DNA of 64,000 nt from Nereocystis luetkeana (taxonomy: Eukaryota > Sar > Phaeophyceae > Laminariales > Laminariaceae): NCBI GenBank assembly GCA_031213475.1, contig JARUPZ010000020.1, positions 10,095,562-10,159,561 of the forward strand, read 5' to 3'. The translations under genes were made by a program, and so were the position numbers. The notes beneath the pieces were generated by a model. It had not been told where the DNA came from, ran no database searches, and saw only the letters and a program-made list of their open reading frames with translations. Positions within the stretch are counted from its first letter, which is position 1. Each line of letters starts with the position of its first letter. Shown here piece after piece: positions 1 to 64,000 of the stretch.

Positions 1-558
1 TCGCAACACATCAGCGCAGCACTGCTGCTGTACCGTGGCCCACACTAAAATCTCGGCTACTCACATACAAGCGGAGTTTAACACAAATAAGCACAGCTAC
101 AAATCGACGTTATGGGCGGGGGTTTCACCACCCTGCGCGGCGTTTTCCCTATCAAGAGTGAGATCCGCGCTAAAAACAGAACGCAAAAAAAGAAGCTCAG
201 AAAAACCGTCAGCAGTACGTACTAATGCGCAACATCAGGTAACCCAAACAAGAAATGTACGGGATTGGTTGGACGTGCGTGTCAACGCAAACCTGAAGCT
301 TGACACCTACAGAGCCCCAAGAACGAGCAGTACCTTGATGTTTTATGGCATACTGCCGTGTCAAAGAGGACTTCATTTGTTACTGCGTTGGAAATGCTTA
401 CCAGGAATACCAATATCACAGTAGGTTTCGTTTTGCGTTGACACTCCTTCCCTTTCTTATTTGTAAGCATCACTTTCACGTTCCAGCTTAACGCGCAGGA
501 ATTTTTACCCTCAACGGTCTTCTTTTGGACAAGCCGTGGTCACACAGGTGTCGTCCCT

Positions 559-589
<31 letters not shown>

Positions 590-591
<2 letters not shown>

Positions 592-700
592 CGTGCCTTC
601 GTTTTTCGTCGCGCATAGGGTTCAGCATTCCCACCGCTAGTCGATTTTCATCGAAAGTAGTTGACCCACGCTGTCGCGCTTTCCGCTAATCAATTTTTAT
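590..700 (-). mobile_element. Diverged tRNA-derived SINE fragment
   Basis: After a 40-base C run (about 555-596), the sequence GGTACGTGCCTTCGTTTTT and the following 100 bases align with the body of the SINE copies at 48233 and 52773. The tRNA-like head is not recognisable. It is clearly older than those two copies. Confidence 0.5.
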
Positions 701-865
701 GCAAGAAAAACTCGTTGTGAGCATGCACTCGGTGAGACTTCAAGCCACGAAATTGATCTCAGCAGGCACGCGGACCACCTACTAAGCCACCGGGGGCACT
801 CACGTTACACCTGTTCGGATTGGCAAAGCAATGGATAACACCAGGCGCAAAAACAACAAATCAAC

Positions 866-953
866 CTGCAGCAGTAGAATAGCGAGCCCTCCCAGCGCCG
901 TTGAAGCTTGAAGTCCGTCCGTCATTTTCGTGAAGGGCAAGTCGCGCAACACT
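866..953 (-). CDS. Tentative fifth exon of the FAD oxidoreductase
   Basis: An 88-base open stretch with an acceptor (TCCTGATAG) and a donor (CTGCTGCAG|GTTGAT). It has the right phase to follow exon 4 and would add VLRDLPFTKMTDGLQASTAL and nine more residues. The intron before it would be only 44 bases, unusually short here, and the encoded residues do not match what I recall of this family after the DRLSALP segment. It may instead be a decoy, with the true exon outside the window. Confidence 0.35.
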
Positions 954-3900
954 CTATCAGGAAGCAAACTAAAAACTAGCACCGGGCGCAAACTAACCTA
1001 GCGACCACTCCCAGCGCTGAGAGGCGGTCGGCCCATGGCAGCCTCAGGAAGCTAGGGTACAAGAACGTTCCTAAGGGCGATGGTAGTCTGGGCATGTTCT
1101 GAAAAATCGGAGATATTACCTGGATCGAGCGGAAGAAACCGCAAGCACAAAGAGGGGAGAGGCGGGCAGACGGGTAGGCCGAGGGGTGTCGTCAAAAGTA
1201 TCGCTACCGCACGCTCCGTTTTCAAGTGGAATAGGACTTGAAGTTCACGGCTTGAAGTTCAACTGGTACTTCAACTCCAGAACGACCTTCAACCATTGTT
1301 GTCCTCGGCGGGCCTCCGGGGTCGTTCTGCGGCATGCAGTGGGGATACAGCGGCTGAATGCTATAAGTGCATGTTTTGCCGAGGCTCAAGCTATATACAA
1401 CTGGTAAGCCACCCAAAAACTGAATGTCGAGAAATATTGTACAGCATTCCCATAGCCTAGGTTTTTTGCGAGTGACACTAAAAACACACACAAACGGGAG
1501 TACGACGATGCAGTGGTTGTTTTCTTCCCCAGTTGGGGCTGTGCAGCCAGGCGGAAACAAAAAGACCGAAAAATGGGAGATACTATCCTACCGCGCGTCC
1601 ATACTGGCCCATAATGGTTGTATGTGAGATGTGCACAGCAGGGTGCTCGCATGAGCCGCGACGCGGAACGGGCAATCAAAACGCCCCTGTTGGAAAAAGA
1701 GATGACAACAGATCAGGACCGCAAAAAAAATGTGATCACCCTCTACATCATAGATAAAGTCATAGTCCTTACCCTTCGCCCTCATTTCGCCCTAATATGA
1801 GCAGCAAAGAGACCTGGGGTTCAAAAGCTGGGCTTTCCTCTCCCACGTTCTCCGCTTCCCCACTAAAGGAAGAGAAAAGAGACAACATCAAAGCACAGCA
1901 GCAGCAAACCCTCTGGACCAAATAAGACAATTTTTATATATATGTATATATAAACCCCTCTGACCAATAAGAAGTAACGGCAAATATTCCTGACTAATGA
2001 AATCACAGCGTGTAAAAAACGCCTCTGTTGGTGAAGCCATGGCAACACTCCTGCCCAACAAAGCTGACGCTACAAAACACTTCTGCTGGCACAACAATTA
2101 TAAACCCTTCGGACCAACTAAACGGGACAGAAAAGCGCCTCTACTGGTGGGGCAATGGGAAACCCTCCTTACCAATGCAACGGTTTATCAAAAACGCCTG
2201 TGCTGGTGAAGCAAACGGCACATCCTCCCGGCCAACGAAACAGGTACGGGTCAAAAATGACTCTGCGTTAAATAGGCATATATACGACACACATATGGAA
2301 GTGTGGTGAGCTTAACCTATATTTTGCATTTTTTATCCGCCGGAATGTTTTTTTTCCAAATACGCCTCTGCTGGCGAACGCCACGAAACAATCCTCCGGA
2401 CCGCTCGAAAGGACAATCTAAAAGCCTCTTGATGGTGCAGCAAACGAAAGAACTACTTTCGACTGCACGAACCTCGAGACCTTCAGGGCTGTACTGCGCG
2501 GACTGTGTCCACGGGGTGAAAGGGTCGATGTCCAGCTCCTTCTCGATCAGTTGGAAGATATTCCGGTACGGGTACCTGTTGGGGGGGGGGGGGGGGGGAA
2601 TCTGAAACTCGTCCCAACTACGGCATTAGTCCCATACGCGACACCAACTAAGCGTCTTAATACTGCTCTGCTGTACAGAAACCTAAATCTGACACAGGAA
2701 TAACGGGAGTGCAGTCCTATTTGGGGGGGGGGGGGTCAACATATATCATGGTAAGGATGCAGATCACTTTTGTCTCAAGTTAAGCACGAAGCATAAAAAC
2801 CCGTTCGGATCAGCGAATTAGTGCAGGACAGACCCTGCTCCGCACTCCTCACAACACAATTTTGGGCCTATGACAGCCCAAAACAAGAGTAAATATTTTC
2901 TTACCCCTAGCCGTCTACTACCGTACGGATTTTAGAGGGGAAAACTTTCGATACGAAAAGATGAAGACAGGAATGGTCACTGCGTGATTTGAGGGACGAT
3001 GCGAGATGGTGTCCAAGTTACGATGGTTGATGCAAGGAGGCGTATACGGCACGGGGGTGACATAATGCTGCCCCCCCTACTGGTCGTAGATGGTTGATGC
3101 CACCAAACGTACCAACCATCGTTTATTGTTTTGGATGCTATCCTTTCAAAAGGACCCAAAAGGGGTAAAGTGGTGTCACGCACTGCTGTATTGCGCAGTG
3201 CAGGACGAAACGTTCGGGTTAATGATGTTCGTTCTGGTCATTCGTCCACTCCACCGTGGGGGTTGTCAATGCAGCCTTTGCTTGCATTTCAGCAGCAGCT
3301 GCTGCTGCTGTGCTGCTCACGCTGCGGGCGGTATATGTAGAAAAGGGTGCTTTTGATCGGCAGACGTGTGGGTCATACCAAAAAGTTGCTGGGACCACTT
3401 ACATTTTTGGGGCAAACTTTCGCCATACTTTTCAGTAAACTAGCAGTACATTAAGGGTACAATTGCCCAACACAAAACATGCCTGTATCATACTGTTAGT
3501 AGGCCAAGGATTGGCCGATGCGTACAAAAGAATTTGGCACCAATGCTGTGATATACCGATTGCCATACCGCTGTTGCTCCCACTGCTACTCCTGATACTG
3601 TTACTGCTACCGCTGCTGCTACTACTGTTTGCTACTGCTGCTGCTGCTATTGCACTCTTACTGCTACTCTTACTGTTACTGCTACTGATGCTGATACTGT
3701 TGCTGCTGCTACCGGTACCGCTACTGCCGCTACCGTTGCTTCTGCTATTGCTTCTGCGACTGTTGCTACTGCTCCTATTGCTGTATGTTGCTCACCAAAA
3801 GCCGTGCACGCCTGCCTCCACCGGCCTTCCTCCCGGAGTGAGCCATCCTGCCACCAATCCCCCAACGGATTTACCTCCTTCGAGTAAAGTCACGTCGAAA

Positions 3901-6900
3901 TCCTTGTTCTGTTGTCGGGAAACAAACACGAACATGATGCATGACAGCAGGTAAGACAGTCGGCAGCAGAGGTATTCTTGAACCACACCACTTAAACCGG
4001 CAATAGTAGGGCTGGCCACTCGCACAGTAGATACTGCCAGCAGACCGCTACGGTGAGTAACCCTCAACTGGTTGAGCCTGCCAGTATATGTTGCCAGTAT
4101 ATACGATTTTCCGTACGTCCAAGACACACGCCATACTATGATGCGGAAACTCATCCCAATGCGTTTCGGGCAGAGAGATGAAAGAAAGGAGGGGGCTTCG
4201 TTGCTAATACGGACGAAGCCACCTCAGCTAATGATGCCATTTCGCTCCAGATGTTTTTTGTTTTGTTGCCTCGCTACTCCCTGCCTCGCTTCACTCGGCG
4301 TTGCACGCTTTACGGACACAATTCAGTATACTGATTGCTGACGCAGCCAGTACATATCTACTGATCGAGTCTGTCATACCGTATGTTTATACGCTCGTGC
4401 CCATACCCACTATTGATAGCGTCATATCCAACATGCAGGCGGCGAGAGCTACTTACATCGCTGGCCTATTGCTGGTCTGCTATCACACCGTTTGTGTGTC
4501 GATTGTACTGCAATGCTGCTGTCATACGAGCACGGCAAAATTAAAAAGTTTCTACACGACGACCCGCTAACATTTATATCTACAAAAAAACTTTTTTGGC
4601 TCATCGGGGACCGTTTCTCTTTCGGCCGCGGGTCTTTTCTCGCGTTCTCGGTTGCAGGGCATGCAGGGGGGGGGCGGGAACACTACTGTGGAAGCGTGGG
4701 CCCCGGTCGGGCTCCGTGGCGCGTGCTCAGGGCGTTCAAATTCGCGCGCGAGCTGGAGAATAATGACGGGACTGTTTTCCGCGATGCCGAGCATCCCAGG
4801 ACCATGAAAACAAAAAAACACACATACACGCCCTGCTACTGTTTTATCACACCGTCCCTCCAGCTCTCAAAGATGTCTGCTTTGCGGCAGCCACAGTACA
4901 ACAGCAGTCACACATCAAGCTCTTCCCTTTGCGACGGCCACCGACGGTGCTTCTGTGTGTGTGTGCGTGTGTGCCGTACTTCCTGTCGTCCTATTCATAG
5001 GAGGAGGCAGGAAGGAACACATATTCCCAAAGGAGCGGTTCAATTGTTGCTGGGGCAGGATGACATATAACCACACCTCTTCGGAATCCCAGAGGCAACC
5101 GCGCAGCCACGGTACAGACGTACAGACTACAACGACAGCAGCAGTATAGCACAGCAACACCAGCAGCAGTGCAACAGCAGAGGTACAACAGTACCAGCGC
5201 TTCACGCTCAACTCTTTGAGTCGGCCACGGTGCTTCTGCGACTGCGTGTGTGCAGTGTTCACCAGGAGACCCAATCGTGAATACATTTTCACGTCCAACG
5301 TTTAAGCCAACCACACATCGTCGAACCGCAATCTATCATCGTACAAAATCGAAACCCATGATAATGATGATGATGATGATGATGTCCATTTTCAATTTGC
5401 GGCACCCCCGGAATTTGAAGTCCACCACATCCAGGAGGGGACACTTGTGCATACGGTAAATACCAATCCAAGCTGGCTGTCCACAAAAACGTGGTTGCAA
5501 AGCAGTTCTGCAAAGGTCGTCAGAACGTCAGTACCTCCCGAGTATCAGTCCTTTCAGCTTTCAGTACCCTACTATTACGGGGGACCATATTAAACAGGAC
5601 CTACGCTATGCACAAAACCTATATATTTCGCTATTTTTACTATTAATAACTATGTCTGGTCCTATATACTATGGTCCCCCGTAATAGTACGGTAGGAACT
5701 CGCGAGGACTCTGTCATCTCAGCTGTTGGTGCCCTAGGGCCTCGTTAGGACTCGGTCATTTCAGCCTTCAGTACCCTGGGGACTCGCAAGGGCTCGGTAA
5801 TTTCAGCTGCTGATACCCACGGTACCCAGTACTTCAAAATGACTCGGACTGAAGAGTCAAGGACTGCGTCCCGACCACTAAAATACTACTGGTTCTCTGT
5901 CTGAAGATTTTTGGCATATTTGTTTCAGGGCGATAGCAAAAAATCCAGAAAATAACGTGTTTCCTTTTTGTTTCGATCGGTACTCGCGAGCGCTCGGTCA
6001 TTTCAGCTTCTGGTATCCTCGGGGCTCGCGGGGATTCCGCCATTTCGGCTTCTGGTGCCCTGGGGACTCGCGAGGACTCAGTTGCTTCGACTTATGGTAC
6101 CCTGGTTATTCGCGAGAACTCAGTCACTTCAGCTTCTGGTGCCCTGGGTACATAGTACTTTAAAAGGGCTCGGAGTCGCGACTCAATGACTGAGTCCCGA
6201 CTGCTTGGACTCAGATTCTGACGGTTTTTGCTTGGTTCTGCAGTCAGGCCGTTTCCTATGCGGTTCGATTCCTGAGCTTCAGATTTTGCCCCGATCGCAT
6301 TTTCAGATGTGGAGTTGGCAATCGAAACAGTCTTCCTATGCGGAAAAATCAGATGTATTGTGTGTGTAGAGATTCGAGCAAACGCCGAGACCAACTGCTG
6401 TTTTTGTGGTTCAGCGCCGCGATGGGACGCGCTGGGTGCGCTGCCCTGCGCGTAGGACCCAAGCGTGCGAGCCAAGGCTGACTGCCTCTGGTTTGGCGGC
6501 AAAGAGACGTGGCGAGTGCGCTAGAGCCAACCTGTCTTGGTATTGTGTGTTCCATTTTATGACTGACTGCTGCTGCTGCTGTACAGCAGTGTAGTCTACG
6601 AGTACTCGTGCGTATCCACGGAGAGGTGCGTGTCGAGTACGCGTCTCTTGGTCTCTAGGCCCGAGCCCGCGCCAGGCGACTGTAGTCTGGCCACGGAGGG
6701 ACGGCCCCCCCGCCACCCGAGCGTCGGGCGCGAAGCAACGTCGCTATACCGCTCTGTCACCATCCAACTCATCGATCGTTCTGCTGCTGCTGTTTACGTC
6801 ATGGATAACATCTTGAATTTAGAGAGTATGCCATTTTTCGATTTGAAAATCTGATGACCCAGGTCGTCGGAGTTTGGGCCAAAATCCGACGACGTGGGTC

Positions 6901-8143
6901 ATCGGATTCTCAAATCGATTTTTTTCCGGTCGGATTGTGCATATTTTGGACTGCATAAGCAGGGTCATTCATTTTTTAGATCGAAAAACACAAATCTGAA
7001 GCCCGAAATCGAACCGCATAGGAAACAACCAAAGGTTCTAGGTTCTACAGCAGCAGTATATGCTACGATATACAGTGGGTACCCCGAGCGCATCCAAGAT
7101 TAGACAATTCGGCATGCCCCGCCTGTACCACTTCTGTAAACACTACCAGGCACCGTACATGATGCCCACTACAGATAGCAGCAGTGGCTTGTTTCGGCTT
7201 GTCACGGGGTGCTTTCGGATCGGATATAGCCAACCCACGAGTAAAAAAAAACGTACCTACCTGGTATATATTGGCGAGCAGCACAGAAGCAGTAGGGTGA
7301 CAGCACAGCAGAAGTGGTCAAAGTTGAGGTTGTACTCGTCGTAACTTCAACGCGCTATTGGCGGGGAGAGCCCATCGTCCATGAGACAAAACAGAGGAAC
7401 TTGAAAAGGTCCAACACGTTCGATATGAACCATGCGAATTCGGAAGCTCGCAAGGGGTGACGGTGACTCAAGCAAGTAGCAGCAGAGCAGGAGCACAGCA
7501 GCACAGCACACAGCAATAATACGTAGCGGTGTCGACTACGTACCGCACCTGTGGTACGTGGCAGTTTTGACAAATGCGGTGGAATAACACGAACATGATT
7601 CACCAAATTCTGCAAGCCGAGGCATCAATCGACAAAGCAGCAGTGTTACCTCTCTACCCTATCGGCGTGCAGCAACTATAGACATTCGTGACAGGTATGT
7701 TTGCTTGCAAGCCCACCGGGTGGATTGCTTGAAGCGGTAACAGCACGAGCGGCTCGTTCGTCGCTACAAACATGTTGGCCATTGCCACCGATTCAAACAA
7801 AAACCGACCAAAAACATGTTGGTATCACCTGCTTCGACAGCTCGTAAGCTGCCGCGAGCCCGGCCCACCCCGCTCCGATTACGACCACCTTCTTCCTCTT
7901 GTCTTCCACTGCTCCCGCCCCGACACTCCCGCCGTCCTCGGGCTCGCTCTGCATCGTAGCAGAGCGCACCCGACGTGCGTGCCACAGCGGTCCGTCCGCA
8001 TGTGACCGCTGACGAATGCGAGGACTCTCAGATAGAGACGATTGCTGGTGTCGGAAAAGCGAGGCAGTGCCCCCTCCAGGGACGAAGGCAGCCGAATAGC
8101 ATGATAGGAGAGCCCACGTGACGATGCATAAGCTGTGCCGCAT
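866..8143 (-). CDS. Plastid-targeted FAD-dependent amine oxidase / carotene-desaturase-like enzyme, split gene, 3' end not in window
   Basis: Exons on the minus strand: 8143-7829, 3908-3796, 2575-2473, 1119-998, and a tentative fifth at 953-866. All junctions are AG/GT and codon phases agree (0, 2, 0, 2). Residues 1-18 are a signal peptide (MRHSLCIVTWALLSCYSA) followed by AFVPGG, the A-F cleavage context of heterokont plastid presequences, and then a Ser/Arg-rich transit peptide. A Rossmann FAD motif (VVVIGAGWAGLAAAYEL) lies at about residues 86-101. The next exons encode VTLLEGG, GGLVAGW, EAGVHGFWYPYRNIF, QYSPEGLEVISPIFQ and LPSPLGTFLYP, in the order expected for the cyanobacterial/plastid FAD oxidoreductases related to phytoene and zeta-carotene desaturases. 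The substrate cannot be read from this part. An ATG at 8221 is in frame, but its extra 26 residues would spoil the signal peptide position, so 8143 is preferred. Intron 1 is 3.9 kb. The C-terminal half must lie left of the window or in exons I did not find. Confidence 0.85.
1880..2470. repeat. Degenerate ~65-70-bp tandem repeat in intron 3 of the FAD gene
   Basis: The core AAAAACGCCTCTGCTGGTG, followed by AAGCAAACGG and CCTCCGGACCAA-like words, recurs from about 1900 to 2430 (clear copies near 2016, 2080, 2133, 2190 and 2360). Units are diverged. The short ORFs through it are not coding. Confidence 0.6.
3555..3790. repeat. Degenerate CTG/CTA trinucleotide tract, intron 2 of the FAD gene
   Basis: About 230 bases of imperfect trinucleotide repeat (ctgctactgttg-type) lie immediately downstream of the exon 2 donor at 3796/3795. 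The plus strand reads as poly-Leu, but no gene supports that frame. Confidence 0.8.
5525..6165. repeat. ~47-bp minisatellite, intron 1 of the FAD gene
   Basis: The unit ACTCGCGAGGACTCGGTCAT, followed by TTCAGCTTCTGGTACCCTGGGG, recurs about ten times with divergence. It is interrupted by a MITE at 5575-5684 and by about 110 unrelated bases around 5840-5970. Confidence 0.8.
5575..5684. mobile_element. MITE family B copy (TA target), inserted in a minisatellite
   Basis: Terminal inverted repeats TTACGGGGGACCATA and TATGGTCCCCCGTAA, with TA directly on both sides. It splits the ~47-bp minisatellite of 5530-6160, so it is younger than the array. No coding capacity. Confidence 0.85.
6839..6917. 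repeat. 33-bp near-perfect inverted repeat (hairpin)
   Basis: Arms 6839-6871 and 6885-6917 are inverted copies with about three mismatches and a 13-base loop. They are centred on GACCCAGGTCGTCGGA and its complement. This may be a tiny foldback element or a cruciform-prone site within FAD intron 1. No family partner was seen elsewhere in the window. Confidence 0.8.
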
Positions 8144-8448
8144 CGCTCTAGTCTCTGCTAGCACAGCCTGCAACAGCAACAAGCAGTGCACAAGGAAACG
8201 CAACGCAAAACGCAAACGCACGCAAAAAAATCAAAAGCAACTCGAAAAAGTTCAAAAAACGAACCCGAACCAATAACGCCTGCACACCTTATAAAAACAC
8301 GCACAATAGCCCACCCGAACCACTAGCGCCTCCATATCACCATTTGGTCGTTTCACCTCTATCGTCCGTCTATCCTACGACGACATCATATGCTCGTGCG
8401 AGCGCAGAGCTCTGGCGATTTGAGCGTATTTTCTTGCGCTCTTCGCGA

Positions 8449-8517
8449 CTACTTCCCTTCTTCGTTGTACTTATCTACAATCTCAAAGATCTGCTGCCAC
8501 GACCGCCATGATTGAAC
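8449..8517 (-). CDS. Possible last exon of a further minus-strand gene
   Basis: An acceptor (GTCACTTCAG) is followed by 22 codons reading VQSWRSWQQIFEIVDKYNEE, then GK and a TAG stop. It lies 306 bases upstream of the FAD gene start, on the same strand, where a head-to-tail neighbour would end. I do not recognise the family and found no earlier exons between 8.5 and 12 kb. Confidence 0.3.
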   Translation of the reverse strand, partial: VQSWRSWQQIFEIVDKYNEEGK

Positions 8518-9802
8518 CTGAAGTGACCGGGAGCGGGGTGGAGGACGGTGCCGATGACGACGAGGGAGTTTTGCTCGGTGCGGTGAAGGTAAACGTTGGT
8601 TCGGATTGGGACTTGGGAGGGGGAGAAAGTGACTACCTGGTACAAAAAATGACGATTTTACACCATCGGCTGGGTTGGGGGGTGATATATTTGGTGTCCG
8701 AACTGCAATGCAACGAGTTGTATGATCCGGGCGTAGCACGGTCCTACTCGTGCACCTGCTGCGTGCTCAGCGTGTAGTTGAAGACGGGTGATAAAAAATA
8801 CCAAACTTTTCATTGTTTTGATCGCTGCAACAGCAGTACGTACTATTAATACCTGGTACTATTATTACTGTAATATTGCCTGTACTTAATCACGGTATCT
8901 GTCGCTCGACCGGAAGGGCGGCGTACAACTATTAATATTGATAGCTTACGTCGGGCTCCCACGAAAGACATACGAGTCGAGTCCCTCTACCTCTTTTCCT
9001 CGGTAAATGTCCCATATATACCACAGCCTGCAAGCTTAAGGGAAGCCGTGCTGAAGGCACACCCCAACCTCCGTTGGCATGCCCATACGGCACTTTAAGT
9101 ATTGTACAATCGCGATGGGAATGTAGTCCTACCACCTCATCACAACAACTCTGTGTTTCCCAAATGTCAACCCCGGCCTTTTCATCGCTATCCGTCTTCG
9201 TGTTGTACGCTGTACGTATGCGTATTGCACCGAAGTGGCCATCGACAGGGTCCATTTGCGATGCCTGGTGCGTGACTCCAAAAGCTACGAGCAAGTAAAG
9301 CCGACTATATTTTCCTGGTGTACGCTGTACGGGTATATGTTTATATGTGAAATATAAAATATAAATACAAATACAACAGCAGTGTAGCCAGCGCCGATTA
9401 TTGTCCTCGGCGTACGATTACGTCGTCCCCGGTATTATACGTATGTATGCGCAACTGAATTATAGACAGGATCAAACTGAGACCTATTTTCCGAAACTTT
9501 TACCAAGCATACGTACCAGGTGCTGCATTTACGTGTTTGATACCTACAGCAGTAACCTTGCGTATGTTTTCCTTGATGTTTGTGACCTCAGAACTTGTAT
9601 ATTTCTAGGATGAACAATCAACACGGACGCTGGATGTGCTGGATGCTGATGATGGGTAGAAAACACACACTGGCTGTGCTGTGCGATACGAACTAAATAC
9701 TGCAATGTGCCAAGTAAGAAACAATCAGCGCACGTCGTAGGAAAAACTTGTTTTTGGCTCTCGTTTCCCTTCAAGCGTGCTTGTTTCTGTTTCTTGTCCT
9801 TG

Positions 9803-10098
9803 TTGTGAGCGTCTCAGACAAGCAAAGGGCAGTATTTGTAAGCATGCGCGGGGCGTGAGAGAGAAGAGGAGACGCTGCATCAGATACAAAGAAGAAAAAG
9901 GAGAGGAGGAGTTCAGAGGAGAGAGGACAGAAGAAATTCAGGTTTTTCCGGTCAAGTACCTGAACCTCCCGTCTGTCCTCTCTCCTCTGGACTTCTCCTC
10001 TCCTCTCTCCTCTTTTATTTTATGAAACGTCACCTGACCTCATATGCCCCACGCATGCTTGCGGATGCTGTCCCTGTGGTTGCCGTAGGTGCTCACAT
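9803..10098. mobile_element. Foldback element copy 1
   Basis: The two halves are inverted copies. The left arm GTGAGCGTCTCAGACAAGC...GCATGCGCGGGGC is matched by the complement of the right end (GCCCCACGCATGCTTGC...GGTGCTCAC). Inner arms are GA-rich on the left and CT-rich on the right. No ORF of note. A second copy sits 0.8 kb downstream. Confidence 0.75.
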
Positions 10099-10918
10099 CA
10101 AAGCGAAAATGAAGAAGCAGCGAGCAGGTGTTAGGATACATAGGTTTAGTTAGGTAACAAAGCGTGATGAATCGGTATGGGACGGGCCCCGAGTACCATG
10201 CAGGTTGTCTTTGGTTACTCTTGACCACTCACACGTGTACAAAATATTGGTATAGTACTTTGACGTATTACTGTAGCCCTTCCTTGCCTCTCCAGAATTT
10301 CTGATAGGGAGCGCTAGGAATACTCTTCCAAGAGTTAACAATAAACAGTAACGCCTCAACAACACTAGAGGGGAAACGGGACTGGAGTATAATGACACTA
10401 GCCCACCTTGAAGGGCCGTATACGGTGTTCAGATGCATCGAAAATCAGGTGGGTACAAAATCCACCCGGAAAATAGAGAATGGATCGAGGATGCGGCGCT
10501 TCACAACCCACTCCCACACCTCTGTGGCTTGCAAGGCGAAACCCGGTTTAGAAAACCGCAGCCTACGGGAAACAGACAACGGAAGTAGACGTGACATCGC
10601 AGGCGAAAGGCGGCAGGCCGAAGAAGAGTCAAGTACTAGTAGATGCAAGGAACACATAGAATCAGAAAGAACGCTGGATTTTTACCGTGCGCCAAGCATG
10701 TGCTTACGGAGGCGAACGGAGTCCTCCAACAGTGGGAGAGGCAACGGAGATACCAGTACATACTTTAGTATGTAGGGCATTCAGCATCCGCAAGCAAAAT
10801 GTTTCAATATATATATGCATATATAATATATAACAAGAGTACTTGGCAACATCAAAGCCTTGCAACATTGTATCTCCCTCCCCTCCAAGCCTGCTTGCTG
10901 CAGCTTCTTTTCTGTGTC

Positions 10919-11228
10919 GTGACCATCTCAGACGAGCAAAGGGACGGTATTTGTATGCATACGTGGGACATGAGAGAGGAGAGGACACGTTGTATAACTT
11001 ACAAGGAAACGGATGAAGTGAGGTGAAGAGAGGAGGAGAGGGGGGAGTAGAGGAGAGGTTCAGGTGTTGTCGGACCAAGTAGCTGGACCTCTTTCCTCCT
11101 CTCTCCTCCTCTCCTCTTCCTTCTCCTTTCTCCCTTTATAGTGTACCTGGTACAACGTCTCCTCTCCTCTCTCGTGCCCCACCCATGCTTGCACATACTG
11201 CCCCTTTGCTTGCTTGAGATCCTCACAA
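10919..11228. mobile_element. Foldback element copy 2
   Basis: Same architecture as 9803-10098: left GTGACCATCTCAGACGAGC, right CTTGCTTGAGATCCTCAC, with a GA-rich arm facing a CT-rich arm. The two copies differ by many substitutions and small indels, so they are not a recent duplication. Confidence 0.75.
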
Positions 11229-11374
11229 CAGCTTGCGATAGATAGACGCATGCCTCGGTTTGGTAAAGGCGCACCTGCATTTTTCCAGGGGATCCTCACT
11301 CGAGGACCTCTGTTCACCGCAATATAGTATACCGGTATCACCCAAACAAACGCCTACGATAGAAACGCGTACGC

Positions 11375-11471
11375 TTGACCCTTTTAGGACTGCAGTCCCG
11401 TTTGGGGGACAAACTACTTAGAATTTGAGTGCTTCGTCCCCAAAACGAAACTACAGTTCTAAAAGGGTTAA
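11375..11471. mobile_element. TTAA-flanked MITE (family A) copy
   Basis: A 97-bp palindromic element, CCCTTTTAGGACTGCAGTCC to TTCTAAAAGGG, flanked by TTGA and TTAA. TTAA targets and CCC/GGG ends are typical of piggyBac-type transposons. Non-coding. Confidence 0.8.
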
Positions 11472-12056
11472 CCCGACGAGCAGCCCCATGTCCTACAGTA
11501 GGTCGTGTTCGCATGGATCCGCCATGTCTGGTAAATATCCTTAGATGTGCCCGAACACCAAATGGAGCCTTTCCGTGCACAACGGCCAGCTCACACACCA
11601 ACCAAATAGGCCTCTGGTTAGGGATATGGGTTTGGGTTAGGGTTGGGGTTATTAGAGTTCCGGGCCGGGGTGGTGCCCGCCAAGAGCCGAAGCCGGAAAT
11701 AGACACACCATCGGTAAAAAAATCCATACAGTTGTTCCGTGACAAAACCCCTCCCTCACTAGAACATAATCACTTTATCCAGGCACTTCAGAAGAAATTT
11801 ACCAGTCCTGGCGGATTTGCGGCGGCTGGCCCAGGTCTTTAACGAACACAGCAGCAGTAAAGCTGCATTGTAAAAACGAACGATGTTCGATAGTGTAGTT
11901 CCTCAGCTCAGACGCCCCCATCAGCCAGAAACATTGCTGCAAAAACAAAAGCACAGCACCCTTGAGTACTCTTATCGTTTCATGCTGTACGTATTTATTT
12001 ATGCACAACTGTATCCGTTATAAAAAATCATGTGTGTCTGTTTCGCTACATAGGGA

Positions 12057-15000
12057 ATGGGACCGAAGCGGCCGTCGACAGGATCCATGTCAGGGTCGAT
12101 GTCGGCACGCGCAACGGCGAACCTGATGCTCGAGGCGAAGAACACAAGGAAGAGGGCGGAGGCGGACGTTCACCTGCTGGCCAATCGTCTCGCCCACCTT
12201 CAGGCGGAAGAGGAAAAGGCTAGACGAAAAACAGAGGAAACCAAACTCGTGAGGAGGACGAGCTTTTTTGCTCTTGCTGTTTTTTTCCCCTCTAAGGATC
12301 CCTAGAATACGACCGACGAAAGGATAAGCTTACAGCAGTCATGGCTTGACGCTCGTGAACCATGATTATAACGCCCATGAACCACGGCTTGACGCACACC
12401 AACCATGGAAATGACGCCCATCAACCATGGCTTGAGGTTCATCACCCACGACATTGATGCACATCAATCACGACTAGTAGTCCCTCAACCACGGAATTGC
12501 CGAACATCAATCATTGTATCAACGCACATGAACCATGGCCTGACGCACACCAACCATGGCTTTGATAACCACTGGCCATGGAATTGATGCCCATCAATTA
12601 AGGCATTGATGCCCACGAATCGTGACATTGACGCCTATCAAACGTGGCATGGATGCCCACCAATCATGGCATTGCTTCCGGCAGCCATGAGATAGACGCC
12701 CATCAACCATGGCATTGGCGCTCACCAATCATGATATTGACACTCACCATCGATGGCTTGACGCATTGATGCCCATCAATCATTTTTTTATGTTCATATA
12801 GGGTCTTGACGCCCGTCAGCCATGACTTGACGTCCATCAACCATAACTTGAAGTACATCAGTCATGACTTGATGCATCAACCATGGCCGACGCTCACCAA
12901 CCATTTCATTGATGCCCATGAACCATGGCTTGACGCCCGTCAACTGTGGAATTGACGTCCATCAACCATGGAATTGACGCCCCCCAACCATGACATTGAC
13001 GCAAACCATTGTTTAACGTCCATCGACTATGGCATTGACGAACATCAAGCATGACTTGACGCACACCAATCATGGTGTTGATGCCCACCAACCAGGACAT
13101 TGGTGCCCACCGAGCATGGCATTGACGCGCATCAACCATGGTTTGATGCCCAACAACCATGGTACTGACGACCCTCAAACATTGCATTGATGCCCACCCG
13201 CCATGTCACTGATGCCCACCAACCATAACGCTGACGCTCACCAACCATGGCTTTGACGCCCATCAACTTGACCTTCATTGACACCAACCCGCCATGGCTT
13301 GACGATCACCACCCATGATATTCCCATCAACCTTTGTATTGACGCTCATCAACCATGGCTTAACGCACATCAACTATGGTACTGACTGTCCACCATGACG
13401 TTGACGCTAGTACCTGTTTTCAGCACTCAATTCGAGGTGGGGTGTCCATGAAAGTACGACCTTGTCTGGCTATATACCCTTCGTTCGCGTTTTCTTTTGC
13501 AGCGCGCAGCGGAGATCAAGCGGCTGAAACAACAGAACCAGGAGCTTGCACGAGCGCGGGAGACGAGCGCTCTCGCTCACGGAAAGAACATGACCAACCA
13601 CGAGAGAGCCGTAGCAGCAAGAAAGAACAAGCAACAGCAGGACTTACAGGTAAAGAAAAAGCAAGCAACAGCGAGACTTGCGGGTACAACGATGACAGCT
13701 ACCTGGTACCTGCTAAGCCTTTTCCCCCCTCCAAAACGTATCTCACACTCATTCTAAATGGTTAGTCCCCATGAACGTCACGAATAAGGTGCTGTCCTTA
13801 GGGGGCTAACACCTCTGTACCAAGGGAACTAAACAAAACTCGAGAAGTTTGGCCATACATGGCTTCGCCTCGGGCATTCCTGTCTCAACAGATCATTCTT
13901 GTTCATTTATAAGTGCGACAGTCCGTGACGCCAGTTTTGTAGCGTGGAAGTTTTGTCGAATACCAATCAGCACAAATAAGTATTTCACCACCCACTATTG
14001 CTGTAGCATACGCACTAAAATAAGGGTGCTAAAACGCGCGATGTCGCGTCGCAGGCAAACAATGGCACTAAAACAGTAGTAGTACCAAACGTGGTAGCGG
14101 AAGGAGACAGACTAGCGGGTGTTATCAAAGCCATGCCAACACAACAGTGCGGTACGCGCCACTACAGCAGTGCGAACGGATGTTATGGAAGCCATGCTGC
14201 CACTACGGTGCGGTACATGCCATTACAGAACGAGCGGACGTAATCACAGCCACGCCACAACAATGCGGCACATGTCACTACAGTGCAGTAAGGGGTATTA
14301 TTTGAGGCCAACATGTTCTGGCTGACGAGGCTATTAACCTGTTGCTACTCCATTCAGGAACTACCCAATATTTGCGGCCTATTCTGTGTTTTCGATCGTT
14401 TCCCCGTGTATGCTTCACCAACGGGATTGTTGCACGCTTCGGACAGACCAGATAGATCACTCCCACTTGATGATCTAGATACTTAAGGGCATATACATTC
14501 CTGAGCTGTGCGTACCAGATCTACAGTAGTCCATGTTGCCAGGTGGGAGCCATCCAACCTAGAACAGGTTTCCTATTGGATCTGTACAGTACAGATCCCG
14601 CATAATCTCTCATAGCGGCATGTTATGATCTGCAGTAGATTATCTAGATCGTGATCTGTCGGAGGGGTGAACTGTTTATCGGGTTGCGCGCATTGTGCAT
14701 TTTTTCTTAACGTCGTATTTTGGGTGGGGTACTATTTACAGTAGTAGTAGCAGTAGTAGTGGTAGAAGTAGTCGTAGTATTAATAGTAGTAGCAGTAGTA
14801 GAAGGATAGGAGAGAACCCACCGTAGGATGACGCAAAACTAACAACGGACGGGTGCTCTTCGCCATGACCAAACGACCGTTGGGTGGTTGCAGTCGACCA
14901 AGGCTAACCTCGAGAAGCAGAGGAAAACCAACGCTAAGTGCGCGCGAGAGCAGCGTCAGGCCTTGCAAATGACCTACCAGGTGAGCACCTTCGACTGGGT

Positions 15001-18000
15001 GCCTATCATTCACACGGCAATTGTTATTTTAAACGCCGCAGCTGTGATGTCGAGGATCTTGTCGAAACTCGCTTTTGCAACCTGTGTGTGTTTGATACTT
15101 CGATCGCGCCCACGGCGGGTTGGACGGAATCATCCTTGCGAGCTGCGTGAGATACTTCAATCGCGCGTGCTACTACTTTTACTGCAGATGACCTCGTGAT
15201 TAGGTATCGTGGTGTTCATACTTGGTAGTTGCGTGTCCCTCTCCCGCCGGTGAAGACAGCCGACGCCTTGACATGCTCTCGAAATCTAGCGGCGTACGAA
15301 AAATGTGGTAGTACCCAGCGCTCAACTGCGCAAAAAAAAGGATATGATCCAGCGCCAACGAGACCTCCGCGTAGCAGTATCCCATCAGTATGGTGTCGGA
15401 GGCGAAGGATGAGAATTACGTACGTGGTACTCGGTACACGTGATGAACATGCCAGACCGGCCTACAGGAGCACGTGGAATGCCGCTACAAGAGTTGCTGT
15501 ATCCAGGGGTCAGGCTCTTCTGAAGGTGCCGACACCGAGTGTTTTCCCTATCGAATGGTCTACGAACCCTTTTGGGGCTTGAATATAGCATAGCGACCCA
15601 AACAAGAAAGCAAGTGATGTTGGATCAACCTCCTATTAATAGTACGGGAGGCTACAGCACCCACACCCTAAAATCGTGTATGCCCCTATGATATGCTTAC
15701 ACGCCATATTGCGTGATTAACCCCTTAAGTACTGAAGCCCCGATTCGGGGGCAAACCAATCTAATTCGAAGTGATTTGTCCCAAAAACGGAACGGCAGTA
15801 CTAAAAAGGGTGAATGCTGTGTAGCACTATCACGCTAGGGTGATAAGAACACACACCCTCTCGGATGATATTCAAAACTGGCTTTATCGATAAACGGTGA
15901 GAATGAAAACGCAGAGCGACGCGTCTATGGGAAGATCTCGACGAGATATTTCCGAAGCCAGCATTTTCGCTGTGTGCACCCTGGGCCCTTAACCCTTTTA
16001 GGACCGCAGTCCCGTTTTAGGGACAAATTTCTTAGAATTAGAGTGGTTTATCCCCAAAATGGGGCTGAGGTTCTAAAAGGGTTAAGGCAGGCCTTGGAGA
16101 AAATCGGATCTGAAATTCATCCCAGGGGGTGTGTTATCGCTAGCGTGTTATATATACGGACTATATATACCAAGGTTGTGTTCGGTTGTTCGGTAAGGTA
16201 CATACCGAGGCGTACCAGCGGTAATGTACCTCCGGTATACCGGTACCGAGAAGTTCGGTACCTTCGGTATGATCTCCATACCGGTACCGAGGACTTCGGT
16301 ACGTTCGGTACGAGGTCCATACCGGTACCGGGAAGTGGTACGTTCGGTACGCAGTTCGTACCGGTACCGGTGGTGCCGGTACAACAGTCCGTACCGGTAA
16401 CGAGATGTTCGGTATGTTCGGTATGATCTCCATACCGGTACCGAGAAGTTCGGTACGTTCGGTACGAGGTCCATACCGGTACCGGGAAGTTCGGTACGTT
16501 CGGTACGTCGTCCGTACCGGTACCGAGCATACCGGTAGTTCGGTACGATGTTCATACCGGTACCGAGCGTATACCAGTACCGAGAATACCGGTACCGGGA
16601 TGATCGGGAAGTTAGGCATGGTATTTACCCGATACCGCCACACACTCACAGCACCAGCAGCACAGCCGTAGCCTCTTCGCTCGGTACACTACCCTCTTCG
16701 CTCGGTACACTGGCGCGTGCCAGCCGCCTCATGAGCGCCGCATCAACCCCCGCCAACCACGATGCCCCCGCTGCTGGCGGGGGGGGCAACAACGAGGCAC
16801 CCGCCGCTGGCGACCAAAGCTCATCATCGCCAGTGCCGGCGCCAGCACCTTCGGAGGCAGGAGTTGTTGTCGTGGATGGTGGAGGAGGCACGGGCGTGCC
16901 AGTGATAGGGCCTGCTCCCATCTACGACAGCGCAACGAACACAGAGAGAGAAGTGCCGGCGGAGACACTCAAAGCTATCGATGAGTTTGTGGTGCCGGAG
17001 GGGTATCGGAGGGAAGGGACGCGTGAGGCCTCTTTCTTGTACTCGCTCGGTGTGTACGTTGAGCCGATAGATTCGAAAAGCAAGGCCTGCCGGTACTACT
17101 GCTTGGCGAGCGCACCGTGCCGTTCGAAGAAACACACGGTACCCTGCGTCATGCATTTTGAAATTGACATTTTGGGCGGGCAATATGAGAGACGCTCCGC
17201 ACACACACACCACCGGTATCGCCGGTATCACCGGTACCGGTACCGGTACGGGCTTCCATACCATACCGAGAAGTTCGGTACCTTCGGTATGATCTCCATA
17301 CCGGTACCAAGGACTTCGGTACGTTCGGTACAAGGTCCATACCGGTACCGGGAAGTTCGGTACGTTCGGTACGCAGTTCGTACCGGTACCGGTGGTGCCG
17401 GTATAACAATCCGTACCGGTACCGAGATGTTCGGTATGTTCGGTAAGATCTCCATACCGGTACCGAGAAGTTCGGTATGTTCGGTACGTCGTCCATACCG
17501 GTACCGAGAAGTTCGGTACGTTCGGTACGATGTCCGTACCGGTACCGAGCATACCGGTACCTTACCGAACACAACCTTGATATATACGGTACTATGTGCC
17601 CCCATTGTAGGAAGAATTTGCTTCACAAAAATGTGTGGGGTACCGACTCATACTATTAATAAGATAGAGATACATAGCAGTTTCGGGCTAAATAGTTTCT
17701 GACTGAAATGCTCCACAAATGAGGAACTACCGTACACAATCTGATAGGGATAATAGCATGTGTGCTATGTGTTTTGTCCCGTTAGTTTCGTTCTATACAC
17801 ATACTGGTGTGGGAGTTTTCATCTAGTTGCACTGTTATTATACACCACTCTATTTCAACTCTTCAGAATTTCCCTAAGCGTGAACTCTCCAAGTGAGAGG
17901 AGAACAGCGCTGTCGTAACCATGCGTCCGCTTGCACAAGTGTCGTACATCTCCTTACGTTGCACTACTGCTACTGTAAGGACGCGTCCCCTACCCCCCAT

Positions 18001-20785
18001 ACACCCCAGCTGTCCGGGCTATGCATAATTACTATATGTTGAGAAGTACTAGGTATACAAGTATGTGCTATCGTTTCTTATGAATAGTAAAACATAAATA
18101 ACCGTCTGGCCGATACTGCAATCGCCACTTTGTCCGTCTCTCTTCCCTTCGACGCCAGAAACGGCTCAATCTTTGACGCCCCAAAGGGGTCAACCTTTGA
18201 CGCTGCAAAGGGGCCAACAGTGCTAATAGTGCACATAGCAAATAGTGTTAATACCCCACTGGTACGTGTTGGTAGTGTTAACAGCAGTGCCAATAGCCTG
18301 CTGGTAGGTGTTAATACGAATGGTGTTAATAATCGCACTTATTATAGCAGAGGATACTGGTTTCAGTATGTGTGTTTATGTGTATCCGGATCAAACCGGC
18401 AACTGTTTCTCCCTTTTGCCCCACTGGAGAGCGAAAAAGTGATTTTGATGTGCTATCTCACATGGGTATTCACTCTCATGGACTTTGCCCACACAAACCG
18501 CGCTCAGCTATGCAAATGGTCAGTTTTTTTTTCGAGGGCTAATTATGGGCCGGGCTGAGTCGAACCGAGAACGGTTGAAAAACTGATGGCCCGGGCCAGG
18601 CCGGGCCGGGTATTTCGAAATGCGATGGACCAGGCCGGGCCGGGTATTTCCAAATGTGATGGCCCAGGCCGAGCCGGACCGAGAATGGTTGAAAAATTGA
18701 TGGGCCGGGCCGGGCCGTGAATGCTAATGTTCCTAAATGTGATGCCGCGGCCCATTAGGTAAACTACTTATTGGTCCGGGCCGAACCGCTGCCCATCATC
18801 TCGAATTTTGATGGGCCGGGCCAAGCCGCGACCCCCAGCCGCGACCCATGAGATATGGGCTCTACATGGGCTCCTCCGCCCCACCCGTACGGCGGCCCAC
18901 GTGTTTTGACCAACCGGCTGGGGCCGCCGCCGATGAGATGTTGTGTGCTACCTTCATCTTGACGAGCGCCCCTGCGTTCTAACTCTTTGTTTACGCTGAT
19001 TTGCTGCTCGCGGCGAGAACCAACTCCCACTCCTCTCCTTAGCCTTCGCGCAAATGTCTGATTGAAGCCTTGGTGTCGTTGTGGGTGTAGAGAGGACACT
19101 TCTTGTCGTCTACGAGACACGCATTTTGACCCTTGCTCCACCGTCCCTGTTCACAGCACGCTCATTTCCGGTCGCCTCCAACTCTTAAAACCCCAAGCCG
19201 CATCCAGGCTCCATCGTTCGGCTCGGACTAACACAGACTCCTCGTGTCGTGCACTGCTGTTATATTCTGCTCCCAGGAGTTGCGAGCGCAAACGGCAGCA
19301 GAGAACAGGCAGAGAACGGAGATAGTCCGAAAGCAACGGGAGGAGGCGCGCTTGAAGAAAGAGGCGGAGCAGAGAGAGAGAGAAGCCAAGCAACAGGAAG
19401 AGCACCGCCGCCGCATCTCCATAGAAAAGAAAAAGGTGCTCAAACGCGGGCCGCATGAAAAATCCCACCTGCGGCACTGTCTCGGTTACCCCTACGTCAA
19501 AGAGGCGTGCTAAAGTTTCATGAGATGTGAATGGGCACCATATTTGTACCAAACCAGTTATGACTACGGCCTCCCTCAACTGAGGGATGGCCCAATAAAG
19601 CATGCATTGTCGCTGGAAACCCACCTGTGTTTTAGAACATTGAATATTTTTCGTTGTATACGTAGGCAATGAGATTGCCACCGCATAGACCTGCCAAGAA
19701 AAAAGCGTAATCTAACCAAGACTTGAGACCTTAACGTGATATCACCCTAGAGAAACCTCGACCTTTATTAGGCTACGTACCGCAAAATACTAAGAGTAGT
19801 GCTCAACGCTGAACAAGGTTTCTTATTCCGAGTTGATTCGCGTCCCCCGAAGCACGAGGCTTACACTGTTACCGAATAATTTCTTTGTCGTGCGCCTGTA
19901 CTGTATCGGGCTCAGCTTACATTTTGTTTTTGCCAAATTCACTTGTTAGGGGGCTAGGTTAGGGTTAGGCACAGAGGCCCTTAAGTGAGCAGCCTCAGAA
20001 AATGAGGCGCGACCTCTATCACCGTACGGGTCCAAAATATCGGAGATTCACCGTCCGACAGTTTGGTAGAAAGAGCAACAGCATCACCTTCAATAGCGGT
20101 TGCTCACAGATATAAATCCCCAGCAAGGAGCGGAAAAACGAAAAAAACAAGGGGAACAAAATGAAACCTCCTATACAAGAGTATTAGTGCGGGCCGGCGC
20201 GGCGCGAGACGGTCGGTTTCCTCCTTTGTGCACCCCAGCCCCCCGACCCACTGCGAAATCTGGGGCCAGAACGCTCCAGGGCGGCCCGGCACGCCCGCGA
20301 GGCCACACTAAGCGAAGTTAGACACAGACTTAGCACCACGGCCAACGGCTTACAATTACGAGTGCTTTACATGTATTGTACAGACACAGTCAGGTTTTGT
20401 AGTCTAATCCCGCTTTGTACGAATTTCCGGCTTGGCATCGAAGTGCTGTAGTTCATCTAATGCTCCTGCTCCACCTTACAATTAAGAGTCCTTTACATAT
20501 ATTATACAGAGACAGCCATGTTTTGTAGTATAAAGCCACTCTGTACGTACTTCCGGCTTGGCATCGTTATGCTGTAGCTCATCTAGTGCTCCTGCTCCAC
20601 CTTTTATCTCTCATTGTACGCTCCTCCTGCCGTTGATCATATGGCGCCGCACGCAGACGCAAGACGCGGAGAATATGATCGAAAAAATGGAGCAGGACGA
20701 GGACGTCCTCATCGAGCGCCTGAAGAAGATACAGGAAGAGCAACGCCGCGCGTACGAGCTTCTCCAGGAGTCCCTAGAGAGTTGA
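12057..20785 (+). CDS. Coiled-coil protein of unknown function, five exons, 237 residues
   Basis: Exons 12057-12248, 13503-13649, 14894-14980, 19277-19435 and 20657-20785 (stop TGA). All four introns are phase 0 and every exon is a whole number of codons (64, 49, 29, 53, 42 residues). The start ATG opens MGPKRPSTGSMSGSMSARAT, a short basic Ser-rich leader. The rest is almost entirely Glu/Lys/Arg/Gln heptad-like helix: residues 25-113 include LLANRLAHLQAEEEKARRK and AAEIKRLKQQNQELARARE; the fourth exon carries REEARLKKEAEQREREAKQQ; the end is ERLKKIQEEQRRAYELLQES. No enzyme motif, signal peptide or membrane segment. The pattern resembles conserved protist coiled-coil proteins, some of them flagellar, but I cannot name a family. 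Introns hold minisatellites and a complete hAT element. An exon in the 4.3-kb intron 3 could have been missed, and a 5' non-coding exon is possible because CTACATAG precedes the start. Confidence 0.75.
12340..13400. repeat. ~33-bp minisatellite in intron 1 of the coiled-coil gene
   Basis: About 30 degenerate units of CATCAACCATGGCATTGACG type, each with an ATTGATGCCCA half-unit. They fill nearly the whole 1.25-kb intron between 12249 and 13502. Confidence 0.85.
14439..14664 (+). mobile_element. GATC-rich MITE (family R4) copy
   Basis: Starts TCGGACAGACCAGATAGATC and ends in the inverted counterpart GATCGTGATCTGTCGGA. It shares the internal words CATGTTGCCAGGTGGGAGCC and TTGGATCTGTA with copies near 21420, 22675 and, reversed, 37218. 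Confidence 0.65.
15717..15814. mobile_element. TTAA-flanked MITE (family A) copy, diverged
   Basis: TTAA then CCCCTTAAGTACTGAAGCCC, ending GCAGTACTAAAAAGGG then TGAA. Same size and internal order as the intact copy 175 bp downstream, with more substitutions. Confidence 0.7.
15989..16085. mobile_element. TTAA-flanked MITE (family A), intact copy
   Basis: TTAA, then CCCTTTTAGGACCGCAGTCC, then GCTGAGGTTCTAAAAGGG, then TTAA. Exactly 97 bp including both TTAA sites. It lies 77 bp left of the hAT target duplication. Confidence 0.85.
16171..17579. mobile_element. hAT-type transposon with subterminal GGTACC arrays
   Basis: Ends are inverted: CAAGGTTGTGTTCGG at the left and CCGAACACAACCTTG at the right. 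The 8-base target duplication ATATATAC is exact on both sides (16163-16170 and 17580-17587). An 8-bp duplication with CA...TG ends is diagnostic of hAT elements. Inside the tips are two long direct arrays (about 16240-16600 and 17210-17560) of CCATACCGGTACCGAGAAGT and TCGGTACGTTCGGTACG units, nearly identical in unit order. Between them is about 0.6 kb of unique GC-rich sequence with an ORF. At 1.4 kb it is too short for a full hAT transposase and is probably non-autonomous. It sits in intron 3 of the coiled-coil gene. Confidence 0.85.
16731..17200 (+). CDS. ORF inside the hAT element, Cys/His motif, possible transposase N-terminus
   Basis: From ATG 16731 the ORF encodes a low-complexity Ala/Ser/Pro/Gly leader (MSAASTPANHDAPAAGGGG). 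A better conserved-looking part follows, EVPAETLKAIDEFVVPEGYR, then ASFLYSLGVYVEPIDSK, then a Cys/His cluster, CRYYCLASAPCRSKKHTVPC. Several hAT transposases start with a BED zinc finger, and a damaged or atypical one could look like this. The frame runs on without a stop into the GGTACC array only because that array is open in most frames, so the true end is probably a splice site or decay. No catalytic DDE region is present in the element. Confidence 0.45.
18543..18850. repeat. GGGCCGGGC-type degenerate tandem repeat
   Basis: Units of about 45-60 bases built from GGCCCGGGCCAGGCCGGGCC and ATTTCGAAATGTGATGG words, about six copies, in intron 3 of the coiled-coil gene. Confidence 0.7.
20353..20605. 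repeat. Tandem duplication, two ~126-bp units
   Basis: CTTACAATTACGAGTGCTTT...GCTCCTGCTCCAC is followed directly by a diverged second copy starting CTTACAATTAAGAGTCCTTT. It ends about 50 bases before the acceptor of the last coiled-coil exon. Confidence 0.85.
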
Positions 20786-21419
20786 CGCCAGACCGTCACG
20801 CTCTGTTGTTTTTGTTTTTAAGTTCTACTGCGTACCGGGTTATATCATCTCGCTCTTTCACGAGTAGAATGCACCGCTAATATGCTCGGAACGGACCGGA
20901 CTGGACATTTTGTACTTTTTCTTTATTTTTCCGCGGACGTTGACGGGATAAAAGTAAAGCTTGACCCCTTTAGGAGGAACTGCACCCGTCCGCGGTACGG
21001 GGATAGTTGAGAGTGGAGTTGATCGATTTCGCAGAGGTTAAGCTCAGCACACCTGCACATCTGTACCGCGCGATGTGTGATGTGTGTATCTCAGTTGAAG
21101 AACACAACACTGCTCCCGCGGAAACGGTAGTACGGATTAGACCAGACCCGGTCCGGACCGGCACGCTGAATGTACCTCGATACACGCATACAGTCGGCTT
21201 TGGGTGATAGTATAGTAATCTATCTCGCGAGAACATGGTGGTATTATATCACCAGGACGGGTTGTCGCTTGTTGAGCAGTCGGCGACCGCTGGGGCTTAG
21301 AGGCACAGCAGTAGTCGTAGTCGAACATTTTACGACGCTTGAGAGACGCGGGTCGAGCGACTACCGATACGAGCTGCAAGAGGCCGACCCGAGCACTTGC
21401 TTCGCAATAATGCACCCCT

Positions 21420-21660
21420 TGGACAGATAATCGATTCGTACTTCATGATCTACCGTAATTTTTTCAGGGCAGACAGATTCCTGACCTGAAGGATCTGGCT
21501 CATGTTGCCGGGTGGGAGACGCGCAACCCGCATGATCTACGACATGTTCCCTAGGTTGGATCTGTGCTATACACATCCTGCGCGGCATATCATCCCGGCA
21601 GGCCAGGATTTACAGGGGATGGTCTACACATAGATCAGATAGATCGTGATCTGCCCGACA
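21420..21660 (+). mobile_element. GATC-rich MITE (family R4) copy
   Basis: Starts TTGGACAGATAATCGATTCG and ends ATAGATCGTGATCTGCCCGAC, with the shared core CATGTTGCCGGGTGGGAG. Confidence 0.65.
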
Positions 21661-22674
21661 TGTGCGATATTGTGTTCGTCAGCTTTGCGTCGGATTTGAA
21701 GCTCTCATGGCGCGTAATATCTCTTAGACATTATCCACCAGGTGTCATTTTGATGGTTTTCTTACTAAGACGTCGGCAGTGAGACGTCCCGATTGACGTC
21801 GATGTCGACTTAATCACGTGACACGACGGTCACGAGTTTTTTTCGCTTCCGTTTTTGACGTGTTTGCTTCAGCCGACATTGGTGTCGCCGGTTCTTATTA
21901 AGAACGTTGGCGAGGAAGGTGCTGGAGGGTGGAATGTATGTGCGCCGAATTGTTTCTGAATTACTCCTGTTCTGTTCGCCATCCGGCAATGTGTTTGAAG
22001 CTGCGCAACATCAGCGTCCACGTTGATCACTTATAATCGCCCAACAGAGAGAAAAAACAAACCAACCGAAAAAACCAACGGTTCTTGTGAAGAGGTTTTG
22101 GCGAGCAAGAGGCTGGATGGTGGAAACGGACGCCGAATTATGTCTGAATTATTCCTGCTATGTCTGCCATCCGACAATGTGCAGCTCGAGCTTCAAAGTT
22201 GATAACTCGTGACCGCCATACCCAGAAAGAAGATGAGGCCCCAAAAAGGAACACAAAAATAAAACCTGTGCACGTATTGCGCGTAGTCTTACTCCATTTT
22301 GCATCTACGCCCGGTATTGTACCGATCCACTCCACCTGCCGGCCTTCCTTGTCCCTCCGGCGGAGGAAATCGCCGCACATGTTTACTACATGCCGGTACG
22401 CTTTGCACGTCATGTCTGTCGGTCTGTCGGTACACAACAGGTCCACGACTAACAAAACAACTTCCTGTCGGTCCGTCGGTACACAACAGGTCCACGACTA
22501 ACGAAACAACCACATGTAATAAGAACATCAAGCTCTGGGACTCTGATAAACTACTACGAAGAGATTGTGCTCGGCGGCGAGCCGCGCTACACTAAACCCT
22601 CTCTCCCAGAGGATATATGCTAGCCTGCGCTCAAGGTTGCTCGATGTTGGTGTCACAATAGAAGCTTGCACACC

Positions 22675-22900
22675 TCGGACAGATAACCGATTCCCACTTC
22701 CATGATATAGATCTTCAAGGGCAGATATATTCCTGATATATAGAAGCTAGCTCATGTTGCAGGGTGGGAGCCGTGTATTCTGCATGAATGACCTTCGAAG
22801 GCACGATTCTTGGGTTGGAGCTGTATTGCACATATCCTGCACAACACATCATAGCTGCAGTTCAGAATCTAGATGATCTACTGTAAATCGATCTGTCCGA
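22675..22900 (+). mobile_element. GATC-rich MITE (family R4) copy
   Basis: Starts TCGGACAGATAACCGATTCC and ends AAATCGATCTGTCCGA, with the core CATGTTGCAGGGTGGGAGCC. Closest to the copy at 21420. Confidence 0.65.
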
Positions 22901-22959
22901 CATGTGTAAGGATTGAAGCCTGAAGAGTGTGTTTAGTCGGGTATACATACACTCTCGGG

Positions 22960-24905
22960 GTATCCGGGTACCTACCCGAGAATGACCGAAAAAAAATCGC
23001 TTCGGTATCGATGTCCTGGATCATTTGATGTAAGTATTGGGTTTTTGGATGAGGCCTCCTGTGCCGGCAGGGGGTCGTCGCCCGGTATTTCTCCCCACGC
23101 TAAGTGGACGAGCGTACGGATGCTCTGCGCGGGATCAGTATCTGCAAATGATATGGGAATCCAAGCCTATAAATACTCATTCTACTGCAGCAGTATTATT
23201 TCTCGATGTCCTGGATCATTTGGCGCAAGTGTTGGATTTTTGGATGAGTCCTCCTGCACCGGCCCGTGGTCTCGCCCATACTTTGTTGCGTAACTGGATG
23301 TTATTTTGTGCTCTCTATGGACCACCACTGGTCGGACACGTAGTTGTCTCACGCAAACTTCCTTACTCTTGCCTCAACTCTGTCCCGCACAAGCTGCGAA
23401 AGAAAAATCAACTCGGGCGACGGAGGAAGCCCACTGGCGTCCGCGTAGCTTTGGGTGCGTTTTGCCTTGCCACTCCGTACCCACCCACTAGAAGTGATCC
23501 CGCTGTGCCTGTCGTACTTTGCTACTGACTCCGTTTTCGAACCACCAATCTTCATGATATCGTCCACCGCCGTCCCGGCCAGGGATCTGGTGGGGGAGCC
23601 TCCCATTCGAAAGGAGTGCCTCGTGAAATGATTCGGCAGGCCTGCCTCCCACAAATGGCCTTGCGGGGAGGCCTTCCTTCGGCCTGCGTAGAGGAGCCGA
23701 GAACCCCGGCCACCGTCCGTCGTAACCACGGGGAAGCGATACCCGGTGGTTAAACCCCACCCAATCCGCTGCGCAGGGGAGATGCACGCCGTAACCACCC
23801 GGCACGTGCAAATCTGCAGGCAGTCCCTATCTGTCAGCACTACGGCCACCTCGCTAGAGGCCCGAAGAGTATTACCAAACTGGAAATTAAAGATCAAGCC
23901 CCTACCTACAGTAGACTCTGGGAGCCTCAGAATTTGCGACCCCAAAGTGTACGAGAGGTCGTACCCCCTACGCATCGAATGGTGCCGCCTGATTGACCGG
24001 GACCCCGACCTGCTTTAGTTCACTGGGCACAAAGGTGAGGTACGAATCTACCAATGAACTCGCGCAAGGGTTGCCTGCCCGTGCCTGCTCGACGGACGGG
24101 GTCCCATTCTTCCCTTTTTCCGTGTTCTTTCATGGCCATTTTTAGCTTGGAAGCAACCCCCTTTCGGATAGACTCAAGCCGCCTACTGTCTTGCGCATGA
24201 GGACCGCTACCGACACGCCTTGTCGCTTACACGGACTACGCCTGGGAGAGACGTTTCATGCATCACCTTGCTGCCTTTTCCCCGAGTGTCAAGGTAACAG
24301 AGGAAGTCAAAGACATCGTCTGGCGTGGCTGTCGTCCAACCACGGGATGCCGCCGAAATGACGCGGACGAACGCTTCAAACTCGTCGGCTACCCTACTTT
24401 CCGCACTTGCCCGGGACGCCCTTCCATCGCCGCCTATAAGTGGTGTCGCCGTGCCTGCAGCTTCTGGACGCCCACGATGACCGGCGACCGCTGTGGGTAC
24501 CGCGGGGCCGGTAGAACGCAAACCGGCTGAACGTCGCATTTCCAACAGAAGTTGAACTGCACAAGGTTTTCTTCTCGGCACGCGGAATAAAACGCAAACC
24601 GCACCAAGTCCCGGGCCGTTGCGAACCCCCCGCGGGCTGCAGCATCCTGAAGGGGTCTCCCGCTGCCATCGTTCTGTGTACAGGCAAAATAAAGGATGGA
24701 CCATGACGCCCATGAGTAGGAAGCGTGTGAGCGCGTCATTGTGCGATGGTCACCGACAGACGGTAGTCGTTATCACATCGATACCCGGGTAACTACCCGA
24801 GTATGACCGAAACATTCCGCTTCGATACCCGGGTACCCCGCAGAGTAGCTCTGAGAATACCCGGGTGTCTACCCCAGTATGATCAAAACAATTAGCTGTG
24901 GTATT
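22960..24905 (-). mobile_element. Tyrosine-recombinase element, fossil
   Basis: Two minus-strand blocks carry parts of one tyrosine recombinase. The upstream block (about 24713-24207) has a core-binding-like segment (DEFEAFVRVISAASRGWTTA and FDFLCYLDTRGKGSK). The downstream block (about 23975-23349) has the catalytic HSFRMGG box and IMKIGGSKTESVAKYD. GGGTA-CTACCCGAG-ATGACCGAAA words occur as direct repeats at about 22965-23012, 24781-24825 and 24850-24900, flanking the coding part. This layout is known from YR retroelements (DIRS/Ngaro), while Cryptons carry the same enzyme without repeats, so the class is unsettled. No reverse transcriptase was seen here. The element is broken, with several disruptions, and looks moderately old. 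Confidence 0.65.
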
Positions 24906-24990
24906 CGGGTGACTCAGAGCACTGTACCCTGCTTAACAACATCCTTGCAACCCTTCCTTGGTCAAATCACTCAGGTATTCATTGTCGATC

Positions 24991-25070
24991 TTAACCCTTT
25001 TAGAACTGCAGTCCCGTTTGGGGGGCACACAAATTAGAATTTTGTGTGGTTTGTCCTCGGAACGGAACTG
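24991..25070. mobile_element. Family A MITE, right end lost
   Basis: TTAACCCTTTTAGAACTGCA with the usual internal sequence. The right inverted repeat is degraded after GGAACTGCC. Confidence 0.6.
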
Positions 25071-27954
25071 CCTGCTATTAATAGTGTCATTGACTCAGAG
25101 CAGAGCCGACGGTACCCCCGCATACATACATCCGTATGGCAGCACGCAATGTTATTAGTATAATACTGCAAGTCAGTCCCTGTCATACGCCCGTGCAGTA
25201 CGTCCATTCTCACTCGTACTACAACAGCACGTACCAGGTACACAGAAAATCAAATTAAGAACACAAGCCCCACTTTTTGAGGGGCGCTATGAAAAAGTTG
25301 GATCAAGAAAACGTGCTCAGCGGCGATCGGTACGTGCTAAATCCTACCAGGTACCTGGTACCAAGTATCTGGTACAGTATACCTGGTAGCATGATATGCT
25401 CAAGATGCTGTCACAATAAGGTTCTATAGGCTTGCTCAGATTACATGTATGTTTCTTGTTGGCGCGACCATGCCGTAAGGAGTAGTACATTTACCGTATA
25501 AATTTGTATACGTACGTTCAATACTGCATGTTACGTACTGCTCGAGGCGCGAGATTTTCTCACGCCAGGAGAGATCCGCTTGGATATACGGCGTCATCAG
25601 CAAACAGCAGTGGGCGGTGTTCGTCTTGCCATATAATACCAGGTACCAGGTATAGGTTATACATCAAGAACGAGCTTCGTATGTGTGGATCGAGCCAAGA
25701 TGAGGGCATGACATATGTGTAATATGTGAGTTCCCCAGGGATACCCTTATATACACATCTCTTGGTACGCGCTCATCATGGTCCATGATCATATCACCGA
25801 AGATCTCATCATTTCCACGCTACGGCTATTGAATGTTGTGTCGGGCAGAACCAGAACGAGGTTCACATGTTCACATGTTCACATGGTACAAGAATAACCG
25901 AGGATCGGAGAAAAATCGGAGAAATAAAGCGTGAATCGGGGGAAGAATAAGAATTGGAGAAAAAATGAAAAAATCGATTAATACCGAAGTATTGGAACAA
26001 CACCTTCAGTTTCTCCCGCATGCGGAATTCGTGAGGGGGCAGCTGAACGGCGCAGGGCACAAAATTAGCCAGCTTGCCTCTCGTTGCGTCTCATAGTGAT
26101 CTCTCATCGCGATCAACCTACTGACACTACACGAGCTTCCAGGAGACCCACAAGTCGACTTTAGTCTATAGTTCCTCGTCACACCCAGGTGCATTCGCTC
26201 TGGACGCCTACACACTTCCAAAAACACAGCAAAAGGAGCGGACGCTAGCAGCAGCAGCACAGCAGCAGCGAGGCTAACATCATGGTCGGACGTTCCTGCC
26301 TATTGGCGGCTGCTCTTTCAGTCGGGGATCTAGCATGGGGTGAGCTGTCGCCTGCAGTTGTCTGCGCTTGGGAGGGGTGGACGTCGAAGGCGTCGTAAAA
26401 CGAGGTCAAGCGGTGGGCATCATGCAACGAGCCCTGGTTTACGGTTGTGCATTGTGCGGCGCGAGGCAATTCCTGTTTGTGTTGTCGAGAAGTCATGTAG
26501 ACGCTCTCGGGCGGGACAGAGTCCACACAACGTTGATTCGGGCGCGCTGAGTCACCAGCTCATGCTAACCATCGCTGCCGAGCTGCACATAACCTCCCGT
26601 GGACTGGCCATGCAGCTGATGTGGTGTTGAGAGCGCTGTTTTTCAGGGTGGGAACCACTGCTGCTGCTGCGATTCCGTTTCAGCAACAGCATGTTCATCG
26701 GTCAGTACGAACGTACAGCCTGTAATTTTTTATATGGCATTTAGTATCGAAAACGCCATAATTGTCGCTGGCGCACGTCGCACATTCTGTAGACATGGTT
26801 TTCTCTGTGTTCATGTTTATGGTTTTCTCTGTGTTCATGTTGATTTTACGAGCGCAACCAGTCTGGGTAACTGCGATTGGACGACGATTGCGATGAGCGA
26901 CGTCCCTAGATGTACCCAGCTGGCCACCCACCGCGCACGGGTGCTGATGCCGACAAGCTCGGCAGGGCCCTGCCAAGCGTCGGCGGCGCACCGTTGCACG
27001 ATTGGCTAAAGGTAGACTGGCGATGGCGCGTGCAATGATGAAAATTGGGAAGTCGACCAAAAATGGCAGAACGATGTTGAAGTGGGAGAGCAGTCTAGCG
27101 CAAGGCCTCAAACATAGTCGAGCATGGAACATGCCATCATCAGGAGTCACGAGCCGTGCATGATCCCAACAGCAGCAGTAGGTCAGACTGAGTAGTAGAT
27201 ACAATCTGCTGTTTTATGTAGAGAGGCCTTGCGCTCTGCTTGTCTAATACCTTGTACATTTCAAGACGTTCATCTATGGTCGCTGTTTGACAGAGTGTAA
27301 CAGGGTGTTCCTAAGAATAGTGCTGGGTTCGGTGGCGTTCTGTTGTTGTCCCCGCTGGTACTTCACGTCTTGATTTTATATGGAAAATAACCTTCATCCC
27401 AAAGTTGGGTATCGATCGATCTGCCGATCGGTTGAACTCACAGCTGACGTACTCTTTTAGTTTCTTATAAAATGGATGCAGCTTAGCTTATACCCGGTGC
27501 CTGGTACTCTGTCTATCACATGCGCAAGGGCATGTGGGTAAACGTGATCCTTGGGTGGTTCAGATACACCTGGTATAACCGTACAAGCAGTTTTGGTGAG
27601 CGGTGTGAGTAAGCTGTTTTAGCTAATAAATACCAGGTATCTAAATATGTACCAGGTACCAGGTACCAGGTATGTATCTACCGCTGCTGTTGACGTACCG
27701 CTGTACCACCATACCGTTGTCACGAAGGACTGCTGTCTACTACCAGGGTACTGCTGTTGTTGCTGCTTTTGGTACTCGACGTGCACTCTTCTGTTCATCT
27801 TGTGCCGTCGTTATGTCAAGTCACAAGCGTCAAGTGCACTCTTCTGTTCTGTCCTGTCCTGTCCTGGATGGTGTCTGTGTGGGACAAGTTTGACGTGATT
27901 TTGGAAGGCGAAAAGTAGACTGGGCACTGGCACAGGAGTGTGCACTGGTACTAT

Positions 27955-28066
27955 TTACGGGGGACCACAGTTGATACCAGGTAAGACCTATGGTATACAT
28001 GAAAACCTATATATTTAAACATTTTTACTAACAATATTTGGTCCTGTTAACTATGATCCCCGGTAA
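27955..28066. mobile_element. MITE family B copy
   Basis: TTACGGGGGACCACAGTTGA to ACTATGATCCCCGGTAA. Same internal CCTATATATTTAA and AATATTTGGTCCT words as the other copies. Confidence 0.8.
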
Positions 28067-28141
28067 TAGCAGTAATGTACTGATTGACCTGCCCAGTATT
28101 CGCAAGTAGTTTTATCTTTCGCCATCGTAGCATATAACCCA

Positions 28142-28238
28142 TTAACCCCTTTAGAACCGCAGTCCCATATGTGGGGACAAACCAGTCAAAATTCAAGTAG
28201 TTTTGCCCCAAACGGGACTGCGGTTCTAAAGGGGTTAA
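28142..28238. mobile_element. TTAA-flanked MITE (family A), intact copy
   Basis: TTAA, CCCCTTTAGAACCGCAGTCC, then GGGACTGCGGTTCTAAAGGGG, TTAA. 97 bp, with near-perfect inverted ends of about 22 bp. Confidence 0.85.
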
Positions 28239-28517
28239 AAACGTTTCGGGAGGACACAGAGGAGAGACCGTAGTATTAGTATTAACACTGTTAATAGTAC
28301 ACTGCCTCAATCCAGCACACTGATTGATTTTGACGACAGTCTGATCGCTACTGCTGTCTGAGTCAGCTAGTGTCCGGCCCTAAAGTTAGTCCAAAATGTC
28401 GAAAGAGTGCGAGGCTTAGTATTAATAAGAGGAAATTTGAAGCACATGCTCACCAAACAAATGAGCCCAACAGGCTCTCAAGCAGAAAAACATGCTCACC
28501 GTCGAGGCTACGACATG

Positions 28518-28835
28518 TGAGACCGCGGTTTGACCCCTTGACTGACCGCCCCTACACTATATCTAGTATACAATGTTCTAGGAGACCGCGGTTAGACCCC
28601 TTGACTGACCGCTCCTAGACTGTACGAAACTAGTACCCAATACCTAGTATGCTATTAAAAGGAGATTGCGGTTTGACCCCATGAATGACCGCTCCCCACA
28701 CTAAAACTACTATTAATAAACTAAAAGGCTCGTAGGAGACCGCCGTTTCATCCCTTGACTGACCGCCCCCCCAGACTAAAGCTGGTACACAAGATGCTGG
28801 GAGACCGCGGTTTGACTCCTTGACTGACCGCAAGT
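28518..28835 (+). repeat. Five-unit tandem array, GAGACCGCGGTTTGACCCCT type
   Basis: Units start near 28518, 28580, 28660, 28734 and 28798. The conserved part is GACCGCGGTTTGACCCCTTG plus ACTGACCGC, with variable 30-45-base spacers. The same unit occurs inverted at 34951-35330. Confidence 0.85.
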
Positions 28836-29111
28836 ACAGCAGTAGTATATATGTCAGTCGAAAGAGGCCTTGACGCGCCCGAAAAGCCCGTGCCCGTATC
28901 AACTCTGCTCAGCATGGGCTCAGGGGCCTCGCATGTTTGGTCTATATATACGACCAGGTATACTTGTATACAAAGTATGTACCAGTACGGAGTATGGGCC
29001 CGCAGGCAATAAAGGCCTATCGTACGGAAAACTCTGAGCAAGGCCAAAACGTTGCACACGTTGCATTGTCTACTCACTGGTGGTCTACTTGCTGCATAAC
29101 AAACTGTTATA

Positions 29112-30236
29112 TAGAACTACATACTTAGATCACAACCCCTGAGCGTGCTCGGTTGGTGCATCCCTGGCCTCTCAGAGCTCTCACTTCCAAACCGCCTCCT
29201 TTTATTACTTGCCGGACCTTTCCAGCAGTTCTTTGTTTTCTCGGCCGTTTCTTCCTTTTTTCTTCTCTCGTTTCGTGTGCGTGCGTGTTCTCCGAGCACG
29301 GCATCGCGGGAGGACCCCGTACCGTCGCGGGTGCCAGCGGGTGCTGGCGGGTAGAGGGGGGGTTGCAAGGAGCGCGGTCGCCGCTTTCGTGCCTAGGCGT
29401 CGCGTGTGCCTCGAGACACGAGGGATGCATGACTGGGCTTTGTCTGGCTTCGATTTATGATTGTTGATAGAGTATGTACGAGTTTATAAAGGTCGTTCGG
29501 GACGTCAAGATAATATACAAGCGGTGCTTATTTTTGCGACCACGCTGAAGTTGAAAAAGGGAGGTGTGCAGTTTGAACACCAACGTTATCGAGCTGGCGA
29601 ACGAAGGCCACGGTGAGCACCGGGCTTCACGCGGGGCGGGCGACGGGGCTGATTGTGGCAGAGAGTGATAAAAGCTTTACCCGGACCGAATCGGTAGCGA
29701 GGTGGTCGCGAGAGGGGCGGGCGGCGTACGAGGCTGAGAGAGAAGCTCTTCTGTGCGTTTTTTTTTTTTTTTTTTTCGACCGGGTGTAAGGTGTTACAAT
29801 CAGGCAGAAAATATTACACGAGAGGGGACGGGGATTTTTTTTCCTTTCCGATTTTTCGGTTTCATTTTCATTGTGTTGTTTTTGCTGCTGTACCGTGCTG
29901 TGCTTTCGCTTCTTCGTACATACAGTACAGCATAGAGCATATCGAAAGAAGAAAATAAGTACAGGCAGTAGTACCCTACCTGGGGTGTATGTACGTACGT
30001 ACGACATCAGCGAAGCGTATATGTGGCATCCAAGCTGACGTCGGAGCTGTTTTTTCCTGAAGCATGGCGGCGGGACTCTTGGCATTATCAAGTCGCCGGT
30101 TTGCAACTACGATCCTTGAAACACTAAACTCAATCGTGGACCTCTGTTCGCTTCGCATAATTTGATGTGCTTTTTTCCTTCCTGAGCGAGCGTAGCGGGC
30201 GGCGTAGGCCGCCCGCGGAGCGAAGCGCCTTGTATA
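29112..30236 (+). repeat. R1 dispersed repeat, full-length copy
   Basis: Starts AACTACATACTTAGATCACA and ends with GCGGGCGGC-GTAG-GCCGCCCGC, a 9-bp hairpin, then GGAGCGAAGCGCCTTG. About 1.12 kb, GC-rich first half, no conserved ORF. A hairpin near the end followed by CTTG recalls a Helitron 3' terminus, but the 5' end does not start with TC and the spacing is longer than usual. The class is therefore open. Confidence 0.75.
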
Positions 30237-30257
30237 TAGTATCTACCTGGTATGCTG

Positions 30258-30410
30258 CTGTGGCGTAGTTCTGCGCCCACAGAGGTTGTAGGTCTCTATT
30301 AATAGTATTATGATTGTAATAGGATTGAAGAGTCAGCACGGACACTGGTTGTTCGTGCTGGACGTCGACGGGTAGAAATAACGGTTTAATCTGAAGAACG
30401 CACACTCGTC
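30258..30410 (+). repeat. R2 dispersed repeat copy
   Basis: Contains GGATTGAAGAGTCAGCACGG, GTCGACGGGTAGAAATAACG and GAAGAACGCACACTC. It follows the end of an R1 copy by about 20 bases. Other copies lie near 9590, 44690 (reverse), 54381, 61768 (reverse) and 63070. Confidence 0.6.
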
Positions 30411-32325
30411 AGACAAACCATGGTCTACTGCTGTATTGCTGTAGAGCATCTACTACTGTTAATACTGCGCTGTACCTGGTAGGTCCTATCCTGCCGTTAT
30501 CAGATGTAGTGTATCAGATGTAATACTGTTTGTAGTGAAGGATCTGTACATACACTGGCATTTCGGGGAATAATAGTAATCAGGACCAAAAATGTCTAGT
30601 AAAATTACTGTAGCACATCTATTTTTGCCTTCACGATGGGTCCTGATTATTAGGCTCCCCCGGTAATACTACAGATCCCGCGCAGGATCTGTATATTCTA
30701 ACATAGCACAGATCCCAACCCGGGAAACTTTGCCCTATCAGCCTTTACGAATACAAGTCATGGAGATTACACGGCCCCCACCTGTCAATATGAACGATGT
30801 ACGACGTAGGTCGTGCCGATCAGGGATCTATCCGCCCTGGATAACCCTCAAATATCTCCAGTCAGTATTAATATCATGAAGTGGGAATCGATTGTATAGC
30901 TGTCACCGATGTATGAAATGTTGTGAGGCCAGCCTTGGAATTAGTTTACCTTAGTATACCATACACCAGGTACGTTTCATACATACCGGGCAGTATTTGG
31001 CACGGCGTCCGCCGCCGAGCATCAACCATTTAACTTACTTTCTCTGAAGCGCCCCCGAATCGTTTGCCTCTGTTTCTTCTCACTGTCGGTTTTCGCTCGT
31101 AGGCCCATCCCTGGTACCAGGGACTTCTTTCGCGATAGAAACGCCTTTTTTGGCCACCCCTCCTTCCATTTTTGGTCAATGACAATGCAACGTTCGACGG
31201 ATGTCGCTATTTCCAACACCACCTTTCAAGTATTGTCTTGTAAAACCTTTAGGTTATTCCCCTTATTTGCAACACCACCTTCCAAATATCGTGCAACACC
31301 TTTTGGTCAGTTTCTATCTTGCTCGTCGACCCAGACCCAACCCGACCCCAGCCCTGACCTTAACCCTTTGGGGGGCTTGGGACCGGCAGGGGGAGGGCGC
31401 TTGTTTCAGCCGCGTTTTTCCAGGAAAACACGGCCGGCCAAAATGCCAGCATCGACCAATTATATCTTGGTGTTGCAAGAATTTATTTTAAAGGTGGTGT
31501 TGCAATTAGGGACCCTTCGCTAGCAGTCTACATATTCGCTGTCATATGTAATTCAGCAGCTGCAGCAGCAGACGATTCTGCTGACATGTTCGATGGTATA
31601 TATAACCTACCTGGTCCAGCACTGTACGCTCCGTTTACCGTCTGTACTGCACCAGCACCAGCGGCAGTCCACCCTATTTGATCATTCGATAGTACGATGT
31701 GCCTGGCCTAGCATTATACTCTCCATGTGGTGAGGCTGTATATCTCTATGCGTGGCGACGTTCGAGTGCAACATCGGTACGATAGCCTTGCCTAACGACC
31801 TAACAATTCTCTCTCCGCAGGCTTGTCGCGTAAAGCATGGGAACACCGTTACTACGTTGTAAGCTGACAAAGGAACGCTGCGCGACAAAATCTACGCTCG
31901 AATACAGCGGTAAATATAGTTTATATACTCGATTTCCAGCACACCATTCACATGTAGGAGATCGGATTTGAGATTTTGAGTCATTGACACTCGAATTGCA
32001 CCATCTTGTGCAAACACACTTGACTAAAAACGCCCCTCCTTTTCCTACGCGGCTGAACTGCCCCGAACCTCACCGAGAAATCGACCGAAATCAACCACAA
32101 TCCACTGAAAATCTCTGATACCCGCTGGAAATCACCGAACTCTACATAAATCCGCTAAGGTCGAATTATTTGCACCCAATGTCACCCAACCCCTGGCCTT
32201 GTGCGGGCAGGGTTTCCACCGAAAGCCACGTAAAGCCGCCCAAAGCCAACGGAATCAACTAAAATTCAACCCAATCTGACCGTGTACCTTGCATCTCGTA
32301 AAATATTGTGTTTGTATGCGCGCAG

Positions 32326-32438
32326 GGTTTCACTTTGTAGCACCATCGAGCGGGGTTCGGGCGCAGTCAGAGCTTAGCAAGAGCCGGTGGGCAACGTCCC
32401 CGGCGGCACCAAGGCACTCCAACCTCGTCACTCTGCAG
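32326..32438 (+). CDS. Probable transit-peptide exon of the HPF gene
   Basis: Acceptor GTATGCGCGCAG, 113 open bases, donor CTGCAG|GTGCGT. It reads FHFVAPSSGVRAQSELSKSR and then 17 further residues to LVTLQ. It leaves in phase 0, as the first S30AE exon needs, and enters with two bases of a split codon. The F at the start of a Ser/Arg-rich acid-poor stretch fits the Phe that follows signal-peptide cleavage in heterokont plastid proteins. No independent evidence of transcription. Confidence 0.5.
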
Positions 32439-35400
32439 GTGCGTCTTATTTAAAAATAAAAACGATATTTTACCGCAGTTTCGACATCGATGATTTCGTC
32501 GAAACTCATCTTTGCAAGCTGCGTATGTAGTATGTATATGGTACAGCAGCAGCAGTTCGATCGCGCTTACTACTGTATGCGGGTGTTTATATGGCCTCGT
32601 GAAGGATGTATGACACGGGATATATCTTGGTTGTTGAGGGGGGAAATGTTGCCAAAGGAAGGATTGGTTCACCCCACCCGTTTTTCGGGACGAAGTGATC
32701 CAAAATTTAGAGTTTGGATCGTGTTTGCAGTACGGTGCTAATGTATACCAGGTATGGTAATTCTTAGAGCACCGTAAACAAAGCTTCACACCATACGCAG
32801 CTCGCATCGATCGATGAGTTTCGATGAAATCCTCGATCTCACAGATGAGGTGTTTTTATTTATTTTATATTGTTTTCAATACTGTTGTACGGCTTTCAAA
32901 AGCTACATCCACGTTTTTTTTACATTATCGGTCCAGAGGAATAACCCACTCGACCGCCCAGTTAGCGCTGACTGAGTGCTCTACACTGGCAGGTTATCCC
33001 TTCCAACCAATACATAACCTACATGGATATTTCGATACCCGATGACGTTAGTGGCTAAGCTCCCATGGCGGCGGGACAGCAAGAGTACATGTAGACATGG
33101 TGTAGAGTGCACCTGGTACAACATAAGGGTGTAATTACCGGGCACCTCTCGGGAACACATGAAGTCTCTTGGAATAACGGTGGGATCATGTTCGCAGTGG
33201 GTTGGTCGATTCTGTGGGACGTGAGAAGAAGAAAAATGCCGAAGAAATTATGACCCGAAGGTCATCCGAATGTCGCCCAAAAGTAGCCCGAATGTTGTTG
33301 GTGTCATTCGAATGTGACCGGAATGTGATCCGAATGTAACAACTCGATTCCAACGCGAATGCGACCCGTATGTGCTCAAAGTGTGCTCCAAATGAACCAG
33401 ATTTCATCCGAATGCCGCAAAAAACAACCCGAATGTCTCCCGAATTTCATCCGAATATGACCAGAATGCCATCCGCATGTGCATACGTAGAGCCCGAGTG
33501 TATTCCGAATGCGATCAATCTGTGCTTCAAATGTGTGCATAGTGTGACCCAAATGTGGCCCGGATGAGCTTCTGAATGCGGCCGGAATGTGATCAAATTG
33601 TGCTCCGAATGTAATTGGGATATGCCCCCGAATGTGATTCGAATATTATCCGAATGTGCAGGCGGTGGCGCAGGATGCGACGAGCAGGAAGGCGCCGATC
33701 CTTGTGACTGGAAACAACGTGGAGGTGACGGAGCCGCTCAAGGAGTACATCGAGAAAAAAATGGTCAATGTCCTCGACAAGGTAAGGCGTGCGCTACAAT
33801 ACGCAGGAGTCCAGTGGAGTACCCAGTTTATGACCATCCGGTTCTAAGACTCTTCGGGAGATAAGACCCCGTAAATAGTCTAGTCACGAAAAGTAATCTA
33901 CTCGGAAGTAGGATAGGATAATATTTGCAGGAGTGAAAGACAATACCACGTAAATGGCGTCACGCGGCGGTACGAAAGTGGGTACCCCAGTGCCAAGAAA
34001 GCGCGCCTCAAAAGTGGTCCCTAGCAGGATGCAGCTCGCCCTTAATGCTCATGCGACTCGCCCAACCCCTCACGGCGTTTCGCGCTTGGTGCATGTTAGT
34101 GCATGCCTGGTCGGTGAAGACACGACGTGCTTCATCCCGGCATTGTAAGGATGCGAGGGTCTATGGTCATACGACTACGACCATGCATGACGTGAGTACA
34201 CCTCTATCCTCTTAATCCTGCGATCGCATACGACTACGGCCATGCATGATGTCGAGTACACCTCCCCCCCCGTACACGTGTATACGACTACGGCCATGCA
34301 TGATAATGAGGACACCCCCCCCCCCCCCCCGGCTGGTCAGGTGGGGTCGAGCGTGTCGAAGGTGGACGTGCACCTCAGCGTGAACAAGAACCCGCGCGTC
34401 AGCGAGAACCACAACACGGAAGTCACAGTCTTCTCCAAGAACCACGTCATTAGGGCAACCGAGACCAGGTAAATAAACCGGTCATTGCCCTTACATTACA
34501 CCTGGTATTGTGGTAGTCATGGATGGGGATGTTGTATGATCTATTATCACTAGACTACAAACAGGGCAGAGGAGTGGACGATTTCGGTGTCTTGGAGTCG
34601 GCTTAGGCGTTAAGTAATATTAGTAGTACGCGTTATTGATTACGAACATAGAAGTATACCTTGGCGCTGCACTGAGGTGGGGAGAGGCACGGCCATGTCT
34701 GTAATAGACGACGGGTTGGGACGGAGCACTGGAATACCTCGGCATTTTGGGGTCGGCTTACGCGTTATGTGCATACGGGTACCAGAAATATGCACTGCGC
34801 ATGGTCGGATGGCAAACAATTACTGGTTTATCGGTATGAATGTCTACCTGTCCAACGCTGGTCGAACTCCGTGTGAGCTCCTTTCTAACGAAGATGCTAC
34901 GTGTAGGTGATGTTTTTTTAGGCACGCCAAGGCCTATTTTGACCTTAATATACTAGTTTTAGTGTAGGGGGCGGTCAGTCAAGGGGTCAAACCGCTGTCT
35001 CTTAGCGTATTTCATGCTAGTTTTAGTGTAGGGGACGGTCAGTCAAGGGTTCAGACCGCGGCCTCTCAGCGTATTTCATGCTAGTTTTAGTGTAGGGGAC
35101 GGTCAGTCAAGAGGTCAAACCGCTGTCTCTTAGCGTATTTCATACTAGTTTTAGTGTAGAGGACGGTCAGTCAAGGGGTCAAACCGCGGTCTCTTATAAT
35201 CTTGCATCCTAGGTTTTAGTGGAGGGGGCGGTCAAGCCGCGGTCTCCTAGCATCTTGTGTAATATTAATAGTTATTGTGTGTTGTGTATTGGGGCGGTCA
35301 GTCAAGGGTTCATACTTCGATCTCGTATGACGAGGGAAGAAGGGACTGAAGTCGTCCTGCGATAAAAAGGAAGGCACGAACAAACCGTAGGTGGGAGGGG

Positions 35401-35812
35401 GGCGGAGGAGAGCCTGCGGCCTTACCCTGGATCTGTGTTACGGCTAGCAATAGGAGATACGGGGGAGAAAAGGAAAGAGGAAAGAAAACAAGAGCGAGCA
35501 TAAGAAATGGCATACTGTTCACATTAAACCGTTCCGTCTACCTGCCAACACCCCACAACAACAACGAAAAGGATAGCATAGTTGCGTGCTAACGTGGTAT
35601 CTATCCCACGCTCACCTCGACGTACGACTTGGCAGCGACAACATGTACGCCTGCGTCGACCTGGTCACCGACCGCATCCGGAGAAAGCTGCGCAGGTTTA
35701 AGGAGCGAAAGGTCGACGAGACGCGCAGCAGGCCCGGTGTCGGCAACTTGTCGGAACAGGTGGGCGTTGGCGCGGCCCTTGGTCTTGCTTCTCGCTACTG
35801 CTCTTGTTCTTT

Positions 35813-35848
<36 letters not shown>

Positions 35849-38800
35849 CCCGGTACCCGTTGTTGCTGCTCTAGCGACAGTTGTTGTTTCTTGCTGTTAT
35901 TTGTTTGCTCGGGCTCTTGCTGCTTATTTCTTCCTGCTCTTTGGTACCTGGTCCCTGGTAGTTATTTGGTTTACTACAATACTGTTACGGGGGGCCATAG
36001 TAAATAGGACCATATATTGTTACTAAAAATAGAAAAGGTAAACATATTGGTTTCTGTGTGTGCCATAGGTCCTACCAGGTACCAGGTATTTCCTATGCCC
36101 CCCCGTAATACGTTATTACAGGGAAACATATACGTATATCAGGTACAACACCGGATAATTTTATTATTGTAAAGGGGATAAGGAGTGTACGGGCCCATCG
36201 TGGGCTCTGATTACTCTGTGTTAATACCTGGTATATTACGATGTGCTATGTATTATTAATACTACGTACCCCCCCCCTATATAGGATGGGTTGGCGTCGG
36301 TTGTAAAACCAGCCGCTCACTACGTGAGCTAGACAACCAGGGTACCGTTTTTTTGTTTTTTTTTGGCGGTCGCCCACAGCTGGTTGCCGAGTTAGATCGT
36401 TTGTGCGAGGCAAAGAACCTTTACTTCGCACAATTGGGAATGATCGTATCACATACCAGGTAGTGTTCAAGGTAAGGCACCCAAGAGGCAGTTACATAGT
36501 GCTCCCATTGTTGTCTCTGGAAATGCCTACACTGGAAATTAAATCAACTCGTTGAAGCTGTCGTCCATAAGCAAGTCCGCCTCAAAAGCGGTTCTTAGTA
36601 CGTAGGATGCAGCTCACCCTTCATGCGACTCGCCAGACGCCTCACGGCGCTTCGCGCTTGGTGCAAGCAATGTCTGCCTGGTCGGTGAAAACCCGACATG
36701 CTCCGTCCCGGCATTGTAGGGATGCGAGGGTCTATGGTCATACGACTACGGCCATGCATGAGATCGAGTACGTATCTCTCCTGTCGAGTACACCCCGCCC
36801 CCCGTAGTAGTTTTGGTTGTTGCTGCTGTTGTGCCTGTTTCTTGTGCTATTACGGGGGACCATAGTACATAGGACCAAATATTGTTAGTAAGAATAGCGA
36901 AATATATAGGTTTTGGTGTGTACCGTAGGTCCTATTTACAATGGTCCTCCGTAATAGTTCATGCCCTTGGTGGTGCTCTTCTTGTTCGTGTTCTTGCGCT
37001 TTTTTTGCCATACTGCTGTGCATATCGCACCTACTGGCTTGTAGATTGCATCTCTAAGGCCCTTAAGACCTCATTTGTGGGCCCGATCATGCCTTCGCCT
37101 CGTCTCTGGGGCTCATAAAACGGGCGTACTTCTCAAGTCCCTCATTGCATCTCAGAACGTAAATCGAGGTACAGCACTACGTGAGCGTCTTTATACTCCT
37201 TTCCTGCCGCTATGATATGCTATGCATGATCTATTAAGACGCCTCGGACATATCATGATCTATCTGGTATATCTATCTACTGCAGCTCATCTAGATCCTA
37301 TCCTGCCGTCATGATATGTTATGCATGATCTGTATCGTACAGATCCGAACCAGGTAGCATGTGCTTGGTCGTGTAGATCATACGGCTCCCACCCGGCAAC
37401 ATGAGCTGTCTATCTGCCCCGACACATCTGGATCATGAACTGTGGGGGTTCGTGATCTAGATCACTTGGTGTTCATACTTTACACATACCGGTATCATCG
37501 TGGCGCTAACCTCTACCCTCTGCCTCATCCCCCCCCTCTCGCGCTACCCCGCCCCGATTGTTTTGCGCCGTCTCGTTTTGTGTCCTGACGCCTCCTCTTC
37601 CCCCCTCCCCTCCCCTCCCGCCCCCCCCCCCTCTTCTACTACCCTCCCCTCCCACCCCCCTCCCCTTCCCTCCCCCTCTCCTCTCCTCTCCCCTCCCCTT
37701 CCATGCCCTCCTCTTCCGTGCCCTCCTCTTCCGTGCCCTCCCACCCCCCTTCCTTCCCCCTCCCCCTCTCCTCTTCCCTCCCCTCCCATGCCCCCCCTCC
37801 CCCCCCCCCCCCCCCCCCTCCTGTTTTGTGTCTGTCGTCTCGTACCGCACTGTATCTCGTCATGCCCCTGTGATTTCCGCGGCGGCTGACCATCCTTGGC
37901 GTGCTCTGACCCTGCCTTGTTTCGGGTTAACTTCGGGCCCGGTGGTCATTGGATGCTCTGCACTGCTATATACCACTACTTATATGAACTACTATATGCA
38001 GGTGGTGGAGGCGGATCAGTCCAGCGCCGCGGCGGCCGCAGAGGCGGTAAGTACAGGCAGTACGGCCGTGAAGCCTACCATGGTATTGGATAGCGCTGTC
38101 GCTTCTCCTTGCTCACGAGTTGCACTAGAATGTGCCTGTTGTCGGTTCAGCTGCTTGCTGACGGAGTGCGGGTTGTTTCCTGTCGGCTACTACTGGCGAA
38201 GAGCTAGCGAATACCTTGTAGGAAACGATACAACGAATGGTATCGAATAGCCGGCGAAAAATAGCGAAGAGCTTAGCCAGGGACCGTCCAGCCACGAGAT
38301 ATTCCCAACGTAGTGTGTACGGCTTGTTTTGTCCTTGATTTTTTTTTATGGCCTTGTTGTTGGTTTCGGTGTTATTCCCGCTCTTGTGCGTATTCTCGCT
38401 CATGCTCTTGCCCCTTTGCTTGGCTTGCTCGCCCTGATTGACCCGGTGCACCTTGCTCACCACTTACGCTAGACCACTTTTCAATCGTTTTTTGTTGTTG
38501 TTGTTGCCTTCTTTGGCTTGCTCACGATTTGGACTATTGAGTTGGACTAGTTGTCGCCATTTGCAACTGTTGTGAAATGTCTACACACATAAACACACGT
38601 GTCTCGTCTCTTCGGGCTGGTTTGTGTTAGTGGACGATTCACTTACCCCCCCATGCTCGCCCGGATTGACCTGATGCACCTTGCTCACCAATTACGCTAG
38701 ACCACTCTTCAATCGTTTTTTTTTTTGTTGCCTGCTTTGGTTTTCTCACGAACAGACACGATTTGTCGCCCTTTGCAACTGTTGTGAAATGTCTGCACAC

Positions 38801-40139
38801 ATGAACACACGTGTCTCTTCGCTCTGGGCTGGTTTGTGTTAGTGGACGATTCCCTCCCCCCCCCCCCCATGTGCCTACATCCAGAACATGCATAAATACA
38901 CGCATGCAATGTCATGCAGGTTGCTGCCTCGAACCTTCGTTCTCGGGTTGCGTTTAGCACGCATCGTGGGTTTTCGGTTTTCCTATTTGTTTTAGGGGCC
39001 TGCTGCGCTTTCCGACTACCTCCTGCTCGAACTTAGCCTGGCTGCACTCTCGATGGAGACGATTCCGCATGCCACATACTTACGTCCTCCCCCCCCCCCC
39101 CCCCCCCCATCTTCCTTCCCTCGATATCTCCCTCGCTATCTACCTATGATTACATCGGTTTTGTATGTATTTGTAGGCGGGAGAAGACCCTTTCGAGGAC
39201 AAGTACGGGGAGCCTGAGGTGGTTGTGGACATGTCGCTCGTGAAGACCAAGTCTTTCCCCATGCCGCCCATCAACGTCGACGAGGCGGTCATGTGCCTCG
39301 ACTACATTGACCACGACTGTGAGATTTTGGTTAATAGTCCGGGATGTTTCGGCTTGCTTGCTTGCTTGCTTACTCTGCCTTATATCGATCAATTGATTGT
39401 CTGCTGTCGTGAACATCTATGCCGGTGCGTCGTAGGCAGCATGCCGCCAAAACGGCGCGTCTACAACGGATGTTTGTTTTTTACTCCTTTTGGTGTTTGT
39501 GTTGACGTCGATGCCTTCACGGTATGTATCCTACCGAACCTCTTCGATACGGCCTCAGTACCTATCCGAACCTTCCGTTTTCCCGTTATGGTTCGGTACG
39601 AACTCGGTACTGGTACCGGTGGCATTGGCCATAGTGTTCGTGCTGAGGCCTTCGAGAAGATTGCTTGATGCGCTGATCGTGGCACTAATAGTTGGTGCTG
39701 ATGCTGGAGCCTTTTTAGGTAGCGTGTGGTTTGCTGGAGTTGGTGCTGAAAGTGTTGGTGTTGATGTTTCCTGGGAGAGCGTCTGATGCACTACTGTGGT
39801 GATGCTTTTTTTACCCAAATCTCCAAGGAAGATTAAAAAAAAAAAACTGTAGTGATGTTGGTGTGGATGCCTGTTTGGAGAGGTTGTGATGCAGTGCCAG
39901 CTGTACAATGTTGTCGTCGCTTTGAGGCGGCGTTTTTTTTTCCCACCAGTATATATTTATGTTATCCGCCTTTTCCCCTCTCTCCCCTCCCCGTCTCGTC
40001 CTCTTCTCTCCCTCCCCCCTGCCCCGCCTTGACTGTAACAGTCTACCTGTTCCGTAACGCAGAGACAAACGAAGTGAACGTAGTCTACAAGCGCAACAGC
40101 GGAGGCGTGGGGCTCATCCAACCGGAGGCAGGGAAATAA
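32326..40139 (+). CDS. hpf: Long-form ribosome hibernation promoting factor (HPF / PSRP1, S30AE family), split nuclear gene
   Basis: Secure exons: 33662-33781, 34341-34468, 35636-35759, 38002-38046, 39177-39318 and 40042-40139 (stop TAA), with matching phases (0, 2, 0, 0, 1). The N-terminal S30AE domain reads ILVTGNNVEVTEPLKEYIEK, then SKVDVHLSVNKNPRVSENHN, then SDNMYACVDLVTDRIRRKLR, the beta-alpha-beta-beta-beta-alpha fold that occupies the mRNA/tRNA channel of the small subunit. A 15-residue Ala-rich exon forms the linker. The C-terminal domain has KTKSFPMPPINVDEAVMCLD and FYLFRNAETNEVNVVYKRNS, the signature of long HPF that pairs ribosomes into 100S dimers. Exon 32326-32438 is a probable upstream exon (FHFVAPSSGVRAQ..., Ser/Arg/Ala-rich, phase 0 out) resembling a plastid transit peptide. 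The start codon exon was not found. Visible protein is 218 residues plus about 37 of presequence. Plastid location is inferred from this presequence and from the known plastid PSRP1. Confidence 0.9.
33240..33661 (+). repeat. CCGAATGTGA minisatellite running into a splice acceptor
   Basis: About 25 degenerate units of roughly 11-20 bases (ATCCGAATGTGACCCGAATG). The last unit, CCGAATGTGCAG, supplies the AG acceptor of the HPF exon at 33662. Confidence 0.85.
34000..34331 (+). repeat. R3 dispersed repeat with triplicated 3' end and poly-C tail
   Basis: Shares GCGCCTCAAAAG, GATGCAGCTCGCCCTTAATG, CCTCACGGCG and GGATGCGAGGGTCTATGG with copies at 36576 and 62546. The end unit (CATACGACTACGGCCATGCA and GTCGAGTACACC) is present three times, closing with about 19 C that lead into the acceptor of the HPF exon at 34341. 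Confidence 0.75.
34951..35330 (-). repeat. Six-unit tandem array, inverted relative to 28518-28835
   Basis: Units near 34951, 35019, 35082, 35145, 35210 and 35272 read CTAGTTTTAGTGTAGGGGAC, then GGTCAGTCAAGGGGTCAAAC, then CGCGGTCTC. Spacing is about 64 bases, and the first four units are nearly identical. Confidence 0.85.
35330..35480 (+). mobile_element. Diverged SINE body, plus orientation
   Basis: The complement of this stretch aligns with the SINE body at 48290-48410: GTGCCTTCCTTTTTATCGC, the CAGGCTCTCCTCC word, and ACAGATCCAGGGTAAGGCC corresponding to ACTCAGATCCGGGGTCACA. The tRNA head is not recognised. Confidence 0.5.
35985..36108. mobile_element. MITE family B copy
   Basis: TTACGGGGGGCCATAGTAAA to TATGCCCCCCCGTAA, with an 18-base ACCAGGTACC-type insertion near its right end. 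It lies in the intron between HPF exons 35636-35759 and 38002-38046. Confidence 0.8.
36576..36807 (+). repeat. R3 dispersed repeat copy
   Basis: CCGCCTCAAAAGCGGTTCTT through GACATGCTCCGTCCCGGCAT to CCATGCATGAGATCGAGTAC and a C-rich end at about 36790-36805. Confidence 0.75.
36850..36955. mobile_element. MITE family B copy
   Basis: TTACGGGGGACCATAGTACA to TACAATGGTCCTCCGTAA, flanked by TA on both sides. Located 40 bp after the R3 copy. Confidence 0.85.
37218..37480 (-). mobile_element. GATC-rich MITE (family R4), reverse copy
   Basis: On the complement it reads the family core GGGTGGGAGCCGTATGATCT and GATCTGTACGATACAGATC. Ends are GATC/TAGATCA-rich. Boundaries are approximate. Confidence 0.55.
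37575..37830 (+). repeat. Pure pyrimidine (C/T) tract of about 250 bases
   Basis: CCTCCCCTCCC-type sequence with almost no purine for about 250 bases, inside an HPF intron. Long ORFs on both strands (Pro/Ser-rich on plus, Gly/Glu/Arg-rich on minus) are artefacts of composition. Confidence 0.85.
38426..38870. repeat. Tandem duplication, two ~220-bp units
   Basis: The first unit starts near GCTCGCCCTGATTGACCCGG, the second near GCTCGCCCGGATTGACCTGA. Both include CACCTTGCTCACCA, ACGCTAGACCACT and CTGGTTTGTGTTAGTGGACG. It lies in the HPF intron before exon 39177. Confidence 0.8.
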
Positions 40140-40543
40140 GGAAAAATAAGTCGTTTTATGCCAGTTGCTATCCGCGGTAGCTCCCGGTGACATGTTGTTG
40201 GCAAAGGCATCAAGGGGGGTACTTGGAGGGGGGGGGGGGGACGGAGCGGCCGCCCCTCTTTTCTCTCTCGTGCGTAATGCGGATGTATCGACGATGTTCT
40301 CTCTCGAGTGTTGCGCGCGACTGTGTCGGTGATATTGTTAGCATTGGTTCCGGGCCCTTTCGTGTGCAACTGTCGATCACACGCGTAGCCGTGGCCCTTG
40401 CGCTGTTGCCGCAGTGTTGACCCTCCCCTGGCTTTGTGCTAACACGAGGTGTTGCTCATCGCTATACTTCTTAAGAGTAACACAGGAATTTCGGCGCGTG
40501 GGTGGATAAGCGGAAGCGGAGGAGGAGGGGGGGGGGGGGGGGG

Positions 40544-40695
40544 GAGTCGCGACCGCGATGCGCGCAGTCGACACCAGTACGCGAAGAGAGATAAAGGTTG
40601 GGAGGGGGGGGGGGGGAGTCGCGACCGCGATGCGCGCAGTCGACACCAGTACGCGAAGAGAGATAAAGGTTGGGAGGGGGGGGGGGGGGGGGGGG
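40544..40695. repeat. Recent tandem duplication of a 70-bp unit ending in a G run
   Basis: GAGTCGCGACCGCGATGCGC, AGTCGACACCAGTACGCGAA and GATAAAGGTTGGGAGGG occur twice without differences except in the length of the G tract (about 11 against 20). Confidence 0.9.
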
Positions 40696-40699
40696 AGGG

Positions 40700-40802
40700 A
40701 TGTACTCGTGCCATGCATGGGCGTATCACCATAGACCCTTGCTTCTCTCCAATAATGCTGAGACGGAGCTTGTCGGGTCTTTACCCACCAGACGGGCATT
40801 GC
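40700..40802 (-). repeat. R3 repeat fragment, reverse
   Basis: The complement contains the R3 words GCATTATTGGAGAGAAGCAA(diverged), GGGTCTATGGTGATACGCC and CATGCATGGCACGAGTACA, followed by a C tail (a G run on the plus strand at 40678-40695). Confidence 0.5.
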
Positions 40803-41414
40803 TAGCCCCGAGCGCGCGCGCGCGGGGGGGGGTTCTAGCGAATGTTAGCCGATAAGCCTGTCAGGTCTGCGTCTAGCGCATCATAGAGGAGGGCAGGATG
40901 GAAGGGGTGTTGTTTTTTGAGCGGGTCGAAGCTCTCCCATGCCAGAGGGGGCGAATCGAGCGCGAATAAACTGTTACTCGTTAAGGTAAGCCAAGCCAAG
41001 CCAAGGCCGCCATGGATCTACTATCTCCAGTATTAGACTGATGAGATTGAACACATGCACGTGGTTTCCGGCGCTTCGAGTGCCCGGCTGGACGGTACTG
41101 TAACGTTACCGGTTACTGTGACACATAAACGGAGCGTTCGAAACCGGCTTGACGCCGGAGGTTTGCGCCTGGAAAGTGTGCGCTGGGGGCAAGAGGACAA
41201 TAGAAACAGGTGCACGCCGACAAGAGCGTAGCGCAGGGTCTGATCATGACTGCAATACAAGAAGGAAGGAAGGAAGGAGGGAAGGAAGGAAAGAAAAAAG
41301 GGACACATGTATAATTTGAAGGTCTGGCAGTTCCCCCATGGGCGGACATCCGGTGTCGACCATAGACACGTTCACAAATACGATTACCCTTCTCCCAAGC
41401 TTCCACCTCTGCTA

Positions 41415-42230
41415 CTACTACGTGGTACGGGGTTATTTCTGAGGCTCCTTCTCCAAGTCCCCAGCACGGTTACATGTGGTACGGGGTTATTTCCGAGTAT
41501 CCTCCAAATACCCACCACGTGTATGTGGTATATACGGCATTATTATTTTAGTCTTTTCTCCGAATCCGCCCGACCACTTTTCTATGTGGGCGGGCGGGAT
41601 TTTTTTCTGAGTTTCCTTTCCCAATCCCGACCACGTTTATATGGTACGGGGTTATTTCTGAGTCTCCTTCTCCGAATCCCCACACTTATACTGGTATACC
41701 AGTATGGTACGGGATTTTTTCTGGTCCTCTTTTCTCCTAATCTCCACGACGTTTTGCACGGTGCGGGATTTTTTCTGAGTCACCCTCTAACCCCCAGCGC
41801 GGTAATGTGGGATGGGCTTTTATGAGTTTCTTTGTCATAATCTCAACCACTTTTATATGGGACTGGTACGGGATTAAATGTGAACCTCGTTCTCCAAATC
41901 CCCACCGCACTGTTTGCTACGGGAATAGGCATTGAAAGGGACACGGAGACATTTCTGAGTTGCCTTCTGTCTCGAGAACCTCAAAAATGTCCGCGATACA
42001 CGGAAACAAAAAAACGGTACACTATAGTGGTGTTTTTTCCGCCTGTTGGGAAGTATAAGGACGTGGAGTCAAACTTCAAACTCTTCAAGGCGCAACAAAT
42101 CAACCTGGGGAAGCAGAGGGGTGCTGTTTTCTGTCCCGGCATACGGTTTTATTGAAATGGGTACAGGGGACACATTTCTGAGTTTCCTTCTATAATTCCC
42201 ACCACGTTTACGTAGCGCTCCATACGAGGA
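41415..42230. repeat. ~55-60-bp minisatellite
   Basis: About twelve degenerate units of TGGTACGGGGTTATTTCTGA, GTCTCCTTCTCCAAATCCCC and ACCACGTTTATA. It is interrupted at about 41975-42150 by unrelated sequence. The 172-codon plus-strand ORF through it reflects a unit length that is often a multiple of three. Confidence 0.8.
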
Positions 42231-43027
42231 ACGTCACAGTAGTATTCATAGTGGTTCCTTCAGAACTCCACGTCCATTTTGGAGGCATATTACTTGTAAT
42301 TATATCACCGTAAGATACGTACAGCAGTAGTACAGCGGTGTTCAAGACTGGTGTAGGCCAACGTTGCCGTCGTTTCATTTATTTACATCGTGCTCTGATC
42401 ACGAATGGACACAGATCGTCATCTTGTTCAAGATAGCTGCGTCGCAACACGCACCAGTACAGTAGCGGTCCCTCTCAATAGTGCCGGTATAGTGCCGGTA
42501 TAGTGCCGGTATGGTATGCGCCAGCCAACAATACCGGCACTACATGTAGCGGCAACCGGTACTATAAATAGCACACTACGACACTGCTGTCGTGAATCCC
42601 ATATATATGTCTGTGCCAATAAGCGACTCTACAGGCACTATAGCATGAGTGAGCAACCGGCACTATAGAGGGGCCACTCTGCGGCACTCGCAGATTGAAT
42701 CCCCTTCCGCGCTTGCTTGCGATAGTGTGCTATTAATAGGATGATGTGCTGCTTTGACGCGCTACGACCATGATGCGCTACGCTCTGTCCTTTGCAAGCG
42801 CCAGTCCTCTTGCGTTGAGCTCGAGCTCGTACCTGGCACGAGAGGTGTTACGTACGTACAACAAAACGGTGCATCCCATCAGGGTATGTATCAGGGGGGG
42901 GGTTGAGCGCACGACACAAGGCTGTCAGATAAATTAACGTATCCTGCCGAACGCAAAAAGCTCTCTTCGACAGAACGCAAAAAGCTCTCTTCGCTATTAC
43001 CACAGCAGTACTTCTCAATAAGGGGTA

Positions 43028-43208
43028 CTATAGGCTTCACCTGATAAACAACCCCATGGTCCGCATTAGGTCTAAAAACAAATAGCGCCTATATAGTGCC
43101 TATTATTGTGGCAATAGTGTTGTAGGCTTGACCTGATAAACATCCCCATGGACTGCAGCAGGTGTAAACGAATGGTGTCTATAGTGCCTAGAGCGCTTAT
43201 TGTGGCAG
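43028..43208. repeat. Tandem duplication, ~95-bp units
   Basis: TAGGCTTCACCTGATAAACA(ACCCCATGG)...ATAGTGCCTATTATTGTGGC, then TAGGCTTGACCTGATAAACA...CGCTTATTGTGGC. Two units with about 80 percent identity by eye. Confidence 0.75.
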
Positions 43209-45524
43209 CACAAATGGGATACGCTGTACACCGGGAACAGCACTAATGTTGTCAGTGCCCTTAAGAAACTCCACCAGTCAGAAGTATTTCGGTCAAAACG
43301 TGCTACCTTTCCTGTAGTTTTAACCCCTATAGTACCATGCATCGTTACTTCAAACGTGATAATAGCGCCGATCGAAGTTACAGCAGTAGCTTGGAGGCAG
43401 GTTCGAAGATAGGCTAAGTAGCACCCATGCCATACCAGATACAAGCTGAGGTAACATCCGTAAGTTAGAAAACCTAGTTGGGTTTTCTTCTCGGTGTTTT
43501 TCTCTTTTCCTGCTGCTACTGTAGTAGCTACCAGGTATATTACTATGAGGGGTCGAGATTTGCGTTACCGGAGAGAACTATTAATACATACCTGGTGGTG
43601 ATAAAAAAGAAGCTGATAAGAACACAAGGCTCGACTTTTGGAGGACATTTGACTAAGAAACTGGAGTATCAAATCATGCCCAGTGGCGCGCGCTACACCA
43701 AACCCAATGCAACAGCCAATGCTCGAAGTTCTTCAAGGATGGGAACACAATGTTATTCTAAGGCTTGCTAATACCAGGTCTTCCTTGTTGGCGAGCCCAT
43801 ACTTTAGGGGTGTCACCCGAACGTTCACATCATTTCAACTCGTAGTACATATTGGGGTTAGTGGATAACTAGGTTTCCTGGTTTGAGTTCTTTTTCTTCG
43901 GTTATCTTCTCTTTCTGGGGTGTTTTTGAGTGATATATGTTGAAGCTCATGCAAACATTGTCGGATGGCAAAGGTGATCATAACAAACAATCGAAACTAT
44001 CATAATACATTCTCTGAAAAGTCTAGCGGAGCTTTTGGGTTGATGAGGCGCCGAGACCTCTGCCCACAATCCGTGAGTAAGCTACTGTAAAACATATCTC
44101 GCTTTCCGTTTTAACTTTGCTTTCCGTTTTCGTTTTCCTTTCCTTGTCCGTGATCGTTTCGGATTCCGACTACGTGCCCATTTCTCCGTTTCCAGCTTCG
44201 TTTCTGTCTGTGTTCCTTCTTCCGCTTATGTTTCCGTTCCCTGTCCGGTTTCAGTTTCGTTACTGCTGCTGTTGTTTCCGATGTCCGTCGCCTGTTTATG
44301 TTCCTGTTTTCGCATTTCACTTTAGTCTTATCTCTCCGTTTCCGTTCATGTTTCCGCTTCCGTCTCCGTTTCCGAACACACTAGAATATACCTGTACTTT
44401 GTACACTGGCGCAAAGTTTCTAAATTATCGTATCAATTTATACTAGCATTCAACCAGCGAATTCAACGCGCACGCGCGCCTACCTGCGATTAAGGTTCTG
44501 GTACAATTCCTTCAGTCGGGCTGAGCGTCTGGCGACTAGCTCGAGGTTCACGAGTTCCATTTCTGTCCGTTCCGTCTCCAAACGTCGCCTTCGTTCCGAT
44601 CTAACGGCTGCACCTTCAGAATCTACCGCCCACCTAGCCTGGAAGAGAGGAAGGAATCCACAAATCGATCAGACCCTCAAGTCCTTTTGTGCGTTGTCTT
44701 GCACATTAAACCGGTATTTCTACCCAACTGGGTATACATCAGTACGCTCAGGGTGCGTCCTGATTCTTCATCCTAGAGAGATGCCAATTCTGTGGCCACA
44801 GAATGTGAGACAGGGAAAACGAAAATAATGGCAAATGGAGCAAGGAAACGTAAGAGAACCATGTAAATATTTCCGGGCGGATATGTTACATTCCTGACTT
44901 ACAGGAATCGCAAGACCCTCAGAAGATCATATTCGGGCGAGGGGGGGGGGGTCTATCTGTATGGCACCGCTCTTGCGCGCGTGGTTGCCGGGTGGGATCT
45001 GCAGGATACAGCTCTCCTTGTACAACATGTTAGAACGAAAGACAATATAACATAGGACCTACAGTAGATGATCTACAGTTTGTGGGCGCCCACAGTGAAG
45101 AAACGTTACCTGGTTTGTTTAGAAAAAAAGGCTCAGATCGGCATGACCAATAGGAAAATTGGGTCAAGAAACACGGCCCAATGAGAAAAGTGGGAGAAAG
45201 GTCGGAAAAAAGAAAACATTGAGCCTGGACACCAAATTGGCGCTTCTTGACACCTGGCGCCCACCGTGCAGTACAGGACACCTACGTATCGGGAAATGAG
45301 CCATGATGAGAAAAGGCAGGCTGATATTCGCAGGAAACCAAGAAATTCGGGCGTCGATCTACTGAAGTTACTGTTCATAGTGCGGAACGCACCCATTCTT
45401 GAATAAAACAATCCAACGTGGAGCCGATTTCCCGATATTATTGCAGTACAACGTGGGTGTCAAGTGTTGTACATGAACTACAGTAGATCGTTTTCGGTCA
45501 GATATTTGCTCTTACCAGCGCCGC

Positions 45525-46195
45525 GGCAGTATCATGGATCTTCACCGCCTCCGCATTTCGACGCAGCTACGACGGGACGAACACAATGTGCGGGGGGAAA
45601 ACAACGAGGGAGGGGAGTCACGTGTCATCACAGACGGCCAGGCTCTCGACAGGAATGGCACATATTCCAGGTGGAGCAATAATTCTATCATAACGTCGTT
45701 CGTACAGGAGTGTCGTGGATCTGCACCATCTCCCTCGGCATTTCGATGAAGCTGCGGCGGACGAACAGAGGGTGCGGAGCAGACGCAAAGAGCGAGGGAG
45801 GTCACACGTATCATCGGAGATAACTTCTCGGCAAGAACGGCACATGTTACGGGAGGGAGGGGAGCAGTATGTGTATCAGCTCGTCATACGTACAACGTTA
45901 TCATGAATCTTACGATGGTACAGTAGGTTACTACTTATTCGGGAAGAGAGTTGACATACACTATGCACGAGACGAATATGACTAACCCTAATCCTACGCA
46001 TATCCTTAGCCCTGAGCCTAAGCAAATCAGACCAAATCTTGAATAAGTGGTAAGCTCTATATACTGGATCATACAGCGGTATCGTGGATCGTCGACGCAG
46101 CTGCGCGCCAACAGAGCGTTCGGAGCAAACGCAGCAAGGGAGAGGGCGACGCGCGATCTCATCAAAGACAGGCTCTCGATCAGAACAACGGCCCT
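45525..46195. repeat. Three diverged ~140-bp units, partly tandem
   Basis: Units at about 45527-45665, 45712-45850 and 46076-46190 share GTATCATGGATC, TTTCGACGCAGCTACG, GACGAACA and GGCTCTCGACAGGAA words in the same order. No coding frame is kept between the units. Confidence 0.7.
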
Positions 46196-46442
46196 TTTTA
46201 TGGCAGTGCCGAAGCTATACTTTTATTGTCAAGTTGTATACAAACGTGTGTACCGGGTATTTGGATACGATCCTCATGCTGCTGCCAGCTACCAATCGCG
46301 ATGGCGACGATACGGTGATTGCATAGACGGGAGAAGCGGCATCAGGTACGCTCTGTTGTCGTGGCTGTTCCGTCGCAAGTTTTGAGCACTTCGTGTACGT
46401 ACCAAGACAAACGTAGCTGTAAGCTTGTACAACACGTACCAT

Positions 46443-47155
46443 GGATATATAACTACATACTTAGATCACAACCCCTGAGCGTGCTCGGTTGGTGCATCCC
46501 TGGCCTCTCAGAGCTCCCACTTCCAAACCGCCTCCTTTTATTACTTGCCGGACCTCTCCAGCAGTTCTTTGTTTTCTCGGCCGTTTCTTCCTTTTTTCTT
46601 CTTTCGTTTCGTGTGCGTGCGTGTACTCCGAGCACGGCATCGCGGGAGGACCCGGCACCGTCGCGGGTGTCAGCGGGTGCTGGCGGGTAGAGGGGGGGTT
46701 GCAAGGAGCGCGGTCGCCGCTTTCGTGCCTAGGCGTCGCGTGTGCCTCGAGACACGAGGGATGCATGAACGGGCTTTGTCTGGCTTCGATTTATGATTGT
46801 TGATAGAGTATGTACGAGTTTATAAAGGTCGTTCGGGACGGCAAGATACTATTCAAGCGGTGCTTATTTTTGCGACCACGCTGAAGTTGAAAGAGGGAGG
46901 TGTGCAGTTTGAACACCAACGTTATCGAGCTGGCAAACGACGGCCACGGTGAGCACCGGGCTTCACGCGGGGCGGGCGACGGGGCTGATTGTGGCAGAGA
47001 GTGATAAAAGCTTTACCCGGACCGAATCGGTAGCGAGGTGGTCGCGAGAGGGGCGGGCGGCGTACGAGGCTGAGAGAGAAGCTCTTCTGTGCGATTTTTT
47101 TATTTTCTTCTTTTCGACCGGGTGCAAGGTGCTCCAATCAGGCAGCTTTCTTAGT
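46443..47155 (+). repeat. R1 repeat, 5' part, tandem with the next copy
   Basis: Same start as the 29112 copy (AACTACATACTTAGATCACA). It follows that copy to GTGCAAGGTGCTCCAATCAG and then joins a second R1 copy that resumes at an internal point. Confidence 0.8.
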
Positions 47156-48212
47156 ACTTGCCGGACCTCTCCAGCAGTTCTTGGTTTTCTCCATTTCTCT
47201 TGGCACGTCCTTTCTTCCTTTTTTCGTCTTTCGTTTCGTGTGCGTGCGTGTACTCCGAGTACGGCACGGCGGGAGAGCCCGGCGCCGTCGCGGGTGTCAG
47301 CGAGTGCTGGCGGGTAGAGGGGGGGTTGCAAGGAGCGCGGTCGCCGCTTTCGTGCCTAGGCGTCGCGTGTGCCTCGAGACACGAGGGATGCATGAACGGG
47401 CTTTGTCTGGCTTCGATTTACGATTGTTGATAGAGTATGTACGAGTTTATAAAGGTCGTTCAGGAGGGCAAGATACTATTCAAGCGGTGCTTATTTTTGC
47501 GACCACGCTGAAGTTGAAAGAAGGAGGTGTGCAGTTTGAACACCAACGTTATCGAGCTGGCAAACGACGGCCACGGTGAGCACCGGGCTTCACGCGAGGC
47601 GGGCGACGGGGCTGATTGTGGCAGAGAGTGATAAAAGCTTTACCCGGACCGAATCGGTAGCGAGGTGGTCGCGAGAGGGGCAGACGGCGTACGAGGCTGA
47701 GAGAGAAGCTCTTCTGTGCGGTTTTTTTCTTTCCTTCTTTTCGACCGGGTGTAAGGTGTTCCAATCAGGCAGAAAAATATTACACGAGAGGGGACGGGGG
47801 GTTTTTTCCCTTTCCGATTTTTCGGTTTCATTTTCATTTTTTTTGCTGCTGTGCCGTGCTGTGCTTTCGCCTTCTTCCTACTGTACATACGAGTACAGAC
47901 ATAAGAGTATATCGAAAGAAGAAAATAAGTACAGACAGCAGTATCCGACCTGGGGTATGTACGTACGTACGACATCCGCGACGCGAAGCGCATATGTGGC
48001 ATTCGAGCTGGCGTCGGAGCTGTTTGTTCCTGAAGCATGGCGGCGGGACTCTTGGCATTATCAAGTCGCCGGTTTGCAATTACGATCCTTGAAAAAACTA
48101 AACTCAATCGTGGACCTCTGTTCGCTTCGCATAATTATTTGATGTACTTTTTTCCTTCCTGAGCGAGCGTAGCGGGCGGCGTAGGCCGCCCGCGGAGCGA
48201 AGCGCCTTGTAT
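47156..48212 (+). repeat. R1 repeat, 5'-truncated copy with full 3' end
   Basis: Begins inside R1 at ACTTGCCGGACCTCTCCAGC and runs to GGAGCGAAGCGCCTTG at 48211. Together with the previous entry this is a partial head-to-tail duplication. Confidence 0.8.
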
Positions 48213-48232
48213 ATATATATATATATATATAT

Positions 48233-48562
48233 TATTTTTTTCTCATCCCATTCATTATCTTCGCACGTCTTCTTCTCTCTCTCCTTCCAACTCGTAACTC
48301 AGATCCGGGGTCACATAGCAGGCTCTTCTCCCCCCTTCCTGCTACGGTACGTGCCTTCATTTTTATCGCGAGAAGATTTCAGCCTTTTCTTCCCTCGTCG
48401 ACTCGCATCGAATTGTGCCTACCCACGCTGCAAGGCGCTCTGAACAATTGAATCCTTTTTTTTATTTTTGCAAATAAAGTCAAAGTCCGACCCACCTGGG
48501 GCTCGAACCCAGGACTCAAACAAGTAGAATTCGAGGTTAATCACTTGAACCACCGGGGCGAC
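48233..48562 (-). mobile_element. tRNA-derived SINE copy
   Basis: The head on the minus strand (48562 downward) has a tRNA-like A box (GGTTCAAGTGATTAA) and a T-arm CTGGG-TTCGAGC-CCCAG with a 7-base loop, the Pol III B box. A body of about 250 bases and a T-rich end on the plus strand (poly-A on the element strand) at 48233-48240 complete it. It inserted just after an R1 3' end. Confidence 0.8.
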
Positions 48563-48707
48563 CGGTCAGAGGTACACTGCAGTATACTCTGAGTACCACG
48601 TTAATATGTACGTAGCTGTGAGGATCCGCGAGTTCGGCTGGTTGATTGAATAGTCAAGCTGCGTCATATGTCGGTATCACAACAACAAGAACAACAACAA
48701 CCACAAG

Positions 48708-48739
<32 letters not shown>

Positions 48740-49519
48740 ATATCCAAGGAAAGAGGGAACAACCGCAACTCACCTCAGCTTCGCGTGCTCGAGCCCGTGC
48801 AGCCATCCGTGAGCCCCTACTGCCCCGTCTTCAGTGGCTAGGCTCTGCAATCAGCACCTCTCCTACCTGCAGCAGTCGGTGATGTGGGTGTCGACGACGT
48901 CGACGCCGCCGCCGCGGTTGCGCGGTTTTAGATTTTAGATCGTATTATAAAATGTGACGGTTTCAAGTATTTGCCAAAGATAATCAGGCGTATTTATATC
49001 CGGGTAATTTCGTACTTTCTCTTTTCTTGACACGTCGGCACGACCCTCCACGACTGACGATCAGTGTCGACGTGTCGACCTCTCGAGATTCGTTTAGACT
49101 AAATAACATATGCTACTTTTCTATTTTTCATGTGCTTTACTTCCTTGGCGGGTGTCAGAGTGCCCTCTTCGAGTACTTACGTCTTTGGCTGGTGAAGCTG
49201 CGAGAACGAAGGTTCCGAACGCATAAGAAATGATCAAACAAGTACAATTTCAACTCAGATTTTGCCATTTTGATTTTGCCCAATTTTGTATTTTGCCATT
49301 TTGCCATATGAAATATTCACACGATAAAAATGCGGCGGAATTACGCCCGAGATGTTCGCATAAAATCAACCAGCTTGGCGAGCATCAGGGATGGGCTCAC
49401 TCTCAAGACGTGTACCATAATAGCAGCAGCAGACCTTCTACACCACCGTGACTACCCAACAGGGCCGTTCCTCGCCTCGCACTGCAAGCAGTAAGAAGGC
49501 TAGCTTAGCATGTCCGAGG

Positions 49520-49884
49520 ATGGGAACTCATGCCGCAGGTTCTGAGGTTGACGAGGGGCGGAGAAATTCTCTGCACACACGGAAGCAGTGGTGGTGCTCG
49601 AGCTCGAGCAGCAGCAGCAGCAGCAGCAGGGATGGCGAAGTAGGCGGCCTGCTCCGAGTTTGTCGCACCAGGTCCTCGCATATCCTTGGAGCTTTCGTCC
49701 TAGCAACGCTCGCCGGGGGAGCCACCATAGGGCTGCAGCTCGCGGTGAGCGGCGACAGCGGCGTGAAGCACGCTAGGCTGAACGCTAGGGCAAAGGGCGA
49801 CTTGGACGGCTATGCTGTTTCTCCGCCCTCATTTTTTTCAAAGGGTCGAAACCACCACCACGCAAACAACGGCGGTGCTGATTT

Positions 49885-49926
<42 letters not shown>

Positions 49927-52900
49927 CACAGAGACAGCAGCAGCCGCTTATGATGATCTTGACGTCATTTTCCACACCGACGAAGGGGGGGAGGAGACAG
50001 AACGTCATAGTAACTCTCAAGACGGTGGTACCATCCCCAGCAACAGCAGCAGCAGCAGCGGCAGCAGGAGGGGGAGCAAGGAGACTAACCGATCTCTTCC
50101 GATCGGCTCCCCCGTCCCCCAGGAGACTCTCGTGCCCCTCCCGGGACCAAACAACCCCCACGACGCATATCCAGACCATCGTTTCGACGGTCAGAGAACA
50201 GGGTTCAGCGCGAAGTCACAGGGAGGTCCTATGGAGGCTGTCTATCATGTGCCAGCTTACACCGGTCGGTTCGGGTGGGGCATAGATTGGACCCTTGGCG
50301 TATCGGAAGAGGAAGCGGGGGAAGACGTGATCGAGCCGGCTCGGTGTCGCGATGAGCCGGCGAAGCGGGGCTTCGTGGAGTACGTGATGGAGAGGCGGGA
50401 GGAGGCCTCGGAGTTGGTGGGTGGTACTACTACTCGTACCCCCAATAACAAGGTAAGGTGGCTTGGTAGGGTTGGTTATATTTGAAGCAGCAGTGCTGTC
50501 AGTTATTTTTTTCATTTGGTGCATGCGAGTTGCAGCAGCAGCAGCAGTAGCTGCAGCGAAGTACTCGAGACAAATTAAACAATTATTTGCGGGTGGAACA
50601 TCTGGAAAAATAAAATGTGTGAATTCTTACGTCGAAACTGGACGGAGAGGTCTAAGTTTGGTTTCGTCGGCCAAATCTGGTTAATCAGGCCTTCCTCGAT
50701 CCGTTTTGTGTATGGCCAAAAGCCGAAAGTAGGTATATAACAAGCGCTTCGCTACGCACGCTCGCTAAGGAAGGAAAGTCACATTGAATTATGCGAAGCG
50801 GCCAGAGGTCGGTGATTGACTACAGTTTTTTATATGATTGTATATAGTGTAGTTGCAAACTGGCGACTTGATGATGCCAAGAGCCCCGCCGCCATGCTCT
50901 ACCTAAGTCCCAGAGGACTTGAAAAAAAACGAAATGGGTGTCAAATAAACGAAATATTAGGGCCGGTCTTATCGAGGGCAAAATAAACGAAGAAAAAAAC
51001 GAAATAAAACGAACAGACTTTCGTTTTTCGCAAAAAACAGCAGGTTGAGTCCTAACGAGGGGAAAAAAAACGAAAAAAAAACGAAACAAAAATAAGAAGC
51101 CTGGTCGAATTTTTACGCGGTGCAATTTTTCGGAATGACTCAACCGCCACAGCACGTGGTTCCCGGCGATAGCGCTCGACAGCGACGGTGAATAGACACA
51201 ACTCGCACACGTAAGGCACCCTCCACAGCAGGCGGTTCTCGTGGTCCAACCCGCTCCCTACGGAGTGCTCTAGAACTTGTGTATCGGCCATCGCTGTTCG
51301 ATGGCAGACGTTTGAATGTTGAGTGGGACTCATTTCCAAAAATATACCGCCACAGCCACTTCCTGATCCCCCGGTTTCTTACGAGGGCACCCCATGGTGA
51401 TTCCATACCCATATGTGCTCGCGCCGTCAGCAGACAAGCCGCGTGGCAGCCACATGCACTACCTCGGCCATCGTGCGCTTGCCAACCGGTCGTAGAAACT
51501 TCGTCGGAACTTCATCCCAACGCGTCGAGCTCCTCCTATGTTCCTCTTCGACCCTGGGTATCCCATATTTCGTTTATTTGGCACCCATTTGGTTTTGTCC
51601 TCTGGGACTTAAAAAAAACGAAATGTGAAAACGGAGGTATCGGAATCTCTACTTCTAATTTTTACAATTTGACCAATAAAACTCACGTACTCTTTAGTTC
51701 TGTTTTTCGTTTTTTCATTTCGTTTTTTTTCCCGTTTATTTTGCCCTCGATAAGACCGGCCTTTGAAAAAAACGAAATGTGAAAACGGAGGTATCGGGAT
51801 CTCTACTTCTAATTTTTACAATTTGACCAATAAAACTCACGTACTCTTTAGTTCTGTTTTTCGTTTTTTCATTTCGTTTTTTTTTCCCGTTTATTTTGCC
51901 CTCGATAAGACCGGCCTTAATAAGAAAAAAACATTTTGGACGTCACATACGCTTCGCGTCGCGGGCGGTTCGCTCACATACCGTACGTGCGTACATATAT
52001 GATACCCAAGGAGGTACGTAGGGTACTTATTTTATGGGTATTTGCCAAAATCAGGTATATCTGGCCACTTTTCGACCAAAATCACTTAATAAGTACACTC
52101 TAAAACAAGTACAAAACACACATCCCAGGAGCCCTGCTATTGGCCAGGCTGACATCGTCACTGATTTTGGCTCGAACAGGCCAAGGTATACCTTCTCTGT
52201 CTAGCTTTCAACTGATTTTGGCCAACTTTGAACCAATCAGAGAGGCCATACGTACACTGTTTTTTCTGTCCGTATGGGCCGGTCTTATCGAGGGCAAAAT
52301 AAACGAAGAAAAAAACGAAATAAAACGAACAGACTTTCGTTTTTCGCAAAAAACAGCAGGTTGAGTCCTAACGAGGGGAAAAAAACGAAAAAAAAAAACG
52401 AAACAAAAATAAGAAGCCGAGTCGAATTTTTACGCGGTGCAATTTTTCGGAATGACTCAACCGCCACAGCACGTGGTTCCCGGCGATAGCGCTCGACAGC
52501 GACGGTGGATAGACACAACTCGCACACGTAAGGCACCCTCCACAGCAGGCGGTTCTCGTGGTCCAACCCGCTCCCTACGGAGTGCTCTAGAACGTGTGTA
52601 TCGGCCATCGCTGTTCGATGGCAGACGTTTGAATGTTGAGTGGGACTCATGTCCAAAAATATACCGCCACAGCCACTTCCTGATCCCCCGGTTTCTTACG
52701 AGGGCACCCCATGGTGATTCCATACCCATATGTGCTCGCGCCGTCAGCAGACAAGCCGCGTGACAGCCACATTTTTTTTTTTTTTTTTTTTTTTCCATCC
52801 CATTCATTATCTTCGCACATCTTCTTCTCTCTCTCCTTCCAACTCGTAACTCAGATCCGGGGTCACATAGCAGGCTCTTCTCCCCCCTTCCCGCTACGGT

Positions 52901-55900
52901 ACGTGCCTTCATTTTTTATCTCGAGAAGATTTCAGCCTTTTTCTTCCCTCGTCGACTCGCATCGAATTGTGCCTACCCACGCTGCAAGGCGCTCTCAACA
53001 ATTGAATCCCTTTTTTTATTTTTGCAAATAAAGTCAAAGTCCGACCCTCCTGGGGCTCGAACCCAGGACTCAAACAAGTAGAATTCGAGGTTAACCACTT
53101 GAACCACCGGGGCGACATGCGCTACCTCGGCCATCGTGCGCTTGCCAAACGGTCGTACAAACTTTATCGGAACTTCATCTCAACGCGTCGAGCTCCTCCT
53201 ATGTTCCTCTTCGACCCTGGGTATCCCATATTTCGTTTATTTGGCACCCATTTCGTTTTTTTTTAAGTCCTCTGGGACTTAAAAAAAACGAAATGTGAAA
53301 ACGGAGGTATCGGGATCTCTACTTCTAATTTTTACAATTTGACCAATAAAACTCACGTACTCTTTAGTTCTGTTTTTCGTTTTTTCATTTCGTTTTTTTT
53401 TCCCGTTTATTTTGCCCTCGATAAGACTGGCCCTATGTGTCTGGCCTCCTCCCTCGGTTGAAGTTTTTACCAGGTACCATGGTATATATTAACGTATAAA
53501 CTCTGTACTCGTACGTCGTACGTAAAAGTCAGCACTGATGTTCGTATTTGTACATGCATACATACATGCGTACTCTGGTTTCACTTTTTCTTCTTTGGGG
53601 TGTGCGACGTGCTCAGTTATTAAATATTAATAGCTGATGTGATGTGAACTCTGTCGTTTTTTCATGGCCACAGCAGTCGATACAGCACCATATGGTCTTT
53701 GTCTGCTCCACCCCGCGTCGAGGTGGTCTCAGGTTTGGTACGGCAAGATAAGTTCGTGCCGAGCAGGCGGTTCCGCTCCGCGAGGATGGTCTAGAAGATT
53801 TAAAGCTGTCGACGAGGGGGGGGCGGCAGAGTAAATACTCTTGGCGCCCCCGCCGTGGCGAAACAAACGACACTACTATTACGGGGGACCATAGTTAATA
53901 GGACCTATGGTGTACATAAAAACCTATATATTTAACCATTTTTACTAACAATATTTGGTCCTATTAACTATGGTCCCCCGTAATAAGCCTAGTAATAGTT
54001 ACTCTCTGCAGGTCCAAGTGGAGCCCGTGGTATCTACATGCTATAAGGATTACCCTGGGCTGGGTAGTCGATGGATCTTTTACCCCCATAGTAGGTAATA
54101 CCATCACATTTGACGTCGTCCAGGTTTCTTTTTCAAGTGTTGGCCACCTCGCCTCCGGGGGGGGGGCACGACAGATTTGTTTCTTCTAGTTTTTGCTTCC
54201 ATTTTTTTCTTTTTCTCTTTCTATTTGTCTACTTTGTTTCTGTTTTCTCTTTGATTGTTGCCTTTCGTTTCTCTATTTCATAGATTGTGTATGTCGTGCC
54301 TGTCGTATTTAGTATGATGACATGGCTTTGCATTGCCCACTGCTGTGCTTACTGCATGGTACGTGGCAACGTAGTATCTCTGTGGCGTAGCTTTGTGACC
54401 ACAGAACTTGTATATCTTCTAGGATTGAAGAATCGGCACGGGCACTGGTTGTGCTGGATGTCGACGGGTAGAAAGAACGGTTTAATGTGAAGAACACACA
54501 CAGGGCACGGCTTCGAACCTCACTTCGAACGTTTCTTTTATAGAAACGCTTGCGCGTGCGTACAAAAACGCATCTCCCTGGTTCCCCAGGTAATGGAACG
54601 AAGCGGGTAGGTCAGCGTACAGACGTGTACGGTTCTGACGCCCCTAAGATCCCGCCGTTCTGAGGGGGGGAGAGGGTTGTAAGGATTACCCTGGGCTGAG
54701 TAATCGATCGATCTTTTACCCGTACCCCTATAGCTCGGTACCAGGTACCCTGGTATGTATTGCCATCACATATACCCTAAACAAAGGAATACAATCCCGA
54801 TTTTGAAGGCCATGTGGCACGCCTAATGCTATAGGCGCATTCTTTTGTTTCCGGACTTTCATGGACAGAACACCGCTTGTTGCGCGCGTTTTTGTCTTGG
54901 TTTTAGTATTACCTCATTTTGGCTCAAACGGATCAGGTATACCTCATTTTGGCATTTGCCCTTATTTTAATATTTTGGGTAATAGCTGAAGTATGTACGA
55001 AAGAGAAAGCACAGCACGCAGCACCGCAAAAACAATGAAAATGAAACCGAAATTTCGGGAAGAAAAACAAATCCCCGTACCCTCTCATGTAGATTTTTTC
55101 TGCCTGATTGGAACACCTTGCACGGTTCAAGAAAGAAAAAAAACGAACAGCAGAGCTTCTCTCTCAGCCTCGTACGCCGCCCGCCCCTCTCGCGATCACC
55201 TCGCCACCGATTCGGTCCGGGTTAAGCTCTCCTCCCTCTCTGCCACAGTGAGCCCCGTCGCCCGCCTCGCGTGAAGCCCGTTGCTCACAGTGGCCCTCGT
55301 TCACCAGCTCGATAATGTTGATGCTTAGACTGCGTAGCTCCCTCAACCCGGTCGCGAAAAAAAAACACCGCTTGAATGTTACCTTGTAATCCCGAACGAC
55401 CCTTATAGGTCGTCCATACTCAATCGAATTATGCAGACGGAGGCTAGACAGAGCCCGTTCATGCTTCCCTCGTGTCTCAAGGCACACGCGACGCCTAGGC
55501 ACGAGCTCGGCGACCGCGCTCCTTTCAACCCCCCCTCTACCCGCCAGCACCCGCTGACACCCGCGACGGCGCCGGGCTCGCCCGCAGTGCAGTGCTCCGA
55601 GTACACGCACGCACAAGAAGCGAAAGGAGAAAAAAGAAAAAAGAAAAAAAGGGAAGTGCCAAGAGGAATGGAGGAAACAAAAAACCGCTGGGGAGACATC
55701 CGGCACGTAATAAACGGAGGCGATTTCCAAGTGGGAGCTGTGAGAGGCCAGGGATGTTACCAGCCGAGCACGCCCAGAGAGCGAGATACCCGTAGGTGGT
55801 TCTATGTATATACAAGGCGCTTCGGTCCGCGGGCGGACTACGCCGCCCGCTACGCTCGCTCAGGAAGGAAAAAAGTACATCAAATTAAGCGAAGCGAACA

Positions 55901-58900
55901 GAGGTCCACGATTGAATTTATTGCATACCGGCGACTTGATAATGCCAAGAGTCCCGCCGCCATGCTTCAGGAAAAAACAGCTTCGACGTCAGCTCGGACG
56001 CCACATAATACGCTTAGCGTCGCGGATGTCGTACGTACGTTCATACCCCAGGTAGGGTACTACTGCTGTACTTATTTTCTTATTTTGATATGCTCTATGT
56101 CTGTACTCGTATGTACGAAGAAAGCGAAAACACAGCACGGCACAGCAGCGAAAACAATGAAAATGAAACTGAAAATTCGGAAATAAAAATAAATCCCCAT
56201 CCCCTCTCGTGCAATAATGTTCTGCCTGATTGGAACACCCTACACCCGGTCGAAAAGAAGAAAAGAAAAAAATCGCACAGAAGAGCTTGTCTCGCAGCCT
56301 CGTACGCCGCCCGCCTGCCATTCGGTCCGGGAAAAGCTTTTATCACTCTCTGCCACAATCAGCCCCGTCGCCCGCCTCGCGTGAAGCCCGGTGCTTACCG
56401 TGGCCGTCGTTCGCCAGCTCGATAACGTTGGTGTTCAAACTGCACACCTCCATCTTTCAACTTCAGCGTGGTCGCAAAAATAATCACCGCTTGAACATTA
56501 TCTTGCCATCCTTAACGACCTTTATCACTCGTACATACTCTATCAAAAATCACAAACGGAAGCCAGACAAAGCCCGTTCATGCATCCCTCGTGTCTCGAG
56601 GCACACGCGACGCCTAGGCACGAAAGCGGCGACCGCGCTCCTTGCAACCCCCCTTCTACCCGCCAGCACCCACTAACACCCGCGACGGTGCCGGGCTTTC
56701 CCGTGGTGACGTACTTGGAGTACACGCACGCACATGAAACGAAAGGTGAAAAAAGGAAGAAAGGACCGAGAGTGCCAAGAGAAATGGAGAAAACAAAGAA
56801 CTGCTGGAAAGGTCCGGCAAGTAATGAAAGGAGGCGGTTTGGAAGTGGGAGCTCTGAGAGGCCAGGGATGTACCAACCGAGCGCGCTCAGGGTTTGGGAT
56901 CTAAGTATGTAGTTCTATGTAAACACTGATACCTACAAATAGTGCCACGTGTACCTCGTATGACGTAACGAACCACCCCGGGGATAGACGTACTGTTGTA
57001 GCTCAATCGCGTTTAGCTTTTTTTATCACCCGGGGTGGTTCCCTGTGATGGGGCGGTGTCTAACGTACCCCAGTGATAATGAACATGTTTCATTCGGATT
57101 TTCCAACATTTACCAACGGGGGGTGATAGGAGTGCAATGGGTAGGTATTTGGCACACGTGGCACTCCCACGCCTCGGCCGCAGGGAGGTGATGACAAGGG
57201 GGGGCTGGCGCTCCTGCGTTCGGGGGGGCTGGCGCTGCTGATGCCGGGGCTTGAGGCGCGATGAGCTGTCCCGGGACCGCAGACACTGCTGTGGCTTGCG
57301 TAGGACTTGCTGCTGTGGCTGGCGTTGCACGATTTGCCGTGTCTGGGTCGTCTAGCGCTTCTGCCGAAGTTTGAGGCGCAGATGCGGCAGGAGTGCTTTG
57401 CGGACGGAGGAAGAACGAAGCGATCGTGCTGCCGCTCGTGACTAGAGACAGACACGCCAGCAGACCGCCGTGTCGGGACAGCTGGCTTCTCCTTGAGGCC
57501 ACAGCCGCGTTCCGCCCACGGGGGTGGCCCGCCCGTGCGCAAGGACTCTGCGCCTGTTCGATGCTGTCGTGGTTCTCCATGTTGTGCGCTGCCGAAATAT
57601 ATCGGTACTACAGCAGTACTTTTAAGCTGGGCTTCCCGGGGGTAATCTTTTTTCATGGTTGGAAGGCGTATCGGCCCACGGGGATGGTATCTAACTTACC
57701 CCGGTGATGAGCTTGCCTTTTGCTATCGTTTTGCTTGTTTATCACACCGGGGGTGGTTTTCCGTTGTGAAGTGGTATCTACTGTAAGAGCAGGGTGGAAT
57801 ACTACGTCACATATTTTACGTACGGTAAGCATTTTGAGCCGTTCGTATGATACGTAGGTGTTGAGAAATAGGCAGTAAATACATACCAGTGTAGAGGGTA
57901 TCGGGTCAATGCTTCGTCAGTTGCGGTCCCTAAGTTAGGGCTCACACTATATGGCACCGTATTATGAGTAACGGGATATTTACAAGACCTTTCAGCGGTT
58001 CTTTTGGTCGGCTAGTTGCAGCGACAAGCCGTCGATAGACGTTGCTGTAAGAGGACATCAAGATTGAGCAACTGGAGTGTTTGCACGCACACACACCTTC
58101 GCTCTTCTCAACCTCATCTGAAGGCCTTACAGCTCATCGTTCCTTGCGCTTTCATTGGCCCATCGAGCGCCACTTTTTACTCGGCATGTATCTTCTACAT
58201 CATCAGTGATGCGCCCGAGTTTGTCCAACAACGAACGGTTCTGCGCTAGCCTAGCCTCTGAAGATTATCGTCTGTCAGCCATTTGAGTGTGTATTCAATA
58301 CATTGTCTACATCATCAGCGATGCCCGAGTTTGTCCAACAACGAACGGTTCTGCGCTAGCCTAGCCTCTGAAGATCATCGTCTGTCAGCCGTTAGAGTGT
58401 GTATTCAATACATTGTTAGCAGTAGGTACACCGTATATTTATATTTCACTCGAGGAAAGGCTTCATGGCCCTCCCTCTGATTGGCCAACGCCCGATCGCA
58501 CCTACTATTGGCTAAAAGGTTAAAAGCTACACCTCTCTGGCTGCTCAAACTAGGCTTCACCCTATTTTTGTTTTTTATTGTACCTATCTGAGGCTCTTCG
58601 CATGAGGAGCTCCATATCTCACCCGAAAACTGACTTCAGCAAAAATCAAGTTGCATCCCGATGAATGATCCCGTGGCCCAAGTATACAAAGCAGTCGTTT
58701 TTCGAAACAAGATTGGCATTTCGACGGTGTTGGGTTAAGGGGGCCCGTCATTCAGAAGACAAAACAGCTGGAAAGTGCTACCTCCGTCGTAGAAGGCGTG
58801 TTTGTGCTGCTGCTGTTGCTGTGCTGTTGCTGTGATGTTTTGGTGGTGCTGAGGTGGTGATGTTGTTGTGTTGGAGGTATTGTATCGAGGATTATCCTTG

Positions 58901-61888
58901 CATGTGGCAGAGGCAAGCACCCCATCGATGTTGATCGACTGATACGGCATGAGCTGCGAGCTCCGCAGAGCTGGCAAAATAGATGGTCCCAGCTGTAGTG
59001 TTGATGTTGATTCTTAGCGGTCTCGAAGAGGAGGTTATGGGTGGGGAAGGAGAAGAGAAGTGAGAGTGCACCAGCGCATGCTCATTGATCACAGCAGTTC
59101 AACTAAAAGCCGAAAAAATAGTACAGGTCGTACTACCCTCGGGAAACCTGAAAAATGCGGCATGACGGCATGATCCTACGAAAGAACTTGGGCAGACTCT
59201 TCGTGCGGACCGCCTGCGGTGCCTCTCTACGAAACCGTTACGAAATCATATAAACTGATATGATATGATAATGATATCGTGTCATTTACAGATCGAAACT
59301 GCTACTCGTATCACAACAGCGTCATGTCCGTACTTGCTGTTGTGTTCTACAGAGTATCAACTACCAGGTAGATGGCCGTGCCTCTAACAGCGAACCGATA
59401 GGCCACGTACTTGGTGCTCTACCGCTGTTGATGATGTTGTTGTTGTTGATGTTGATGCTGCGCAGCACCACCGCAGCTATCCTGAACATGTTGTTGTGGC
59501 CCTGTTGTGTCGTTGCTGTGACGTTTTTGTGATGGTGTCATGCTGCGATACGGCAGGTGGCATCATGTGTGAGCAGCAAGGACAATGGGCGTTACCTTCC
59601 TGAGTGGGTGGCGTATCACTGGGCCCTTGGAGTGGACGAGTTCGACATCCTCGACGATGATAGCGTCGATGATACCAGGGAGGTGAGAACATGGTGGTGG
59701 TGGTGGTGGTGGTCGGGGGGATGGTGTCAGTGGTTGATGGAGGTGGAGGGGAGTGGGAGGGGGGCGGGTGGTGGCGGTGATGGTGATGATGGTGGTGGTG
59801 GTGGGGATGATGATGACGAAACTGGTGGAGGAACCCAGAAGTCGTACCGAGTACGTACGTTCCTCTGTCTCGTTCTACAGTGATGGTCATGATGGTGGTG
59901 GTGGTGGTGGTGGTTGTTGGGGGTGGGGGTGGAGGGGGGGGTCGAATAAGTGCCTCCAGGTACCAGGTAAGATGTAGGATGTACTGGGCGTACGGGGAGC
60001 ACTTGTTTTTACTGAGGCTCCTCGATTGAGAAGCTCTACACTATTAGCAAGTCATTCGAGTCACCCAACACCCGACTTTGAAGAATGAGTTGTCAGCTCA
60101 GCCCGTTTCATGATCCCACCTGGGCTCGTAGCTGTAGGTAGCTATTGTACTACTATTAATGCTGCTGTATCCCGAAACGAAAGGAGCTTCTGTGTACAAT
60201 GAGTACGTCCAAAGGGTCTCTGTAATTTGGTACAAATTGCCAGTATCGAAGAACAGTGTAAAATACGTAATGGGTCCAAGCGTATTGGGGATAAGCTCCT
60301 CGTTTGCGATGGTTGCCATTTGCTATGGTTGTCCGTTGGAATAGTTATCAGTTGTAATGGTTGTCAGTTGCAACGGCTGTCAGTGGCGAAGGTTGTTGGT
60401 TGCGGTTCTTGCCAGTTGCGATGGTTGCCCATTGCGATGACTGTCAGGTGCGATAGGTTGCGATGGTTGCTAGGTGCAATGGTTGCTAGTTGCGATGGCT
60501 GTCAAGGCCGATAGGTTGCGATGGCTGTCAAGTGCGATAGGTTGCGATGGTTGCCAGTCGCGATGGCTGTCGGTGCGATGGCTTGCGATGGATACCAGTT
60601 GCGACGACTGCCAGGTGCGATAGGTCGCGATGGTTGCCAGTTGCGCTGGTTGTGCGATGGTTGTCATTTGCAATGGTTGTCGGTTGCGATGATTGTCAGT
60701 AGAGATGGTTTATCAGCTACAATGGTTGTTCGTTGCAGTGGTTGTCAGCTGCGATGGTAGCCAGTCACAACGGCTGTCAGCTGCGTTGGCTGTCAATTGC
60801 AATGGTCGACAATTGCGATGGTCGCCAGGTGCGATGTTTGAGGCACGCCGTCAGTGATAAACGCTTGGACTCCGGAGCGTTTTAGTACTTGTAGTACCCC
60901 AACATCTGCCGTAGCCCGGCTCTAATAGTACAGTACTACTATTACGGGGGGCCATAGTTAATAGGACCAAATATTGTTAGTAAAAAAGGTTAAATATATA
61001 GGTTTTTATGTATACCACAGGTCCTATTAACTATGGTCCCCCGTAATAATACACTATCTATAACAGTAGTGTACCAGGTATACTTCAAGGGAGTGCTCAA
61101 CCTCTCACTCCCGTTTTGGGGGCATGAGTCAGATAAATCGCTTGGCATTACTATGGTATGGTACTGGGGGGCGGTAGTACAGGTAAACTACCTTCCGGTA
61201 GAGCCAGCGGCGTCGGGGGGTTTCCACACCGTGCCGGGCGGCATATCACGACGGATATGGTATTGGGGAGCGGTACTACTGGTAGCATATCCCTGTTGGT
61301 AGGCAATACGCAATGTCTTACAACTTATAACCCGTTTTAACCTTAAGGACGGCCCTCCCGATGTGGGCACAAAAAGACTTGAAATTATCTCCAGATTTAG
61401 GTGTTTTGGCGGTGCAGCACTATAGGGGTTATTGCGTGGCATCGAGACGTGCTTGTGCTAGTTTCTGTGGTTGGACTCGCTTCGCCAGCCCGTGATATAT
61501 ACCAATACATACCGAAATGTTGGGACCGTTTACATTCAATGCTATTACGGGGGACCATTATAAACAGGACCAAATATTGTTGGTAAAAAATGGTAAATAT
61601 ATACTGAGTAGGTTTTTGTCTATAGCATAGGTCCTATTAACTATGGTCCCCCGTAATAATATACAAACTGTCCCTGCTTTGGGGACAGCGTCAAGTCCAC
61701 CCCACCCAAGGCTTGCCTTTTTTCTCGCCGTCCTTGGAATTGACCTGGAACCTCTTGTTGTTGTTGTCTTCACGTTAAATCGCATTTTCTACCAAGCTTC
61801 ATCACTACACCCAGTGTCCGTCCTGATTCCTCATCCTAGAGAGATACTGATTCTGTGGTCACACACTGAGACAGAGAAATACCAAAAA

Positions 61889-61945
<57 letters not shown>

Positions 61946-62339
61946 CGCGAATTCAAGTGTCAAGCAAGTGTAACGCCAGCGTACCGGGTACGAGAACACA
62001 ACGACACAAGCGAGACCAGAAAAATAAGAAGAAAAAGGCGATAACAACCTGGAACCTGGTGAATGTCGCTTTTCCGGTGCGAACGAACAGGTATTGGAAC
62101 CGTTTATTGGAGCGGGAATTGCGACCTTCAGACAGCGGGGCATCCGAACCTCGCCCGAGGACAGGGTGGAAGCTTTGAACGAGTGCGTGGCGCGGTATCG
62201 CCGGATGCGAGACGTCGGTGACCCTAAAGCGCCTCGCTGGGTCGTTCTGCTGAACAGCGACGAGTACTTCTGGGCCGGGGATCTCGTGAGCACCCTCTCG
62301 GACGTGCTGATGATGTACTCGTCGACGTGCTGCCTTCAG
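49520..62339 (+). CDS. GT92-like glycosyltransferase, type II membrane protein, 3' end not in window
   Basis: Exons 49520-50452, 59557-59682 and 62091-62339, all phase 0. Residues 1-54 are a cytosolic tail with a Ser run. Residues 55-77 (ILGAFVLATLAGGATIGLQL) are a signal anchor. A long Ser/Ala/Gly-rich stem follows, ending TPNNK at 311. Exon 2 reads VASCVSSKDNGRYLPEWVAY, then HWALGVDEFDILDDDSVDDT. Exon 3 has LEPFIGAGIATF and PRWVVLLNSDEYFW. This order (K-N/D-x-x-Y-L-P-E-W-x-x-Y-H, D-D/N-x-S-x-D, then the W-V-x-x-x-D-x-D-E-F-like site) is that of glycosyltransferase family 92 (DUF23). N-S-D-E-Y in place of the usual D-x-D-E-F is notable. A Golgi transferase acting on wall or secreted glycans is the likely role, and the acceptor is unknown. 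The join of exon 1 to exon 2 across a 9.1-kb intron rests on phase and on the expected NK-VA-x-CV lead-in. The ORF extends upstream to a GTG at 49448; ATG 49520 is the first in-frame ATG. Confidence 0.7.
50738..52140 (-). repeat. R1 repeat copy split by a TIR transposon
   Basis: R1 3' sequence (GCGCTTCGCTACGCACGCTC through GATGATGCCAAGAGCCCCGC) runs from 50738 to about 50893. Its continuation (GACGTCACATACGCTTCGCG through GGTACGTAGGGTACTTATTT) resumes at about 51930, after the TIR element. Confidence 0.7.
50960..51916. mobile_element. TIR transposon E2, copy with internal 3' duplication
   Basis: Left end GGGCCGGTCTTATCGAGGGC, right end GCCCTCGATAAGACCGGCC, with TTA on both sides (50957-50959 and 51917-51919). 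The right-hand ~145 bases are duplicated in tandem (ends at 51772 and 51916). About 55 bases just left of it (50905-50959) match an internal part of the element in reverse, so the insertion history is complex. No transposase. A TTA duplication fits PIF/Harbinger, but the superfamily is uncertain. Confidence 0.75.
52277..53433. mobile_element. TIR transposon E2, copy carrying a SINE
   Basis: GGGCCGGTCTTATCGAGGGC to GCCCTCGATAAGACTGGCCC, flanked by TAT (52274-52276 and 53434-53436). Without the 342-base SINE it is about 0.81 kb and nearly identical to the copy at 50960. Both may therefore be recent, or one derived from the other. Confidence 0.8.
52773..53114 (-). mobile_element. tRNA-derived SINE nested in E2
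   Basis: Poly-A end as a T run at 52773-52795, tRNA-like head at 53114 downward, flanked by ACAT on both sides (52769-52772 and 53115-53118). The empty site is visible in the other E2 copy at about 51460-51480 (CAGCCACATGCACTACCTCG). Confidence 0.85.
53879..53983. mobile_element. MITE family B, well-preserved copy
   Basis: TTACGGGGGACCATAGTTAA to TTAACTATGGTCCCCCGTAA, TA on both sides, 105 bp. One of the least diverged copies. Confidence 0.9.
54381..54503 (+). repeat. R2 dispersed repeat copy
   Basis: TGTGGCGTAGCTTTGTGACC, ACAGAACTTGTATATCTTCT, GATGTCGACGGGTAGAAAGA and TTTAATGTGAAGAACACAC. The longest well-preserved copy. Confidence 0.65.
54990..55806 (-). repeat. R1 repeat copy, reverse, diverged 5' part
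   Basis: The complement starts near TATACATAGAACCACCTACG (55806) and proceeds through the R1 order to GTACATACTTCAGC. Its 5' end touches the 3' end of the next R1 copy with only a TATATA-like junction. Confidence 0.75.
55807..56925 (-). repeat. R1 repeat copy, reverse, full length
   Basis: The complement runs from ATAGAACTACATACTTAGAT (56925) to GCGAAGCGCCTTG (about 55812). Head-to-tail with the copy at 54990-55806. Confidence 0.8.
57110..57580 (-). CDS. Antisense ORF in the glycosyltransferase intron, possible type II membrane protein exon
   Basis: 156 codons from ATG: a basic N-terminal tail, a hydrophobic stretch (GGLLACLSLVTSGSTIASFF, about residues 39-60), then a Pro/Ala/Ser/Thr-rich region and a Cys pair (WECHVCQ). 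A possible donor (CCCCGTTG|GTAAAT) lies at its end. The composition is gene-like and differs from the surrounding repeats. Short direct repeats (GGTGGT...GGTATCTAACTTACCCC type) flank it at about 57030-57090 and 57676-57790. It could be a nested gene, a captured first exon or chance. No family recognised. Confidence 0.35.
   Translation of the reverse strand: MENHDSIEQAQSPCARAGHPRGRNAAVASRRSQLSRHGGLLACLSLVTSGSTIASFFLRPQSTPAASAPQTSAEALDDPDTANRATPATAASPTQATAVSAVPGQLIAPQAPASAAPAPPNAGAPAPPCHHLPAAEAWECHVCQIPTHCTPITPRW
58197..58415. repeat. Tandem duplication, two ~110-bp units
   Basis: CATCATCAGTGATGCGCCCG and CATCATCAGCGATGCCCGAG start near-identical units containing GTCCAACAACGAACGGTTCT and GTGTGTATTCAATACATTGT. 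A young duplication in the glycosyltransferase intron 1. Confidence 0.9.
59690..59945 (+). repeat. GGT/GTG-rich trinucleotide tracts
   Basis: Runs of GGTGGTGGTGGT (59692-59712, 59790-59802, 59893-59913) and GATGATG-like sequence begin eight bases after the donor of the GT92 exon 59557-59682. The ORFs on both strands here are compositional. Confidence 0.8.
60300..60840 (+). repeat. ~20-bp minisatellite, GCGATGGTTGCCAGTT type
   Basis: About 25 degenerate units (TTGCGATGGTTGCCAGTTGC, TGTCAGGTGCGATAGG) in glycosyltransferase intron 2. Confidence 0.85.
60942..61046. mobile_element. MITE family B copy
   Basis: TTACGGGGGGCCATAGTTAA to TTAACTATGGTCCCCCGTAA, TA on both sides, 105 bp. Confidence 0.9.
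61545..61656. mobile_element. MITE family B copy
   Basis: TTACGGGGGACCATTATAAA to TTAACTATGGTCCCCCGTAA, TA on both sides. A few extra bases lie inside (ATATACTGAGTAGG). Confidence 0.9.
61768..61868 (-). repeat. R2 dispersed repeat, reverse copy
   Basis: The complement contains TGTGACCACAGAATCAGTAT, CTCTAGGATGAGGAATCAGG and ATGCGATTTAACGTGAAGAC, the R2 order. Confidence 0.6.
61889..61945 (+). repeat. AAT microsatellite
   Basis: About 18 uninterrupted AAT units, 146 bases upstream of the GT92 exon at 62091. Confidence 0.95.
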
Positions 62340-62545
62340 GTGCGTTGAACTGGCCAACCTGGAGTGGTAGCAGTCTGATCCCAAATACCTGGCTGATTCG
62401 CAAAATGAAGGTCATGGGTTGCTATTGTCGTGAAGCTAATGATCGCTTGCCGTCTCATCACCACGCAGGTAGGCCAAAGGGATGAAAAAAACGATGGTTG
62501 ACACGGAGATGTTCACATATTATCCCCCCCCCCCCCCCCCCCCCC

Positions 62546-62731
62546 CCCCCACGACTCGCCGGACACCTCACGGCGCTTCGCGCCTGGTGCAAGCAATGTC
62601 TGCCTGGTCGGTGAACACCCGACATGCTCCGTCCCGCCATTGTAGGGATGCGAGGGTCTATGGTAATACGGCTACGGCCATGCATGAGGTCGAGTGCATC
62701 TCTCCTATCGAGTACGCTCCCCCCCCCCACC
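62546..62731 (+). repeat. R3 dispersed repeat copy, C tracts on both sides
   Basis: Preceded by about 26 C (62525-62550). Shares CGACTCGCCGGACACCTCAC, GACATGCTCCGTCCCGCCAT and CGGCCATGCATGAGGTCGAG with the 36576 copy, then ends in a second C run. Confidence 0.75.
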
Positions 62732-62859
62732 ACCCGGATTCCCTGGGTTTCGCTCATTTTTTCCCAATTCTGGGGTTTTGTGGATTTTACTGAGTTAGTG
62801 TCGCGCTCATCGCTGAAAATGATATCTGTAAAAAGGTCGTCGAAACCAGTACTTGACAT

Positions 62860-63445
62860 ACTGCTAGTATTTCCAGTGTCTCGCCAACCCCAGTATATTT
62901 CCAGTGCCAGTACCTCGACAGTACCAGTATTCCGCCAGAGTATCTCGTCAGTACCAGTACTCGCATCAGTGCCTCGATGGGAGATATCGTGCTCACCCTC
63001 TTTAGCGTGCTCACGGTGCACATACTCGTCGACGTGCTTGGTTCGAGTGCATGCACTGGCGATTTCATTTAGTGTCGACGGGCATTGGTTGTGCTGGATC
63101 TCGACGGGTAGAAATAACGGTTCAATGTGAAGGACACACACACTGGAAACTACAGTCAGTGTACGGGTAAAACTCGTCGCAGCCAGTATTGTGCATGCAC
63201 ACTGCCAGTGTTCCCGGTATCTTTCCAGTACCAGTATATCGCCAGTACCTGTGTCTCCTCAGTAAAAGTATCTCGCCGGGGATATCTAGCACCTAGCGCT
63301 CTCTCGGACGCGCTGATGATGTACTCGTCGGCGTGCTGCCTTCACGTGCGCATATTCTTGAGGGCCCGATACACTTCAGTGTTCTGGTAAAGGAAACTTC
63401 GCAACCAGTGTTCTCCATACTGCCAGTATTTCCAGAAAAAATGTT
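62860..63445 (+). repeat. CCAGTACC-type minisatellite with degenerate copies of the GT92 exon end
   Basis: CCAGTACCTCGACAGTACCA-like units at 62860-62965, 63195-63265 and 63405-63435. Between them, 62985-63045 and 63279-63355 resemble the last ~65 bases of exon 62091-62339 (CTCTCGGACGCGCTGATGAT and GTACTCGTCGGCGTGCTGCC). Confidence 0.75.
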
Positions 63446-63480
63446 GTTCGTATTTTACTTTCTCCCCCGTTGAAGCCCTA

Positions 63481-63585
63481 TTACGGGGGGCCATGTTAGA
63501 TAGGACCTACGGTGCTTTTTAAAGCCTACCTATTTCGCTATTTTCACGAACAATATTTGGTCCTATTTACTATGGCCCCCCGCAA
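63481..63585. mobile_element. MITE family B copy
   Basis: TTACGGGGGGCCATGTTAGA to TATGGCCCCCCGCAA, TA on both sides, 105 bp. Confidence 0.85.
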
Positions 63586-63884
63586 TAGAAGGGGTTAAAA
63601 TCAGAGACCTTTCTTCTTAACGAGGAAAAGTTGAGATGAATACTTGATGGGGGGTAAAGTAAAGTATTGTTTCGGGATCATGTACGCATGCTCTTTTTTG
63701 TTGCTTTTTTAGGACATTTGAGCGACACTCGAGGTGCAGGGCAGCTGGCGATGACCAACGCTGTCGCGGTGATGACGTGCGGTACTTCTCGCTGCAGTTC
63801 TCTCGTGCGCATTAATTTTCCGCACACGCATACGAGCGATGTGTCTGTTTCTCTCGCCCCCGTCTCCCGCCCCCCCCCCCTAGA

Positions 63885-64000
63885 GCCAATCGACTACGGC
63901 CACGCGTGACATGAGTACCCCCCCCCCCCCCGCGCCGGTCCTTCTCCGCTTCCCCCCTCCCCACCCCCCCCGCCGGTCCTTCTCCGCTTCCCCCCTCCCC
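63885..64000 (+). repeat. R3-like end followed by a C-rich 30-bp direct repeat
   Basis: CGACTACGGCCACGCGTGAC, ATGAGTA and a C run match the R3 end unit. Then CCGGTCCTTCTCCGCTTCCC plus CCCTCCCC occurs twice up to the window edge. Confidence 0.6.

Follow-up and report, generated by a model that had tools for sequence, protein, structure and literature searches.

The ends of hAT transposons usually start with CAAGG, and Hermes, the hAT of the housefly, makes an 8-bp target duplication, as does the element described here. In Hermes, BED fingers bind short subterminal sites and are paired on a quasi-palindrome just inside the left end (PMC10368747). In Herves, a hAT of Anopheles, the transposase has a subterminal binding motif, and the left end contains tandem repeats, three imperfect copies of 100 bp (PMC3143072). 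Spm/En and other CACTA elements have subterminal repeat arrays that are recognised by the element protein TNPA (PMC2613891). Among the titles and abstract openings returned by a literature search, none described a hAT with arrays such as those presented below.

The window, the whole 64-kb stretch of DNA that was analysed, contains an element that can be compared with each of these systems. As in Hermes (PMC10368747), it has short subterminal sites and a left-end palindrome; here one site lies 11 bp inside each end, with more sites inward. Its longer relative shares with Hermes a C-terminal dimerisation region with the ER motif. Unlike the scattered AAGT motifs of Hermes, the TTCGGTA sites here form arrays of about 300 bp, built of 41-bp units and in the same orientation at both ends. 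Herves shares a subterminal binding motif and tandem repeats with this element, but its repeats are at one end only and are not described there as an array of its binding sites (PMC3143072). Spm/En has subterminal repeat arrays as well (PMC2613891), but it is of a different superfamily with a 3-bp duplication, whereas 8-bp duplications and a hAT transposase are found here. Membership in CACTA, which needs CACTA ends in addition to the 3-bp duplication, was rejected on the 8-bp duplications and CAAGG ends. The unusual features of this locus are the form of the arrays and a coordinated change of their motif.

Are such arrays platforms for a transposase, or are they the product of homogenisation between the two ends? 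The preliminary description of the locus had offered both. Our main reading, which we hold at a probability of about 0.75 on sequence comparison, is that the element is a young, internally deleted hAT that would be mobilised in trans by a transposase of the type encoded at locus L067, with the arrays as putative docking platforms.

A recent burst and a longer relative

A hAT insertion had been proposed from an exact 8-bp duplication and inverted ends, and both are present. The duplication ATATATAC at 16163-16170 is identical to 17580-17587, and the short inverted ends, which start with CAAGG in the manner of hAT ends, are perfect over 16 bp in the window copy (CAAGGTTGTGTTCGGT) and over 23 bp in the consensus of its copies (CAAGGTTGTGTTCGGTAAGGTAC). 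The window element is a young, internally deleted, non-autonomous hAT. Its features are as follows, coordinates being positions in the window and the copy consensus being numbered 1-1403.

16163..16170, no strand: left 8-bp target duplication ATATATAC
16171..17579, + strand: whole non-autonomous hAT element, 1409 bp (copy consensus 1403 bp)
16171..16201, + strand: left inverted end (CAAGGTTGTGTTCGGTAAGGTAC in the consensus; the window copy alone has 8 bp duplicated in tandem here, TGTTCGGT)
16237..16607, + strand: left array; most units measure 41 bp, one measures 33 bp, and shorter ones lie at the inner end
16731..17150 (end approximate), + strand: what is left of the transposase's first coding stretch, which breaks off within the presumed zinc finger; matches L067 4315-4831
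17264..17559, + strand: right array, oriented like the left one
17557..17579, - strand: right inverted end
17580..17587, no strand: right 8-bp target duplication ATATATAC

The window copy also carries a private 2-bp deletion in its left array. A Pfam search with the element's own remnant ORF gave no match, and one with ten other ORFs of the window gave a single weak match, under its cut-off.

A DNA search of the assembly to which the window belongs (465 Mb, 1987 contigs) gave 116 candidates, of which the best 40 were scored, so that the copy number is a lower bound. Both ends are present in 39 of these 40 close copies (L001-L040), L026 not having yielded both, and the 8-bp duplication is perfect in 38 of the 39, with one mismatch in L034. 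Four copies (L036-L039) have identical flanks and sequence and were counted as one insertion, leaving 36. Each copy differs from the 1403-bp consensus by 0-11 substitutions, mostly private, so the burst was recent. The target duplications of the close copies prefer roughly N-W-A-T-W-T-W-C. Genome-wide, there are 71 forward and 64 reverse matches to the exact 15-bp end (0 for the reversed control), and places were listed for 100 of these 135. Many copies thus share the ends, each with different 8-bp duplications, which bears out the proposed insertion.

Beyond the close copies, 26 further loci were retrieved. Fourteen were paired, with a perfect 8-bp duplication in 11 and one mismatch in 3. Others were less complete: L057 has an exact end without an array, L063 shows only a 68-bp match (73.5%), and L061, L062 and L066 gave no end pair with a duplication within two mismatches. 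L066 was nevertheless included in the comparisons of array retention, identity, CGGTA counts, trees and motif swap. In L068, a reverse-transcriptase-like frame (YADD, read by eye) lies at 6502-7815, upstream of a hAT right end.

An autonomous relative had been anticipated, and L067, which holds a 5.58-kb relative of the window element, encodes a hAT transposase. Its last coding stretch, the C-terminal exon, matches PF05699 (hAT dimerisation; 2.7e-10, 40.4 bits, cut-off 21.4) and Hermes (2.2e-5, through the ER motif). The other three of its four coding stretches contain C..C..H..H, VDLW, and TTDSRPD with QRW, respectively. VDLW, TTDSRPD, QRW and ER were read by eye as candidates for the DDE catalytic residues and RW motif of the Hermes pattern, with only ER aligned to Hermes. 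None of the first three stretches had a match in Pfam, and a PDB search with two of them found no transposase; the large catalytic exon had no match in Pfam or to a solved transposase (PDB). The C..C..H..H stretch, found by eye and presumed to be an N-terminal zinc finger, a candidate for the BED finger of hAT transposases, matched no Pfam model and no solved zinc finger (PDB). The duplication of L067, GAAAATAT, is directly after the right end and, on the other side, 11 bases before an altered left tip; with this tip altered, L067 may not itself move. A search with the L067 exons gave 91 candidates; among the best 40 of these, the one identical place was L067, and no further copy was both close and full-length.

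The window-element consensus matches L067 on either side of a deletion (1-972 and 978-1403) that begins inside the C..C..H..H stretch, and this alignment makes the window element an internally deleted form of an L067-like parent. A second derivative, B (L047, L048, L052), has the same ends and a different middle, about 325 bp, of which 123 bp match the last L067 coding stretch at 97%. Within L067 the hAT end recurs in inverted form with one mismatch (8869-8883), after the last coding stretch and 612 bp from the right end. This internal copy is conserved with its surroundings in several derivatives, at 488-569 bp from the right end in L041, L042, L050 and L053 and at 1459 bp in L043. The possibility that it is a relic right end was dropped, as no array adjoins it in the stretches examined.

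Two arrays in direct orientation

The arrays are real. With at most one mismatch, TACCGGTACCG occurs 39 times in the window against 1.11 expected, a number reached by none of 100 shuffles, and 34 of the 39 matches fall inside the element. The first 400 bp of the consensus contain 46 CGGTA sites and the last 360 bp contain 44, counting both strands (shuffle means 6.8 and 5.8), a 6.8-7.6-fold enrichment. The middle of the consensus has 5 against 0.9 by shuffle, and in L067 the 4.8-kb middle holds 7, with 7.1 expected. Other tandem arrays in the window lie at 12340-13386 (about 22/43 bp), 34953-35234 (about 64 bp) and 60304-60840 (about 16 bp).

The array unit is 41 bp with sites at fixed offsets, and each consensus array has one irregular 33-bp unit. 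In every 41-bp unit there are two TTCGGTA sites, spaced by 9 bp, and TACCGGTACCG contains an inverted pair. A further TTCGGTA site lies 11 bp in from either end, and the one at the left tip is completed to a palindrome by a second site in inverted orientation. This partner, TACCGA, is exact in 17 of 20 left tips from the window subfamily (A), from B and from the family of L067 (O). The right tip in A and B also has TACCG, spaced differently. Unlike the inverted ends, the arrays point the same way at both ends, as a direct repeat (consensus 66-361 and 1088-1383) with 286 of 296 positions identical (about 97%). Both arrays, mostly of 41-bp units and in direct orientation, are kept in 18 of the 20 A/B/O elements despite different internal deletions, the remaining two being one-array recombinants. 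Unit number varies, with an 85-bp, two-unit duplication in L036-L039 and a 9-bp insertion in L035. The same unit order on both sides, as first described, holds in the window subfamily but is not general among its relatives.

In an unrooted array tree of 15 of the 20 elements (B_L048, B_L052, L041, L045 and L049 left out), in which the bootstrap is unsettled, the left arrays of 13 O elements including L067 form one group (92/91), their right arrays another (100/100), and a third takes in the arrays of A and of B from both sides (100/100). Left-right identity is 0.96 for A and 0.95 for B, whereas 14 O elements range over 0.77-0.91, and O arrays match the same-side array of L067 at 0.82-0.98. By these tree groups and pairwise identities, one array is shown to have been overwritten by the other in the A/B ancestor, which is why the A arrays are about 97% alike. 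Homogenisation between the ends thus occurred in the window subfamily. As to the donor, a unit-by-unit test was mixed (A arrays match L067 at 0.85 left and 0.89 right). Later exchange inside single copies is suggested, though weakly. Among 68 array substitutions in 38 copies, 5 are at left-right differences against 2.3 expected (P 0.08), and in all 5 the new base is that of the partner array (P 0.001 or 0.012, depending on the base bias assumed); L022 has a short tract of this type.

Direct arrays have also recombined with each other. L045 (381 bp) corresponds to the consensus with 1022 bp removed, the distance by which the two arrays are offset, and changes from left-type to right-type bases within its array. 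In L049 (340 bp) the switch is at another place and out of register by one unit. A genome-wide pattern for elements of 356-386 bp gave L045 again and L070 (381 bp), an O-type recombinant. All three have perfect 8-bp duplications. They are left-array/right-array recombinants, and recombination after insertion is the simplest account; deletion before insertion would be a less simple one. Recombination between the terminal repeats of an LTR element leaves a solo LTR, one repeat between the target duplications, and the likeness extends to the intact duplications found here. Unlike a solo LTR, the product comes from a cut-and-paste element and retains inverted ends and an array, and so might still be mobile. 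Arrays in direct orientation would thus be a concrete one-step route to very short non-autonomous elements.

A sister family with another motif

Besides L067 and B, the candidates scored with the L067 exons include a locus on C11 (72-77%) and 32 loci that match the last coding stretch at 76-85%. Flanks were taken for 6 of these 33 loci, and all six contain TTCTGTA units, mostly 40-41 bp apart. The end of this sister family (P), CAAGGTTAGGTTCTG, occurs in the genome 47 times forward and 56 times reverse (0 for the reversed control). One-array elements are found in this family too (L090, 337 bp, with a perfect duplication).

Counted on both strands, the 20 A/B/O elements contain 378 TTCGGTA and 8 TTCTGTA, against 1 and 133 in 12 P sequences; these are related copies rather than independent sequences, so that a Fisher value on the counts does not express a real probability. 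P shows the same G-to-T change in its inverted end, and its left-tip palindrome has it in either half; the palindrome reads TTCGGTA-AGGTACA-TACCGA in A/B/O and TTCTGTA-GGGTACC-TACAGAA in P; the partner TACAGAA is exact in 4 of 7 P left tips. Most P ends were located by a pattern already containing TTCTG. In the six P loci reached via the transposase, the right end has TTCTGTA in three (L083, L084, L085), reads TTCCGTA in L081, is altered in L086 and was not found in L082. The right tips of L083, L084 and L085 read TTTAGGGTTAGGG just inside the inverted end, which we take to resemble plant-type telomere repeats.

Representative O and P units agree at 29 of 41 positions, while the best rotation of 10,000 shuffles gave at most 25, and an irregular unit with GGTRCCGGTAC is common to both families. 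The array thus probably predates the split, and its motif has since changed nearly everywhere. The six P elements with two exact ends have perfect duplications (L090, L093), one mismatch (L089) or three or four mismatches (L088, L091, L092). A 9.9-kb P stretch on C11 has no matching duplication in its flanks and may therefore not be one element. Its transposase is decayed: exon 3 contains a stop, the finger exon lies on the opposite strand and the ER glutamate is Q. The sister copy L081 matches PF05699 at 5.9e-05 (23.2 bits, cut-off 21.4).

Proposed function of the arrays, and a dispersed palindromic element

In the proposed mechanism, the N-terminal C..C..H..H stretch would be a zinc finger that binds the motif. 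The platforms would be kept uniform by exchange between units and ends, as shown for the A/B ancestor, and exchange among units would let all sites change together with the finger. Docking specificity would have turned over between O and P, a change shown on the DNA side and supposed on the protein side. Sister-family arrays in which the motif has changed almost everywhere suggest that the arrays are docking sites that probably evolve together with the transposase. Both options first offered have support; for transposase binding it is indirect and comes from the retention of both arrays in 18 of 20 elements, from the motif lying inside the inverted end and from array and end motifs changing together. 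Several points count against docking: the C..C..H..H stretch and the large catalytic exon have no library match, homogenisation alone would also yield family-specific arrays, most P ends came from a search pattern with TTCTG, and L067 has an altered left tip and may not move itself.

Could the arrays instead be passive minisatellites, kept uniform by slippage and conversion, with family motifs that differ by drift? We give this a minor share of the probability. It would explain the varying unit number, as in the 85-bp duplication of L036-L039 and the 9-bp insertion of L035, and the visible exchange between arrays, and homogenisation would spread any neutral variant. It fits poorly with the recurrence of the G-to-T change at single sites, namely the inverted end and each half of the left-tip palindrome, and with the keeping of both arrays in 18 of 20 elements while different middle parts were lost. 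That the left array, directly upstream of the first L067 coding stretch, is mainly a promoter or regulator of the transposase and the right array its copy is improbable, as derivatives without a complete gene retain both arrays and the motif belongs to the inverted ends. An origin in another DNA-transposon superfamily with 8-bp duplications, on which duplication length alone is presumably not decisive, is largely refuted and hardly credible given the hAT dimerisation domain and Hermes match of the parent.

Returning to docking platforms, a transposase with many sites would seem unable to change its specificity, because all of the sites must change too. We suggest only tentatively, as a possibility we would not bet on, that the two hAT families in this one genome are orthogonal lock-and-key systems, in which exchange between units and ends would change dozens of sites together, so that specificity turns over while mobility is kept. 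The price of direct arrays would be solo-like collapse which, if true, would yield short elements keeping ends and docking sites in one step. Living in a single genome, the two families look like a before-and-after pair, and in one of them exchange of units between the ends can be seen.

The window also contains a dispersed palindromic element, about 105 bp long, whose ends read TTACGGGGGACCATAGTTAATAGGACC:

5575-5685, 36850-36955, 53880-53985, 60942-61048, 61545-61657 and 63480-63590: copies
28000-28070 and 35980-36090: parts

Its arm has 13 matches in the window against 0.00 expected, and the hAT elements L003, L005, L012, L045 and L070 are inserted at the same base of such a palindrome arm.
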